Assembly: GCA_016872605.1 (NCBI GenBank)
Contig: VGZI01000001.1
Coordinates: 1-64,000, forward strand
DNA: 64,000 nt
Reading direction: 5' to 3'
Source of the DNA: Planctomycetota bacterium
GTDB lineage: Bacteria > Planctomycetota > Planctomycetia > Gemmatales > Gemmataceae
The translations under genes and the position numbers were made by a program. This document shows positions 1-64,000 of the stretch, in pieces. Position 1 is the stretch's first letter, and the number at the start of each line of letters is the position of its first letter. Under the pieces are notes generated by a model, which worked only from the letters and a program-made list of their open reading frames with translations, ran no database searches and was not told the DNA's origin.

Positions 1-3
1 GAC

Positions 4-1944
4 GTGAACCCATGTGCGCCGCCAAATTCAACCGCCCCAACCCTCCCCCACCGCCGCCGTTTTGAACCGCCCTCAACAAACTGGTTTCGGCCCGTCAACG
101 TTGCCAATGGTCCCGATGGTTGTTTGTACCTTTGCGACATGTACCGGGAGGTCATCGAGTTTCCCAGCGCCATTCCGGAAGACATTCTCAAGATCATCGA
201 CGTGACGAATGGCCGGGACAAGGGCCGCATCTGGCGCATCATGCCGGATCATTTCAAGCGACCGCCGTCGCCGAAGCTGGGCAAGGCGACGGCGGGGGAA
301 CTGGTCGAGTTGTTCGAGCATCCCAACAGCTGGCAGCGCGAGACGGCTCAACGGCTCCTGTTCGAACGACAGGACAAGTCGGTCGTCCCAGCCCTGAAGA
401 AGCTGATGGCTGAATCGAAGTCGCCCCAGGGGCGCCTGCACGCGCTTTGCACACTCGATGGCCTGGCGAGCCTCGATCACCAGGCGCTGATGGTCGGCAT
501 GAACGACGCGCATCCAGCGGTGCGCATTCATGCCCTTCGCCTTGCCGAGGCCATGCTTTCAACATCGCCACCCTTGCGCGAACGCGCCATCACGCTTGCC
601 GGCGACGTCGATGTCAAGGTGCGCATGCAGGCGGCATTCAGCCTTGGCGCTATTGCAGGCGATCCAAAAGTGCACCAGGCTCTTGCCGAAGTTCTCGCCA
701 AGGACGGCCACGACCGCTGGCTGACGACGGCGGTGCTTAGCTCCATCGGGGATATCCCGGCTGACTTCTTTGTGTACCTTCTCAAGCACGAGCGTTTTCT
801 GAAGACGCCGAAGTCCACGGATGTGTTGAGCCAGTTGCTCGGCATGATCGGCGCCCGACAAAAGCCGGCCGAGGCGACAACGATCTTGCGAACGCTCGTG
901 CAGCCGCCGCTGTCGGATCGGCCCGAGCTTCAGCAATCCGCAATGCTCGGCCTGGCCGATGCGCTGAATCGATCGGGCCAACCGTTGGCCGCCTACTTGC
1001 AGGGTGATAGCGCCGACGTCAAGGCTGCCCGCGCCTTGCACGATCGGCTCATCGAGAATTCACACCGCAGCGCCAGCGATGCCAAGGCAAAGCGGGAGGA
1101 TCGCCTGCTTGGCATCCGCTATTTGCGGCATGGCGAATGGCACGCCACGGTGAAAGTGCTGATGCCGCTATTCAACATCAACGAATCGCTCGATGTGCAA
1201 CTTGCCGCTCTGCAATCCCTGTCGGGATTCTCGCACGACGACGTGGGCAAGCTGATCGTGCAGAGTTGGCCGGCGCTAAGTCCACGTGTCCGCGGCGAAG
1301 CCATCGAGGCCCTTTTCCGTGACGATCGGCGTGTCGACGCACTGTTGACGGGGCTGGAGAAGAACATCATCCGGCACGTCGAAATACCTCCCGTGTGGCA
1401 GCAAGCGTTGCGCAAGCACAAGAACGCAACCCTGCGAAAGCGGGCCGAGGCCTTGCTCGCGAAGTTCACGCCGGCCAACCGCCGCGAGGTGCTCGAAAAA
1501 TATCAGGCCGCCCTGAAGCGTGACGCCGACGCCGGCCGCGGGGAGAAGATGTTCGCCAAGCATTGCGCGACCTGCCATCGATTCGGTCAGGAAGGCAAGA
1601 GCGTCGGCCCCGATCTGGCACAGGCGCAGAAGCAATCGCCCGAGCAGTTGTTGATTGCTATTCTCGACCCAAACCGCGAAGTGGATCGGCAATTCTTGAA
1701 CTACGTGGTCGTCACCAAAAGCGGTCGCACGCTGTCGGGGATCATCGCCGCCGAGGGCGCGAGCAGCATCACCCTGCGGCGGGCGGAGGGGGCGGAGGAC
1801 TTGCTCCTGCGGAGTGAAATCGAGGAACTCTCGAGCACCGGTCAATCGCTGATGCCGGAGGGAATCGAGCAACAAATCGATGTCCAGCAGATGGCGGACC
1901 TGCTTCGCTTCCTCAAGGCGCCGCCCGGAGGCACACCGAAATGA
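4..1944 (+). CDS. C-terminal part of PVC-type haem-binding / membrane-bound dehydrogenase-like protein with HEAT-like repeats and a terminal c-type cytochrome domain (5' end probably outside window)
   Basis: NWFRPVNVANGPDGCLYLCDMYREVIE motif, HEAT-like middle, CATCH haem site in KHCATCHRFGQEGKSVGPDL. Confidence 0.85.
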   Translation: MNPCAPPNSTAPTLPHRRRFEPPSTNWFRPVNVANGPDGCLYLCDMYREVIEFPSAIPEDILKIIDVTNGRDKGRIWRIMPDHFKRPPSPKLGKATAGELVELFEHPNSWQRETAQRLLFERQDKSVVPALKKLMAESKSPQGRLHALCTLDGLASLDHQALMVGMNDAHPAVRIHALRLAEAMLSTSPPLRERAITLAGDVDVKVRMQAAFSLGAIAGDPKVHQALAEVLAKDGHDRWLTTAVLSSIGDIPADFFVYLLKHERFLKTPKSTDVLSQLLGMIGARQKPAEATTILRTLVQPPLSDRPELQQSAMLGLADALNRSGQPLAAYLQGDSADVKAARALHDRLIENSHRSASDAKAKREDRLLGIRYLRHGEWHATVKVLMPLFNINESLDVQLAALQSLSGFSHDDVGKLIVQSWPALSPRVRGEAIEALFRDDRRVDALLTGLEKNIIRHVEIPPVWQQALRKHKNATLRKRAEALLAKFTPANRREVLEKYQAALKRDADAGRGEKMFAKHCATCHRFGQEGKSVGPDLAQAQKQSPEQLLIAILDPNREVDRQFLNYVVVTKSGRTLSGIIAAEGASSITLRRAEGAEDLLLRSEIEELSSTGQSLMPEGIEQQIDVQQMADLLRFLKAPPGGTPK

Positions 1945-1996
1945 AGAAGCGAATAGTTTCAGCTCTGTTGTACCGTATCGAAGAATAGAGGTTCTG

Positions 1997-2100
1997 ATGA
2001 AGACGCCTTGTTTCCTTGCAGCGATATGTCTCATTTCTGGAAGCATGATTCTGGTGCAAGCGCCGGCGAATGCTCAGCCAGCCAGCAAGAAGCCGCTGCG
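1997..2100 (+). pseudogene. N-terminal stub (signal peptide) of a secreted protein, truncated
   Basis: MKTPCFLAAICLISGSMILVQAPANAQPASKKPLR, then reading runs into antisense of a transporter fragment. Confidence 0.5.
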
Positions 2101-2397
2101 CCTGGTCAACGCAACATTGCCTCGGCCAATATGGGAATACACGTTTGCCATCCCACCGCTGGGGCACGCCGCTACCAGCAGCACTCCCCAGCGAATCGCC
2201 GGCTGCAGTTCGAGGCCGTGAACAAAAAGCCCGCCTATCACGGGCAGCAAAATCACCTGACCCAGGAGGGCCACGAAGATGGCGCCCGGCTGACGACCGA
2301 CCCGCCGAAAATCGTCAGCCGTCAATTCCGTTCCGACCACCGTCATCGCGACAAACACGAGAGTCGGAACGCCAACATCGACGACCGTTTTCAGCAA
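2098..2397 (-). pseudogene. Fragment of bile acid:sodium symporter (BASS) family transporter
   Basis: VGTELTADDFRRVGRQPGAIFVALLGQVILLPVIGG...GVLLVAACPSGGMANVYSHIGRGNVAL resembles BASS N-terminal half; rest missing. Confidence 0.6.
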
Positions 2398-2770
2398 GTA
2401 TCAATCCCCAAAACAGAAAACTTGGCCGCTCGTAACGACTGCCGAGCGATCTGCCCCGTTGGACTTCGCGTATCGACGTATTTTATCGGGCACGAACTTG
2501 TCTTCAATCGCGCTTGATCGTTAAGATATCGCAGGGTCATATCCGACAGTTGAGCGGAACCAGCTTGTCAGTGCGGTCGGGGGTGGTCGGTGGTTGACTC
2601 GGCTCGATGAGCCCAAAATCAGAGCCAGGAAATACGGCTGATTGAATCTCCGATTGCTCGGGGCGAACCCGCATTCTGGTTAACCGTTACCGAATCGTTC
2701 CCGAATCACGCTGTCCCAAGCGGACACGCCTTGAAGGAAAAGTTCAATTGGCGTCCTGTTGCCTCCACTC

Positions 2771-2805
2771 AAAGGCCACTTGCGATTCGTCGCAAGTGGC
2801 CTTTT
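2771..2805. terminator. Hairpin followed by T-run, intrinsic-terminator-like
   Basis: aaaggccacttgcg-attcgt-cgcaagtggcctttt. Confidence 0.6.
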
Positions 2806-2836
2806 CATTCGGACCTAGTGCTTTGGCTGCTATGGA

Positions 2837-2912
2837 TTGATGGATGTAAGGTGCGTGCAACGCACCGGTCCGCTCATCGGTGCGTTGCACGCACCCTACG
2901 TCTATCCATCAA
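2837..2912. repeat. Long imperfect palindrome, REP-like
   Basis: ttgatggatgtaaggtgcgtgcaacgcacc ... ggtgcgttgcacgcaccctacgtctatccatcaa. Confidence 0.7.
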
Positions 2913-3123
2913 CGGATCGTAGACGGTGCACTAGGAAGGCAATCAGTTGTCGTTACGTGCTCACGAGTTCTTCAAGCATCAGGATCTATGCGAACCATAG
3001 AACCAAGGACGCTTTAGTCGGATGAGCCTGTTTTTTTTCAGCGTGATTATCGGATAATACTCATGGGCAACTTGACCGACCGAGGACTGAATTGTGCTTA
3101 CCATTCAGGGACGCGGCGTTCGC

Positions 3124-4446
3124 ATGGGTGACGGACTGACCCGGCGCAGCTTTTTGAGAATCGGCGCACTGGGACTCGCCGGCCTGACGCTCGCTGATCT
3201 GCTGCGTGCGGCCGAAACGCAGCCGGGACGCCGGCGTCGCGCAGTCATCCTCTACTGGATGGCGGGCGGACCGTCGCATATCGACACCTATGACATGAAG
3301 CCGAACGCCCCGGAAAGCGTGCGTGGCCCGTTTCGGCCGGTCGCGACCAATGTGCCGGGTATTCAAATCTGCGAGCTGATGCCTCGCCAGGCGCGCATCG
3401 CCGACAAGTTTTCTTTGATTCGCTCGCTAACGCACACGAACTACAACCACTTCGATGCGGCCCACTGGGTGCAGACCGGCTATCACGAGCCGAACGTGAT
3501 GGGGCGCGGCCAGCCGTACCCATCGCAGGGGTCGGTCGTGTCGATGCTGCGCGGAGCGAACGAACGCGGCATGCCGCCGTACGTCTGCATCCCGGAGGCG
3601 TATGGCGCGGCGCGTGGATTCTATCAGAAATCAGGTTTCTTGAGCTCGGCTCACAATCCGCTCAACGCGGGCGGGGCGGCGCTGTCGGAGCGGTTCCACA
3701 TCAATCGTCCCGAGCTTACGCTTAGCCCCGAACTGACCGTGCAGCGCGTCGAAGATCGCCGGGAGCTGCAGCGCCGCATCGAAGGCGCCGCCCGCTCGGC
3801 CGAGCACAGCGGCGCGGTGCAGACGATGGATCGCTCCTATCAGCGGGCGTTCGAACTCGTCACCAGTCCGCGCGTGCAGGAGGCGTTTGATTTCGGCCGC
3901 GAGCCGGCCCGGTTGCAGGATCGCTACGGACGCCATGCGTGGGGCCAAGCAGCCCTTCTGGCGCGGCGGCTCGTCGAGCGCGGAGTCACGTTCGTGACGA
4001 TCAATCACTTCGAGGCCGAGATCGACTGGTGGGATGATCATTACAACATCGAGACAAACCTGCGCCGGCGTTTGCCGATCTATGACCAGGCGCTCGGCAC
4101 ATTGATCGAGGATTTGTACGACCGCGGGCTTGCCGACGAGGTACTGGTGGCGGCATTCGGCGAGTTCGGCCGCGGTCCGCAGGTCGATGGCTACGCGGGG
4201 CGAGGGCACTGGGCCCGCGCCTGGCACGCGCTCTTGGCGGGGGGCGGCGTACAGGGCGGCCGGGTTGTCGGCGCCACAACGTCAAACGCCGGCGAGCCCC
4301 GCGACCGCGCCATGGGTCCCGGAGATTTGCTGGCGACGATCTACCACGCCGTCGGCATCGACCCGCACGCCACGGTCCCGAACCGCGAGGGCCGCCCGGT
4401 TCCACTGGTGCCGACGGGCGAGCCGGTGCGGGAGTTGTTTCAGTGA
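3124..4446 (+). CDS. DUF1501 domain-containing protein
   Basis: TRRSFLRIGALGLAGLTLADLLRA leader; WMAGGPSHIDTYDMKPNAPESVRGPFRPVATNVPGI. Confidence 0.9.
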   Translation: MGDGLTRRSFLRIGALGLAGLTLADLLRAAETQPGRRRRAVILYWMAGGPSHIDTYDMKPNAPESVRGPFRPVATNVPGIQICELMPRQARIADKFSLIRSLTHTNYNHFDAAHWVQTGYHEPNVMGRGQPYPSQGSVVSMLRGANERGMPPYVCIPEAYGAARGFYQKSGFLSSAHNPLNAGGAALSERFHINRPELTLSPELTVQRVEDRRELQRRIEGAARSAEHSGAVQTMDRSYQRAFELVTSPRVQEAFDFGREPARLQDRYGRHAWGQAALLARRLVERGVTFVTINHFEAEIDWWDDHYNIETNLRRRLPIYDQALGTLIEDLYDRGLADEVLVAAFGEFGRGPQVDGYAGRGHWARAWHALLAGGGVQGGRVVGATTSNAGEPRDRAMGPGDLLATIYHAVGIDPHATVPNREGRPVPLVPTGEPVRELFQ

Positions 4447-4467
4447 AGATGTGCGTGGCTTAAGCTG

Positions 4468-4505
4468 CGTTTAGCGTTCGCGCGGCGCCCAGCGAACGCT
4501 AAACG
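4468..4505. repeat. REP-like palindrome (CGTTTAGCG family)
   Basis: cgtttagcgttcgc-gcggcgccca-gcgaacgctaaacg. Confidence 0.8.
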
Positions 4506-4514
4506 TGAAAGATT

Positions 4515-5681
4515 CTACCCATCGCTCCAGCTATACGGATACCCCGCGTCATCCAGCTCCAGTGCTTGTTTCGTCAACAGCAACGGCTTGAAGGTGTCGA
4601 GCATCACGGCCAGTTCGTCGGTGAACTTGACATCCTTGCTGGCGACGATGGTGCCGGGGTGAGGACCATGCGGGATGCCGCGCGGGTGCAGCGTGAACGA
4701 CGCTTCCTCGACGCCGCGACGGCTGCCGAAGCGGCCGCGCACGTAGTAGAGCACTTCGTCGGCTTGCACATTGGAATGAGCATACGGAACCTTGATCGCG
4801 TCGGGATGCGTGTCGAGCAGTCGCGGCGCGAACGTGCAGATCACAAATCCCGGCGCGTCGAACGTCTGATGCACCGGCGGCGGCTGATGAATCCTCCCCG
4901 TGATCGGCTCGAAATCATCCGCGTTGAAAGTGTACGGATACACCATGCCGTCCCAGCCGACGACGTCAAAAGGATGCTGGCCGAGCAGATAACGCGTCAA
5001 CCGCGTGCCGTCTTTGACTAACACCGGCGTTGTCTCTTCCTTGTCGATCACCGCGATCTGCGTCGGCCCGTGGAAGTCGCGCTCGCTGTAGGGAGCGCCG
5101 AGGCGGAGTTGCCCATCGGGATTCAGGTAGTGCGGCGGAACCGTGAGCGTGCCGATCGATTCGATGACGAGCAAGTCTGCGTCGCCGTCCAGATCGATGC
5201 GATAAGTCGTCGTGCGGGGAATGACGACATAATCACATTCGCGAAAGGGCAGGGGACCAAACATGGTGTGCAGCGTGCCCTTGCCGTGATGCACGAAGAT
5301 CACTTCGTCGGCCGAGGCATTGCGAAACAATTCCGCTTGCGGCTTGGCCGGCCGGCAGCGCGAGATGACGACGTCGTCATTCGCAAGCACCGGCACGCGG
5401 CCCGTGATTGGATCGCCGGAGCGCGGCATCTTGCCGCTCTTGAGGTGATGATGGCGAAGTGCCGGGTGCGGCACGATCTCGAGCGGCAGAGCGCCGGCGG
5501 GTTCGACCTTGGTGACTCGCGTTGGCGGGCGAAGATGATAAACGATGCTGTAGGCCCGCGCGAAACCGCCGACGGTGACGACTTCTTCGTAATAGATGCC
5601 TTCGGCCTTGTGCCCGCCTTCTCGGCGATGCGCGATATGGCGCTTGGCCGGGATGGAGCCGAGTTGTTTGTATTGTGGCAT
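4515..5681 (-). CDS. hmgA: Homogentisate 1,2-dioxygenase
   Basis: MPQYKQLGSIPAKRH...NADEVLYYV/HPRGIPHGPHPG cupin motifs. Confidence 0.8.
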   Translation of the reverse strand: MPQYKQLGSIPAKRHIAHRREGGHKAEGIYYEEVVTVGGFARAYSIVYHLRPPTRVTKVEPAGALPLEIVPHPALRHHHLKSGKMPRSGDPITGRVPVLANDDVVISRCRPAKPQAELFRNASADEVIFVHHGKGTLHTMFGPLPFRECDYVVIPRTTTYRIDLDGDADLLVIESIGTLTVPPHYLNPDGQLRLGAPYSERDFHGPTQIAVIDKEETTPVLVKDGTRLTRYLLGQHPFDVVGWDGMVYPYTFNADDFEPITGRIHQPPPVHQTFDAPGFVICTFAPRLLDTHPDAIKVPYAHSNVQADEVLYYVRGRFGSRRGVEEASFTLHPRGIPHGPHPGTIVASKDVKFTDELAVMLDTFKPLLLTKQALELDDAGYPYSWSDG

Positions 5682-5750
5682 GACGGGGTCCTCCACTCGC
5701 ATTTTACCCGATCGCGATGGCGCCGCCAATCCAAGACGCGATGCCGATCA

Positions 5751-6878
5751 TCACGGCGCCGTCGCCTTGGCGGCGATGGTGGCGATCTGGGAGCGGAGTT
5801 TCGTGACATTGCCTTTGCCGTCGGGATGGACGCGGTTGCTGAGGATGATGACGGCGGTTTTGCTGGACGGGTCGAGCCAGATCGATGTGCCGGTGAATCC
5901 GGTGTGCCCGTAGCTGACACCCTTGGGGAAGAACTCGCCGCGATTGCCGGAGTACGCGGTGGCCATGTCCCAGCCGAAGGTGCGAAGGCCCGGCGTCTTC
6001 GGCCCAGGGACCTTTCTGGGTTCGGTCATGAGCTTGACGGTTTCGGGCCGAAGGAACGCATTGCCGTCGTGTCGGCCATCGTTGAGCAGCATGCGGGCGA
6101 TGATGGCGAGATCGTCGGCGGTGGAGAACAAGCCGGCATGCCCGGCGACCCCGCCCAGAAGGTAAGCACGCGGATCGTGGACCTCGCCGACCATCCATCG
6201 CCCCTCGCGCTGCTGCGTCGGAGCGCAGCGTTTCTTGAGAATGTCAGGCGGATTGAACGCGGTGTCCTTCATGCCGAGTGGGTCGAAAATGCGTTTCTTG
6301 GCGAAGGCGTCGAGCGAAACGCCGGCCTGTTTCTCGACGATGGCGCCGAGCAGGATGTAGCCGACATCACTGTAGGTGAACTTGCTCCCAGGCGCTGCGA
6401 TCGGGTTGAGCGCGAACAGATTTTGCCAGGCTTTGTCCTTGCCGGACTGATAGTCCTTGAGCGGATTGTCGGCAATGAAGCCGCCGGTGTGCGTCAAAAG
6501 CTGCGCGATCGTGATGGTCTCCGTCTCCTTGCGTTTGAAGGCAGGCAAGTGCTTGGAGACCGGGTCGTTGACGTTGAGTTTGCCGTCCTCGATGAGCAAC
6601 ATCACACAAAGTGCGGTGACGATCGGTTTCGTTAGCGACGCCAAATCGAAGATCGCATCGAGCGTCATGGCGACGAGACTTGGCGACTTGGCACGATGGC
6701 CGATTGCTTTGTGGTAGAGGATTTCGTCCTTGTGGAGGACGAGCACGACTGCGCCGGGAAGTTCATTGCGTGCGATGGCGGCTTGAACGACCGTGTCGAT
6801 GTCGCCGAGCTTGTCGCCGGCCGATGCAGGTTGGCAAAGGCAGATCGCGAGTGTGGCGAGCGGGAGAAACAGGCGCAT
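5751..6878 (-). CDS. Serine hydrolase, beta-lactamase family
   Basis: DLASLTKPIVTALCVMLL (SxxK), YSDVGYILLGAIVE, GHTGFTGTSIW. Confidence 0.85.
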   Translation of the reverse strand: MRLFLPLATLAICLCQPASAGDKLGDIDTVVQAAIARNELPGAVVLVLHKDEILYHKAIGHRAKSPSLVAMTLDAIFDLASLTKPIVTALCVMLLIEDGKLNVNDPVSKHLPAFKRKETETITIAQLLTHTGGFIADNPLKDYQSGKDKAWQNLFALNPIAAPGSKFTYSDVGYILLGAIVEKQAGVSLDAFAKKRIFDPLGMKDTAFNPPDILKKRCAPTQQREGRWMVGEVHDPRAYLLGGVAGHAGLFSTADDLAIIARMLLNDGRHDGNAFLRPETVKLMTEPRKVPGPKTPGLRTFGWDMATAYSGNRGEFFPKGVSYGHTGFTGTSIWLDPSSKTAVIILSNRVHPDGKGNVTKLRSQIATIAAKATAP

Positions 6879-6939
6879 CGTTTATGCTCCGGAGGTGGTT
6901 ATCCCCAGAATCGCTGCGATCATCCTGGGGCTCGGGCGT

Positions 6940-7440
6940 TCATCCTGGGGCTTTGCGGGTTCGGGCGATGAGGGAGGCGCGGACTTCCGGAGTGACGAAC
7001 GGTTCGAGGTTGCCTCCCATGAAAGCGATCTGGCGCAAAAGTGTTCCGCTGACGTGCGAGAACTGTTGATGGGCCATCAGGAAGACGGTTTCGATCTCGG
7101 GGTCCATCATGGTGTTCATGATCGACATCGTGAACTCGTATTCCATGTCGCTGGTGGTCCGAATGCCTCGCAGCATGATCCGCGAACCGACCGAACGAAC
7201 GAAGCGCACCACCAGGCCGGTGAACGGCTGCACTTCGACGTTGGGCATGCCTTTGACGCTCGCCTTCAACAAGGCCACGCGTTCGGCCTGATCGAAGATC
7301 GGCGCCTTCTCCGGATTCTCGCCGACGGCAACGACCAGACGATCGACGAGGCGGCAACCTCTCTGGATCACGTCCAGGTGTCCGAGGTGGACCGGATCGA
7401 AGACACCCGGATAGACAGCGATGCGTAGTTGGTTCGGCAT
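6940..7440 (-). CDS. coaD: Pantetheine-phosphate adenylyltransferase
   Basis: RIAVYPGVFDPVHLGHLDVIQRG nucleotidyltransferase motif; RGIRTTSDMEYEFTMSIMN. Confidence 0.93.
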   Translation of the reverse strand: MPNQLRIAVYPGVFDPVHLGHLDVIQRGCRLVDRLVVAVGENPEKAPIFDQAERVALLKASVKGMPNVEVQPFTGLVVRFVRSVGSRIMLRGIRTTSDMEYEFTMSIMNTMMDPEIETVFLMAHQQFSHVSGTLLRQIAFMGGNLEPFVTPEVRASLIARTRKAPG

Positions 7441-7472
7441 GGGTCGAAATGTTCCCGTTGAGACTGTTGGTC

Positions 7473-7529
7473 GTGGGGCACGTTTCCAACGTGCCAGCAT
7501 GTTTGAGGCACGTTGGAAACGTGCCCCAC
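7473..7529. repeat. Palindromic repeat upstream of coaD
   Basis: gtggggcacgtttccaacgtgcc ... ggcacgttggaaacgtgccccac. Confidence 0.85.
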
Positions 7530-7535
7530 GGACAA

Positions 7536-9176
7536 TTACACAAGCCGTCGGCGCAGGGCCAATAGAGTCAGGTCGTCTTGCAATTCCTTGGCGCCGGTGA
7601 AGCGATCGACGGCAAGCTTGGCGGCCTCGGCCCACTCGACGAGCGGGCGGCCAGGGTCGCAGGAACGCACCAGTTCGCGCAGCCGGTCCAGGCCGAACAT
7701 GTCGAGGCGTCGGCCGGTGTGCGCTTCCAAAATGCCGTCGGTGAAAAAGTACAGGGTATCGCCAGGGGCGAGCGCGACATCCGCTTCAGGAAACTGCAGC
7801 ACGCCGGGATAGCCGAGCAAGCGGCCCGCCTTGAGCGGAACCTGGTCGACGGCGGCGTCGGCCCGGCGCACCAGCGGCGCGGGATGCCCCGCCGACGCCA
7901 AGAGCGCTCGGCCCGTGCTCGGATCGTAAATCCCGTGCGCCAAGGTCACGAACATGCAGGTTGGATTGTCATCCGCGAGTTCGGCATTCAGCTTCGTCAT
8001 GAGCTGCCCAGGGTGCTCGACTTCCTTGACGAGATGGCGACACAGCGTTCGCACGGCGATCATGTACAGCGCCGCCGGCATTCCTTTGCCCGACACATCG
8101 CCGATGAAAAACGCCAATCGACCGCTGGGCGTCTTCACGAAGTCGTAAAAGTCTCCGGCGACCTGTCGCGCCGGAAAGACCCGACCCATGATATCGAAGT
8201 TGGCCTTGGGGAAGCCGTCGAGTTCGTCGGGCAGATAGCCTTGCTGAATGTCCTTGGCCATCGCCAATTCTTGGTGCAGGCGTTGTTCGAGCAGCTTCTC
8301 CGCATGCAGAGCGGCATTGTCCAGGACGACAGAAACCTCCATGCTGATGGCAGTAAGTAGGTGCAAGTCATCAATGCGGAAGCCGAATCCCTTGCAGAAG
8401 CGATCGGCCTGGATGACGCCAAGCCGTTCTTTGTCCTGATTGATGAGCGGCACGCACAGGATCGAGTGAAGGTCGAGTGAGGCGATGGAATGGCTTGCCT
8501 CGTACGCCTTGTCGGACTGCAGATCCTCGCTGAGCAGGCCGATGCCCTCGTCGAGCGCCCGCTTTACAATCGTTCGGCTGAACGACCCCGAGGCCAGTTC
8601 GCTGGCCTTGCGCGTCCGCTGGGCGCGGACGATCAACTTGTCGCCGTCGCACAAGATCACCATGATGCGATCGGCCTGGGGCAACAGCTTCATCAGTTGC
8701 TCGAGCAGCTTGTCGAGCAGTGGATCGAGTTCGAGCGTTCGTGCCAGATGCTGCGCGATCTCCAGAACGACCTGCAGCTTGGTCGCGGGATCCTGAGCGA
8801 AGAGCTTCTCATGCAGACTGGTGGCATTGATCGTTTCACGGACGACGTGGGACCCCTCGTCGGTGTCGGATTGCGGCGGCGGAGCAGGACGGATGGCAAA
8901 GAGATACGGGCCGATCTGAAACGTGTCGCGTTCGGTCAGTGCGTGCGGGACATTGGCCGGCAGACGTTTGCCGTTCAAGAACGTGCCGTTGCTGCTGCCG
9001 AGGTCCTGAAGGAAATACTGTCCATCGTGATGATCGAGATTCGCGTGCTGCCGGCTCACCTGTTTGCCGGTCAGGGAGACGGAACAGTCGGTGTTTCGGC
9101 CCAAGGTGGTGCGGGTCGTCGGGAGCGTGAAATGTCGCCCGGCTTCGGGACCACGCAGAATAACCAAGACGCTCAT
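7536..9176 (-). CDS. FHA-GAF-PP2C (SpoIIE/RsbU-like) phosphatase
   Basis: N-terminal FHA (GRNTDCSVSLTGKQVSRQHANL...LGSSNGTFLNGKRL), GAF, C-terminal PP2C (GDFYDFVKTPSGRLAFFIGDVSGKGMPAALYM). Confidence 0.9.
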   Translation of the reverse strand: MSVLVILRGPEAGRHFTLPTTRTTLGRNTDCSVSLTGKQVSRQHANLDHHDGQYFLQDLGSSNGTFLNGKRLPANVPHALTERDTFQIGPYLFAIRPAPPPQSDTDEGSHVVRETINATSLHEKLFAQDPATKLQVVLEIAQHLARTLELDPLLDKLLEQLMKLLPQADRIMVILCDGDKLIVRAQRTRKASELASGSFSRTIVKRALDEGIGLLSEDLQSDKAYEASHSIASLDLHSILCVPLINQDKERLGVIQADRFCKGFGFRIDDLHLLTAISMEVSVVLDNAALHAEKLLEQRLHQELAMAKDIQQGYLPDELDGFPKANFDIMGRVFPARQVAGDFYDFVKTPSGRLAFFIGDVSGKGMPAALYMIAVRTLCRHLVKEVEHPGQLMTKLNAELADDNPTCMFVTLAHGIYDPSTGRALLASAGHPAPLVRRADAAVDQVPLKAGRLLGYPGVLQFPEADVALAPGDTLYFFTDGILEAHTGRRLDMFGLDRLRELVRSCDPGRPLVEWAEAAKLAVDRFTGAKELQDDLTLLALRRRLV

Positions 9177-9228
9177 GCCGTTGTTCTACCCGAACCGGGG
9201 GGGGAATTGCAAGCGTCCAACGGATACT

Positions 9229-9294
9229 TCATGCACGAATTTCTAGCACATCGCCGGGTTTGATCGAGTTGAGTGCGGCGAGGATCGCAGGCAT
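9229..9294 (-). pseudogene. C-terminal remnant of the toxin partner of a DUF433 antitoxin
   Basis: MPAILAALNSIKPGDVLEIRA*, overlapping the DUF433 stop (TGATG). Confidence 0.4.
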
Positions 9295-9482
9295 CAAGGA
9301 GACACCCGAATCTGCTTGGCCAATTCGAGAGCCGCGACGGCTTGGTCTCTGGTAACGCTGGGGAAATCCTCCAAGAAATCCTGAAGCGATTCGCCAGCCT
9401 CCGGGTAGTCTGGCAAGGCACGCACAGGAACGCGTGTTCCAAAAAAACAAGTTCCGCCGCGGATCTCAGGGTCGCTCTGCAC
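9294..9482 (-). CDS. DUF433-family antitoxin (GTG start)
   Basis: QSDPEIRGGTCFFGTRVPVRALPDYPEAGESLQDFLEDFPSVTRDQAVAALELAKQ. Confidence 0.75.
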   Translation of the reverse strand: MQSDPEIRGGTCFFGTRVPVRALPDYPEAGESLQDFLEDFPSVTRDQAVAALELAKQIRVSP

Positions 9483-9572
9483 TACTCATCGATTCGTCAT
9501 ATGCATGTCCGCCGCAATTATCATTACAGAGCCGCCGCCTTGCTTGTTCTTTGTGTGGTTGCGGGTTAGCGG

Positions 9573-10046
9573 CTACTTCGTCGCCGACGCCGGGATGAAC
9601 GGCAAGGTCTTGACCTTGTCCGGCGCCCATGCGTTGCGGGCATCGAGGATGGCATGGCGAAATGCCTCGGCATCGGGGACGGCGGTCAGCGTCATCAGAA
9701 CCTTGCCGCCCTGGATGATCTCGAGGTCGGCGGAGCGGAAGAAGTTGTCGATCGAGTCCTTGTTGAGCACGACGTCGTCGATGTCCTTCAGGTCAACCTT
9801 CTCGCTGACATTGACGCCCCAGCCACTGAGGATCGCCACGCATTTGTCGGTAAGGCGATAGCGGACGCCGATGATGGGGAGGACCTTGCCAAAATAGACG
9901 CCGGCCATGAGCAGCCAGCCCAGGGGAGCGAGGATAATCGTGTTGTTGAGCAGCTTGCCGAGGCTGGCGATGCCCGGAGCGCGGGCGACGCTGGGCCAAA
10001 TCTCGCGAATGCGATGGCCGAGATCTTCTTTGGTCGGTTCGGTCAT
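9573..10046 (-). CDS. Membrane-associated protein with PH-like domain
   Basis: hydrophobic segment then YRLTDKCVAILSGWGVNVSEKVDLKDIDDVVL. Confidence 0.65.
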   Translation of the reverse strand: MTEPTKEDLGHRIREIWPSVARAPGIASLGKLLNNTIILAPLGWLLMAGVYFGKVLPIIGVRYRLTDKCVAILSGWGVNVSEKVDLKDIDDVVLNKDSIDNFFRSADLEIIQGGKVLMTLTAVPDAEAFRHAILDARNAWAPDKVKTLPFIPASATK

Positions 10047-10088
10047 GTTCGAGTCTCGTGCAGATTTACTGCGTGAATCGGGCTCGCC

Positions 10089-10118
10089 GTAGACATCACA
10101 GCGGAGCGTGATGTCTAC
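10089..10118. repeat. REP-like palindrome (GTAGAC-TCACGCTCCGCGTGA family, shortened)
   Basis: gtagacatcacagcggagcgtgatgtctac. Confidence 0.75.
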
Positions 10119-10149
10119 GGCGCACGTGCATGCTGTTTTGATAGCGAAA

Positions 10150-11160
10150 TCAGGTCGGCGTGTCGAGTTTGAGCAGGATCTTCCCGCCGCGGGCCGGTTG
10201 CTCGACGCGCTCCAGCGCTTGGGAGAGTTGATCGAGCCCGAAAACACCGGCGACCGGACTCGTGAGAATGTCGGCGCTGAGCAGTGACTTGATCTGGCGG
10301 AACAGGCCGAGCATCGTAAAGATGCCCTTTTGTTTAACCCATTCGGAGAGCCAAAAGCCCTCCATGATGCGTTGGCCGACCATGAGCCGACGGGTGTCGA
10401 GCGGCACGGGTTCGCCGGAGAGGGTGCCGTAGACGAGGAGCCGGCCTAGCGGGGCGAGCGAGTCAATCACGTCGACGACGCCGGGGCCGCCGATGCAATC
10501 GACGGCATACGGGACCATCGCCCCGTCGGTGATTTCCGCGACACGCTGGGGAATCTTGTCGTCCGCGCTCGACAGAACTTCATCGGCGCCCAGCTGCTTG
10601 AGCTCCGGCGCCAGTGCTTTGCGCCGCACGATGTTGATAGTGCGAAAGCCGTAGTACTTGGCGAGGCGAATGATCATTCGGCCCAAGGCGCTACCGGCGC
10701 CGGTCTGCAGAAACCAGCTGCCGCTCGGCACTTGCAGGACGTATTGCGTCATGACGAGAGCAGTGGCGGGGTTGACAAAAAACGCGGCGACTTGCTCGTT
10801 GGGAATGTCGTCTGGTACGGGGACGACGTGGCGCTCGGGGAGGACGACGTATTGCGCCCAGTTGCCGCCGCCCGAGTTGAGTACGGCGACGCGGGCGCCG
10901 ACGGCGATTCCGCGAAAGCGCGAGATCCAGCCCGCGCCTGACGCTTCGATGACGCCGACGCCTTCAAAGCCCGGCGTTGCGGGGAGGCTCGGCAACCGGC
11001 CGTACTGGCCGCGCACCGTCATCAGGTCAGACGGATTGAGCGGCGACAAGATCATCCGCACGCGCACTTCGCCCGACGCTGGGTCCGCAGGCATCGGCAC
11101 GTCGCGCACGGCAAGCACCTCGCGCGGTTCGCCAAATCGTTCAAAGACTACAGCTTTCAT
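10150..11160 (-). CDS. Zinc-dependent alcohol dehydrogenase / MDR-family reductase
   Basis: MKAVVFERFGEPREVL...SPLNPSDLMTVRGQYG...PATPGFEGVGVIEASG. Confidence 0.87.
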   Translation of the reverse strand: MKAVVFERFGEPREVLAVRDVPMPADPASGEVRVRMILSPLNPSDLMTVRGQYGRLPSLPATPGFEGVGVIEASGAGWISRFRGIAVGARVAVLNSGGGNWAQYVVLPERHVVPVPDDIPNEQVAAFFVNPATALVMTQYVLQVPSGSWFLQTGAGSALGRMIIRLAKYYGFRTINIVRRKALAPELKQLGADEVLSSADDKIPQRVAEITDGAMVPYAVDCIGGPGVVDVIDSLAPLGRLLVYGTLSGEPVPLDTRRLMVGQRIMEGFWLSEWVKQKGIFTMLGLFRQIKSLLSADILTSPVAGVFGLDQLSQALERVEQPARGGKILLKLDTPT

Positions 11161-11177
11161 CAGGCCTCGAGCAAAGA

Positions 11178-11229
11178 GTAGACCTCACGCTCCGCGTGAG
11201 GAATTCCTCACGCGGAGCGTGAGGTCTAC
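11178..11229. repeat. Perfect 52-bp palindrome (REP-like family)
   Basis: gtagacctcacgctccgcgtgaggaattcctcacgcggagcgtgaggtctac equals its reverse complement. Confidence 0.9.
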
Positions 11230-11404
11230 CGTTTTGTTCTATGGTTGCAATGGCGCGTATTCCAAGCCAAACAAATGGAAGACGTTAACAACGGTTTACA
11301 GTTGGATGTAAATCGTCGTTCACAGGCGGAGGCATTGACAAGGAGAAATCGACGCACTTTCAGCGAAAACGACCGTTTTCTCCATCTTCTGACACATTGG
11401 CACT

Positions 11405-13336
11405 GTGATTGCATTGTGGAGTTCTACCGGAACAACCCCGCATTCAATTATTCGAGATCACAGTCATGATCACTCCATCAACGCACAGCACGTTTTCACT
11501 GGGAAGGGCACTGCTTGGCGGCCTTGCCGTGTCCTCGGCATCTTTGCCGTCTTGGCCTTGAGCTCGAGCGCTCAGGACGCCAAGAAAGAGGACAAGCCCG
11601 CCGCCGCCCGGCCTGCCATTGAAGTCGCCGGCTACACGCGGCCCGGCAATCCCGACGACAAATTCACCGCCGACAATCAGCTCATTCGCCGCGTTACCTT
11701 TGAAGGCGAAGTCAAGACTTTCAAGATCATGGGCGGCACCGTCTACTTTGCCGTCTTCAAGAACACCGGCCTCATCGATGGCGACACCTTCAGCACCGGT
11801 CTGGCCAACTTCGACGCCAAGTTCGAAGCGGGGCGAAGTTTTCGCGACAGCATGTCGCCGCGATTCGACCGTAAGGCGAAGTACCTCTATCTCTACCAGG
11901 TCGTCAACGATCGCAACATCGACCCGCGCATCACCGAGACCAAGGGTCCGGCTGGCGGCGGCATCGTCAATCCGTTCCTTGTCCCAGGCAAGCTCGACGC
12001 CAACATGAAAGCCCCGGCGACCGAAGACATCGCCAGCTTCGCATTGAAGCTCATCACCGATCCGCGCTACATTACCTCGTGGGGCCACTTCCGCGATTCC
12101 GGCTTCATCGCCAACGTCGCCGACGTGGACGGCACGGGCAAGGTCGTCAAGAATGTCGTGGATGACGGCAAGGGCAACAAGGTCGATGGGCCGACCAAGA
12201 TCATGCCCATCGCCTTCTCCCACGTGCCGGCCATCGTCACCAAACTGACGCGTCCGGAATACTTGCGGCGAGCCCGGGCTCACTCGCTCGGCGAACTCGA
12301 AGCAGGCTTCGGCGTCGACAAGAGCGATCTGAACCTCAAGCAGTCCAAGGCCCACGCCGACATGCAGGCCCTGCACGGCAAGCTCGACAAGGAACATACG
12401 CTTGTCAACTACGTCGGCAACCTGATCAAAGCCAGTGACGCGGGCAAGGAGCCCGATTTCGTGCAACTGCTCTATCTCTCGGCGGAGGAACGGGCCGCCC
12501 TCGTGCCGGCGGGAATGCTGGACGCATTCGAGGACGAAGTTACGCGAGCGATTTTCCGCGTCGATTGGCGCAATGCCAACCTGCTCAAGCAGGGCAACCG
12601 GAGCGTGGTGTTCGGTTTCACGAGCGACCTGCCCCCCGTCAGCGCTCCGATTCGCATCGACACGCCTCGCGCGTCTGTGATCGGCGAAGGCCTGCGGCTG
12701 GCCAACTATTTCTCGGATGAAGGCATCGCCCGCGCCCCAGGTGGCGAAGGCATCGTCAACGTCGCCGGCGCCGCCGCTGCCGCGTTGGCCTTGGCCATGG
12801 GAACTGCTCTGGGCAATGCCGTCACTCCGGCGGCGCCTCCGGCTGAGGTCGGATTGGGCGGAATCGCCGGCGGATTCAGTGGTCTCGGCGGCGTCACCGG
12901 CGGTGGTGGCGGCGGTGGATTCGTTCCAGGCTTCGGCGGCGGCGGCGGGTTCGGAACCGGCACGGGCAACGGCAACACCACCGGCACCCAGAGCCAGACC
13001 GGAACTCAGTCCGGCGCTCAGAACATCACCATCACCAATACCGTGACCACGAACTTCGACGCGACGCTTACGAACCAACAGAACCAAAACCAGAATCAGA
13101 GTCAGTTTCAGATTCAGAACCAAAACCAGAACCAAAACCAGCATCAGAACAATCGCAATAACAACGGCCGGCACGGACACCACGGTCATCGCGGCAACAA
13201 CTGCAGCGGAAACAATGGCCACGTCGTTCCGGCCCCCGCCTCACTGCTACTCGGCTTGCTCGGCCTGCCCGGCTTGCTCCTCCTGCGTCGACGCAACAAC
13301 AACGCCGACGCGGGTGAAGAAACACCAGTAGCGTGA
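11405..13336 (+). CDS. Secreted protein with Gly-rich and Q/N-rich low-complexity segments and a PEP-CTERM-like C-terminus (start uncertain)
   Basis: signal-like [76 protein letters not shown]. Confidence 0.7.
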
Positions 13337-13358
13337 CGAGAAGAGTTGTTCCGGCCCA

Positions 13359-13387
13359 ACCCGCCAGCAATGGCGGGTCTTTTTTTG
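13359..13387 (+). terminator. Intrinsic terminator
   Basis: cccgccagcaatggcgggtcttttttt. Confidence 0.75.
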
Positions 13388-13499
13388 CGCATCGGTTCTG
13401 ACGGCGTTCTTCGAACGCGAGCGAAGCGCGCCGCCGCCCAAGGTTAGAAGCATATATTACCTCTCGTGCGCCCGTATCGACGATTCAGGAGAACACGTA

Positions 13500-14582
13500 A
13501 TGGCCGAGAAAGTTGTCATCATTGGGTCGGGGCCGGCGGGGTGGACCGCCGCGATCTATGCCGCCCGAGCGAATCTGCAGCCGCTGGTTTATGAAGGCGC
13601 CATCACCGAGCCGAACCGCATCAACGGAACACTTCCGCTCGGCCAGCTCAACAATACGACCGAAGTCGAGAATTTTCCCGGTTGGCCATTTGCAGACAAC
13701 GCTGCGTTAGGTCAGTTCGCCAAGTCGTCATTGACGCCGGAGCATTACGAGAACGTCAAGCATCTCTACGAAGGCAAACGAGCTCACCAAGGCAAGCGGG
13801 CAGCGTTCGGACCGGAGTTGATGGAGTTCATGAGGCAACAAGCGGTCAACTTCGGCACGCGCATCGTCACCGACGATATCGTCAAGGTCGACTTCAAACG
13901 GAAGCCCTTCACGTTGACGGCGCGGGGCGGCGGTTCGATCGAAGCGCACGCGGTCATCGTCGCCACTGGGGCGCGAGCCAACTACCTTGGCCTGCCGTCG
14001 GAGGATCGCTTCAAGAACAACGGCGTTTCCGCCTGTGCCGTCTGTGATGGCGCCCTGCCGCGCTTTCGCAACAAGGCCTTGATCGTCGTCGGCGGCGGTG
14101 ATTCGGCCGTCGAAGAGGCGACCTATCTAACGAAATTCGCCAGCCAGGTGCATCTGGTGGTTCGCCGCAATGAGCTGCGTGCCAGCAAGATCATGCAGAA
14201 GCGGGCCCTCGAAAATCCCAAGATCGTCCTGCGCTGGAATCGCGCGCTCGATGAGGTGATCGGGACCGATGCCGACGGGGTCACCGCCGCGCGCTTAAAA
14301 AGCACCGTCGATGCAGCCACGGAGACGCTGGACGTCGGCGGCGTGTTTCTCGCGATCGGTCATACGCCGAACACCGATTTCCTGGCCGGACATCTCCAGC
14401 TCGATCCGAAGGGCTACGTGATCTGGACGAAGGCGCAGCGCACCTACACCAGCGTGGAAGGCGTGTTCGCCGCGGGTGATGTGGCGGACAATTACTACCG
14501 TCAAGCGGTTACCGCTGCGGGAACCGGCTGCCAGGCTGCCCTCGATGCGGAACGCTGGTTAGCCGAGAAAGGCGTGCACTAA
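13500..14582 (+). CDS. trxB: Thioredoxin-disulfide reductase
   Basis: [22 protein letters not shown]; redox motif [32 protein letters not shown]. Confidence 0.95.
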
Positions 14583-14588
14583 CCGTCA

Positions 14589-14637
14589 GAGCCTGAAGCG
14601 CGAGCGAAGATACTTCCTTCGCTCACGCTTCAGGCTC
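14589..14637. repeat. REP-like palindrome (GAGCCTGAAGCG family)
   Basis: gagcctgaagcgcgagcgaag ... cttcgctcacgcttcaggctc. Confidence 0.75.
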
Positions 14638-14647
14638 GGAGTCAACG

Positions 14648-15550
14648 TCACCGGGCCGCCCCGATGAAAATCTCGGAATGCGAGCGACGCATGGCCGGCA
14701 GGCGGAACAAGGCCCCCACGTCGTACCAGCCGTCGGCGCAGCGCCGTGCTCGCACCAGCGTCGCCGGCACACGCGCGGGCTCGCCGTGGGGCGAGGTCGG
14801 CAGTTCGATCAGCACTTCCGCCGTCACCAGTTCATGCGGCAGGTAGAAGCCCATTCCCGATTGCGACAGGTCTTTGCCTCGGCATTCGATCGGTTCCTCC
14901 ATTTGGCCATGCGAGTCGATCGGGATGATCTTCACGGGATGCGGCCAAAGCAAGCGGTCTTTGGATCGCTTTTCGGAATTGATCAGCAGATGCTTCTGCA
15001 AGTTGTCGAGAATGTCCGGCCCCATCCGATCCATTAACTCTCCCGCTTTGATTCGGGTGCAGTTGATCGCTCGCAGCTCGGCCTTGATCTCGATCGGCGT
15101 CGCCGACATCGGGTTGACCCGCCCCATCTCGACGAGCAGTTCGAGCTTGGGCTCTCCGCTCCACCACGACTCCCAGAAGCTGGAGGGCAGCTCAAACTTC
15201 AGTGTGCAACTTGTTTCATCCTGACGGGTGATGGATGCGAACATCTGAGCGCTGAAGAAGCGCAGTTGTTCCTGAGCGGCGCCGAGCGGCAGCCCAGCGA
15301 CGAACCGCACGTGCATACCGTCGCGTCGCTCATTGAGCGCCGGAGCTGCCGTTTCGATCGGCTCAACCTCGCCTCCCGCCGCCAGGATCAGCTGGGTGAT
15401 GATCGCCTGGAAATCTGCCGCGTCCACGCTGGTGATAGCCGATTTCTTCTTGGCGTTGCGCTGCGTCTCCACCAGCTTGATGAAGTGGTCGGGCCTTTCC
15501 TGTAACTCCTTGTTCAACTCTGGCGAAGTCCCCTCGAGGGCCAGCACCAT
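14648..15550 (-). CDS. PilZ-like C-terminal domain protein; likely the 3' part of the upstream kinase gene after a frameshift
   Basis: ECRGKDLSQSGMGFYLPHEL...VPATLVRARRCADGWYDVGALF; starts inside the upstream kinase tail. Confidence 0.6.
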   Translation of the reverse strand: MVLALEGTSPELNKELQERPDHFIKLVETQRNAKKKSAITSVDAADFQAIITQLILAAGGEVEPIETAAPALNERRDGMHVRFVAGLPLGAAQEQLRFFSAQMFASITRQDETSCTLKFELPSSFWESWWSGEPKLELLVEMGRVNPMSATPIEIKAELRAINCTRIKAGELMDRMGPDILDNLQKHLLINSEKRSKDRLLWPHPVKIIPIDSHGQMEEPIECRGKDLSQSGMGFYLPHELVTAEVLIELPTSPHGEPARVPATLVRARRCADGWYDVGALFRLPAMRRSHSEIFIGAAR

Positions 15551-17259
15551 CTCCGTGCAGTTGCTGAAGCGTTCGTGCGGGTCGGGAGATCGAGCACCGT
15601 ACGAATCACCTCGCGGTCGAGGTCGGGAAGCCGGTCCAGATCGGGCGAAATGCCCTTGTTCGAATACGCTTGCGGCCCAAGCCCGCGGAAGGGATGCACG
15701 CCGGTGAGCATCTCGGCGTAGGCCAACGCAAGGCTATATTGATCGCAATGTCGGCTCAGCGTTCCGGTAAATACTTCCGGAGCGGCGTAACGCATATTGC
15801 GCTGCGCGATGTCCTGACCGGCCGGCGACCACAGAATCTGGGCATAGCCGAACTCGTCGATCTGGAGCCAGCCGTTGTCGAGAATCAGGTTGCGCGGATT
15901 GAGATTCAAATGCTGCACGTTGTGTTGCAGGTACAGATAGTCGAGCACTTCCGCCGCGGCGCGGATGTAGTCCACCAACTCGCCGCGCGGGATGCCCGGC
16001 TGCCTTCGCGCCTGACAGTGGTGTGCCCGGCTGCGCATCGATTCGCGCACATGGTCGCATAAGAGCACGATGTGCCCCGGCCCGACATGCGCCACCTGCG
16101 GCGTCAACACCGCCGGGTGGTGAATGCTCTGCAAACGCGTGAGCGATTCCTTGAGCTTAGCCAGTCCCGTGCCTCCGAGACCGTAGAGGATCTTGACCCG
16201 CTTTTTCACGCCGTCGGGAGTTTGCGCCTTCCAGACCTCCATGAGCGGGCTGCGGCCCAGACACTCGAGAAAGCGATATTCCGGCAGAACGTTGTCGGGC
16301 AACGCGGGACGGGTCGGCTTCGGGGGCGGGGGCGTCGTCGAACCGAATCGCACGACGACCGTCTCTGCGCCAGGCAGCGGCGGCAGGCCCACCGTCAACT
16401 CGGGGTCCGATTGAACTCGGATCGGAGCGGCATCGGCCTTGAGCGCACGCACGAAGTCCAAGCACGACGCAAAGCGATGATCCGGATTCTTCGATAGCGC
16501 TCGCGCAATGATCGCCCGATCGTGCGCCGGCAGCGGCTGCAGATTCGGTTCTTCTTGCGTGTGTTGCATCAGCAGTTGCCGCATGTTCTTCCCGTTGAAC
16601 GGCAACGTCCCGGTGAGCAACTCTTGAAAGGCAATGGCCAAGCTGTATTGATCGCAATGCCGGCTCAGCTTGCCCTGAAACAACTCCGGCGCCGCATAGA
16701 GCGGCGTGGCGGCGTTCATGGCGGCATTCAGCTTCTCCGTTACCTCTTCAGCCAGACTGTTCACCAACCCAAAGTCCGCGACCTTCACGTGATTGCAAAC
16801 CAGGAAAATATTGCGCGGCTTGACATCGAGATGCTGCAAGTCGAATTTCTGATTCAAGAGGTCAAGCACCTCCGCGACTTCATGCAGGTACCCGAGCAGC
16901 TCTTCGCGCGGGATGCCGGCGCTGCCGTGGCTGAGGTATTGCTCCCAAAGCTCATGCAGATTCTGATCGGCCAGTTCCGTGATGATCGCCAGTTCACCAG
17001 CGACGATCTCGACGCGGTCGATCGACAACAGGAACGGATGGCGGATCGACTTGATCAGCTGAAATGCCCGCAACTCCTCGTCGGCGTGCGCGCTGTGGTT
17101 GCCCAGGCCGTTGAGCGACCCGTAGACGAATTTGACCGCCTTGAAGATGCCCCCAGGCACCTCGCATTTCCAAACTTCGCCGAACCCGCCGGCGCCGAGT
17201 CGTTCGATGAGGCGGTAACCGGTGATGGGTTCCGCACCAGGCCGTTTTTCGATGGGCAT
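15514..17259 (-). CDS. Serine/threonine protein kinase with tandem kinase and pseudokinase domains
   Basis: domain 1 YRLIERLGAGGFGEVWKCEV, QHLDVKPRNIFL, VADFGLV; domain 2 YRFLECLGRSPLMEVWKA, QHLNLNPRNLIL, IDEFGYA. Confidence 0.88.
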   Translation of the reverse strand: MPIEKRPGAEPITGYRLIERLGAGGFGEVWKCEVPGGIFKAVKFVYGSLNGLGNHSAHADEELRAFQLIKSIRHPFLLSIDRVEIVAGELAIITELADQNLHELWEQYLSHGSAGIPREELLGYLHEVAEVLDLLNQKFDLQHLDVKPRNIFLVCNHVKVADFGLVNSLAEEVTEKLNAAMNAATPLYAAPELFQGKLSRHCDQYSLAIAFQELLTGTLPFNGKNMRQLLMQHTQEEPNLQPLPAHDRAIIARALSKNPDHRFASCLDFVRALKADAAPIRVQSDPELTVGLPPLPGAETVVVRFGSTTPPPPKPTRPALPDNVLPEYRFLECLGRSPLMEVWKAQTPDGVKKRVKILYGLGGTGLAKLKESLTRLQSIHHPAVLTPQVAHVGPGHIVLLCDHVRESMRSRAHHCQARRQPGIPRGELVDYIRAAAEVLDYLYLQHNVQHLNLNPRNLILDNGWLQIDEFGYAQILWSPAGQDIAQRNMRYAAPEVFTGTLSRHCDQYSLALAYAEMLTGVHPFRGLGPQAYSNKGISPDLDRLPDLDREVIRTVLDLPTRTNASATARRWCWPSRGLRQS

Positions 17260-17356
17260 AAGAAGACCCTTCCTCTGGACTAATGTTTCCAGAAGTTAAC
17301 GTGTTTTTCCCAAGCGTAGGTCATAAAACGCGCCAAGTCCATTGAACTTGCCCATC

Positions 17357-17422
17357 GTCCGTGGTCCGTAGTCCGTAGCAACGACTCCGCTGTCCACGGA
17401 CTACGGACCACGGACTACGGAC
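17357..17422. repeat. Palindrome of GTCCGTGGTCCGTAG type
   Basis: cgtccgtggtccgtagtccgtag ... ctacggaccacggactacgg. Confidence 0.75.
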
Positions 17423-17426
17423 GAAT

Positions 17427-18377
17427 ATGACGACCGAATCTGCCGACGAAATACCACATCTGGAGCCGCCGTCCTCCTGGGCGATCGCGGTCGCATTCTG
17501 CATCGTGTTCTTCGCCTGGGGCACAACGTATCTGGCAACCAGCATCGCCATGAAGGAAGAACACATGCCCCCCGGCCTTTTCGGCGGCGTTCGCCTTCTG
17601 GCGGCGGGGACGATCCTGCTCCTATGGCAGTTCTGCAATGGCGAATCACTCCTCTTAAGCGCCGGCGACTTCGCACGCCTGTTCCTGATTGCGGCGTTTC
17701 TTTTCCTTTCTTCAAATTTTTTGATCAGCTATGGGCAGAAGAAAGTCGAAAGCAGCTTTGCCGCCATTCTGATCGCCACGACGCCGCTCTGGATGGGCCT
17801 GTTCGCCATGGCCTGGCCGAGCGGCGAACGATTGTCCTGGCGCGGGTGGGTCGGCCTCGCCATCGGGTTTGCAGGCATCGTCCTGACCAAACTTGACGCT
17901 GGGTTCAACTTCTTTGAAGAGGTCTATGCCCTGTTGATTCTCGCCTCGGCCGCGACATGGGCGATTGGGTCGCTCATTTCGCGCCACTTCGCGCTGAAAG
18001 TACCGCACTTCACCTCGGCTGGTTATCAGATGCTCTTCGGCGGCATCAGCCAGATCGCTCTCGGCAGCGCTATCGGCGAATGGAATGACCTGCCACCCAC
18101 CCTCACCCTCGGCGCCGTCTGGGCCTTCCTCTATCTGCTCGTCTTCGGCTCCCTGCTCGGCTTCGTCGCCTTCAACTGGCTGCTCGGCCACGTCCCCGCG
18201 TCCCAGGTCGGCACCTATGCCTACGTCAACCCCACCATCGCCGTCTTCATCGGCTGGTGCGCCGGCGAAAGTGTCGATCAATGGATCCTCGCCGGCATCG
18301 CCGTGATCCTCATCGGCGTCTACCTCGTCCGCAGCGATCATGCACCATCAAAGGAGATCGAAGTCGAGCCGGATTGA
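17427..18377 (+). CDS. DMT-superfamily EamA-like permease
   Basis: multiple TM helices; FAWGTTYLATSIAM...PPGLFGGVRLLAAGTILL. Confidence 0.88.
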   Translation: MTTESADEIPHLEPPSSWAIAVAFCIVFFAWGTTYLATSIAMKEEHMPPGLFGGVRLLAAGTILLLWQFCNGESLLLSAGDFARLFLIAAFLFLSSNFLISYGQKKVESSFAAILIATTPLWMGLFAMAWPSGERLSWRGWVGLAIGFAGIVLTKLDAGFNFFEEVYALLILASAATWAIGSLISRHFALKVPHFTSAGYQMLFGGISQIALGSAIGEWNDLPPTLTLGAVWAFLYLLVFGSLLGFVAFNWLLGHVPASQVGTYAYVNPTIAVFIGWCAGESVDQWILAGIAVILIGVYLVRSDHAPSKEIEVEPD

Positions 18378-18390
18378 TGAGTCCGCGGTC

Positions 18391-18447
18391 CGAGCCTGAG
18401 CGCCAGCGATGAGGTGCGAGGTTGCCCTTCGCTGACGCTCAGGCTCG
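18391..18447. repeat. REP-like palindrome (GAGCCTGAGCGC family)
   Basis: cgagcctgagcgccagcga ... cgctgacgctcaggctcg. Confidence 0.7.
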
Positions 18448-18511
18448 GTCGGCTTCCACGGCGGCCGCTACATTATCCAGGGTCAATCGCGAGCCTTCCG
18501 GAGAAACGAAC

Positions 18512-19405
18512 ATGGCGTTCAAGACCGCACTGCATTCCGTGAGCTATGCCGGCGTCTGGACCGGGCAAGCTCGACTGTCGTTGCCCGATTTCTTGCGCAA
18601 GGTGAAAACGCTCGGCTTCGACGGCGTCATGCTCATGGCGAAACGGCCTCACCTCTCGGTGCTTGATTTCGATTCCACGGCCTGCGACAATCTGCGCTCC
18701 CTGCTGCGTGACTTGCAGGTCAAAGTCGTCTGCCTGGCTGGCTACAACGATTTCACGCTCGGCAGTGATCGGCCCGATATTCCAGCGCGCGAGATGCAAA
18801 CGCTCTATGTTCGCGAGTTGGCCCGTATCGCTCAGCGCCTCGATTGCTCGCTCATCCGCGTCTTCACCAGCTACGATGATTTGCGCACATCCTACGATCA
18901 GCAATGGACCGCCACTGTGTCGGCCCTGAAAGAATGTGCCCAGCAAGCCTCGGTGTTCGGCGTCACCCTTGGCGTCCAGAACCATCATGACACGGCCGTG
19001 CATTACGAGACGATGTTCGATCTTCTGGAAGAAATCGACGAGCCGAACTGCAAGGCGATGTTCGACGCCTGGGCGCCGGCGCTTCAGGGCATGGACCTGG
19101 AAACCGCGGTGGTGAAGATGGCGCCGTACCTCGTGCACACGACGGTGGCGGACTACGTGCGTCGGCCGCGCTTTCGCTACCAGCCGGCGCTGGTGAACTA
19201 CACGCGTGAGACCGATTCGATCCGGGCCGTGCCGATGGGCGACGGATTCATTGACTATCGCAAGTTCTTCGCCGCTCTCAAAAAGATTGGCTATCAGGGC
19301 CATGTCGCCTACGAGATGTGCTCGTATCTGAAGGGCGGCGGCGGCGAGGAGAACCTCGACCGATGCGCCAGGCGCTTTCGCGAGTACATGCAAACCGTTT
19401 ATTGA
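18512..19405 (+). CDS. Sugar phosphate isomerase/epimerase (AP endonuclease family 2-like TIM barrel)
   Basis: MAFKTALHSVSYAGVWTGQ...FDGVMLMAKRPH...VAYEMCSYLKGGGGEENLDRCARRF. Confidence 0.85.
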   Translation: MAFKTALHSVSYAGVWTGQARLSLPDFLRKVKTLGFDGVMLMAKRPHLSVLDFDSTACDNLRSLLRDLQVKVVCLAGYNDFTLGSDRPDIPAREMQTLYVRELARIAQRLDCSLIRVFTSYDDLRTSYDQQWTATVSALKECAQQASVFGVTLGVQNHHDTAVHYETMFDLLEEIDEPNCKAMFDAWAPALQGMDLETAVVKMAPYLVHTTVADYVRRPRFRYQPALVNYTRETDSIRAVPMGDGFIDYRKFFAALKKIGYQGHVAYEMCSYLKGGGGEENLDRCARRFREYMQTVY

Positions 19406-19438
19406 CAGTCAGATTGAGAATGGCCTTGGCAATTGTGG

Positions 19439-19537
19439 CCCCCTCCCCCTCGTGGGAGAGGGTTGGGGTGGTGGGGCCGGGCTCGCCGGTGTGCCATACC
19501 CCCCACCCCGGCCCTCCCACACAAGGGGGGGAGGGAG
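19439..19537. repeat. Inverted repeat of CCCTC..GGGAGAGGG-TGGGG type
   Basis: ccccctccccctcgtgggagagggttggggtggtgggg ... ccccccaccccggccctcccacacaagggggggaggg. Confidence 0.7.
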
Positions 19538-19552
19538 CAGGACGGGCTTCGC

Positions 19553-19615
19553 ATTTAGCCGCTCGCCTTTGGCGAGCGCGGGGGGGTCGCGCTCGCCAAA
19601 GGCGAGCGGCTAAAC
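19553..19615. repeat. Palindrome TTTAGCCGCTCGCCTTTGGCGAGCG; close relative lies inside selB
   Basis: atttagccgctcgcctttggcgagcg...cgctcgccaaaggcgagcggctaaact. Confidence 0.85.
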
Positions 19616-19627
19616 TAAGATGACCCG

Positions 19628-20416
19628 ATGGAAAACACGGATATCAAGATCATCCGCGAGCCGACCGTTTATGTCATGGGCCGGCAGACCGTCAACGACG
19701 CCGAGCTGGACCGATTCCTTGCCGATCATGGCGTCGCCTGGCAGACCGACACCATTATCGCCGGCGAGCATCTTGTTGAAACCGCGGGCCGCATCTGCTA
19801 TATGTCGTTCGCCAAGCCGAGACCGGGCGGCAACCAGGCGTACATCAGCCATATCCTCGAAGTCGGGCATGGCTCGGTACTCGAACATGCGGTGTGGAAC
19901 CTTCTGATCACGGGAGTTTCGCGATCGTTGACGCACGAATTGATTCGCCATCGGGCCGGTTTCGGCTATAGTCAGCTGTCGCAACGCTATGTCGATGAGT
20001 CGATTGCGGAATATGTCGAGCCCGATTGCATCGCCAACGATCCGGAGTTGCACCGGCTTTGGCTCAGCGCCGTGGCGGATTGCCACAAAGCGTACATGCA
20101 GTTAACCGAGAAACTGCTGCGCGTGTTCGAATCGGAGCCGGACAAGACATTGCGCCGCAAGTTGGCGCGTCAGGCCGCTCGGAGCGTCTTGCCCAACGCG
20201 ACGGAGACCAAGATCTTTGTCACGGCCAATGCTCGCGCCTTGCGGCATTTCATCGAGTTGCGGGGCAATCGCCACGCCGAGGTGGAAATTCGCAAGCTTG
20301 CCATTGCCGTCCTGAAGGTTCTCCAGGCTGAGGCCCCTAACCTCTTCGGCGATTACCGCCTCGTCCCGCTCGGCGACGGCACGTTTGAGGCGACGACCGA
20401 GCATCGCAAAGTGTAA
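19628..20416 (+). CDS. thyX: FAD-dependent thymidylate synthase
   Basis: ThyX-type motif IRHRAGFGYSQLSQRYVDE; HFIELRGNRHAEVEIRKLA. Confidence 0.95.
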   Translation: MENTDIKIIREPTVYVMGRQTVNDAELDRFLADHGVAWQTDTIIAGEHLVETAGRICYMSFAKPRPGGNQAYISHILEVGHGSVLEHAVWNLLITGVSRSLTHELIRHRAGFGYSQLSQRYVDESIAEYVEPDCIANDPELHRLWLSAVADCHKAYMQLTEKLLRVFESEPDKTLRRKLARQAARSVLPNATETKIFVTANARALRHFIELRGNRHAEVEIRKLAIAVLKVLQAEAPNLFGDYRLVPLGDGTFEATTEHRKV

Positions 20417-20466
20417 GTGTTTAGGTTGAGTGCTTACACGGCGCCTGGCGAGCGCTAAACGTAAAC
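20417..20466. repeat. REP-like palindrome (GTTTAGCG family)
   Basis: gtgtttaggttgagtgcttacacggcgcctggcgagcgctaaacgtaaac. Confidence 0.6.
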
Positions 20467-20479
20467 AATCGGAACCACC

Positions 20480-21580
20480 ATGCACCAAGGCATCCTTGAA
20501 CTGCATTCCAAGGGCTACGGGTTCTTGCGTAATCCGGCCAAGAGCTACATTGCGCAACCGGCCGATCCATTCATCGATCAGCGGTTGATCCAAAAGCACA
20601 AGCTCCGCGAAGGTACACAGGTGGCAGGTCCGACAGAGCCGGGTCAACGTGGTTCGGGGCCTCGCCTCAAGCTGGTGGACTCGATCGAAGGCCTTCCGCC
20701 CGACAAGTTCGTCCAACGCGACTTCGACGAACTGACGCCGATCGACCCGAATCAGCGCATCCGATTGGAGTTCGGCAAAGAACCGCTCACCACGCGCATC
20801 ATGGATTTGCTCACGCCGATCGGAAAAGGCCAACGCGGATTGATCGTGGCGCCGCCGCGCACCGGCAAGACGATTCTCCTTCAGCATCTCGCCCAGGCCG
20901 TCGCCAAGAATCATCCCGAGATGCAGATCATGATGCTGCTCATCGACGAGCGGCCCGAAGAAGTTACCGAGATGCGCCGCACGGTCAAGGGCGAAGTCGT
21001 CGCCAGCAGTTCCGACCGCGACGCGTCCGCCCACGCCCGGCTTGCCGAACTCGTCATGGAACGGGCCAAGCGTCTCACCGAGATGGGCAGAGACGTCTTC
21101 GTCCTGCTTGATAGCTTGACGCGTCTGGCCCGTGCTTACAACAAAAACGTCCACGGCGGCGGCCGCACCATGTCCGGCGGCGTCGATGTCCGCGCCCTGG
21201 AAATCCCCAAGCGTCTGTTCGGCACCGCTCGCGCCTTCGAAGAGGGCGGCACCCTCACCGTCATGGGCACCGCGCTCATCGAAACCAACTCGCGCATGGA
21301 TGACGTCATTTTTCAAGAGTTCAAGGGCACCGGCAACATGGAGCTGGTCCTCGACCGCAAGCTCGCCGATCGCCGCATCTACCCGGCCATCGACATCGCC
21401 CAGTCCGGCACACGCAAAGAAGAACGCCTGTTCTCGAAGGAAGAATACCCTCAAGTCACGCTACTGCGCCGCAGCCTGATGCTCGAGCCGCGCCAGGCCA
21501 TGGAATCACTGGTCCAACAATTGGCTCGCTACGAGACTAACGCCGAGTTCTTGGCGCGGGTGAACACGTTTGTGCGGTGA
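20480..21580 (+). CDS. rho: Transcription termination factor Rho
   Basis: GQRGLIVAPPRTGKTILLQ Walker A; LLIDERPEEVTEMRRTVKGEVVASS; DSLTRLARAYN. Confidence 0.96.
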   Translation: MHQGILELHSKGYGFLRNPAKSYIAQPADPFIDQRLIQKHKLREGTQVAGPTEPGQRGSGPRLKLVDSIEGLPPDKFVQRDFDELTPIDPNQRIRLEFGKEPLTTRIMDLLTPIGKGQRGLIVAPPRTGKTILLQHLAQAVAKNHPEMQIMMLLIDERPEEVTEMRRTVKGEVVASSSDRDASAHARLAELVMERAKRLTEMGRDVFVLLDSLTRLARAYNKNVHGGGRTMSGGVDVRALEIPKRLFGTARAFEEGGTLTVMGTALIETNSRMDDVIFQEFKGTGNMELVLDRKLADRRIYPAIDIAQSGTRKEERLFSKEEYPQVTLLRRSLMLEPRQAMESLVQQLARYETNAEFLARVNTFVR

Positions 21581-21584
21581 TCGG

Positions 21585-21738
21585 GTGCACGACACGGTCT
21601 ACGCGGCCCCTTTTGGGAGGGCGAGGCTCCTGCCGAGCCGGAATCGTCAGCCTCGTAGTGTCAACTCAGATTAATTGCGGGCTCGCGGCTCGGCAGGAGC
21701 CTCGCCCTCCCGTGCCGTTTGCAAACCATGTCGTGCAC
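21585..21738 (+). mobile_element. MITE-like 154-bp element, copy A
   Basis: terminal GTGCACGACA inverted repeats, internal 26-bp perfect arms gggagggcgaggctcctgccgagccg; second copy at 30499-30652 on the other strand. Confidence 0.65.
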
Positions 21739-21837
21739 TCGCGGTGATCGCAATAGCATGGTCTCGCTTGAGGCAGTGAAGTTCTTGTGGTGTGATCCAG
21801 CTGGAGAGTGCTCTTCTTTCCGTGCGGAGGACCTGCA

Positions 21838-22263
21838 ATGGCCGTGTTCGTAGCATCCCCTCCGCTGGCTGACTTCCTGCTGCGCCATTTCCCAGCATTT
21901 CGCAGTGAAATGGACTACCGGCGCATCATGTCCGATGAACATGACTACTGCATCGACGCGCAAGCAAGGGACGTGTTCGGCGATCGGGTCATGATGATCA
22001 TTGCAGATATCTCGGATGACGTTGCGGGAAGCAAACGCCACGAGGCGAAATCAATTCGGCTTGTGCACAAGGGGCGGCTCCATGCCTTGCTGGCAACGCC
22101 CCTCGCCGAGTACCTTCACGCACAGTCCAGTGATCTTGCAGACTGGGCAAGCAAGCAAGAGAATGCCGAGACGAAACGGGACCTTCGCCTGACGCTGGAC
22201 GACGATGGCAACTCCATAGAATTGGACTGTCGGCCCATTGCGACGTCCCGTGTTCCAGGTTAG
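21838..22263 (+). CDS. Hypothetical protein
   Basis: ORF MAVFVASPPLADFLLRHFPAFRSEMDYRRIMSDEHDYCIDAQAR. Confidence 0.4.
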   Translation: MAVFVASPPLADFLLRHFPAFRSEMDYRRIMSDEHDYCIDAQARDVFGDRVMMIIADISDDVAGSKRHEAKSIRLVHKGRLHALLATPLAEYLHAQSSDLADWASKQENAETKRDLRLTLDDDGNSIELDCRPIATSRVPG

Positions 22264-22279
22264 GTGAGGCTCCCTGGCT

Positions 22280-22621
22280 ATGTCGCCTTTTCGGCTCGTG
22301 TTCGCGTCCGACCTACATTTTGCGAGCGAGCCGAATGTGCCAGGGCTCATTGAGGTCGCAACGAAGGTCAAGTCCAACCCGCCGGCCACCGCCGCTATCT
22401 TGAGTTCGCAGGCATTGGGAGCCTACGTTCGCCGCTTGGGGCTTCCGTCACGCGCCGGCCGCGCCACCAGCCACGACTCCGTAGTCGCCCGCCGTTTCGC
22501 CCAGCGGATTCACATCAATGCGGACGACATCAACCTTCTCCTCACCGGTGGCGCCAGAAGCTTGACTCCCGTCAGCGCCCAGATAATTCGTTATGACAAG
22601 CTGAAACACCGCTTTCGCTAG
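22280..22621 (+). CDS. Hypothetical; N-terminus resembles a metallophosphoesterase start, likely degenerate
   Basis: FRLVFASDLHFASEPN then no recognisable continuation. Confidence 0.25.
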   Translation: MSPFRLVFASDLHFASEPNVPGLIEVATKVKSNPPATAAILSSQALGAYVRRLGLPSRAGRATSHDSVVARRFAQRIHINADDINLLLTGGARSLTPVSAQIIRYDKLKHRFR

Positions 22622-22669
22622 GAGGCTGTCCCCCGGTGTCAGGTCTAAACCCAACTTGAGGTACAAGTC

Positions 22670-23116
22670 ATGCAACGAACGCTCGTTCTCTTGAAACCCG
22701 ACTGCATCCAGCGCCGGCTCATCGGCTCGCTCATTCAGCGATTCGAGCAGAAAGGCCTGCGGCTGGTCGGCATGAAGTTCTTGCAGCCGAGCCGCGAGCT
22801 GGCCGAGAAGCACTATGCGGTGCACAAGGGAAAACCCTTTTACGAATCGCTTCTGACCTTCCTGACGAGCGGGCCGGCGGTCGCCATCGTCTGGGAAGGG
22901 CGCGAGGCGGTAGCCGTCGTGCGTGAGATGATGGGCAAGACCGACGGCGCCAAGTCGCCGCCGGGCACGATTCGCGGCGACTATGGCATCAGCGTGCAAA
23001 ACAATCTGATCCATGGCAGCGACAGTACGGAAAATGCCGCTATGGAAATCAACCTATGGTTCGCACCGAACGAACTTGTGGCGTATCAACCCGTCGATGC
23101 GTCCTGGATCGGATAA
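22670..23116 (+). CDS. ndk: Nucleoside diphosphate kinase
   Basis: RTLVLLKPDCIQRRLIG; NLIHGSDSTENAAMEINLWF active-site motif. Confidence 0.96.
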   Translation: MQRTLVLLKPDCIQRRLIGSLIQRFEQKGLRLVGMKFLQPSRELAEKHYAVHKGKPFYESLLTFLTSGPAVAIVWEGREAVAVVREMMGKTDGAKSPPGTIRGDYGISVQNNLIHGSDSTENAAMEINLWFAPNELVAYQPVDASWIG

Positions 23117-23301
23117 CACGCTTGCGCAGCTGCAAAAACCCTGAAAAAAACATAGGAATTCGCGCTTTTTCGCATTGACGTTCGGCAACGCGCAATCTAA
23201 CTTAGTCCTGCCAATGCAACGAACTGTAGATCAGGCTTTCGTGCCTGACGCGTGCTTAGGAGTTGGATTCACCACATTTTTTTTTTCGTGAAGGAGTATC
23301 C

Positions 23302-23619
23302 ATGGGAAAACAGGCGAAGGCGGCGACCAAAACTGAGGTGTTTGCCGCACTGGCCGAGAAGACCGGCCTGACCAAGAAGCAAGTCGGCACGGTGTTGGAC
23401 GCGCTCGGCGAGTTCATCAAGACGCAGATCGGCAAGAAAGGCCCCGGCGTGTTCCAACTGCCCGGCCTTCTGAAGATCAAGAAACGCGTCCGCCCGGCTC
23501 AACCCGAACGCCAGGGTCGCAACCCCAAGACCGGCGAGCCGATGACCATCAAGGCCAAGCCCGCCAAGACCGTCGTCCGCGTGCTCCCCTTGAAAAGCCT
23601 CAAGGAAATGGTCAACTAG
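23302..23619 (+). CDS. HU-family DNA-binding protein
   Basis: TKTEVFAALAEKTGLTKKQVGTVLDALGEFIKTQI...RQGRNPKTGEPMTIKAK. Confidence 0.9.
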   Translation: MGKQAKAATKTEVFAALAEKTGLTKKQVGTVLDALGEFIKTQIGKKGPGVFQLPGLLKIKKRVRPAQPERQGRNPKTGEPMTIKAKPAKTVVRVLPLKSLKEMVN

Positions 23620-23645
23620 CAACGCCCGGCATTCTTGAACCGCTG

Positions 23646-23692
23646 ACACCTTCCCGATTCCACACACCGTGGAATCCGGAAGGTGTTTTTTT
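23646..23692 (+). terminator. Intrinsic terminator downstream of HU-like gene
   Basis: acaccttcccgattccacacaccgtggaatccggaaggtgttttttt. Confidence 0.85.
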
Positions 23693-23718
23693 GATTTCGC
23701 TGACCAACTTGATTCGCT

Positions 23719-23991
23719 TCATGCCGGCACCGGCTGGCGGACCAGAATCTCGAGCCGAGTCTTCTCGATCCGCCTGGCCTTGGGATCGGCAGCTTTTGGG
23801 GTAGGCTTCGGCAACGTTCGGCCTTCCTGGAGGTAACACTCCGCCGTTTACTGCAGGGCATCCTTCACCATGTAGCGCGCTTCGCGCAGCGTTTAGCCTT
23901 GCGTGCGAACTCCGGGGAAATCGAGGACACTGACGACGTACCAGCCGTCATCTTCGGGAGACTTTTAGATAGCTGCATGATATTCGAGCAA
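23719..23991 (-). pseudogene. HicB-family antitoxin pseudogene with three in-frame TAA codons
   Basis: LLEYHAAI*KSPEDDGWYVVSVLDFPGVRTQG*TLREARYMVKDALQ*TAECYLQEGRTLPKPTPKAADPKARRIEKTRLEILVRQPVPA*. Confidence 0.75.
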
Positions 23992-24032
23992 TCGATCACC
24001 TCCACTGACATGATACCGCGCCTTGCCAACCG

Positions 24033-24812
24033 CTACCACAGCGTGTAGCCGCCGTCGATGACGAGGGCGGCGCCGGTCATGTAGCGCGAGGCGTCGCTGG
24101 CGAGATAGAGCGCGAGTGGGCCGAGGTCTTCGGGTTGGCCGAAGTCGCCTTGCGGAATCTGGGCCTTGAAGGTCGCGATCACTTCCGGATGCAACTTCGA
24201 CCAACGCTGATTGGGCTCCGTCATGAAGCCGCCGGGGAGAATCGCGTTGACCGTGATCTTGTGCGGTGCCCAGTCGACGGCCGTCGCGCGGGTGAACTGC
24301 ATCAGCGCTCCCTTGGCCGTCTCGTAATGGCGTCCGTTGATGCCTCGGCCGGCGACGAGACTGTTGATCGAGCAGATGTTGATGACGCGGCCGCCCTCCC
24401 CGCGCTGGATCATCGCTTTGCCGATCAGTTTGGTGCAGAGAAAGGCACTGGTGAGATTCAGGTCCATCAGAGCACGCCATTTTTCGAGCGGCATGTCTTC
24501 GGTCGGGATGTTCTCGCGCCGGCCGCCCACGTTGTTGATGAGAATGTCGATGGGCCCCAGCGCCAGCGCGGCTTGACAGGCTTTTTCGCATTCGCCGGGA
24601 ATGCCGACGTCGGTTTGAATGATTGACGCCTGCCGACCGAGCCGGCGAATATCGCCCGCGGTCTTCTCGAGGCTCGGCTGATCGCGGCCGACGAGGACGA
24701 CATCAGCGCCGCCGTCGGCGATGGCCAGAGCCATCTCACGACCGAGTCCTCGGCTTCCGCCGGTGATGAAGAGGCGTTTGCCCGTGACGCGAAAACGATC
24801 GAAGATGCTCAT
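24033..24812 (-). CDS. SDR-family oxidoreductase
   Basis: LFITGGSRGLGREMALAIADGGADVVLVGRD; NNVGGR; YETAKGALMQFTRATAVDWA. Confidence 0.9.
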   Translation of the reverse strand: MSIFDRFRVTGKRLFITGGSRGLGREMALAIADGGADVVLVGRDQPSLEKTAGDIRRLGRQASIIQTDVGIPGECEKACQAALALGPIDILINNVGGRRENIPTEDMPLEKWRALMDLNLTSAFLCTKLIGKAMIQRGEGGRVINICSINSLVAGRGINGRHYETAKGALMQFTRATAVDWAPHKITVNAILPGGFMTEPNQRWSKLHPEVIATFKAQIPQGDFGQPEDLGPLALYLASDASRYMTGAALVIDGGYTLW

Positions 24813-24888
24813 GCGGGTCTCGTAATCGGAGCCCGAAGCGCGAGCAAGGGACCATCCAATCTTCGCTTCCGCGTCAGGCTCTGATGTT

Positions 24889-25635
24889 CTATTTGTTTTT
24901 GACCAAACCGCTGAAACCGAGGCGGATTTCGCGGGTGTCGGCCGCCTTGACGATGGCGTCGTTGGCTTTGGCGAGGAGATCGCGTTCGATGCTGGGTTTC
25001 CACTGGCGAACGGTGTAGTGCGCCATTTTGCCCAGAATCTTGGCCGCCTCGCCGCCGACGCCGTTGATGTGCTCGAAGACGACGTCGTCGTAGTGCAACC
25101 GAGCCGACGTAACTCGCAAGCGCAGCACGAAATCGGGCAGGTTGGTCTTCTTGTCGAGATGGACGCGCAGGATGTTCTCGCAGTCCATGTCGAGCTTGAT
25201 CTGGGCACGGGCGCGGGCGCTGCCGCTCCAAAGCCGAACGCCGGACTCCCAATTCTGCTGTTCATATTCGACGCCCATGCGAAAGGTCAAGAAGACCTTG
25301 AAGGTCTGCAACTCGGGTTTGACGGTTTTGACATCGAAGATGCGAATGTCAAGCGTCCGCGGCAAGTCGAGCGTGGTCACATTCAAGCGCCGCCATTCGC
25401 CGTGATTGCGCGGCGAGCGTTGCACGGAAGCGCGAAGACCACGCCATTTCAACCCAACAGGGACCATCACCTGATGCCCCCAATTGTCCGATTTTTCATA
25501 GAGCGTCGCCGGCAGAGCGCTGATCAGAATCGGCTTGAACGCCTTGGCAAGGCGGTCGTACGGCTCATCCGAACTTTGGGCGCAAAGCATGCTCGAGCCG
25601 AGCAGCAGCATCACAATGGTAATGATCCGTTGCAT
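24889..25635 (-). CDS. Hypothetical secreted protein
   Basis: signal peptide MQRIITIVMLLLGSSMLCAQ. Confidence 0.7.
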   Translation of the reverse strand: MQRIITIVMLLLGSSMLCAQSSDEPYDRLAKAFKPILISALPATLYEKSDNWGHQVMVPVGLKWRGLRASVQRSPRNHGEWRRLNVTTLDLPRTLDIRIFDVKTVKPELQTFKVFLTFRMGVEYEQQNWESGVRLWSGSARARAQIKLDMDCENILRVHLDKKTNLPDFVLRLRVTSARLHYDDVVFEHINGVGGEAAKILGKMAHYTVRQWKPSIERDLLAKANDAIVKAADTREIRLGFSGLVKNK

Positions 25636-25744
25636 CAAGAAACCTTGAACAAGTTCGGGCGGCGGTAAATTGTATCGCCAACCGCCGTTGCCGAACAAGA
25701 GCCGTTTCGTAACTCAGGCTTTCCAGCTCGATCGTGCCTCCATC

Positions 25745-25796
25745 GTAGACCTCAGGCTCCGCGTGAGGCATCCGTCACGCGGAGCGTGACGCCTAC
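25745..25796. repeat. REP-like palindrome (GTAGAC-TCACGCTCCGCGTGA family)
   Basis: gtagacctcaggctccgcgtgaggcatccgtcacgcggagcgtgacgcctac. Confidence 0.8.
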
Positions 25797-25927
25797 CGTG
25801 CGGTCACGCCGGAAAGCCTTACCTACGGAATCCAGATGCCCTATCCAGACCGCAACGTGGGCGGTATACTCGCTAGTAGGGATTCCCGGTCGGCGCGTTG
25901 AACCCGCGCCGATTTTTTGTTGGCAGG

Positions 25928-27760
25928 ATGAACATGACCCGCAAAACGAGCCATATTCGCAACTTTTCGATCATTGCCCACATCGATCACGGCAAGAGCA
26001 CGCTGGCGGATCAGTTTCTCCTCAAAACCGGCACGATCACTGAACGCGAATTCCAGAACCAACTCCTCGATTCGATGGACCTCGAACGCGAGCGCGGCAT
26101 CACGATTCGCATGCATCCGGTGACGATCTACTACAGGGGTCAGGGGTCAGGGGTCAGGGGTCAGGAAGAGGTCACCTATGAGTTGAATCTCATCGACACC
26201 CCCGGCCACGTCGATTTTTCGTACGAAGTGTCGCGCAGTCTTGCCGCCTGCGAAGGGGTCATCCTGCTCGTCGACGCGTTCCAGGGCGTACAGGCTCAGA
26301 CCGTTGCGAACGCGTATTTGGCCATGGAGCACGACCTGAAAATTGTGCCCGTGCTCAACAAAATCGATCTGCAGATCACGAGAGCCGACGCCGTCATCGC
26401 GGAGATGGAAACGGCCCTCGGCATCGATCCGGCCGAGGTGCTTCGCGCCAGCGGCAAGGCGGGCATCGGCATCGACGAGGTGCTGCAAGCCATCGTCGAT
26501 CGTGTTCCTACACCGCCGGGCAACCCCGACGATCCCTTGCGCGCCCTTGTCTACAACAGCCATTTTGATGTCTATCGAGGCGTCGTCATCTATGTGCGCG
26601 TCAAGGAAGGCCGCATCGCCAAGGGGATGAAGATCAAGCTGATGAGCACCGGCAACGAACACGACGTGCTCGAGATCGGCCAATTCCGCCCCGGCATGGT
26701 TCCATGCAGCGAACTGATCGCCGGCCAGGTCGGCTACGTCATGGCCCAGATCAAAACGCTGTCCGATGTCCACATCGGCGACACCGTCACCGAGGCCGAA
26801 CGTGCGGCCGTGCAGGCTCTGCCGGGCTACAAGGAGCCCAAGCCCATGGTGTTTTCCGGGCTATATCCCGTCAACAACCATGAATTCGAGGACCTGCGCG
26901 AGGCGCTCGGCAAGCTCAAGCTCAACGATTCCAGCTTCACCTATCAACCCGAAAACTCCGAAGGCCTCGGCTTCGGCTTCCGCTGCGGCTTCCTTGGCAT
27001 GCTCCATCGCGAGATCATTCAGCAGCGTATCGAGCGCGACTCCGGCCTTGACCTCGTCACGACCGCGCCCAACGTCACCTATGAAGTTCTCAAACGTGAC
27101 GGTGAGATCGTCAGCATCGACAACCCACAAAAAGTCCCTGACGGCGGCCAAATCGAAGAGTTCCGCGAACCGATCGTCAAGGCCAGCTTCCTCGTCCCGA
27201 GCGAAAACATCGGCGACATCATGAAGCTGTGCACCGACCGCCGCGGCGTCTTCATTCGCACCGAATACCTCAGCCCGACGCGCGCGATCATCGTCTACGA
27301 AATGCCGCTCGCCGAGGTTATCTACGACCTTTACGACAAGCTGAAGTCCGTGACGCACGGTTACGGCACCATGGATTACGACATCCTCGGCTTCCGCGCT
27401 GCCGATCTAGTGCGGCTCGATATCCTCGTGCACGGCAAACGCGTGGATGCACTTTCCATCATCGTCCATCGCGCCTTCGCCGACCAGCGTGGCCGCAAAC
27501 TGGTCAAGAAACTGCGGGGCGAGATCGATCGGCACATGTTCGAAATTGCGCTGCAAGCGGCGATCGGCAGCCGTATCATCGCCCGCGAGACAATCGCTCC
27601 GATGCGCAAGAACGTGACGGCGAAATGCTACGGCGGCGACATCACCCGCAAGCGCAAACTCTGGGCCAAGCAAGCCGCCGGCAAGAAACGCATGAAACAA
27701 GTGGGCCAGGTCGAAATTCCCCAAGAGGCGTTCCTCGCGGTGCTGGAATCGGATCAGTAA
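25928..27760 (+). CDS. lepA: Elongation factor 4 (LepA)
   Basis: IRNFSIIAHIDHGKSTLADQ; NLIDTPGHVDFSYEVSRSLAACEG; C-terminal KAKCYGGDITRKRKLWAKQAAGKKRMK-like. Confidence 0.96.
   Translation: MNMTRKTSHIRNFSIIAHIDHGKSTLADQFLLKTGTITEREFQNQLLDSMDLERERGITIRMHPVTIYYRGQGSGVRGQEEVTYELNLIDTPGHVDFSYEVSRSLAACEGVILLVDAFQGVQAQTVANAYLAMEHDLKIVPVLNKIDLQITRADAVIAEMETALGIDPAEVLRASGKAGIGIDEVLQAIVDRVPTPPGNPDDPLRALVYNSHFDVYRGVVIYVRVKEGRIAKGMKIKLMSTGNEHDVLEIGQFRPGMVPCSELIAGQVGYVMAQIKTLSDVHIGDTVTEAERAAVQALPGYKEPKPMVFSGLYPVNNHEFEDLREALGKLKLNDSSFTYQPENSEGLGFGFRCGFLGMLHREIIQQRIERDSGLDLVTTAPNVTYEVLKRDGEIVSIDNPQKVPDGGQIEEFREPIVKASFLVPSENIGDIMKLCTDRRGVFIRTEYLSPTRAIIVYEMPLAEVIYDLYDKLKSVTHGYGTMDYDILGFRAADLVRLDILVHGKRVDALSIIVHRAFADQRGRKLVKKLRGEIDRHMFEIALQAAIGSRIIARETIAPMRKNVTAKCYGGDITRKRKLWAKQAAGKKRMKQVGQVEIPQEAFLAVLESDQ
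26135..26165 (+). repeat. Heptanucleotide tandem repeat (AGGGGTC x4 plus AGG) inside lepA
   Basis: aggggtcaggggtcaggggtcaggggtcagg. Confidence 0.95.
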
Positions 27761-27832
27761 CCAGGGGTCAAATGTCAGAGGTCGGAGGTCAGGGGTTTCG
27801 CACCGATAAGCCCGAGCAACGAGGAAGTGCTA

Positions 27833-28864
27833 ATGCCATTCGATGTTGTCACCTTCGGCGAAGCGATGATTCGTCTGAGCCCGCCCAATTTCATGCGCTT
27901 CGAACAATCGCCAACGCTGGACATGAAAGTCGGCGGCGCGGAGCTCAACACCGCGGTCGGGTTGGCGAGGCTTGGCCATTCCGCCGCCTGGGTGTCCCGG
28001 CTGACCAACAATCCGCTCGGAAAACTGATCGCCAACAAGGCGCGCGAAGCCGGCGTATCGAGCGAGCACATCGTCTGGACGAATGACGATCGCGTCGGCG
28101 TTTATTTCCTCGAGTTCGGCGCCGCTCCGCGTGCTTCGAGCGTCATCTACGACCGCAAAGGCGCCGCCATCGCCAACATCAAGCCCGGCATGGTTCCCTG
28201 GGCGAACGTTTTCGCCGGCACGAAATGGTTCCATGTCACCGGCATCACGCCGGGCCTGAGCGCGTCGGCCGCCGAAGTCACCAAGGAGGCTCTGATCGCC
28301 GCCAAGGCCGCCGGCGTTCGCACCAGCATCGACCTGAACTACCGCGTCAAGCTTTGGACTCCAGCCGAGGCCGGCAAGTGCATGGCCGAGCTGATGCAGT
28401 ACTGCGACGTGCTGATCACGACCGAAGAGGACATCGAACGAGTCTTCGGCATCAAGGGGAAGAACTACGAAGAAGCTGCCGACCTGACGGCGAAGAAGTA
28501 CAACCTCAAGATCGTCGCCATTACGCTTCGTGAGAATCCGCTGGTCTGGAAGAACTCGTGGACGGCGATGGCTTACCGATCCCCCTTCGCCCCTTGGGGG
28601 AGAGGGGTTGGGGGTGAGGGGAATGCGGCGCAGATCCTGCGCACCAAGACCTACGAGGTCGAGATCGTCGACCGCCTCGGCGCCGGCGACTCCTTCGCCG
28701 CCGGCTTCATCCACGGGATGCTCGAAGGCGACTTGCAACGTTCCCTCGACTTCGGCGTCGCCATGAGCGCCCTGAAACACTCGATCCCCGGCGACTTCGC
28801 CTGGGTCACGCGCGACGAAGTCGAAGCGATGCTCAAGGGCGGGGGGTTGCGGATTAGCCGATGA
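27833..28864 (+). CDS. PfkB-family carbohydrate kinase (2-keto-3-deoxygluconate kinase-like)
   Basis: VVTFGEAMIRLSPP...VGGAELNTAVGLARLG; DRLGAGDSFAAGFIHGML. Confidence 0.92.
   Translation: MPFDVVTFGEAMIRLSPPNFMRFEQSPTLDMKVGGAELNTAVGLARLGHSAAWVSRLTNNPLGKLIANKAREAGVSSEHIVWTNDDRVGVYFLEFGAAPRASSVIYDRKGAAIANIKPGMVPWANVFAGTKWFHVTGITPGLSASAAEVTKEALIAAKAAGVRTSIDLNYRVKLWTPAEAGKCMAELMQYCDVLITTEEDIERVFGIKGKNYEEAADLTAKKYNLKIVAITLRENPLVWKNSWTAMAYRSPFAPWGRGVGGEGNAAQILRTKTYEVEIVDRLGAGDSFAAGFIHGMLEGDLQRSLDFGVAMSALKHSIPGDFAWVTRDEVEAMLKGGGLRISR
28581..28621 (+). repeat. Inverted repeat lying in frame in the PfkB kinase gene
   Basis: cccccttcgccccttgggggagaggggttgggggtgagggg, translated SPFAPWGRGVGGEG. Confidence 0.85.
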
Positions 28865-28974
28865 AATATCGGCCGCACATTCTTCATTCCCTCGGTTAAA
28901 GGGGGGAAGCAAATGTTTCGGATGCTAATCGGTTCGATATTGGCTGCGGTCGCAATCCTGACCGACACATGAAA

Positions 28975-29010
28975 AAAGCCGCTTGCAACATCGAAGCTGC
29001 AAGCGGCTTT
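28975..29010. terminator. Hairpin between convergent genes
   Basis: aaagccgcttgca-acatcgaagc-tgcaagcggcttt. Confidence 0.7.
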
Positions 29011-29044
29011 GAAGGTTATCAATACGACAAAAAAGCGAGACTCC

Positions 29045-30376
29045 TTACGTCAAATTCGCCAACCGGCCTGTCGAGTCGCCCAGGCGTTCGACGGAACTGC
29101 CGATGCGGTCGAGCATCGAGACCCAGAGGTTGTTCAGCGGAGTGTTGAAGGCATAGCGGACATGGCGGCTGGCGCGGATGGTGCCGGAGCCTCGACCGAT
29201 CAGGAGGACGGGCAGGTCGTCGTGGTTATGGCGGTTGCCGTCGGAGTTGCCTGAGCCGTAGGCGATCATGCAGTTGTCGAGCAGCGTGCCGTCGCCTTCG
29301 CGGATGTTCTTCAGGCGATTGACGAAGTAGGCGAGCTGCGTGACGTGAAAGCGGTTGATGGTCGCGATCTTCTGCATTTTGGCCCGGTCGTTGCCATGAT
29401 GCGACAGATCGTGGTGGCCTTCGCGGACATCGATGAAACCGTAGGGGCGGTTGCTTCCTTCGTTGGCGAAGACGAAGGAACTGACGCGCGTGATGTCAGC
29501 CTGGAAAGCGAGGACCAAGAGGTCGCTCAGGATGCGAAGATGTTCTTGGTAGCTCTGCGGAATGCCGGTCGGCTGCGCCATGTTCGGGCGTGGCGGTTCG
29601 GGCATGCGTGCGGCGCGTTCGATGCGTTCCTCGATGTCGCGGATCGAGGTCATGTATTCGTCGAGCCGACGGCGATCGTTGGCGCCGAGGTTCGGCTGCA
29701 GGGAGTTAGCGTCTTCGCGGACGAAGTCGAGGATGCTGCGGCGATTGCGGTCGCGGCGAGCCCGGTCTGCGTCGTTGCCCGTTGCGAACAGACGATCGAA
29801 CACCAAACGCGGATTGTTGAGCTTCGGCACCGGCGTGGTAGCGGAACGCCAGGAGATCGTTGAGGAGTACGCACAGCTGTAACCGGAATCGCAGTTGCCC
29901 GCCAAAGCGCTTGGATCGCAGCCGATCTCGAGCGAGCCGAGGCGTGTCTGATTGCCGATGCGGCTGGCAGCCACTTGGTCGACCGAGATGCCGGCGCGGA
30001 TGTCGCTGCCGTCGGTCTTGCGAGGCTGAGCACCGGTGAGGAAGGCGGCCATGGCGCGAGCGTGATCACCCGCCCCGTCGCCATTGGGGCGAGCCTTGTC
30101 CGCCGTCAAACCCGTAAGCACATTGACGTATTCGCGCACATCGGCGAGTGGCTCCAGGATGCGCGGGAGCGTGAAGTCGGTTCCTGTCGCGCTGGGCGTC
30201 CAGTCGGCCATGTTCTTGCCGTTGGGCACGTAAAGAAACGCCATGCGAACCGGCACGCGATTGCTCGCCTGGGCTTGCGCCCACGGGCTAAAGGGCCCCA
30301 TCGCTTCAAGCCAGGGAAGCGCGATCGAGGCGCCCAGACCTTTGAGCACAGTTCGGCGCGAAAGCAAACTCGTCAT
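29045..30376 (-). CDS. DUF1552 domain-containing protein
   Basis: LSRRTVLKGLGASIALPWLEAM; RMAFLYVPNGKNMADWTP. Confidence 0.92.
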   Translation of the reverse strand: MTSLLSRRTVLKGLGASIALPWLEAMGPFSPWAQAQASNRVPVRMAFLYVPNGKNMADWTPSATGTDFTLPRILEPLADVREYVNVLTGLTADKARPNGDGAGDHARAMAAFLTGAQPRKTDGSDIRAGISVDQVAASRIGNQTRLGSLEIGCDPSALAGNCDSGYSCAYSSTISWRSATTPVPKLNNPRLVFDRLFATGNDADRARRDRNRRSILDFVREDANSLQPNLGANDRRRLDEYMTSIRDIEERIERAARMPEPPRPNMAQPTGIPQSYQEHLRILSDLLVLAFQADITRVSSFVFANEGSNRPYGFIDVREGHHDLSHHGNDRAKMQKIATINRFHVTQLAYFVNRLKNIREGDGTLLDNCMIAYGSGNSDGNRHNHDDLPVLLIGRGSGTIRASRHVRYAFNTPLNNLWVSMLDRIGSSVERLGDSTGRLANLT

Positions 30377-30498
30377 TCGTCAGGTCCTTTCGATTACTTG
30401 CCGTCAGGAGGGTAGGCGCGCACGGAGGGTCGTCAACACAAGTATACTACCACATTCAACCCCAGGCCAGGGCAATAGTTTCGGGGACACTGTTCGGG

Positions 30499-30652
30499 GT
30501 GCACGACATGGTTTGCAAACGGCACGGGAGGGCGAGGCTCCTGCCGAGCCGCGAGCCAGCAAATAATCTGAGTTGACATTACGATGCTGACGCTTCCGGC
30601 TCGGCAGGAGCCTCGCCCTCCCAAAAGGGGCCGCGCAGACCGTGTCGTGCAC
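30499..30652 (-). mobile_element. MITE-like 154-bp element, copy B (inverted relative to copy A)
   Basis: same length as copy A; 6 mismatches counted by eye. Confidence 0.65.
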
Positions 30653-30805
30653 CCCACTGTTCGGCCCATAGATGAGTTCATGACCACTGTCATTCGGCGC
30701 CACGGGTAGCGACTTTTTGGCGTCTCCTTTTCTTCGGTTGGAACGGTCTAGAAAAAGCAGTGCCGAACCAATTCAGATGAAAACGGCCTGGCGCAGACTC
30801 GGAGA

Positions 30806-31717
30806 CTATCCGCCATTCACGCGCCTTGTTTCCTTGTATCCCCATTCCCACAACGTGCGTTCCCACAGGAGCTTTCCCGTTTTCTTTTCAACCGCCCTCA
30901 GCAGGCGCGATTCGATGATGCGCCGCGAGGCGGGCAGAGTTTTGACCCAGTCGCCCACATGTTTACCCACTGCAACACTGAAGTCGATCCCGTTCCACTC
31001 CACGCTGGGCGGATAAGCATGCTCTTCAATCCTCCGATCCTTTGACAATGGCTGGGTCCGGATCTTGTCCGTCTCCAGATCGACGACAACAACGCCGCTG
31101 GCTTCTTTCGCGTTGGGGAGGGAGTTGGGTTTTTCAAAAAAAACCGCGTCGGATGCTGCTCGCCAGCGCATCACGAACTCTCCCTTCTCAATCCGTTCCT
31201 CGCACCGATAGCTTCCCTTGACCAGCTCGTCCAAGGCGGCTGACAGAAGTTCCTGCGGGGTCGGCTTGGCCCGCTCCGATTCGGGGACCCATTCGGGCGC
31301 CTCACGCTTGTGTCTGGGCTTATCCTTCAGCCATTCGGGGCCCTTGACCCATTCGGGCAGGACCGGCTCCGTCATCCAGAGCATTCTTCCCTTGGCGTCG
31401 AGGTCCAGGGCGGCGATGCGCAATGGATTGGCGCGCACACGCACCACGAGGGTCCGGCCGTAGACCGCGACCGGCCAATACGTCCCCTCCTCTTTCTTGG
31501 TTTGCCAGAGAGTTTTACCTGTCGCGATATCGATGGCTTCGATTCCGTCTACGGTTTTTGCCACGAAAATCGCTTTCTCGACCGGATCGATAAGCACTCC
31601 GCCCATAAGCGTCAGGACTTCATGGGCTTTCTTTTTTTCCTTGGGCGTCGCAAATGAAGGACTGGGCGTGACGCCGAGGAGGATCGCGATAGCCACGATG
31701 TGGATTGCCGTTTTCAT
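30806..31717 (-). CDS. Secreted PQQ-like repeat hypothetical protein
   Basis: MKTAIHIVAIAILLGVTPSPSFA signal; DGIEAIDIATGKTLWQTK. Confidence 0.7.
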   Translation of the reverse strand: MKTAIHIVAIAILLGVTPSPSFATPKEKKKAHEVLTLMGGVLIDPVEKAIFVAKTVDGIEAIDIATGKTLWQTKKEEGTYWPVAVYGRTLVVRVRANPLRIAALDLDAKGRMLWMTEPVLPEWVKGPEWLKDKPRHKREAPEWVPESERAKPTPQELLSAALDELVKGSYRCEERIEKGEFVMRWRAASDAVFFEKPNSLPNAKEASGVVVVDLETDKIRTQPLSKDRRIEEHAYPPSVEWNGIDFSVAVGKHVGDWVKTLPASRRIIESRLLRAVEKKTGKLLWERTLWEWGYKETRRVNGG

Positions 31718-31814
31718 CAAGATCGAGCTCTCTGCCCAGTGTCGAATACCGAAGCGAGGCACTGTGCTCTACGCACAAGAATAGACGAGGCAGAGGAGGC
31801 CTTGGTCGTCGATG

Positions 31815-33968
31815 CTACCACTCCCCGCCCTGGATTTGCTTCAGCGTCTCCGCATCGACCGGGGCATACGCGCTGGGCTCCATGGTCCAGCTTGCTCGGC
31901 CTTGCGTCAGGCTGCGGACTTTGTCGGAGTAGTCGAACATCTTCGCCAACGGCACGATCGCTTCGACGACGCGCAGTTTGCCGCGGGTCAGCACCTCGCG
32001 AATCTCGGCTCGCCGGGCGTTCATGTCGGCGGTCACGGGGCCGAGGTAATCTTCGGGGATCATGACCTCGGTGCGCATCACTGGCTCCAGGAGGATCATG
32101 TTGCCTCGCAGCGCCTTATTGACGGCATCGAAGCCGGCGGCCTGGAATGCGACTTCGTTCGATGTCTCCTCTTGCATCTGGGCGCCGCGCAACGTCGCCT
32201 TGACGCCGATGACCGGGTAGCCCAGTTCGCCCGATTGCAGCGCACCGCGAATGCCGCTCTCCGCGGCCTCCATGAGCAAGGGGGGCAGCGTCTCCGGCGG
32301 TATCTGGTTGACCACGACGACCGCACCCTCACCGCCAACGCCTTTCCCACCCGGCGAGGGGTGCGCAATCGGCATGGGCTCGAAGTCGACCGTCAACTTC
32401 GCGAACAAGCCCGTCGCGCCCATCTGCTTGACGCACTCGCCGGTGATCTTGACCGCCTTCTTCAAGGTCTCGCGATAGCTGACGCGCGGCTTCGACACGC
32501 GGACTTTCAGGCGAAAGTCGCGTTCGAGCCGATGTTTCTTCACTTCGAGGTGCAAGACGCCCATGCCGCTCATCAGCATCTGGCCGGTGTCGGCGTCGAG
32601 GCGCCACATGAAGGTCGGGTCCTCGCGCTTGAGTCGATCGAGCGCGTCGGTCAGCTTGTCCTTGTCGCCCGACGAGTCCGGCTCGATCGACATGCTGACG
32701 ACCGCCTCGGCAAAGGTGATCTGCTCAAGCACGATCGGATGCTGCGGGTCGCACAGCGTGTCGCCGGTGATCGAATCCTTTGGGCCGATCACGCCGACGA
32801 TATCCCCCGCATGGGCGATCGGCATGTCCTCGCGGTTCTTCGGGTCGGCGTGGATGTGATAAATCTTGCTCGCGAACTCCTTCACTTCCTTGGGCGGGTT
32901 GAAGAGCCGACAGTGTGGATTGAGCACGCGGCTATTCGCCTTGAGCGTGCCCGAATAGATGCGCACGTAATAAAGGTCGCCGTGCGTGTCGGCCGCGATT
33001 TTGAAGACCAGGCCGGCGAACGGCTCCTTGGCGTCGGGCTTGCGCGATTCCTCTTTGTCCTTTTTCTTCGGATTCTGCCCGCGCACGGGGGGACGTTCGA
33101 GCGGATTGGGCAGGTAGTAGCAGACCGCGTCCATCAGCGGCTGAATGCCGGCGTGCTCGCGTCCCGACCCGCACAGGACCGGCTGAATCTGGCGTGCCAG
33201 CGTCTGCTCGCGAATGACTTGCCGCAGCGTCGCGAGCGGAATCTCCTGGCCTTCGAGATAGGCGGAGGTGATCTTGTCCTTGTCGTCGAACTTGGTCAGC
33301 ACTTCGAAGAGGTACTCGCGCCAGCGCTGCACGTCGGCCTGCATCTCGTCGGGAATCGGCGTGGTGTGAAAGGACTTGCCCTCGGTCTGCGGATCGGGAA
33401 AGTACGCCTTTTGCTCCAGGAGATCGACGACGCCGCGGAACGGCGTGTTCGAATCTTTCACCGACCCCGAGCCGACCGGGATGACCAGCGGGGCCGGCGT
33501 TCCTTCGAGGCGATCCTTGATCTCATTGATGGCATTGTCGAAGTTGGCGCCGACGACATCCATCTTGTTGATGAAAACCATGCGCGGGACTTGATACTTG
33601 TCCGCTTGCCGCCAGACGGTCTCCGACTGAGCTTCGACGCCCTTTTGGGCATCGAAGACGACGACCGCGCCGTCGAGCACGCGCAAGCTGCGTTCCACCT
33701 CGGCCGTGAAGTCGACGTGCCCCGGCGTGTCGATGAGGTTGACGGTGCAATCGCGCCACTTGAACGGGATGCACGCCGAGTAGATCGTGATGCCGCGCTC
33801 TTGCTCTTCGGGATCGTAGTCGGTCTCGGTGGTGCCGGCGTCGACGGTTCCGAGCTTGTGCTTGGCGCCTGCGTAGTAGAGAACGTGATCGGTGGTCGTC
33901 GTCTTGCCCGCGTCGATATGGGCGATGATGCCGATATTGCGAACTTTGTGAAGATCAGTGATTGCCAT
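31815..33968 (-). CDS. fusA: Elongation factor G (EF-G-like)
   Basis: VRNIGIIAHIDAGKTTTTDHVLYYAG; QERGITIYSACIPFKW; NLIDTPGHVDFTAEVERSLRVLDGAV; could be a paralogue rather than the main EF-G. Confidence 0.9.
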   Translation of the reverse strand: MAITDLHKVRNIGIIAHIDAGKTTTTDHVLYYAGAKHKLGTVDAGTTETDYDPEEQERGITIYSACIPFKWRDCTVNLIDTPGHVDFTAEVERSLRVLDGAVVVFDAQKGVEAQSETVWRQADKYQVPRMVFINKMDVVGANFDNAINEIKDRLEGTPAPLVIPVGSGSVKDSNTPFRGVVDLLEQKAYFPDPQTEGKSFHTTPIPDEMQADVQRWREYLFEVLTKFDDKDKITSAYLEGQEIPLATLRQVIREQTLARQIQPVLCGSGREHAGIQPLMDAVCYYLPNPLERPPVRGQNPKKKDKEESRKPDAKEPFAGLVFKIAADTHGDLYYVRIYSGTLKANSRVLNPHCRLFNPPKEVKEFASKIYHIHADPKNREDMPIAHAGDIVGVIGPKDSITGDTLCDPQHPIVLEQITFAEAVVSMSIEPDSSGDKDKLTDALDRLKREDPTFMWRLDADTGQMLMSGMGVLHLEVKKHRLERDFRLKVRVSKPRVSYRETLKKAVKITGECVKQMGATGLFAKLTVDFEPMPIAHPSPGGKGVGGEGAVVVVNQIPPETLPPLLMEAAESGIRGALQSGELGYPVIGVKATLRGAQMQEETSNEVAFQAAGFDAVNKALRGNMILLEPVMRTEVMIPEDYLGPVTADMNARRAEIREVLTRGKLRVVEAIVPLAKMFDYSDKVRSLTQGRASWTMEPSAYAPVDAETLKQIQGGEW
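32326..32363 (-). repeat. Repeat lying in frame in the EF-G gene (domain IV region)
   Basis: ccctcaccgccaacgcctttcccacccggcgaggggtg, translated on minus strand as HPSPGGKGVGGEG. Confidence 0.75.
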
Positions 33969-34340
33969 ATTGCGTCCGTGTTCGTTTGTCGTGGAGGCAA
34001 GCTGCCAGTTTGTCTCCTCCCGGCGCGTGCCGCTTCCGGGACAAGCTGGCAGCTTGTCCCTGCCAAAAGTCTGCGGTGCATACCACGGGGACAAACAAAA
34101 AAAGTCCGTGGTTCGGGGTTAATGTATTTAACCACGCACCACGGACTACGGACGCAGCCCGGTGAGCGTCGCTGAAGATTTGGTCCGACCAGTGCGGGAT
34201 GCTTGCTCTCGGCAGGCGTGTGATGGCGTGTATTCCGAGTGCTTATGATCACGCGGAGCGTGATGTCTACGATGGTTCAGCGTATAATCCCATCGACCTG
34301 GCACGATGTCGTTTGCCTGTCGATGGGGCCAAGCGAGCAC

Positions 34341-34889
34341 ATGCAAACTTTTTGGATCGTCCTAGCGGCGGGCTTGATGCTGACCTGGCTGGTGATGGTG
34401 GTGCGCGGACCGCGCGGCCTCAATTCCGCCGGTGCTCTGGTCGTCCTGGGCTACGGTCCCGTGGTTCGCAGTCTGGCTCTTGTGCTAGCGCTGTTGCCGC
34501 CGTTGATCATGATCTACGCCATCTGGGTTTTCCCCTGGCGACGCGAGACGGCGATGAATCTGGCGGGCCTGTGTTTCGCGGGCGTCAGCCTGGTTGCGGG
34601 ACTGCCCCTGATCGAAGCGACGCGCGTTCAGGTCGTGGTGACCGACGAAAGCGTGACGCGCTACTCCCCGTGGCTCGGCGAGGCGACGCTCCGGTGGTCC
34701 GACGTGGAAAGCGTCGACTACTCGTCGCTCAATGCCTGGTTCATCCTCTCGGGGGCCGGCACGTCGATCCGTGTTTCTCGCTTTCTTGGCGGACTTGATG
34801 TCTTCGCAAAGACAATCCACCGCAAAGTTCCACCCGAGCGCTGCTCGGCATCGGCGTCCGCGCTGCTTTCCACTCTTTGCAGTTCATGA
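34341..34889 (+). CDS. Hypothetical membrane protein
   Basis: MQTFWIVLAAGLMLTWLVMVV... four or so TM segments. Confidence 0.55.
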   Translation: MQTFWIVLAAGLMLTWLVMVVRGPRGLNSAGALVVLGYGPVVRSLALVLALLPPLIMIYAIWVFPWRRETAMNLAGLCFAGVSLVAGLPLIEATRVQVVVTDESVTRYSPWLGEATLRWSDVESVDYSSLNAWFILSGAGTSIRVSRFLGGLDVFAKTIHRKVPPERCSASASALLSTLCSS

Positions 34890-34905
34890 TCGCCGTGTTT
34901 TGAAA

Positions 34906-34973
34906 CGCAGAGTGCGCAGAGAACGCGGGGAGTTTTTTCGGTGTGCTCTCCGCGTTCTCGGCGCACTCTGCGC
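34906..34973. repeat. Inverted repeat (CGCAGAGTGCGCAGAGAACGCGG type)
   Basis: cgcagagtgcgcagagaacgcgggg ... ctccgcgttctcggcgcactctgcg. Confidence 0.8.
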
Positions 34974-34995
34974 TTTTCAATTTCCCGGGGGCGTG

Positions 34996-35739
34996 TCAAC
35001 GTGCGGCCAGGATGATGTCGAACGTGCCGACCTTGTACGTTCCGTGCTGAATGCGGACCTCGCGTAGGTCGATGATCAGCGATTGGCGGATGAACTGATC
35101 GTCGCGCTGGTGCGGGTCGCCGCGGAAGTAGAGTTGCGTCACCAGGTCGCGGTAGCCTTGCTTGCGCACCCAGTAGTGGATGTGCGGCGGCCGCCAGGCG
35201 TTCGGGCCGATCTGGTAAGCGCCCGGATGGATCGTCTCGTACTCGTAATAGCCGTTCTCGTCGGTCATGAGCCGAGCACGGTTGACGAACAGATTGGCGG
35301 CCGGCTGACGCTGCGGATCGTCGTTGTCATAGCGGCCGCGGGCGTCGGCTTGCCAGATGTCGAGCATCGTGCCAGGCAGCGGACGCCGGGTGTCGAGACC
35401 ATACACTCGTCCGCGGATGACGAGCACGGTTCCCGGTTCGAGCGGCGGCGTGATCTTGGCGCGGAACGGCACGTTGGCGCGATGGTACGGTCCGAGGATG
35501 TTGTCCTCGGTGGCGCGGGCATTCGCCGCCGGTGCTTGGCCGGCGGGAACGGCGATTTCCCGCAATCGCGTGGCAGCGAGCTCCGCTTGCGCCGGCGGCC
35601 GCTGATTGGCGACGAAATCGCCGTATGAACCGAGATCGCCCGAGGTTTCCGTGGCGATTGCGAGGTCAGGCAACAACAGACCGGTCGCGCCGACGGCGAG
35701 CCCGCCGGTCAAGAACTCTCGTCGTGATGAATCGGACAT
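34996..35739 (-). CDS. Tat-exported intradiol ring-cleavage dioxygenase family protein
   Basis: SRREFLTGGLAVGATGLLLP; TEDNILGPYHRANVPFRAKI; PGTMLDIWQADARGRYD; WRPPHIHYWV. Confidence 0.85.
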   Translation of the reverse strand: MSDSSRREFLTGGLAVGATGLLLPDLAIATETSGDLGSYGDFVANQRPPAQAELAATRLREIAVPAGQAPAANARATEDNILGPYHRANVPFRAKITPPLEPGTVLVIRGRVYGLDTRRPLPGTMLDIWQADARGRYDNDDPQRQPAANLFVNRARLMTDENGYYEYETIHPGAYQIGPNAWRPPHIHYWVRKQGYRDLVTQLYFRGDPHQRDDQFIRQSLIIDLREVRIQHGTYKVGTFDIILAAR

Positions 35740-35807
35740 GATTGGTTCCTTTCGTGTGTGGGGGGCGTATCCAATAACAGGAACGCCCGCGCGTCCCACG
35801 GATTCCT

Positions 35808-35880
35808 CGTTTAGCGCCCGCGCGGCCCCAGATTGTTACAGTGTATTCGGTATCGCTCGGCGCCGTGCGAGCGCTAAACG
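35808..35880. repeat. REP-like palindrome (CGTTTAGCG family)
   Basis: cgtttagcgcccgcgcgg ... cggcgccgtgcgagcgctaaacg. Confidence 0.75.
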
Positions 35881-35889
35881 AATACCTGT

Positions 35890-36654
35890 CTAATACCCCA
35901 ACTCCGCCAGTCGCCGCAAGATCGCTGCGTAGCGCGGGGCCGGGTCGTTCCAGGCGCCGCGCAAGTAACGGGCGGGATTGCGCCAGTTGACCAGCGCCAA
36001 ATGGTCCCCGTCCCAGACGTCGAATGCTTCGCCGTACTTCGCCGACTCCAGCGACACGATGCCGTCGTTCTCGCCTTCATACTTCGAGACGATGCTCGCC
36101 GACAGGAACCATTCCGGATGCAGGATGCTGTTGTCGTGCTGTCCCGCGACGGAGAAGTAACGCACATTCGGCGCATCGACGACCGTTTCGTTGAACGATA
36201 GGCACTTGGCGCGTGTGAGATCGTAGAACGCTTGATAAGGCAAGCCGATGAGATCGAGCACCGGCGTCACAATCCGGGCCAGGCGATGAATGCCCCAGTC
36301 GGCAAAGCTCGTGCCCCGGTGCGGCGTCCCCAGCGTGGTGAGCGTCAGCACCATCGGCGCCATGTCGAGCATCGAGATCATGTAACGCGAATCGAGTCCC
36401 CCCATGCTGTGCGCGATCAGGTGCACTGGTTCGGCCGGCGAATGCTCACGCAAGAAGTCCTTGAGCTGTTGCGCTCGCTCGCTGACTCCCCCGGTCGGCG
36501 TGAGGGCCGGGATCAGGACGCGATTGCCGGCCTCGGTCAGTAGGTCGGGGATGCCGGGGAAATAGTTGGCGAGCGTCGCGCCGGCGACGCCGATCTTGTC
36601 GAAGCCGAACAAGCCGTGCACGAGAGCAATCGGCGCTCGCAGCTTGGGGATCAT
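35890..36654 (-). CDS. Triacylglycerol lipase-like alpha/beta hydrolase
   Basis: PIALVHGLFGFD; LIAHSMGGLDSRYMIS. Confidence 0.85.
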   Translation of the reverse strand: MIPKLRAPIALVHGLFGFDKIGVAGATLANYFPGIPDLLTEAGNRVLIPALTPTGGVSERAQQLKDFLREHSPAEPVHLIAHSMGGLDSRYMISMLDMAPMVLTLTTLGTPHRGTSFADWGIHRLARIVTPVLDLIGLPYQAFYDLTRAKCLSFNETVVDAPNVRYFSVAGQHDNSILHPEWFLSASIVSKYEGENDGIVSLESAKYGEAFDVWDGDHLALVNWRNPARYLRGAWNDPAPRYAAILRRLAELGY

Positions 36655-36699
36655 GATTCCATCGTAAACGGAATCGCGGCGAGATGCAAAGGGAAAACT

Positions 36700-36777
36700 T
36701 CCACGAAGGGACACGAAGGACACGAAGTCGGGAGTACAATGCATGTCCATTCTCTCCTTCGTGACCCTTCGTGGATT
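36700..36777. repeat. Inverted repeat (CACGAAGGACACGAAG type)
   Basis: ttccacgaagggacacgaaggac ... ctccttcgtgacccttcgtgga. Confidence 0.75.
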
Positions 36778-36836
36778 GATTTTCCCCGCCCGGATCGGAA
36801 AATAGCCGACATCTTCTATTCGCATGAGGGACTCAC

Positions 36837-37751
36837 ATGGCACTCACCAAAGCGGAAGCTGGCAAAACTCGCATCGGCTGGATCGGAACCGGCGTCATGG
36901 GACGCTGGATGTGCGGCCATGCCATGAGCAAAGGCTTTAAGGCGACCATCTATAACCGCTCCAAGGACAAGCCCGATGTCAAGACGTTGCTCGAGCAAGG
37001 CGCCAAATGGGCCGACACCCCGAAGCAAGTCGCCGCAGAGAGCGATGTCGTCTTCGCCATCGTCGGATTCCCCAAAGATGTGCGCGAGGTCTTCCTCGGC
37101 TCACAGGGGGCATTGGCCGGCAGCAAAGGGGGGACGATTCTCGTCGACATGACCACCAGCGAGCCGTCGCTGGCCCGGGAAATTTATGACGCCGCCAAGG
37201 CCAAGGGGGTCTACAGCCTCGACGCCCCCGTCTCCGGCGGCGATGTCGGCGCCAAGAACGCTGCCCTCTCCATCATGATCGGTGGCGACAAAGAAGTCGT
37301 CGATGCCGTCAGCCCGATCTTCGAATGCATGGGCAAGACGATCATCCATCAAGGCGCGGCCGGCTCCGGCCAGCACACCAAGATGGTCAATCAGATTCTC
37401 ATCTCCTCGACCATGGTCGCTCTCTGCGAAGCGTTGCTCTATGGCTACAAGGCCGGGCTCGATCTCGAGACGGTCTTCAAGTCGGTCAGCGTCGGCGCGG
37501 CCGGTTCGAAGGCGCTCGAAGTGCTTGGCCCACGCATCATGGCCCGCAACTTCGAGCCGGGCTTCTACGTCGAGCACTTTATCAAGGACATGGGCATCGC
37601 CCTCGACGAATCGAAGAAGATGGGCATCTCCATGCCCGGCCTCGCTCTCGCGCACCAACTCTACCTCGCCCTACAGGCCCAAGGCTATGGCCGCAAGGGC
37701 ACGCAAGCGTTGATGCTGGCGCTGGAGCACATTTCGAATGTGAAGCGGTGA
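36837..37751 (+). CDS. NAD(P)-dependent oxidoreductase, 3-hydroxyisobutyrate dehydrogenase family
   Basis: [46 protein letters not shown]. Confidence 0.93.
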
Positions 37752-37765
37752 GTGGTATCATGAAG

Positions 37766-37794
37766 CCCAGGGGTGAGCGCAGCGAACCCCTGGG
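37766..37794. repeat. Hairpin after oxidoreductase gene
   Basis: cccaggggtgagcgcagcgaacccctggg. Confidence 0.7.
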
Positions 37795-37806
37795 ATTTTC
37801 TATGCG

Positions 37807-38919
37807 CTACGGCCGATTGCTTGCCGACTGTTGCCGATACAGATGCGGATGTGCCCACTGGTTGTAGTGCAGCGCGTCGAAGTCGTCCACCGGCGTCGCG
37901 GCGAGCGGGGTGCGCGGCGTTTCCATTGGCTGCACCTGCGGCGGGTTCTTTTCGTCGATCTCGATGCGTGGCCGTTGTTGCGATTGCACCTCGACTCCGC
38001 CGGCTGGCGCCGTCGTTCCCTGCTGCACTGGGAACGCCGACTTCGGCGCCGGCAGCGTGGCATTCGCCGGCTTCTTGCTGGCGCGGTAATCGCGAAGCTG
38101 CGGATTCTTGGCGATGGTCTCGACGATCCATTGGTGCATCGCCTGGATCGGCATGTCGCTGCGATCGCGGAACGCAGCCGGGGCGTCGCCGTGCGCGGTG
38201 ATCGCCTTGACCATGAGCGGACTGATGGCCGGGCGGTCGATATCGATGTAGGGCAGGACGGCGGCGAGATTGCGCTGCATCACCGACTTTTTACCCTGGT
38301 CAGAAACGCGATCCAGATGCAGCTTGCCCCCCGCGTTGTTGCCGTGGCAATTCACGCACTTGTTCATCAGGATCGGCTGCACTTTGTTGGCAAACGCAAC
38401 TTGCGTCTCGAAAGACAAATCCACGCTCGGCGTCGCCTCCACCGGACGCGGCACGGAGGCCGGTTTCGTCGCTGTCGTCTTTGGCAGCGGCGCGTCCTTC
38501 ATCCGCTCCAAAACCGCAACCAATTGCAGGGCGTCGCTGTGGCTAGCCTGCAACTGCAACGCCAGCCGAGCCTGCGCGAGCGCCTTGTCGTTCAGCTTGT
38601 GCAAGTGACACCACCGTGCTAGCCGAACGCGATCATTGGCACTGTTGGGATCGATTGTGCTCATAGCAAACGCGAAGGCGTCGTCCCAGTCGGCACAGAG
38701 CCGGACGATGCGGTCCTCGGCGATCCAGACTTCGCTGTCGCCGCGGCGCACGCAGATCTTGCCGCGAATGCGTTCGATATCGCCTTCCATGGCATGCCCG
38801 GTCTTGAGGAGCAGCACCTTGCCGCGCGTCACGCCCATGTCCCGTTCCTGGGCGTAGACGAGGATTCCCAGTCCGGCAAACAATGCCGGCACGATCAGCC
38901 ATGCGAGAATTTTCTTCAT
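37807..38919 (-). CDS. Secreted protein with planctomycete-type cytochrome c motif
   Basis: MKKILAWLIVPALFAGLGILVYAQ; KVQPILMNKCVNCHGNNAGGKLHL. Confidence 0.75.
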   Translation of the reverse strand: MKKILAWLIVPALFAGLGILVYAQERDMGVTRGKVLLLKTGHAMEGDIERIRGKICVRRGDSEVWIAEDRIVRLCADWDDAFAFAMSTIDPNSANDRVRLARWCHLHKLNDKALAQARLALQLQASHSDALQLVAVLERMKDAPLPKTTATKPASVPRPVEATPSVDLSFETQVAFANKVQPILMNKCVNCHGNNAGGKLHLDRVSDQGKKSVMQRNLAAVLPYIDIDRPAISPLMVKAITAHGDAPAAFRDRSDMPIQAMHQWIVETIAKNPQLRDYRASKKPANATLPAPKSAFPVQQGTTAPAGGVEVQSQQRPRIEIDEKNPPQVQPMETPRTPLAATPVDDFDALHYNQWAHPHLYRQQSASNRP

Positions 38920-38974
38920 AGTGGGCGAAGGCTATAAACTGGAACGGCAAGTTGGTCAAGAGGAGCTTCAAAAT

Positions 38975-39045
38975 CGCGAAACCGCCGAGCGAGCCACGCA
39001 AATGCCACAGCCACGCAGCGTTGCGGCTCGCTCGGCGGTTTCGCG
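38975..39045. repeat. Inverted repeat between divergent genes
   Basis: cgcgaaaccgccgagcgagcc ... ggctcgctcggcggtttcgcg. Confidence 0.85.
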
Positions 39046-39206
39046 CCCGCCGCACCCCTTGAATGGTCCCTGCCCTGACGTACAGTACCTTCGCTGTTGT
39101 CCTGTTTTCAAGGAGTACCGTAAGGTCCCCACCGTACCGTGTCAGCCCGATGTCAACGGCGACGTGGTGCGATTCAAGAAATGCTGATTGAATGCAGGAG
39201 CCGACG

Positions 39207-39899
39207 ATGCTTGATTTCACGTATGCTCAGATTGCCAAGATGCTCGATCACTCGCTGTTGCAGCAGCAGTTGACCGATGGCGAATTGGAAGCGGGCTGCA
39301 AGCTGGCGCGTGTATACGATGTGGCGTCGGTCTGCATCAAGCCTTACGCGGTGCCGATAGCGCGGGAGATTCTCAAGGGCTCGACGGTGGCCGTCAGTAC
39401 GACCATCGGCTTTCCGCACGGCGGGCATGTGACGTCGATCAAGGTCGCGGAGGCGGTGCGTGCGATCGACGACGGGGCCGTCGAACTGGATATGGTCGTG
39501 AACATCGGCAAGGTGCTCAGCGAGGATTGGGCTTACATTCACGACGACCTTCATGCCGTCATCGACGCGGCGCATGCGCGCAAAGCGCTGGTCAAGGTGA
39601 TCTTCGAGAACTGCTTTCTCCAGCAAAAACACAAAGAGATGCTCTGCCTTATCTGTGGCGAACTCGACGCCGACTTCGTCAAGACGTCGACCGGCTATGG
39701 CAGCACCGGCGCGACCGACGACGATCTCAAACTGATGCGCCGCTGCTCGCCGCCGTGCGTCGGCGTCAAGGCGGCCGGCGGCGTGCGAACCTTCGAGCGC
39801 CTGCTTGCCGTGCGCGCCCTGGGCGTCACCCGCGTCGGCGCTACCGCGACGAAGCCGATTCTCGACGAATGCAAAGCGTACCTGGACAAACACCGATAG
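39207..39899 (+). CDS. deoC: Deoxyribose-phosphate aldolase
   Basis: LDHSLLQQQLTDGELEAGCKLA; VSTTIGFPHGGHVTSIKVAEA; DFVKTSTGYGSTGATDDDL. Confidence 0.95.
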   Translation: MLDFTYAQIAKMLDHSLLQQQLTDGELEAGCKLARVYDVASVCIKPYAVPIAREILKGSTVAVSTTIGFPHGGHVTSIKVAEAVRAIDDGAVELDMVVNIGKVLSEDWAYIHDDLHAVIDAAHARKALVKVIFENCFLQQKHKEMLCLICGELDADFVKTSTGYGSTGATDDDLKLMRRCSPPCVGVKAAGGVRTFERLLAVRALGVTRVGATATKPILDECKAYLDKHR

Positions 39900-39962
39900 T
39901 CCAGTCTTCGTTTAGCGCTCGCGCGGCGCCTCGCGGTCACCAAGCGTAATGGGGGGGAGTCC

Positions 39963-41255
39963 GTGGCTTCACGACTGGTCATCGCATTGCTGTTGAGTTT
40001 CGTCACGATTCACGTCACCTCTGCCAGCGAGCATTGGCCCTCGTGGCGTGGTCCATCGGGCATGGGAACGAGCGACGAAAAAAACCTCCCCGTTGTCTGG
40101 GGCGGCAAGGCTCAGACCAATATCCTCTGGAAGGCGCCGTTGTTCCCGTCCGACAAACTCAAGCGCGATCAGAACCAATCGAGCCCGATCGTCTGGGGCC
40201 AACGCATCTTCGTCACCGCGTCGCATTGGCCCGAGGGCACGACGGACAAGGATTTTCCCGAACATCACGTCCTCTGCTTCGATGCCACGGACGGCAAGAA
40301 GATGTGGGACGCCGTCATTCCGCCGGGACCGTGGAAGCTGACCGACCTGCGCGGCGGTTACACGGCGCCGACTCCCGCCACCGACGGCGAGCGCGTCTAC
40401 GCCATTTTCGGCTCCTCGGTCGTCGCCGCCGTCGATTTCACGGGGAAGGTGGTCTGGCGCAAGGAGATCACGCCGTACAACTTCGACGTCTGCTGGGGAG
40501 CAAGCCCGGTCGTGTACACCCCGCCCAACAGGACCGCGTCCGTTATCGTGGTATGCGATCATCTCAAGGGAAAGAAATCGTCAACGATCTATGCCTTCGA
40601 CGGGGCGTCAGGGCAGATTCGCTGGGAGACGAAACGCCCCGCCGTCGATTGGGGCCACAGCACGCCGCTCGTGACGACAATTAACGGCAGAGTGCAACTC
40701 ATCACGGCGACGCACAACGGTCCGCACGGGCTCGATCCGGCTACGGGTGAGCCGATCTGGTCGTACCAGCAGGACATTCAGATCGGCGACACCGTCACGC
40801 CGATCGTTCGGGACGGGTTGCTCTACGTCGACTCCGGCCGTGGCGGAATGGGAGTGGCTCTCGATGTCACCGGCGCTGGCGATGTCTCCAAGACCGCGCT
40901 CAAGTGGAAGGTCCCGAACGTCGTGTCCGGCCTGTCGTCCCCGCTTTTGGTCGGCAATCATCTCTATCGCCTGCATGGCGCGGATGTGCTTACCTGTTGG
41001 AAATGGAACACGGGCGAGGAGGTCTACAAGAATCGCTTGGAAGGGGCCGAGACGAGCGCCAGCCCCGTCGCCACGGCCGACGGACGAATCTACGTCGTCA
41101 GCGGCGGCAAGAGCTACGTCGTCAAAGCCGGCCCGACGTTTGAAATCCTTGCCAAGAACGACCTCGGCGATCCAAGCAAAGCATCCCCAGCATTCGCCGC
41201 TGGCCGCATCTATGTCAAAGGCGGCCGGTATCTGTGGTGCATCGGCGCCAAGTGA
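39963..41255 (+). CDS. Outer-membrane-type PQQ-like beta-propeller protein
   Basis: HWPSWRGPSGMGTSDEKNLPVVWGG; repeated W-containing blades. Confidence 0.88.
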   Translation: MASRLVIALLLSFVTIHVTSASEHWPSWRGPSGMGTSDEKNLPVVWGGKAQTNILWKAPLFPSDKLKRDQNQSSPIVWGQRIFVTASHWPEGTTDKDFPEHHVLCFDATDGKKMWDAVIPPGPWKLTDLRGGYTAPTPATDGERVYAIFGSSVVAAVDFTGKVVWRKEITPYNFDVCWGASPVVYTPPNRTASVIVVCDHLKGKKSSTIYAFDGASGQIRWETKRPAVDWGHSTPLVTTINGRVQLITATHNGPHGLDPATGEPIWSYQQDIQIGDTVTPIVRDGLLYVDSGRGGMGVALDVTGAGDVSKTALKWKVPNVVSGLSSPLLVGNHLYRLHGADVLTCWKWNTGEEVYKNRLEGAETSASPVATADGRIYVVSGGKSYVVKAGPTFEILAKNDLGDPSKASPAFAAGRIYVKGGRYLWCIGAK

Positions 41256-41256
41256 T

Positions 41257-41526
41257 TCACTTCCAGAACTGCCACCAGCTCTTGGGCCGTTCTCCGGGGT
41301 ACCATGTGCGACGGCGATTGACGTCGATAGTGCGTGCGTCGCCGCCGCACATGCCACAGGGCGTGGTTCCTTCGCCGGCGAGTTTCTTCAGTCCGCAGCC
41401 GACGCAGACGAGTTCATCACAGGAGGCGCAATAGAGCGCGGTGGCCGACAGGCGCTCCATGGTTGTGTCGCCCGTGGGAGGGGTGATATACATCTCGATG
41501 CCGCAGTTGGTGCAGGTGTAGGTCAT
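41257..41526 (-). CDS. Small zinc-ribbon-like protein
   Basis: CTNCG...CASCDELVCVGCG...CGMCGG. Confidence 0.65.
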   Translation of the reverse strand: MTYTCTNCGIEMYITPPTGDTTMERLSATALYCASCDELVCVGCGLKKLAGEGTTPCGMCGGDARTIDVNRRRTWYPGERPKSWWQFWK

Positions 41527-41638
41527 GAGATCACGGGCCTTTCAATTGAGGCGATGTGGAGCAACCGGCCGACGCCAAGTAAATTATACATGGCGCACGA
41601 TGAGTCGAGGGATTCGCGGCAACGCGAGGAGGCAACCG

Positions 41639-42484
41639 ATGGAAACTGCCAATGCACCGATCCCAACACGCTCACTCGGAAAGACGGGACGCCAGGTGAC
41701 CCTGTTCGGCTTGGGCGGCGAGGGCGTGCTGCGCACCTGGGGCTACGAGCGCGAGGCGGCGGCGGTCATCAGCCGAGCGCTCGATCAGGGCGTCACCTAT
41801 TGCGACACGGCGCCGGCCTACGACGGCAGCCTCGACTACTACGGCGCTACCCTCGGCGAACGACGCGAGCAAGTTTTCCTCGCCTCCAAGACCCACGACC
41901 GCTCCCGCGACGGCTCGCTGCGGTTGCTTGACGAAAGCCTGCGCCGCGCTCGCACCGATCATCTCGACCTTTGGCAACTGCACGATCTGCGCACCATTGA
42001 CCAGCTCAATCGCATTTTCAGCAAAGGCGGCGCTCTCGAAGCCTTGGTACAGGCAAAGATCGAGGGGCGAGTAAGCTACCTCGGCATCACCGGGCATCAT
42101 GATCCGGCGATCTTGCTCGAAGCGATGCGCCGATTCACGTTCGACACCGTGCTGGTCGCCCTCAACGCCGCCGACGTGCACCGCTTGCCGTTCATCGCGA
42201 CGGTGGTCGCCGAGGCGGTCAGACAGAACATGGGCATTATCGCCATGAAGACGTGCGCTCAGAAACGAATACTGGCTCGTTTGACGATGGCCGAGGCGTT
42301 GGGCTACGTCTGGTCGATTCCAGGCGTAAGCCTGGCGATCGTCGGTTGCGAAACGCCGGAAGAGGTGGACGAGAACGCCGCCATCGCCCGGGGCTTTCAG
42401 GCTTTCAGCGCGGAGAAGATGCGCGAGTTGGAGACGCGCACGAGCCGCAATGCGATGGAGTTCGGGTATTTCAAACGGGGTTGA
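41639..42484 (+). CDS. Aldo/keto reductase
   Basis: TRSLGKTGRQVTLFGLGGEG; YCDTAPAYDGSLDYYGATLGERREQVFLASKT. Confidence 0.92.
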   Translation: METANAPIPTRSLGKTGRQVTLFGLGGEGVLRTWGYEREAAAVISRALDQGVTYCDTAPAYDGSLDYYGATLGERREQVFLASKTHDRSRDGSLRLLDESLRRARTDHLDLWQLHDLRTIDQLNRIFSKGGALEALVQAKIEGRVSYLGITGHHDPAILLEAMRRFTFDTVLVALNAADVHRLPFIATVVAEAVRQNMGIIAMKTCAQKRILARLTMAEALGYVWSIPGVSLAIVGCETPEEVDENAAIARGFQAFSAEKMRELETRTSRNAMEFGYFKRG

Positions 42485-42532
42485 GTTTAGGTTTAGCGCT
42501 CGCATGGCGTCTTGCGAGCGCTAAACGTAAAC
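42485..42532. repeat. REP-like palindrome (GTTTAGCG family)
   Basis: gtttaggtttagcgctcgcatggcgtcttgcgagcgctaaacgtaaac. Confidence 0.75.
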
Positions 42533-42539
42533 GGCGCGC

Positions 42540-44117
42540 CTACCGATACACCAGCACGCTGTTGCGATACGTCAGCCGCTTCTCCTCACCGGGTTGCAAC
42601 AATACTGTCCAGACCACGTCGTACACCCGGTTGACGGCCTCCAGGCTGTCCCCGCGCGTCGAGCGCACCGGGTCGCCTTCGATCTCATGGATGACGCCAC
42701 GAATCGTGTGGCGAACGTACATCTTGATCGGCTCCTTGCGGTGGTTGTTCATGAGTAACTCGCCCTTCAGGTAGATCTTCGTGTAGCTCTTGTCGTCGAC
42801 AATCACGCGCTCATTGGCCTTGCCGTCTTCCTGTTCCCGAGCAAGAGCGCGTACGCTGAGCGAGCGCGTGATCTTGAGCCAATTCTCCTCGCCGACGTTG
42901 GTCCAGTAGCTGGTGCGTTGCCCATTGAAGCGGCCGTTCTCGACGACCATGGCCGGGGCGGTGGTCATCGGAAATTTGAACGGATTGCGGAAGACGACGA
43001 CGTCCCACATCTCGTCCTTGCGTTGCTCAGTGATGCCGTACTTGACGGCGGTTCGGCTCGTGCCGACAGTCCATTCGATGACGCGTTCGTAGTCGGCCTT
43101 GGCGCTGCCGACGGTGAAAGCGAGGGCCTCGTCGCGAAGCAGCGTGCGTTTGCCGATCGATTCGAAGTGCAGATCGACGCCTTCGCCGGCGGGGGTGGCG
43201 CCAAGGTCGATCTTGGGCCGAATGGGTGCTTCATAACTCACGGTGTTGCTGACGAGGCGTTGCTGCAAAAGCCCATCGTCGTGGCGATGGTGATGGCGGC
43301 CCGCCAGTTCGCCGAAAAAGCGCGACCAGGTCGCATGCGCCGAAAACGGCGACGTCACATTGGCGAATTCGACGCTCGGGAACCCGGAGATCAGCTTGAT
43401 CTCCGTTTCGTTGAGATCGCTCATTTCGTTGCGGATGACGGCGGCCATCTCGACGGCTAGCGACTTCGGGTTCGTGAGATCGACGCGATAGCTCGGCGCC
43501 CAGGCCAGGCCGTTGGTCAGATAGCTGACGTAGACTGCTGGCTGCTTCTTCTGCTTTTCGACGGTCAACACCAGGACCGGCTTGCGGTGTTTGACCTTCT
43601 CGTCCGCGTCCTCGGTCTGAATCAGCATGACGTCCGTGGGGCTGAAATAAAGCCGACCCTTGGCAGTCTGGAGTATCCACATGCCTTCGCCCCCAGTCGT
43701 TGGCGCTGGAAGGCTCTCGGGAGCCGGTTGCTTGGCGACCTTGACGAGCATGCCGGTGACCGGAGCAATTTTGTCGTTTCGGAATGTAATCGTTACCTTC
43801 TTTCCCGCGAGTTCGGTACGGAGCCCACCGACGGCTGCTTCCGAGTGCAACGGCACTTCGACGTCACGCATCTTGATCGCGGCTTCGACCTTGCCGGTGG
43901 ATTCAATCCAAAACGAACCGTGCACCGGCTCAAGCATGGTATCGAGCCGATAGACGCCGTCCTTCGGTATCTGCACCTCGCGTTTGACGATGACCAGACC
44001 GTTCTTGAACAGCCCGACGGATACAACCTTGCTCTTGGCGACTTCTTCTTGGGCCTGAACCTGCGGGGCCGCGATGAGCACGGCCAGCACGCACCACCAA
44101 CAACGGATACGCATGGG
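42540..44117 (-). CDS. Secreted DUF4139-like hypothetical protein
   Basis: MRIRCWWCVLAVLIAAPQVQAQ signal; VGLFKNGLVIVKREVQIP; VYVSYLTNGLAWAPSYRVDL. Confidence 0.7.
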   Translation of the reverse strand, partial: PMRIRCWWCVLAVLIAAPQVQAQEEVAKSKVVSVGLFKNGLVIVKREVQIPKDGVYRLDTMLEPVHGSFWIESTGKVEAAIKMRDVEVPLHSEAAVGGLRTELAGKKVTITFRNDKIAPVTGMLVKVAKQPAPESLPAPTTGGEGMWILQTAKGRLYFSPTDVMLIQTEDADEKVKHRKPVLVLTVEKQKKQPAVYVSYLTNGLAWAPSYRVDLTNPKSLAVEMAAVIRNEMSDLNETEIKLISGFPSVEFANVTSPFSAHATWSRFFGELAGRHHHRHDDGLLQQRLVSNTVSYEAPIRPKIDLGATPAGEGVDLHFESIGKRTLLRDEALAFTVGSAKADYERVIEWTVGTSRTAVKYGITEQRKDEMWDVVVFRNPFKFPMTTAPAMVVENGRFNGQRTSYWTNVGEENWLKITRSLSVRALAREQEDGKANERVIVDDKSYTKIYLKGELLMNNHRKEPIKMYVRHTIRGVIHEIEGDPVRSTRGDSLEAVNRVYDVVWTVLLQPGEEKRLTYRNSVLVYR

Positions 44118-44192
44118 ACAGCCTCCTAGTGTTGAGATCATGGGGATTCGCGGGAAAAGACGAACCAGATGCGGTGAAAGTTTCGTCGCCCT

Positions 44193-44268
44193 CGTTTAGC
44201 GTTCACGTGGCGCAATCGGTCCGATGGCTGGATCCTGCGATCGCGCGGCGCCATGCGGGCGTTAAACG
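44193..44268. repeat. REP-like palindrome (CGTTTAGCG family)
   Basis: cgtttagcgttcacgtggcgc ... gcggcgccatgcgggcgttaaacg. Confidence 0.7.
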
Positions 44269-44334
44269 AGGACCCGTACTTCGAACACGATCAGTGTATT
44301 TCGTCAGGGAATGAGCGCTCGAGCGCCACGAGTG

Positions 44335-46506
44335 TTATTGCTTCAGTTCTTCGGATTGCGACTCGCCGTTGCCGCTCCACCAGACAATCAACCCGCCCAG
44401 GAGTGCGCAGGGGCCGGCAAGCCCAAGCCAGGCGACCGGAATCTCCTTCGGCGCGAAGCCGAGCAGGATCGTGTTGTGGCAAACGTGCAGTGCCATGCCC
44501 GGCCAGACGCTGCCGCTGCGCCAACAGACTGCGCCGAGAATCAGGCCGAGGATCGCGCTGGGAACGAAGCGTTCCAATCCAATCGGCCCGCCTAGAACGA
44601 CGTGGGTGATGCCGAACAGGACGCTGCTGACGCCGATGGTGATGACGGCGCCGGATTGAGCTTTCAGCGCATTGAAGAGCAATCCGCGAAAAAAGAGTTC
44701 TTCCAGAATGGCCGGCACGATCGCGAGCGCCAACACCAGAAAGCCGACGCTGTCGCGGGCCGTGCGATACCCTTCTAACGCGGCGCCGAGGCGTTCTTCC
44801 AGAAGGTGGGCGTCCACGGTCCATTGAAGCAGCCAGAGTTCGATCGGCCAAAGCGATGCGCCGAGGATCAGGCCGCCCAGAAGCGCCGTCGTGCTGGGCA
44901 TCGACGTGCCGATTCCCGTCGCCAGCGTCACTCGTCCCACGCTCACGAAGATCGCGGGCAACATGCCGAACAGCAGCAGATTGACCGCCAAATTGAGCAG
45001 GATACTCGCCAGCGGCGGCAGCGTGCCCAGGCTCCGTACGAATGCGATCAGTGCGAACTGCATCGGGACCATGAGCGCCAAACACCACAACATCGACGGG
45101 AGCGACGCCGTGCTCTGCGGCTCGTCGGGTCGGCGCAGAAGGTCCGACCAACTGCTCTGTTCGCTGTAGAGCACGCTTTCGGCGCCGAACACGCGTGCCG
45201 CCAGCGCCAAGGCCGCCACGGCGTAAAGCCCAGTCGACAGCACTGCAATCGTGCCATGCACCGGATCGACTCCCGCGTCGAACAAATCCCGCGCCATCAG
45301 GACGATGTTCACCAGCGGCAGCACGGTCATCACGCCGGTCAGCTTCAACCCAGGCATCATCGCCATTACCCCTGGGCCCAGCGACGCCAGCATGAGCGGG
45401 ATCAGATACGCCTGCGCTTCCTTGAAGCTGCGGGCAAAGCTCGTCAAACATAAAAGCACGGCTGAAAAGAAGCCGGCGAACACCAAGAGCAAGCCGAACA
45501 TCTCCAGCAGCAGCGGCAATGACAGTTCTTGCAACCCCGGCACGTTCACGCCGCTCCACTTCACCGTGATGGTCATGAACACAAGGTTGACTACGGCATT
45601 GAGCACCGCCACCGTGACGACGGAAAAGTACTTGGCTGTCAAGAGTTCAAAGCGCGACACCGGAGCCGCGACCAGAATCTCCAGCGTCCCGCGCTCGCGC
45701 TCGCCGGCCGTCAGGTCGATGGCAGGGTAGACGGCGCCCGTAATCGTCATGAGGATCAGGATGAGCGGCACCAGCGACGCCAGGATGTTCTCGCGCGCCT
45801 CCACGCGGACGGTCACGAGCTCAACGCTCAGCATGTGGATGGCCGGCAGGTCCTTGACATTCAGGCGTGCCTTCAAATCCTCCTCGTTGGCGGCCGTGAG
45901 CAGAAGCTCAATGACGCTGATCGCATCCTGGGCCGGCGCAGAGTTGGACAACGAGTAGATGCGGCACGGCGACCAGCGGCTCACATCCGGCTTGGCGTCG
46001 CCCTGGACATTGGGCAGCATGATGAAGACTTGCACGACACCGTCATGCAGGCGCTGAATCATGCGTTCCGCGGCTTCGGCTCTTTCAGCGTCATTTTTCG
46101 GCTCACGCTCCTCCCAGACTGGTTGGACGGAAGGCAATGGCGGCGGGTCGTCCTTTCGCCCATCGACCTTGGCGGCGGCACGCTTGCGCAAAACGGCGCG
46201 TTCGCCCTGCTTGAGCCGGTCGCGAAATACATCGGCCTCCGTCTTGGTGAGCATGCCGACTTTGTAATCGGACACGGGTTTCTGCAACGCTGCCGGGAAG
46301 GAGAGCTGCAAGAACAGCACCGCCATCAGCGGGTACAGCAAGAGCGGCATCGCGATCAGCGTGAGGATCGTGCGGCGATCGCGCAGTATCTCCCGCAATT
46401 CCTTCTGCGTTAGCCGGCCCACGCGCGCTACCGTCGCGAGCCAGGTCGCATCACCGGTGCCGTCAGACGTCTCGTTCATTCCATTTCCCTTGGCGGAGTC
46501 GCGCAT
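44335..46506 (-). CDS. ABC-2 type (NatB-like) permease fused to C-terminal CPBP intramembrane protease domain
   Basis: N-terminal KELREILRDRRTILTLIAMPLLLYPLMA; C-terminal ILEELFFRGLLFNAL and HVCHNTILL. Confidence 0.9.
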   Translation of the reverse strand: MRDSAKGNGMNETSDGTGDATWLATVARVGRLTQKELREILRDRRTILTLIAMPLLLYPLMAVLFLQLSFPAALQKPVSDYKVGMLTKTEADVFRDRLKQGERAVLRKRAAAKVDGRKDDPPPLPSVQPVWEEREPKNDAERAEAAERMIQRLHDGVVQVFIMLPNVQGDAKPDVSRWSPCRIYSLSNSAPAQDAISVIELLLTAANEEDLKARLNVKDLPAIHMLSVELVTVRVEARENILASLVPLILILMTITGAVYPAIDLTAGERERGTLEILVAAPVSRFELLTAKYFSVVTVAVLNAVVNLVFMTITVKWSGVNVPGLQELSLPLLLEMFGLLLVFAGFFSAVLLCLTSFARSFKEAQAYLIPLMLASLGPGVMAMMPGLKLTGVMTVLPLVNIVLMARDLFDAGVDPVHGTIAVLSTGLYAVAALALAARVFGAESVLYSEQSSWSDLLRRPDEPQSTASLPSMLWCLALMVPMQFALIAFVRSLGTLPPLASILLNLAVNLLLFGMLPAIFVSVGRVTLATGIGTSMPSTTALLGGLILGASLWPIELWLLQWTVDAHLLEERLGAALEGYRTARDSVGFLVLALAIVPAILEELFFRGLLFNALKAQSGAVITIGVSSVLFGITHVVLGGPIGLERFVPSAILGLILGAVCWRSGSVWPGMALHVCHNTILLGFAPKEIPVAWLGLAGPCALLGGLIVWWSGNGESQSEELKQ

Positions 46507-46509
46507 CGG

Positions 46510-47274
46510 TCATTCAGCAGGACACGGGACGTTCAGCGCCGGGCCGACCTTGGACAGCTTCAAGAACATGTCGATCAAACTATGGCATCCGGTCCGCTCG
46601 CGCAACTCCGTCAACGTGCCTTCGCTGACGAGCTCGCCTTGATGCATCAAGCCGAATCGCGTGCACAGGCGCTCGGCATCATCCAGGTGGTGTGTCGTGA
46701 GGATCACGGCTTTTCCTTCGCTGCGCAGATGGTCGATATACTCGATGACGACATGGGTCCCAAGGACGTCGAGACCAAGCGTCGGTTCGTCCAGGAGCAT
46801 GACCGGCGGACGATGAATGAGAGCTCGAGCAAGGTTCACGCGCTGCCGTTGGCCGGTGCTTAGGTTGACGCAGCGCCGATCGAGAATATCGGCAAGCCCT
46901 AGCAGTTGACTGAGTCTACCAAGCTCCGCCTCGGCCTGTTCTTGCGGGACCGAGTAAAGGTCGGCGAAGAAAAGCAGCATCTCGCTCACGGTCAGTCCCG
47001 GATAGAGGCCCGCATTGGCGGCGACCAAGCCGACCCGGCGCTTCACTTCGTCGGGGTGTTGCGTCGAGCCAAAGCCCGCGATCGACGCCTGCCCGCTGGT
47101 CGGCTCAAGGAGGCCCAGCAGCATGCGCAGCGTTGTCGTTTTGCCGGCGCCATTGGGACCGAGCAGCCCATAGACTTCGCCGGGCTGAACCGAAAACGAC
47201 AGCCGATTCACGGCCAGCAGATAGCTGCCATCTGGCAAGGGAAATCGCTTGGTGAGCTCGTGCACCGAAATCAT
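46510..47274 (-). CDS. ABC transporter ATP-binding protein (NatA-like)
   Basis: YGLLGPNGAGKTTTLRMLLGLL; NLSTGQRQRVNLARALIHRPPVMLLDEPTLGLD. Confidence 0.95.
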   Translation of the reverse strand: MISVHELTKRFPLPDGSYLLAVNRLSFSVQPGEVYGLLGPNGAGKTTTLRMLLGLLEPTSGQASIAGFGSTQHPDEVKRRVGLVAANAGLYPGLTVSEMLLFFADLYSVPQEQAEAELGRLSQLLGLADILDRRCVNLSTGQRQRVNLARALIHRPPVMLLDEPTLGLDVLGTHVVIEYIDHLRSEGKAVILTTHHLDDAERLCTRFGLMHQGELVSEGTLTELRERTGCHSLIDMFLKLSKVGPALNVPCPAE

Positions 47275-47657
47275 GGGGTGATTGTATGCCCTAACCGAGA
47301 TTTCTCACCGCAGAGGACGCAGAGATCGCTGAGAGGTTAACGCGGCCGGAGGACTCACGACTCTGTCACGGGCAGGCCAAGACGGATCATTGGTCACATC
47401 GTGCGTTGCCACCGCCTCCGGAAGCTGCTCTCCACCTTGGCGCTGCGATCTCTGCCTTTTATGCGGTAACTAATGGGAACCACGGCGACCTGGAACCAGA
47501 GTGAGATCATGGGGTCGTCTGATGAAGCTCAGGTAGTGATTTCTCAGAAACGGCGCGCAAGCCGGTCCGCTGCCGACGTTCTCTCAGTGTCCGATACATG
47601 CCTCCCAGTACAATCCTGTGGCGACGAACGCCGAGCCGCAGGTTCAAAATAAAGAAA

Positions 47658-47698
47658 CGCCGCGGCGAGTAGCCCACCTCGCCGCGGCGTTCATGTTT
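47658..47698. terminator. GC-rich hairpin followed by T-rich tract
   Basis: aacgccgcggcgagtagcccacctcgccgcggcgttcatgtttt. Confidence 0.65.
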
Positions 47699-47801
47699 TC
47701 TGCTGCCAGGTCCATTCAAGCTGAAGGCGACGCGCTGCCTGAAACATCATAGAAAAGCGTTCGTGGACTGCTCCAATTTCCTTCCGTGGGAGTAGATTCG
47801 T

Positions 47802-49676
47802 ATGAGCCGATTTCTCCCGCTCATTTTTGCATGCATGCTGTTGCTGGCCTTGCCGACCGTCGTATCGGCGCAGGACAAAGGGGCCAAGCGGCCTAACATC
47901 GTCTGGATCACCAGCGAAGACCATGGCCCGCATTTAGGGTGCTATGGCGACACGTTCGCGCGCACGCCGAACCTGGACAAGCTCGCGAAGAAAGGGATGA
48001 TCTTCACCCGCGCCTGGTCGAACGCGCCGGTGTGCGCCCCGGCCCGCACGACGATCATTTCCGGACTCTACCCGCCCTCCACCGGGTCGGAACATATGCG
48101 CAGCATGGCGCGGTTGCCGGGCAACATGAAGATGTTCGTCCATTACCTTCGCCAGCTCGGCTACTATTGCAGCAATCGCATCAAGGAGGACTACAACCTG
48201 GAGAAGACCGGCGCGGTGTGGGACGATTCGTCCAAGAGCGGGCACTGGAAGAATCGCAAGCCGGGGCAGCCGTTCTTCGCTGTCTTCAACTCGGTCAAGA
48301 GCCATGAAAGCCAAATCCGCAATCCGAAGGTCAAGGTCGTGAGCGATCCGAGCAAAGTGCGCGTGCCGGCGTATCATCCCGACACGCCCGAGGTTCGGCA
48401 TGATTGGACGCGCTACTACGACATGATCGCGTTGGTCGACGCCGACGCGGGGGAAATCTTGCGCGAGCTCGAAGCCGCCGGGCTCTTAGAAGATACAATC
48501 GTCTTCTATTTCGCCGATCACGGCTCCGGCATGCCGCGGAACAAGCGCACGCCGCTCAATAGCGGCTTGCACGTGCCGATGATCGTCCACTTCCCCGAGG
48601 CGTGGAAGCACCTTCGGCCACCGGGCTACATGGCGGGCGGGCGTTCCGATCAACTCGTCGGCTTCGTCGATCTGGCACCGACGGTGCTGTCGATCGCCGG
48701 CATGCAGCCGCCTGACTGGATGCAGGGGCGAGCGTTCGCCGGCGCTCACCTGGGTAAGGCGAACGAATTCCTGCATGGTTTCCGGGGCCGCATGGACGAA
48801 CGCTATGACTTGCAGCGCAGCGTCACCGATGGCCGTTACGTCTATCTGCGCAACTACATGCCGCACTTGCCGGCCGGGCAGCATGTCGACTACATGTTCC
48901 AGACCAAGACCACCCAGGTATGGAAGACGCTATTCGATCAAGGCAAGCTCAACGCGGAGCAAAGTCTGTTCTGGCGTGCCCCACGGGAGGCGGAAGAGCT
49001 TTACGATTTGACGACCGATCCGGACGAGGTGAAGAACCTGGCTCGCTCGCCGGCGCATCGCGCGATCCTCGAGAAACTGAGGAAGGCCCAGCAAGAGCAT
49101 GCCGTGCGGATTCGCGATGTCGGGTTGTTGCCAGAAGACGAGATGCATCGGCGTTCCGGGAAGCGAACGCCCTACGAAATGGGGCACGACGACAAGGCGT
49201 ATCCGATCGTGGGCATTCTCGCCGCAGCTGAGCGAGCGTCGTCGCTGGGCGCAGAAGACCCGGCAGCCTTGCACGGTGGATTGAGGGGTGATGACAGCGC
49301 TATTCGCTACTGGTCGGCCCTTGGCGTCCTGATGCGCGGCAAGGTCGCGGTCCAAGCAGAAACCGATCGGCTGCGTTTGCTCTTGAAGGATGAGTCGCCG
49401 TCGGTGCGTATTGTCGCGGCCGAGGCGCTGGGACACTTCGGCAACCGCCCCGATCTCGATGCCGGCTTGAAAGTGCTGCTCGACCTTGGTCATCCGCAAA
49501 AAAACTCGATCTACAACAGCCTCGCCGCCCTCAACGCGCTCGACCGCTTGGGCGAAAAGGCTCGCCCCGCTCTCGAATCGCTGCGATCTTGGCCCACTGA
49601 CGGCACGCCCGCCAACCATCGCGCCAACCCCGGTATTGGCCGCCTGCTGGCGAAGATCAAGAAGCAACTGCAATGA
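47802..49676 (+). CDS. Secreted sulfatase with C-terminal HEAT-like extension
   Basis: NIVWITSEDHGPHLGCYGD; sulfatase signature CAPARTTIISGLYP; C-terminal SVRIVAAEALGHFG. Confidence 0.95.
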   Translation: MSRFLPLIFACMLLLALPTVVSAQDKGAKRPNIVWITSEDHGPHLGCYGDTFARTPNLDKLAKKGMIFTRAWSNAPVCAPARTTIISGLYPPSTGSEHMRSMARLPGNMKMFVHYLRQLGYYCSNRIKEDYNLEKTGAVWDDSSKSGHWKNRKPGQPFFAVFNSVKSHESQIRNPKVKVVSDPSKVRVPAYHPDTPEVRHDWTRYYDMIALVDADAGEILRELEAAGLLEDTIVFYFADHGSGMPRNKRTPLNSGLHVPMIVHFPEAWKHLRPPGYMAGGRSDQLVGFVDLAPTVLSIAGMQPPDWMQGRAFAGAHLGKANEFLHGFRGRMDERYDLQRSVTDGRYVYLRNYMPHLPAGQHVDYMFQTKTTQVWKTLFDQGKLNAEQSLFWRAPREAEELYDLTTDPDEVKNLARSPAHRAILEKLRKAQQEHAVRIRDVGLLPEDEMHRRSGKRTPYEMGHDDKAYPIVGILAAAERASSLGAEDPAALHGGLRGDDSAIRYWSALGVLMRGKVAVQAETDRLRLLLKDESPSVRIVAAEALGHFGNRPDLDAGLKVLLDLGHPQKNSIYNSLAALNALDRLGEKARPALESLRSWPTDGTPANHRANPGIGRLLAKIKKQLQ

Positions 49677-49695
49677 AAAAGGACGTGCTCGATCG

Positions 49696-51003
49696 TCATT
49701 TGCCGCCCGTCTCGGTCTCCTTGGCAAACCCCTTGATGGAGTTTCCCTGCATCGTGATGTCGCGCGTTTGCGGGCCCATGCGCACGGCCACGCGCTGGGC
49801 GGGGCCGCGCGATTCGGTGAACTCGTTTTCGGTGATCGTGATCGCTTCGGTGCCGCCCTGAATGTCGATGGCGGCGCCGTTCATGCCGCCGTTGTCGACG
49901 AGTTGGTTCTTGACCAGGCGGTTGCGATGGCCGCAGAAGTCCTTGCCGCGCTCGGGGCGAAAGAGGATGCCGACGTCCTTGCTGGCGTGGATTCTGTTCA
50001 GCGTGATGAGGTTATCGGTGTCGCGATGGCCGACGGAAATGCCGACGCGATTGCCGAGGATGGTGTTCTTCTCGGCCAGGCCGTACTTGACGCCCCAACA
50101 GAAGAAGATGCCGATGTCGTTGTTCTTCAGGGTGTTGTTGCGGATGATAGGCCGTTGCGAACCGGAGCCTGGATGCAGTCCGAGCTGAGCGTTGTTTTCG
50201 CTTGTGCAATTCTCGACGAGGACATCGTGACAGATCTGCCAGCTGATGCCGTCGCCGTTGTTGTTGCGTGCGGTGACGCCGCGGATGGCGACGCGGCTGC
50301 AATCCTGGAGGAAGATGCAGCCGCCGTAGTTGCCGTCGAGGTTGTCGTTCTTGGTGCGATTGCCGTCGAGCGTGAGGTTCTCGATGGCGATGTCGGTGAT
50401 GTACTCGCCGGTGACGAGCGGGAAGACGGAAACGGCAATGGCGTTGCCGCGCCGCCAAAAGTTGTCGCGCAAGGGCCGATCGAGCTTGAAGCGATTGCCG
50501 GTGCGTGCGACGAGGGTGCGTTTGATGACGGTGTCATACGACTTGCCGTCGCCACGAGCGCGAAGCGTGACGCCGTCGCCGACTTGGAATCGGTCGGCGT
50601 TTTCGAGCGTGATTTCCTGATCGTACCAGTCGCTGTCGGCCGCGAGCTTGGTGCTGGCGGACGGTTCCTTGAAGAGGATGGTGTCGGCCCCGCTGCCGAC
50701 CAAGCGGACCTTGGATTGGAGGAAGACCGAGTTGCGCAACCGATAGACGCCGGGGAGAATCTTGACGGTCCCGCCGCCGAGCCGTGCAACGTAATCGACG
50801 CCGGCCTGAATCACCTTGTCGCCTGCGCCGACGATGTCGGCGTCCTTCATACCGACGGTAATCGCCAGCTTCTCTTTCCAGTTCGGCTCGATGGCGGAGT
50901 CGCCGGACGTTGCCCGCGGCTGCGTTACGGGTGGCCGATCGTTGGCCGCGAGGGGAGCAACGAAGAGTATTAGCACAATACAAGTGACAGCATGGCGGAT
51001 CAT
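49696..51003 (-). CDS. Secreted right-handed parallel beta-helix protein
   Basis: repetitive VRNNNGDGISWQICHDVLVENCTSENNAQLGLHPGSGSQRPIIRNNTLKNND. Confidence 0.85.
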   Translation of the reverse strand: MIRHAVTCIVLILFVAPLAANDRPPVTQPRATSGDSAIEPNWKEKLAITVGMKDADIVGAGDKVIQAGVDYVARLGGGTVKILPGVYRLRNSVFLQSKVRLVGSGADTILFKEPSASTKLAADSDWYDQEITLENADRFQVGDGVTLRARGDGKSYDTVIKRTLVARTGNRFKLDRPLRDNFWRRGNAIAVSVFPLVTGEYITDIAIENLTLDGNRTKNDNLDGNYGGCIFLQDCSRVAIRGVTARNNNGDGISWQICHDVLVENCTSENNAQLGLHPGSGSQRPIIRNNTLKNNDIGIFFCWGVKYGLAEKNTILGNRVGISVGHRDTDNLITLNRIHASKDVGILFRPERGKDFCGHRNRLVKNQLVDNGGMNGAAIDIQGGTEAITITENEFTESRGPAQRVAVRMGPQTRDITMQGNSIKGFAKETETGGK

Positions 51004-51211
51004 GGCGTTGGCCCTGTGACGAGAAGTAGGAGGCTGTCGTCTTTTTATCCGCGCCGAGCTGTGTGGCGAGATTCGCCGCTAGCTCGTATGGTGTCCCTCG
51101 GCGGCGAGAAAAAATCCTTGGCGCCCAACGCTCGGGTTGCAATGGAGATGCCGAGGGACTCCCTACGGGCTAAGAATCACCATGTGACGACCTGTGCCAG
51201 GAGCTATCCTC

Positions 51212-52582
51212 ATGATCCGAATCGCAGCGAAATGTCTTGGGCTCTCGTGGCTTGTTCTTTTCGCGGGCGTCGCCCAGGTGCACGCTCAGAAGCCGCCCTA
51301 TGATGTCTTCCCGCCGGCCGATCCGCCGAATTATCGAGTGCGCTACGAGGCCTCGAACAAGCCGGGTGAGTTGATTTACCCAGTCAACTACACGATCTGG
51401 ATTCCACCCGGTGTGAAAACGCTGCGCGGCGTCATCGTGCATCAACACGGTTGCGGCGAGGGTTCGTGCCGGTCCGGACTTACCGGCGCCTACGACTTGC
51501 ACTGGCAGGCGCTGGCCAAGACGCACGGTTGCGCGCTCTTGTCGCCGGCATACGAACAGCCGAACAAGGCGGACTGCCAAATGTGGTGCGATCCGCGCAA
51601 CGGCTCGGATGCGGCGTTTCGCAGGTGCCTCGTCGATCTGGGCGCGAAATCGGGGCATGCCGAGTTGGCGAACGTCCCGTGGGCGCTCTGGGGCCACTCC
51701 GGAGGCGGGCACTGGGCCGGGGGCATGGTCATGCTGCATCCGCAACGCATTGCGGCGGCCTGGCTTCGCTCGGGCGTGCCGCTTCTGAAGGACGATCCGA
51801 ATCGAAAGGGCATCAAGGCGCACACGCTTCCCGACTTCGCCCGCAAGGTTCCCATCATGTGCAACCTCGGCACGAAAGAAGGGGTCACCGAGAAGGGCAA
51901 GCAGTTCGCCGGCGTTTGGCCGGCGAATGAAACGTTCTTCAACGAGGTCCGCGGCAAAGGGGGCCTCGTCGGCGTCGCCATCGATCCGCTCTCCAGTCAC
52001 GATTGCGGCAATCAGCGCTACCTGGCGATCCCGTGGCTCGACGCCTGCCTGAGCGCTCGCTTGCCTCGCGATGGAGGCGACCGCCTCAATGCGATGCCGG
52101 CAGAAGAGGCCTGGCTGGCGCCGATTCTCGGTGGCGAAGCTCAGCCCGCGGCGAAGTACAAGGGCAACGCACGGGAAGCTGCGTGGCTGCCGAACAAAGC
52201 CATAGCCAGGGCGTGGATGGAATACGTCAAGGACACGAAGGTGACCGACACGACGCCACCGCCAGCTCCGACGAATGTGCGTCGGCAAGGCAATAAGCTG
52301 AGCTGGGAAGCCGAGGCCGACCTCGAAAGCGGCCTGGCGTACTTTGTCATTGAACGCGACGGGAAGGTGTTGACGAACGTGCCCGACAAATCCAAGAACC
52401 CGTTTGGCCGACCGCTTTTCCAGGGGCTGCAATACAGCGACACGCCGACGCAGCCGCTGGTTCCCATGGTGTTCATCGACAAGTCGGCGGATCCAGGAAG
52501 GATGCATGCGTACCGCGTTATTGCCGTAAATACCGTAGGCTTGAAGTCGAAAGCCAGTGCTGAGGCGACGTCCGTTCCCTAA
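51212..52582 (+). CDS. Secreted alpha/beta hydrolase-like protein
   Basis: signal [47 protein letters not shown]. Confidence 0.75.
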
Positions 52583-52615
52583 AACCGTCGCTTTCGCTTC
52601 CGGCTCGTCAATGCA

Positions 52616-52903
52616 ATGAGGTGCAATGTGATTCGATTCTGGGGCCGCGAAATCGTGGGTTGGCTGCTCATCGCTCTGGGCTTGGCGATCTTCTATATCG
52701 TCATCGATCTCCTCTTGCGGCGAGGTCCGGAGATTCTGCTGGATGGGCATCTCTACACCATCATCGGCATTTTTGTTTTTCGTGGCGGGATTCACCTCTT
52801 GAAGGTTGCCGTCGCGGCGCGTATCGCAATGCAGGTGGAAGCGGAAGCCGCCGCGCCGACCGAAAAGCCGACGACAACGCGCGAGACGCCGTGGGACTGG
52901 TGA
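52616..52903 (+). CDS. Small membrane protein
   Basis: two hydrophobic helices EIVGWLLIALGLAIFYIVIDLLL / LYTIIGIFVFRGGIHLLKVAVAA. Confidence 0.6.
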   Translation: MRCNVIRFWGREIVGWLLIALGLAIFYIVIDLLLRRGPEILLDGHLYTIIGIFVFRGGIHLLKVAVAARIAMQVEAEAAAPTEKPTTTRETPWDW

Positions 52904-52996
52904 AACCGCGATTCTCGTTTAGCGCTCGCAGCAAGAAATCGATGGTAATGGCTGTTTTCCGCGAGCGCGAAGTCGCAAACGGCGATGGAATCTGCT

Positions 52997-54874
52997 ATGG
53001 GCTATCCCAGCCTGCGCGCCTGTATCGCCGACCTCGAACGTCACGGCATGCTCGTGCGCATCGATGACGAGATCGATCCCTTTCTCGAAGCGGCTGAGAT
53101 CCATCGCCGCGTCTATCAGGCCAACGGGCCGGCGATCTTCTTCACGCGCGTCAAGGGCTGCCGCTTCCCGATGGTCAGCAATCTCTTCGGCACCATCGAG
53201 CGGACGCGCTTCCTGTTTCGCGACATGCTCGACGCTGTTCGGCATCTCGTCGAACTCAAGATCGACCCGGCGAACTTTTGGCAAGACCCATGGCGCTATC
53301 GCGATGTGCCCAGAACGCTGTGGTTCCTTTGGCCCAAGTACGTGAGCTCCGGGCCGATCCTCGATGCGACGACGACGATCAGCGAGCTGCCCCACGTCGT
53401 GTCGTGGCCGCGCGATGGCGGCGCGTTCATCACGCTGCCCCAGGTCTACACGGAGGACGCCGATCGACCCGGTTGGCGGCACTCGAACCTCGGAATGTAC
53501 CGCGTCCAAATTTCGGGCGGAGAGTATCAGCCGGATCGCCAAGTCGGGCTGCATTATCAGATTCACCGGGGCATCGGCGTGCATCACAGCAAGGCGATTC
53601 GGCACGGACAGCCGTTGCGCGTGAGCATCTTCGTGGGCGGGCCACCGGCGATGGCGCTGTCCGCGGTGATGCCGTTGCCCGAAGGAATGTCGGAGTTAAC
53701 CTTTGCGGGAGCGCTCGGCGGCCAGCGGGTCCAATTGATCGAAGTCGACCCGATAACCCCGGCCGATCCAGGAAAATTCACGCTCGCCGCCGACGCTGAC
53801 TTTTGCATCACGGGCACGATCGATCCGACCTTGCAACTTCCCGAAGGCCCGTTCGGCGATCACCTCGGCTACTACAGCCTGGCGCATCCGTTTCCGGTAC
53901 TGAATGTCGAGCGTGTCTACCACCGCAAGGACGCGATTTGGCCGTTCACCGTCGTCGGCCGGCCGCCGCAGGAAGACACGAGCTTCGGCGCGATCATTCA
54001 TGAACTGACCGGGCCCATCATCCCGACCGTGGTGCACGGCATTCACGCAGTTCACGCAGTCGATGCGGCCGGCGTGCATCCGCTTCTCTTGGCGATCGGC
54101 AGCGAACGCTATGTTCCGTACGCCCCGCGCCGCCGGCCTCAGGAACTGCTGACCTGCGCCAACGCCCTGTTCGGCCAGGGGCAGCTGTCGCTGGCGAAAT
54201 ACCTGCTGATCGTCGCCAAGGAGGACGCGCCCGATCTCGACATCCACGACATTCCGCGCTTCTTCGCCCATCTCTTGGAACGCATCGACTTCACCAGCGA
54301 CGTGCACTTCCAGACATCGACGACCATCGACACCCTCGACTACTCGGGGACTGGTCTCAACGAAGGCTCGAAGGTGGTGTTGGCCGCGGTCGGAGCGCCG
54401 CGCCGCGTCCTGCCGACCAAGCTGCCGGCCCACTTTCGGCTTCCTGACGGGTTCCGCGATGCTCGCCTGTGCATGCCGGGCGTACTCGCGGTGCAGGCGC
54501 CGAAGTACGTCGCGCCGCAGGATCGCCGGCAGATGGAAGAGGTCGAGCCGGCGCTCGCCCGCTTGTTCGAGGCGATCGGCCCGATCGATGCGCTCAACAC
54601 CTTTCCGCTCATCGTGCTCGTCGATGACGCCGAGTTCACGGCTCGCACGCTCAACAACTTCCTGTGGGTGACGTTTACGCGTTCAAATCCGGCGGCGGAT
54701 ATCGGCGGCATCGGCGCATTCACCTGGCAGAAGCATTGGGGCTGCCACGGCTCGCTCGTCATCGACGCCCGCATCAAGCCACACCACGCCCCGCCCTTGA
54801 TCGAAGATCCCGAGGTGACGAAGCGCGTCGACGCCCTCGCCGCCCCCGGCCGACCGCTGCATGGCATCGTCTAG
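52997..54874 (+). CDS. UbiD-family decarboxylase
   Basis: YPSLRACIADLERHGMLVRIDDEIDPFLEAAEI; EGPFGDHLGYYSLAHPFPVLNVERVYHRKDAIWPFTVVGRPPQEDT. Confidence 0.92.
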   Translation: MGYPSLRACIADLERHGMLVRIDDEIDPFLEAAEIHRRVYQANGPAIFFTRVKGCRFPMVSNLFGTIERTRFLFRDMLDAVRHLVELKIDPANFWQDPWRYRDVPRTLWFLWPKYVSSGPILDATTTISELPHVVSWPRDGGAFITLPQVYTEDADRPGWRHSNLGMYRVQISGGEYQPDRQVGLHYQIHRGIGVHHSKAIRHGQPLRVSIFVGGPPAMALSAVMPLPEGMSELTFAGALGGQRVQLIEVDPITPADPGKFTLAADADFCITGTIDPTLQLPEGPFGDHLGYYSLAHPFPVLNVERVYHRKDAIWPFTVVGRPPQEDTSFGAIIHELTGPIIPTVVHGIHAVHAVDAAGVHPLLLAIGSERYVPYAPRRRPQELLTCANALFGQGQLSLAKYLLIVAKEDAPDLDIHDIPRFFAHLLERIDFTSDVHFQTSTTIDTLDYSGTGLNEGSKVVLAAVGAPRRVLPTKLPAHFRLPDGFRDARLCMPGVLAVQAPKYVAPQDRRQMEEVEPALARLFEAIGPIDALNTFPLIVLVDDAEFTARTLNNFLWVTFTRSNPAADIGGIGAFTWQKHWGCHGSLVIDARIKPHHAPPLIEDPEVTKRVDALAAPGRPLHGIV

Positions 54875-55149
54875 CGGATCGGCGAGCCGGTGGATTCATT
54901 CAAAATGACATGCAACGACTTCTTGTGATGCAACGTCTTGTTATTCATCACAACGCGCCGAGTCGTTGGAGAGTCCATGGCGTAGCTGAACCGCACGCTC
55001 AAGAAGTCAACGAGCACAAGAACCCGCCGAAGCCGCTTCGCTCAGTGCCAGGGTTATCTATCGGATAGCGGCTCCCGACGCCTGATTCGCCCCAGTTCGA
55101 AAAACACCGGTGATCAGCCGAGATTCCAGCCGGTGCAAGCGACGAACAC

Positions 55150-55554
55150 TCACACAAAACCGGGCCGCAAGATTCCACTTGAACTCTGTGCCAAGACATT
55201 AGCGCTTACTATGCTCATCCGTTCAACGATTGCTTGTGCTACGACCATGCGGTCGAAGGGGTCGCCGTGTCTGTTCGGCAAAAACGGGAGGGGCGATACC
55301 ACGGCCGCGTGCTCGGGCAGCACGGGGAAAGCTTGAAAAGCGTTCATGGCAATCGCGCTGTACCAAAGGTCTTCGAACGGCTGCGCGATGGTGTGTTTGC
55401 CAATGCTGATATTGATAGCGGCTTCCCAGTGGCTTGCGGGGCTGACCCACTTCTCGTTGGCCGGGTCGATGATCGCCGCAGTTCCCTTGGCGCTCAGTTA
55501 GGGATCGGTCAGGTAGAACCACAGGACCGTGTGCGTGTCGAGCAACAGCATCAT
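55150..55554 (-). pseudogene. VapC-like PIN-domain toxin pseudogene, TAA at codon 19
   Basis: MMLLLDTHTVLWFYLTDP*LSAKGTAAIIDPANEKWVSPASHWEAAINISIGKH...HGDPFDRMVVAQAIVERMSIVSANV. Confidence 0.8.
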
Positions 55555-55777
55555 GGCATGTACTCGGCGAAGTCCTGCAAATGGTCATCATCTTCCGAAA
55601 TGATCGTCAACATCCCTTTGCCGCGCCCTAGCATCGGGCGCGGTGTTTCACGCGGCATGGCAATCAGCTTCGCCACCGGCTTGCCATTCTGCGTCAGGAC
55701 GATCTCTTCGCTCAGCGACAACTTGTCATGATCTCCACTAAGTGGCCTGAGACCTGTTCAACCGGCAACGATTGCAT
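55551..55777 (-). pseudogene. Phd/YefM-like antitoxin pseudogene (frameshifted)
   Basis: MQSLPVEQVSGHLVEIM, then +1 frame DKLSLSEEIVLTQNGKPVAKLIAMPRETPRPMLGRGKGMLTIISEDDDHLQDFAEYMP*; ATGA overlap with vapC-like start. Confidence 0.7.
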
Positions 55778-55901
55778 GACTGGCCTCTCGATTATCTTGG
55801 CGACGTTAAGAACGCCCCAACATCTGCAGTCATAACAAAAAGCAATCTACCTGTCGCTGGTGATCAGGGATTCCCTCGCTTACGTGTCAGGCTCTGACGC
55901 G

Positions 55902-56879
55902 CTACGCCGCACGCCGTTCGGTCAACGGCATCGCCTCGACGTTCAGCGTCGAGCGAACGGTGTAGGCGCGTTTGCCCTGGCTTTCGAAGTAGGTGCGCGT
56001 CACCAACTCGCCGATCAGGCCCATCGAAATCGCTTGCACGCCGATCACTTCCAGCATCACGCTCAGGTGCAACAAGGGATTGCGGATCATCGAAGTGCCG
56101 TCGATCAGCTTGATGGCGACCGTCGCCATTAGACTGACGAAGCCGAGGAACATGGCGAACAGGCCGGCGAAGCCCATTACGTGCATCGGGCGGGTCATGT
56201 AGCTCTGCATGAACTTGACGGTGATGAGATCGAGCATGACGCGAAATGTGCGTGTAATGTTGTACTTGGTCTCGCCGGCGGTGCGCGGATGATGCTGAAC
56301 GGGCACTTGCGTGAAGGTGGCGCCTGCGTGTTGCACCAGGACCGGGATGAAGCGGTGCATCTCGCCGTAGAGCGACAGTGACTTGGCGAGGTCTTTCTTG
56401 AGCGCACGCAGCGTGCAGCCCATGTCGCGAATATCGACGCCGGTGACCAGGCGGATCAGCCAATTGCCGATTTGGCTCGGCAGTGTGCGATTGAAGAACG
56501 TATCCTGGCGGTCGGCGCGTTCGCCGAAGACAGCGTCGTAGTCGCCTGCCTTGAGCGTGTCGAGCAACATGGGGATGTCGGCGGGATCGTTCTGCAGGTC
56601 GCCGTCCATCGTGACGATGACGTCGCCGTTGGCGAAGTCGAAACCGGCCTGCATCGCCGCGGATTGGCCGAAGTTGCGGCGCAGACGAATGACCTTGACG
56701 CGCGGGTCGACCGACGCGATCGCTTCGAGCTCCAGGTGCGATCCATCGGTGCTGCCGTCGTCCACGAGCACGATCTCGTACGTGCCGGCGAACACGGCGA
56801 GAGCGCCTGTGATGCTCTCATGCAGCCTTCTGATATTGTCCTTCTCGTCCTTGATCGGAATCACGATCGACAGGTCCAT
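55902..56879 (-). CDS. Glycosyltransferase family 2 (dolichol-phosphate mannosyltransferase-like) with C-terminal TM helices
   Basis: LSIVIPIKDEKDNIRRLHESI; EIVLVDDGSTDGS; VIVTMDGDLQNDPADIP. Confidence 0.94.
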   Translation of the reverse strand: MDLSIVIPIKDEKDNIRRLHESITGALAVFAGTYEIVLVDDGSTDGSHLELEAIASVDPRVKVIRLRRNFGQSAAMQAGFDFANGDVIVTMDGDLQNDPADIPMLLDTLKAGDYDAVFGERADRQDTFFNRTLPSQIGNWLIRLVTGVDIRDMGCTLRALKKDLAKSLSLYGEMHRFIPVLVQHAGATFTQVPVQHHPRTAGETKYNITRTFRVMLDLITVKFMQSYMTRPMHVMGFAGLFAMFLGFVSLMATVAIKLIDGTSMIRNPLLHLSVMLEVIGVQAISMGLIGELVTRTYFESQGKRAYTVRSTLNVEAMPLTERRAA

Positions 56880-57804
56880 TGTCGCTCTCCTCGCTGGTCG
56901 TGGCTTCCTCGTCCGCTTTGGGAAACGCCCCGAACAAATACACCAGTCCACCCGCCAAACTGACGGCGACGTTGGCGGCGAACCACAAGAACGCCAGCGC
57001 TTTCGCCGAATCCTCGTGCACGCTGAGCGGGGCCAGGAACATCACCGTGCCCACTTCGCGCACGCCCATGCCGTTGACGCTGATCGGCAGCAAGGTCAAC
57101 AGCGAGACCATCGGCCCGAGGATGCAGTAGTACGCGAACGGAACTTCCAGCCCGAGCGCCATGCCGATAAGCCAAACGCTGACCACGCCGGCGCCCTGGA
57201 CGAGGATCGACATCAAGGTCGCCCAGGTCACGACGTGGGGGACGCACATCAAACGGATCACCGTCTGCATCTGCTCGCGGCGTTCTTCGGGCAAGAAACT
57301 CCAGCGTTGAATGATCGGCAGCGCGGCCAGCGCCACGACGGCGGCCCCCGCAATTCCCCAGACGCTCGCCTGGATCAACCAGGGCAACTCGATCGGCGAC
57401 AGCAGCACGCCGGCGCATGCAACCGCGATCAGCACGAGCAAGCCGTTGAGCCTCTCCAGAAAAATGCTCGCCAGCGCCGCCAGTTTGCGACCCGATTTGC
57501 CGTCGAGATACCAAACGCGGACGACATCGCCGCCCACAGACGTCGGCAAGGAGAGGTTGAACCACATGCCGACGAAATAGTACGCGCAGTATTGCCCCAG
57601 TGTCCGCTCGAAGCGCAATTCCTGAGCGAACACCTGCCAGCGGCGAGCGCTGAACACCATGGTCACCGTGAGCACCACCACGGCGGCTACCCAGAGCCAA
57701 ACATCCATGTTTGCAAATTTGTCGCCGACGATGCTCCAGTCGGTCCGCCAGGCGATGATACTCAGCAGCACAGCGCTGACGGCAATGCGAATGTAACTAC
57801 TCAC
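56818..57804 (-). CDS. Lysylphosphatidylglycerol synthetase-like TM (flippase-like) protein
   Basis: multi-TM; YFVGMWFNLSLPTSVGGDVVRVWYL; PISVNGMGVREVGTVMFL. Confidence 0.87.
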   Translation of the reverse strand: MSSYIRIAVSAVLLSIIAWRTDWSIVGDKFANMDVWLWVAAVVVLTVTMVFSARRWQVFAQELRFERTLGQYCAYYFVGMWFNLSLPTSVGGDVVRVWYLDGKSGRKLAALASIFLERLNGLLVLIAVACAGVLLSPIELPWLIQASVWGIAGAAVVALAALPIIQRWSFLPEERREQMQTVIRLMCVPHVVTWATLMSILVQGAGVVSVWLIGMALGLEVPFAYYCILGPMVSLLTLLPISVNGMGVREVGTVMFLAPLSVHEDSAKALAFLWFAANVAVSLAGGLVYLFGAFPKADEEATTSEESDNGPVDRDSDQGREGQYQKAA

Positions 57805-58810
57805 GGATGACCAACTCCTCTTCCCAGAGTTCCGACCCCGTTTGATGAAACCAACAATGCCCTTCTTCGATCATGTCCACCTGCAGTCGATAATGTCCCT
57901 TTATCGGTATCGGCGGCACAATCATCACGACGTGAATTTTCTCCCCTGGGCGCACGATCGCATCCAGCAACCCAGCCCGGCCTTCGTGCACGACCGTTTC
58001 CTTGGCGTCGATCACCTTGAACGTGACGTGATACCCCGCCGTCTTGAGCGGATGGAACCGCCACGGCGATCGGCTCGTGTTGCGCACAACCACGTCGTAA
58101 TCAAGCGGCTTGCCGGCGCGCGGCACATCGAAGCGGCGCTCGACTTTCTCGAAGCGAGCGTCGCACCAGCCGCCGCGATACTCGTTGAGCACCCAATGGC
58201 GGAAGTCAGCCGGCGAATGGTCTCGACGAGCCTCCACCAGCCAGTCGGCGTAGAGCTGCATGAAGCGATCGAGCATCGTGGTCTTGCCCACCGGCATGTG
58301 GCCGTAACGCAGACTCAGTTGGCGATGAGCGCTGCCGAAGGTCTGACCATCGAGCAAGAGTTGCGCGACCATGGCGGCGATACCCGTGCGATCGGAGCCG
58401 TGACGACAATGCACGAAGATCGGCTTTTCGGCGGAATCGAGCACGTCGAGCAACTGGCGAAGTTCATGCCGCGACGGGAGATGGACAGCGGAGAAACAAA
58501 CGTCTTCGAGGTTGACGCCGAGCCGTTGACACACTTCCGCTTCCGTCGTGTACCATTTGTCCGGCCAACAGCAGCCGCGCACATTCAGCACCGTGCGAAT
58601 CTTGTATTTGTGGATGAGCGATTCAAGGGAAGCTGCGGAAGGCTGGGCGCCTCGGTAAAGTTGCCCGCGGATGACCTCGTGGACATTTCCGGCGAACAGA
58701 AAATGCCCAAGTTCCCACAACGGCCAGGTCAAAAGCGCGGCCACGGCGAGGCAAATTGCCCAGGTGTACGCGAATGATCGGCGAGGATGTTCGTCTGCCG
58801 GTAGGTCCAT
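57797..58810 (-). CDS. Tyrosine/dual-specificity phosphatase family protein
   Basis: FVHCRHGSDRTGIAAMVA (HCx5R); GQLYRGAQPSAASLESLIHKYKIRTVLNVR. Confidence 0.87.
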   Translation of the reverse strand: MDLPADEHPRRSFAYTWAICLAVAALLTWPLWELGHFLFAGNVHEVIRGQLYRGAQPSAASLESLIHKYKIRTVLNVRGCCWPDKWYTTEAEVCQRLGVNLEDVCFSAVHLPSRHELRQLLDVLDSAEKPIFVHCRHGSDRTGIAAMVAQLLLDGQTFGSAHRQLSLRYGHMPVGKTTMLDRFMQLYADWLVEARRDHSPADFRHWVLNEYRGGWCDARFEKVERRFDVPRAGKPLDYDVVVRNTSRSPWRFHPLKTAGYHVTFKVIDAKETVVHEGRAGLLDAIVRPGEKIHVVMIVPPIPIKGHYRLQVDMIEEGHCWFHQTGSELWEEELVIRE

Positions 58811-59003
58811 GTGCGTCCTTGCGTTCGACCCGATCGCATCCGTTGCGACGTTCAGAATATTGCCAAAAATGGAAATCGCAGGCTAGTGCAATGTCATGGA
58901 TTGCAATCGTTCGCCGGACGCGCAAGCGACGGTGGAAGAGCGGGCATCTTGCGTGGCTTGCGTGTCCGGCGAACGTTGCCCGGACGACGCTGTTTTGTCG
59001 GAT

Positions 59004-59276
59004 TCACCCGCCAGACATCGGTGTCAAGATGGTGACAATGTCGCCGTCGCGCAGTTCACGATCTAACTCCGCATGATCGTCGCCGACGAACAGAAGCAAC
59101 GTTCGTCGCGGTTCGCCGGCGTCGTCCAGCAGCATCCCGCGAAAGGTCGAATCGTGGCGATCGGCGAGCGACCGAAGAAAATCGCGCAAGCTCATCGGTC
59201 CCGGCACGTCCACTGTCTCGGACGAACAGCCGGCCGCTCGCTTTATTTGCGACATGAAATGAACGGATATCTGCAT
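59004..59276 (-). CDS. MoaD/ThiS-family ubiquitin-like sulfur carrier
   Basis: QISVHFMSQIKRAAG...DIVTILTPMSGG, C-terminal GG. Confidence 0.75.
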   Translation of the reverse strand: MQISVHFMSQIKRAAGCSSETVDVPGPMSLRDFLRSLADRHDSTFRGMLLDDAGEPRRTLLLFVGDDHAELDRELRDGDIVTILTPMSGG

Positions 59277-59367
59277 GCAGCTATGATATGTTGCCCGTCG
59301 GTTTGCGAGCATCGACGACCTTTTCGTGTGAACCACGGCCATTCGGCCGGCGTCCTTTTTCTGTCCT

Positions 59368-59423
59368 CGTTTAGCCCAAATAGGACCACATGCGTTCGCA
59401 CGGCGCTACTCGGGCGCTAAACG
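59368..59423. repeat. REP-like palindrome (CGTTTAGC family)
   Basis: cgtttagcccaaataggaccac ... cggcgctactcgggcgctaaacg. Confidence 0.65.
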
Positions 59424-59431
59424 AAAAGGTC

Positions 59432-59514
59432 GGCCAGGTGGTGGAATAGCAGACACGCAGCTCTCAGAAGGCTGTGCCCACCGTGGCGTGAGGGTGCAAG
59501 TCCCTCCCTGGCTA
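59432..59514 (+). tRNA. tRNA-Leu(CAG)
   Basis: class II fold; acceptor ggccagg/cctggct, loop ctCAGaa, T-arm gaggg-tgcaagt-ccctc. Confidence 0.9.
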
Positions 59515-59518
59515 CTTT

Positions 59519-59589
59519 TCCGGGGTCGTCTAACGGTAGGACGGCGGGCTTTGAACTCGCAAACGTTGGCTCGACACCAACCCCCGGAA
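59519..59589 (+). tRNA. tRNA-Gln(TTG)
   Basis: acceptor tccgggg/ccccgga, AC stem gcggg-ctTTGaa-ctcgc, T-arm gttgg-ctcgaca-ccaac. Confidence 0.9.
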
Positions 59590-59655
59590 TTCCCGTTTGC
59601 GGCTTCGCGCTCGCACCGCGCCATGCAGTCACATCGCCGCAAGCGTCGGCTCGAT

Positions 59656-59729
59656 ATCCCCGGGGTGTGGCGGATGCACGCCGCCCTGCGAAGGCGGAGG
59701 TTATGCAGGTTCGACTCCTGCCGGGGATA
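59656..59729 (+). tRNA. tRNA-like, predicted Arg(GCG), atypical core
   Basis: acceptor atccccg/cggggat, AC stem ccgcc-ctGCGaa-ggcgg, T-arm gcagg-ttcgact-cctgc; G at positions 8 and 14. Confidence 0.7.
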
Positions 59730-59740
59730 CTCTTCCATGC

Positions 59741-59813
59741 GCCGGCGAAGCTCAATCGGCCGAGCACCGTTCTCGTAAAACGGCGAGTGTGGGTTCGATT
59801 CCCACCGCTGGCT
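59741..59813 (+). tRNA. tRNA-Thr(CGT)
   Basis: acceptor gccggcg/cgctggc, AC stem ccgtt-ctCGTaa-aacgg, T-arm gtggg-ttcgatt-cccac. Confidence 0.9.
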
Positions 59814-59852
59814 TTTTCTGAATCAGTGTGCGCGAATGTGCAGCAACTGATC

Positions 59853-59949
59853 GTAGACATCACGCTCCGCGTGATGGTTGGGCAGTACCTCTCGGTTCGG
59901 CGCGACGTTACTCGGGCTGCCCTTCATCACGCGGAGCGTGATCCCTACG
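59853..59949. repeat. REP-like inverted pair (GTAGACATCACGCTCCGCGTGATG family)
   Basis: gtagacatcacgctccgcgtgatg ... catcacgcggagcgtgatccctac. Confidence 0.75.
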
Positions 59950-60191
59950 ATCTTGCAGCCGAATCGCTCGCGGATATATAGCGGCGAGCCGAGCGGCGTC
60001 AGCCGCCGGGTTATGGTTCTACGTTGGCCTTTCGGAATCCACGAAGAGCATAAGATGACAGAGGCCAGAAGTCAGAGATCAGAGGTCAGCGTCGAACTGC
60101 GCATCCAGTCACTGGCGTCACGTGGCCCTTTTGACTTCTGGTCTTTGATTTCTGACTTCTGACCTCTGACCTCTGTCCTTCGAGCTTCACC

Positions 60192-62198
60192 ATGCCTCGC
60201 GATCTCATCCTCGGCACTGCAGGCCATATCGACCATGGCAAAACGTCGCTCGTCAAAGCCCTCACCGGCATCGACTGCGACCGACTGCCCGAAGAAAAAG
60301 CTCGTGGCATCACCATCGACATCGGTTTCGCCACCCTTGAACTCCCCTCGCCCTCCGGAAGAGGGGCTGGGGGTGAGGGTTATCGCCTGGGCATCGTTGA
60401 TGTCCCGGGCCACGAACGCTTTGTCAAGAACATGCTCGCCGGCGCCACCGGCATCGATCTCGTCGTTCTCATCATCGCCGCCGACGACTCGATCATGCCA
60501 CAAACCCGCGAGCATCTCGAAATCCTCAAGCTGCTCGGCATTCGCCACGGCGTTATCGCGATGACAAAATGCGACCTCGTCGATGAGACCACCCAGGAAG
60601 TCGTCGAGCTCGAAATCCGGGATCTCGTCCAGGGCAGCTTTCTCGATAACGCGCCGATCATCCGCACCAGCGCTCACACGGGAAGGGGCATCGAGGAGCT
60701 GAAAACCGCCATCGCCGCGACATGCGATTCGTTTAGCCACTCGCCTTCGGCGAGCGAGCCCGCACTCGGCGAAGGCGAGCGGCTAAACGCTTGGTTCCGC
60801 TTGCCCATCGATCGCTCCTTTGTCGTGCAAGGGCACGGGACGGTAGTCACCGGCTCGGTGCAGAGCGGCAGCGTCAAGGTCGGCGACGAAGTCGAATGGC
60901 TGCCGAGCGGCCGAGCCGTCCGCGTGCGTTCGCTGCAAACGCACGACCAGCCCGTCGACGAAGTGCATCGTGGGATGCGCGCGGCCGTCAATCTCGCCGG
61001 CGTCGATCACAAGGACGTGGTGCGCGGGCAAGAGATCGCCACGCCGGGATACCTCAAGCCGTCGCGCGTCGTCACGGTGCGCTTGCACTGCTTGCGCGAG
61101 ATGAAACGGCCCATCAAGCATCGCCTGCCGGTGCGTTTTCACGTCGGCACGTCCGAGATCATGGGAACGGTGTCGCTGCTCGATTGCGACACCGTTGACC
61201 CAGGCGGCTGGGGATTAGCCCAGCTTTTTCTCGACGATCCCGCGACGACCACCTGGGGCCAGCCGTTCGTCATCCGTGGCTCCTCGGCGACATTGACGAT
61301 CGGCGGGGGGCAGGTGTTGCAGCCGGTCGCCAAGAAAATTCGCCGGCGCCATCTGGAAACACTCGAGCGCGTCGAAAAACTCTGGACCGGCGACGCCAAG
61401 GAACGCGCCCTTGCCGTCGCCTGGTTCGGCGGATTCGCCGGCTTCACTCAGGCCGACCTCGTGCGCGGCGCCAACCTGGCCCCCGATCAGGCGACTCACG
61501 TCATCCAGCAATTGCGCGACGAACATCGCCTCGTCACCGTCACCTTTCATGGCGGGCGCCAGGCGATCCTGCATGCCGACGTTATCAGTGAGCTTGACGA
61601 ACGCATTCTCACTGCCCTCGGCAAGATGCACGAAGAATCCCCGCTCATGACCTCGCACGATCGGAAGAAGGTCCAGGCCCAGCTCGATTACATCGGCGAC
61701 GACGCCCTTGTCCATGCCGAGGTCGATCGGCTTATCAAGATGAAGAAGATCGTGGGCGATTTGCGGCGCGTCGCGCGGGCCGACTTCAAGCCGAAGCTGA
61801 GCGCCAGCCTGCGCAAGCTCAAGGACAAGGTGGTCGAAGCGTACCACACTGCCGGTTTTCAGCCACCCGACCCAGCGAGCTTCGCAACCCAGGCGGGTGG
61901 AAATGCCGCCAGCCTCAAGGACCTATTCGATGTGTGTGTCGCCGAAGGCTTCCTGGTGCACATCGACGGCGATGTTTTTTTACACAATGAGATCGAAGCG
62001 GAGATGCGCAGGCGGGTGACGGAGCGATTGACATCAGGCCCCGGCGCGACGGTCGCGGAGATCCGCGACCTTTTGGGCACGACGCGCAAGTACGCCATCC
62101 CGTACTGCGAATATATCGACCGCATCGGCCTGACCAAGCGCGACGGCGACCTGCGCGTGTTGGCACGGACCACGATGGAGGAGCCGCGCACTCAGTAA
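60192..62198 (+). CDS. selB: Selenocysteine-specific elongation factor
   Basis: [81 protein letters not shown]-terminal winged-helix-type region. Confidence 0.93.
60342..60379 (+). repeat. Repeat lying in frame in selB G domain
   Basis: ctcccctcgccctccggaagaggggctgggggtgaggg. Confidence 0.85.
60730..60789 (+). repeat. Palindrome lying in frame in selB linker
   Basis: cgtttagccactcgccttcggcgagcgagcccgcactcggcgaaggcgagcggctaaacg. Confidence 0.9.
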
Positions 62199-62320
62199 GG
62201 CGGGCGGCAGGACATAATGTAACCGCCGGCAGACGCCTACCAATGCCGCGTGGACTTCAGTCCACGCCACGGCGGGTTTTTCGCTTCCCGCCGCTCGCCT
62301 AAGCGGCGCGTTGAAGCCGT

Positions 62321-63127
62321 TCACTTCATGCGCGGATTATTTAGCGCGTCGGCCAGCGATTGCACGAGATTGCCGACGTCTCTTACCATCTCCTCCACAG
62401 GCTTCTTCGCATCCAGCTTGCGCACCAACGCGCTGCCGACAATGACGCCATCGGCGGATTCGCGCAGCATGTGAACATGGTCCGGCGTCGAGATGCCGAA
62501 ACCGACGCACAACGGCAGCGTGGTCTGTGTGCGCAGCCAGCGGAGTTGGTCGAGCAATTCGGGCGGCAGATCGCGGCGCTCGCCGGTGATGCCGACGACG
62601 CTGACGCAGTACAGGAATCCCGTCGAGAGTCGAACAATCTGCAAAGCGCGATCGCGAGGCGTTGTCGGCGTTACGAGGAGGATTAGTTTGAAGTCGTGCT
62701 TGGCCGCGATTCGGGCGAGGTCCTGCGCTTCATCGACGGGCAGATCGGGAACGATGGCGCCGCTCAGGCCCGCCGACTTCGCGTCGAGGACAAATGGCTC
62801 CAGGCCGCGATGATGCACCAGTGTGTACGACGCCATGGCGACCAACGGCGCGCCGATATCGCCGATGGTCCGAAGCATCGCGAAGATCGCATCGACGCCC
62901 ACGCCGTTCGCCAGGGCTCGCGTGTACGATGCCTGGATGACGCTGCCATCTGCGATCGGATCGCTGTAGGGAAAGCCGACTTCGATGAGCGCCGCGCCGC
63001 GCTTGGCCGACTCGCGAAGCAGCTTGGCGGTGGCGTCGAGATTCGGGTCTCCGGCGGGAATGAAGGGAATGAATGCCTTCTTGCCCTCAGCCTTAAGGCG
63101 AGCGAAAAGTAGATCGATCGGATTCAT
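62321..63127 (-). CDS. trpA: Tryptophan synthase alpha subunit
   Basis: KAFIPFIPAGDPNLDATAKLL; ALIEVGFPYSDPIADGSVIQASYTRAL; VGFGISTPDHV. Confidence 0.96.
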   Translation of the reverse strand: MNPIDLLFARLKAEGKKAFIPFIPAGDPNLDATAKLLRESAKRGAALIEVGFPYSDPIADGSVIQASYTRALANGVGVDAIFAMLRTIGDIGAPLVAMASYTLVHHRGLEPFVLDAKSAGLSGAIVPDLPVDEAQDLARIAAKHDFKLILLVTPTTPRDRALQIVRLSTGFLYCVSVVGITGERRDLPPELLDQLRWLRTQTTLPLCVGFGISTPDHVHMLRESADGVIVGSALVRKLDAKKPVEEMVRDVGNLVQSLADALNNPRMK

Positions 63128-63277
63128 GCGGGTATTCTAGAAAGATCCACAAAGGCCACGAAGAGCGCGTGAATCGACGGTGAAATGCCGCAAAACGGAT
63201 TCAGGCGCGACGCCGACGGCGCGCAGCGTCCGCACCCGCTTCTTCCCTTCGTGTTCTTGGTGTCCTTCGTGGACATT

Positions 63278-64000
63278 TCAATCCACATACGGATCGGCGC
63301 CGATGTCCTTCATGATCTCCTGGCGTTGTCGTTCGTAGTTCATGAGGTCGAGGCGCTGGCGGTAATGGCGGTCTTCGACATAGGATTGGGCGTCGAGAAA
63401 AGTTTCGGCGAACGAATCCCAGTCGCGATCGCTGCCTTGCTCGCCAAGTTTCTTGAGGTAATCCTGCTCGCCTTGGCCCATGCCTTCGAGGATTTCGTCT
63501 TCGAGCGACAGGAAGAACTGGCAGCTGCCGGGATCGCCTTGCCGGGCGGCGCGGCCGATGAGTTGGCGATCGACGCGGGCGGCTTCGTGACGCTCGGTGC
63601 CGATGACGTGCAACCCGCCGGCTGCGACGACCCCCGCATGGTTGGCGTGAGTGTTCTCCTGCGTCTCAATCTGGTCGATCCACTGCTGCATCAGATCGGG
63701 CGGCACCTGGTGGCGATGCTTGAATTGCGTTTTGAGTTGCGCCCAGGCGATGGCCTCGGCGTTGCCGCCCAGAAGGATATCCGTGCCGCGGCCGGCCATG
63801 TTGGTCGCGATGGTGACCGCGCCGGAGCGCCCCGCCTGGGCCACGATCTCCGCCTCGCGCTCGGCATTGCCCGGCTTGGCGTTGAGCACGTAATGCGGTA
63901 TTCCCGCCGCCAGCAGCTTTTGGCTCAATTTCTCCGACTTCTCGACGGAGCGGGTGCCGATCAACACCGGCCGGCCCACCGCTCGCTGTTTCTGTACTTC
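63278..64000 (-). CDS. secA: Preprotein translocase subunit SecA, C-terminal part (5' end beyond window)
   Basis: [80 protein letters not shown]. Confidence 0.95.

Follow-up and report, generated by a model that had tools for sequence, protein, structure and literature searches.

The G/C-rich intrastrand triplex motif (TM_ECO, or potential intrastrand triplex elements) was described by Holder et al. (2015, PMC4666352), after Hoyne et al. (2000). Escherichia coli K-12 contains 23 copies of it, which were reported to be always intergenic (PMC4666352). The intragenic GTAG/CGTC REPs are short palindromes that lie singly or as dyads in frame in conserved genes, where they account for ~20–30 amino acids (Di Nocera et al. 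2013, PMC3733652). The uvrA gene of O. terrae holds two REP insertions, and in the recB genes of two Xanthomonas species roughly the same position is taken by different REPs (PMC3733652).

In the planctomycete studied here, two segments of selB are dispersed palindromic repeats that were very probably inserted during the history of the genus and retained because they kept the frame, presented a stop-free phase and fell into tolerant surface loops. They are probably translated without serving a dedicated function.

The selB gene and its two inserts

The window, i.e. the whole stretch of 64,000 nucleotides that was analysed, encodes the selenocysteine-specific elongation factor SelB at positions 60192 to 62198 (forward strand) in an ORF of 668 amino acids without internal stops. 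The protein matched TIGR00475 with 370.5 bits (cut-off 242) in a profile search, a tRNA-Sec was found in the same genome (72.9 bits) and the closest SelB orthologues reach 84% identity; its assignment as SelB is based on the family profile and on this selenocysteine system.

Two repeats lie in frame within this gene. The first, of the intrastrand-triplex motif type and hereafter family A, is an element of 38 bp (60342 to 60379, forward strand; nhmmer E = 1e-9). It reads CTCCCCTCGCCCTCCGGAAGAGGGGCTGGGGGTGAGGG, has a decayed stem with two mismatches and is inserted at the turn joining two G-domain strands (site A). The second, family B, is a REP-like dyad of 60 bp located at the linker between the G domain and domain II (site B; 60730 to 60789, forward strand; nhmmer E = 4e-13), an in-gene palindrome with a predicted hairpin of -44.3 kcal/mol. 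Coordinates, sequences and translations agree with the preliminary description of an open selB frame containing both segments. In an AlphaFold2 model built from a 31-sequence alignment (mean pLDDT 85.5), SelB retains the expected fold with both inserts in coil. Insert A is modelled as the coil of residues 52–63 between strands 45–51 and 64–70; at insert B, residues 183–196, which follow helix 167–181 and precede the first strand of domain II, have a pLDDT below 50. From this fold we infer that both inserts form surface loops.

The region upstream of selB is also rich in palindromes. One, at 60053 to 60178 just upstream of the gene, has arms of degenerate 7-bp units of the GTCAGAG type (fold -59.9 kcal/mol). 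Another, GATCGTAGACATCACGCTCCGCGTGATG...CATCACGCGGAGCGTGATCCCTACGATC, lies between a tRNA gene and selB (59849 to 59952; fold -67.3 kcal/mol), and hairpins resembling it are in frame in loci L106 and L124. Together with the two inserts, four palindromic elements are packed within 1 kb around the start of selB. A search of positions 59500 to 61000 against Rfam returned two tRNAs, all other matches being sub-threshold.

Repeat families and their host genes

Copies were counted with nhmmer in a sample of 1.26 Mb of the genome, whose assembly is fragmented into 372 contigs. A home-made gene caller assigned 86% of the sample as coding. Part of it had been picked for known repeat matches, which inflates the copy density but should have little effect on the in-gene fraction. 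The sample contained 45 copies of family A and 34 of family B; the claim that both segments belong to genomic repeat families thus holds, with many further copies of each. In the whole genome, the triplex-type hairpin gave ~150 matches per strand versus 2 and 0 in the control, and the dyad core of family B gave 42 versus 0 in a reversed-pattern control.

The aligned copies of family A yield the consensus CTCCCCTCTCCC-TCC-GGGAGAGGGG-TT-GGGGGTGAGGG, which agrees with Table 1 of PMC4666352. It comprises a pyrimidine arm, a complementary purine arm and, after a short loop, a mirror-symmetric third purine strand. Judged by layout and letters, family A is a member of the G/C-rich intrastrand triplex motif. 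Fully inside called genes were 24 of the 45 copies in the sample. Since five of its six frames are open, encoding a flexible peptide rich in Pro, Ser and Gly, the triplex motif may behave as a protein-coding-compatible element. A second in-gene copy within the window (28583 to 28620, forward strand) is in frame (PFAPWGRGVGGEG) in a KDG-kinase-like gene (27833 to 28864) and corresponds to a gap in three relatives.

Outside genes the arrangement differs: inverted pairs of family A comprise 16 of the 21 copies outside genes versus 0 of the 24 inside, as expected if genes tolerate single short units only. Relatives of both selB repeats had been described side by side at 19439–19615 of the window. 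The part at 19554 to 19615 is indeed a full, intergenic copy of family B (E = 4e-17), whereas the adjoining inverted pair of triplex-type hairpins at 19440 to 19535 proved to be a merely divergent cousin of family A that misses an E-value of 0.01 with the selB-type model. Three other inverted pairs (L134, 3907–4002; L139, 11635–11731; L143, 17972–18070) are each part of a larger element; these elements resemble one another, have flanks in common (AGTCTTTTCCTC..., TAAATCAAGTCCTGCCGCTCGCC) and may represent a MITE.

The distribution of family A in Planctomycetota is patchy (18 of 149 genomes, strict pattern). In G205, from an unrelated planctomycete family, copies are covered by several long open frames, with a Pfam match in only one of four. 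Cyanobacterial and proteobacterial plasmids likewise contain matching sequences, in two cases under an annotated DNA methyltransferase. In the matches H5 and H10, on plasmids of Pseudanabaena galeata, the triplex motif lies under an annotated DNA methyltransferase gene, a possible in-gene cyanobacterial copy.

Family B is dispersed and mostly extragenic, with 34 two-hairpin dyads in 1.26 Mb, as is characteristic of the inverted hairpin pairs of REP/BIME repeats. Neither a GTAG nor a CGTC tag is present at its stem end; its ends are GTTTAGCC...GGCTAAAC. In the sample 33 of the 34 copies were outside genes, the sole in-gene copy being that in selB. Only one phase in three is open, and selB holds this stop-free phase. 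The different shares of in-gene copies (24/45 for A versus 1/34 for B; Fisher P = 6e-7) are in part due to the open frames of the two families, yet frame alone, which predicts a 2.5-fold difference, falls short of the approximately 18-fold difference seen.

The hosts of family A include LeuS, ValS, TrpC, PurL, NuoG, a UvrD helicase, a LeuA-like synthase, AtuA, a TrmJ-like methylase and several DUF1553 proteins. All 20 in-gene copies with two scorable coding flanks lay on one strand and in one frame, a result partly built in because the gene caller requires an open frame. The informative half is that none of the 21 copies outside genes in the sample had coding sequence on both flanks, since a frame-breaking copy within a gene would have appeared there. 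Both results bear on the idea that the segments remain untranslated, because they are excised at the RNA level or bypassed by the ribosome, like the coding gap of T4 gene 60 or the mitochondrial byp elements. Ribosome skipping usually requires landing signals. Hairpins within otherwise conserved genes would fit such a process, but it would make frame and stops irrelevant; with the scorable in-gene copies in frame and no coding-flanked copies outside genes, we consider it very unlikely. As dispersed repeats retained in frame, the selB inserts are one case of a genome-wide pattern.

This pattern was also apparent without family models, when hairpins within genes numbered 15 versus 2 after codon shuffling and 11 versus 0 at a stricter score. 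A GC-rich genome and a fragmented MAG could raise the suspicion of chance-like low-complexity loop expansions of one lineage, or of assembly artefacts. Given these counts, the E-values of the selB copies (1e-9 and 4e-13) and independent assemblies of relatives in which the same loops are filled, such an explanation is extremely improbable. Chance similarity in particular was ruled out by the reversed-pattern and codon-shuffled controls and by the relatives.

When the CAGAGCCTGAAGCGTTAGCGAAG hairpins found inside LeuS and PurL are added to family A, these two genes (L087, 12089 to 15037; L140, 17943 to 20000) each hold two in-frame palindromes of different families, like selB. The two families initially highlighted in one GTPase are therefore both present and less remarkable than they had seemed: the sample contains three double-hit genes (SelB, LeuS and PurL) versus 0.93 expected (P = 0.06), roughly as the insert load predicts, and a special status of SelB was rejected.

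Loop contents in related genomes

About 120 SelB sequences were examined in two partly overlapping sets, one of 53 sequences (family and genus) and one of 78 named loci representing many phyla. In nearly all of them a turn of two residues occupies site A and the linker at site B is short; both selB segments aligned as gaps there, as the preliminary description had anticipated. Distant orthologues do not carry the inserted residues either: both sites are short turns in the SelBs of Desulfobacterota, Acidobacteriota, Nitrospinota, Brocadia and others, as well as in the solved structures 5lzb (E. coli-type factor) and 4zu9.

Closer relatives fill the same two loops with different sequences. Site A contains family A in G000, G041 and G004, the last belonging to another genus, and a different dyad, GTTAGCCGGACGCGC..GCGCGTCCGGCTAAC, in G209. 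The GTTAGCCGGACGCGC family is itself a dispersed repeat, as indicated by 176 matches within the genome of G209. At site B, G000 and G041 carry family B, G013 and G054 an AT-rich palindrome whose arms consist of heptamers, G211 a palindrome of TTCATCC heptamers and G017 a reversed copy of family A; L238, the locus of a Gemmata-like MAG, has ~45 extra residues there (PPTPSPKKGGGERG...FLGDGVGGRG). The SelB of the sister species G210 has no insert. Among the relatives, the G-domain loop accommodates at least two hairpin families and the linker between the G domain and domain II about five; a hairpin was predicted for every alternative insert folded (all except that of L238). Within the genus, the SelB tree has poor resolution, and the presence of A and B in both G000 and G041 may reflect common inheritance or separate gains. 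In the heptamer class, degenerate tandem units of 7 bp (ATTTCAA, TTCATCC and the like) make up the palindrome arms; members of this class are found in frame in SelB and PurL (G013, G211 and G004).

Orthologues were compared for 14 of the 24 family A host genes (selB and 13 others), the LeuS, TrmJ and DMFA2-like cases being less clean. In the 13 hosts besides selB, relatives were mostly gapped at the insert, and several had a different insert at that place. In PurL, G000 has family A in forward orientation, G041 an apparent reverse copy and G004 a heptamer palindrome, whereas the gene of G013 has no insert. Family A in the LeuA-like synthase of this genome contrasts with the GTTAGCCGGACGCGC family in G041, and family A in ValS with another dyad in G041. 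In this planctomycete and its close relatives, repeat DNA appears to supply extra surface loops in many essential genes, sometimes from different families per loop depending on the species.

The reuse of the same loops, together with the essential translation genes among the hosts and the persistence of strong mRNA hairpins (-44 kcal/mol for the B copy), could also suggest that the inserts are functional and that peptide loops or mRNA hairpins regulate the enzymes, e.g. by translation pausing or as interaction sites. However, sister species fill one loop with unrelated sequences that encode different peptides or, in G210, with none; the hosts span unrelated pathways, the stem of the selB family A copy has decayed, and the tolerance of the loops by itself accounts for the recurrence. 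A regulatory function is hence unlikely.

Proposed origin and relation to known systems

Y1/RAYT-type transposase genes are present in the genome, with eight Y1_Tnp loci. At none of the eight did family A or B flank the transposase gene; one family A copy lies ~1.2 kb from a weak Y1 match (L084). Palindromes with GTAG ends adjoin at least two Y1/RAYT-type genes (L081 and L086), and the one near the L081 transposase is similar to a hairpin that lies within an ORF in L101. Inspection by eye of the compared sites showed no target-site duplication.

With no transposase linked to A or B and no target-site duplication seen, the palindromes might be non-mobile and originate locally, through template switching or through hairpin-templated synthesis at quasi-palindromes, their likeness reflecting a sequence preference. 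The heptamer-arm palindromes resemble slippage products, and Holder et al. tie the triplex motif to local instability (PMC4666352). This origin would suit the heptamer class better than A, B or the GTTAGCCGGACGCGC-type dyads, and on the whole it seems improbable, because the ~60 nearly identical bases that family B copies share at unrelated loci and the 176 GTTAGCCGGACGCGC matches in G209 require copying from a source.

Dispersal of mobile repeats would instead proceed as follows. A putative hairpin-recognising enzyme, presumably a transposase acting in trans on the hairpins, would copy short palindromes to many sites, and purifying selection would then eliminate the insertions that break genes. 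The surviving inserts would be translated as extra loops, probably nearly neutral and without a dedicated function, and recurrence at the same loop would reflect the tolerance of that loop. A more far-reaching interpretation, which we put forward tentatively and hold to be somewhat short of an even chance, is that certain surface loops of essential enzymes in this lineage are recurrent landing sites which unrelated palindrome families fill, empty and refill, that the evolution of such loops is mainly driven by mobile DNA, and that the triplex motif is coding-compatible through its five open frames.

The dispersal of mobile repeats into coding genes would carry the Rickettsia-type idea of selfish DNA in proteins to a free-living phylum, with ~30 in-gene palindromes per 1.26 Mb, and would place the intrastrand-triplex motif inside coding genes. 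Sister species with a different insert or none at one loop would offer natural replicates for testing the effects of loops on essential translation enzymes. For annotation, insert peptides depress profile scores and can mimic sequencing errors.

Family A matches the triplex motif in layout and almost letter for letter, CCCTCTCCC-loop-GGGAGAGGG-2 or 3 nt-GGGGTGAGGG, and both form inverted pairs between genes. While the E. coli copies are intergenic, more than half of the sampled family A copies are single units in frame in genes (24/45), a departure from a property that was reported for one species and is not a structural criterion. Compared with the GTAG/CGTC REPs, A and B have no stem-end tag, organism and hosts differ, and in a single genus one loop is shared by several unrelated families. 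Rickettsia palindromic elements, too, are selfish palindromic DNA kept in frame across many protein genes, to which they contribute a peptide. They are longer than the inserts described here, which belong to several families, some much shorter (38 bp), in an unrelated phylum. The likeness to them that had been proposed holds for the way of working, as the inserts lie in frame in conserved genes and are absent from orthologues, but does not extend to membership. The Y1/RAYT-type genes with their GTAG-ended palindromes are reminiscent of RAYT/REPIN systems, whereas families A and B appear to be orphans, with none of the eight loci flanked by them. Clear precedents thus exist in intragenic REPs and Rickettsia palindromic elements; new here are the phylum, the use of the triplex motif as coding sequence and the occurrence of several unrelated families per loop in one genus.
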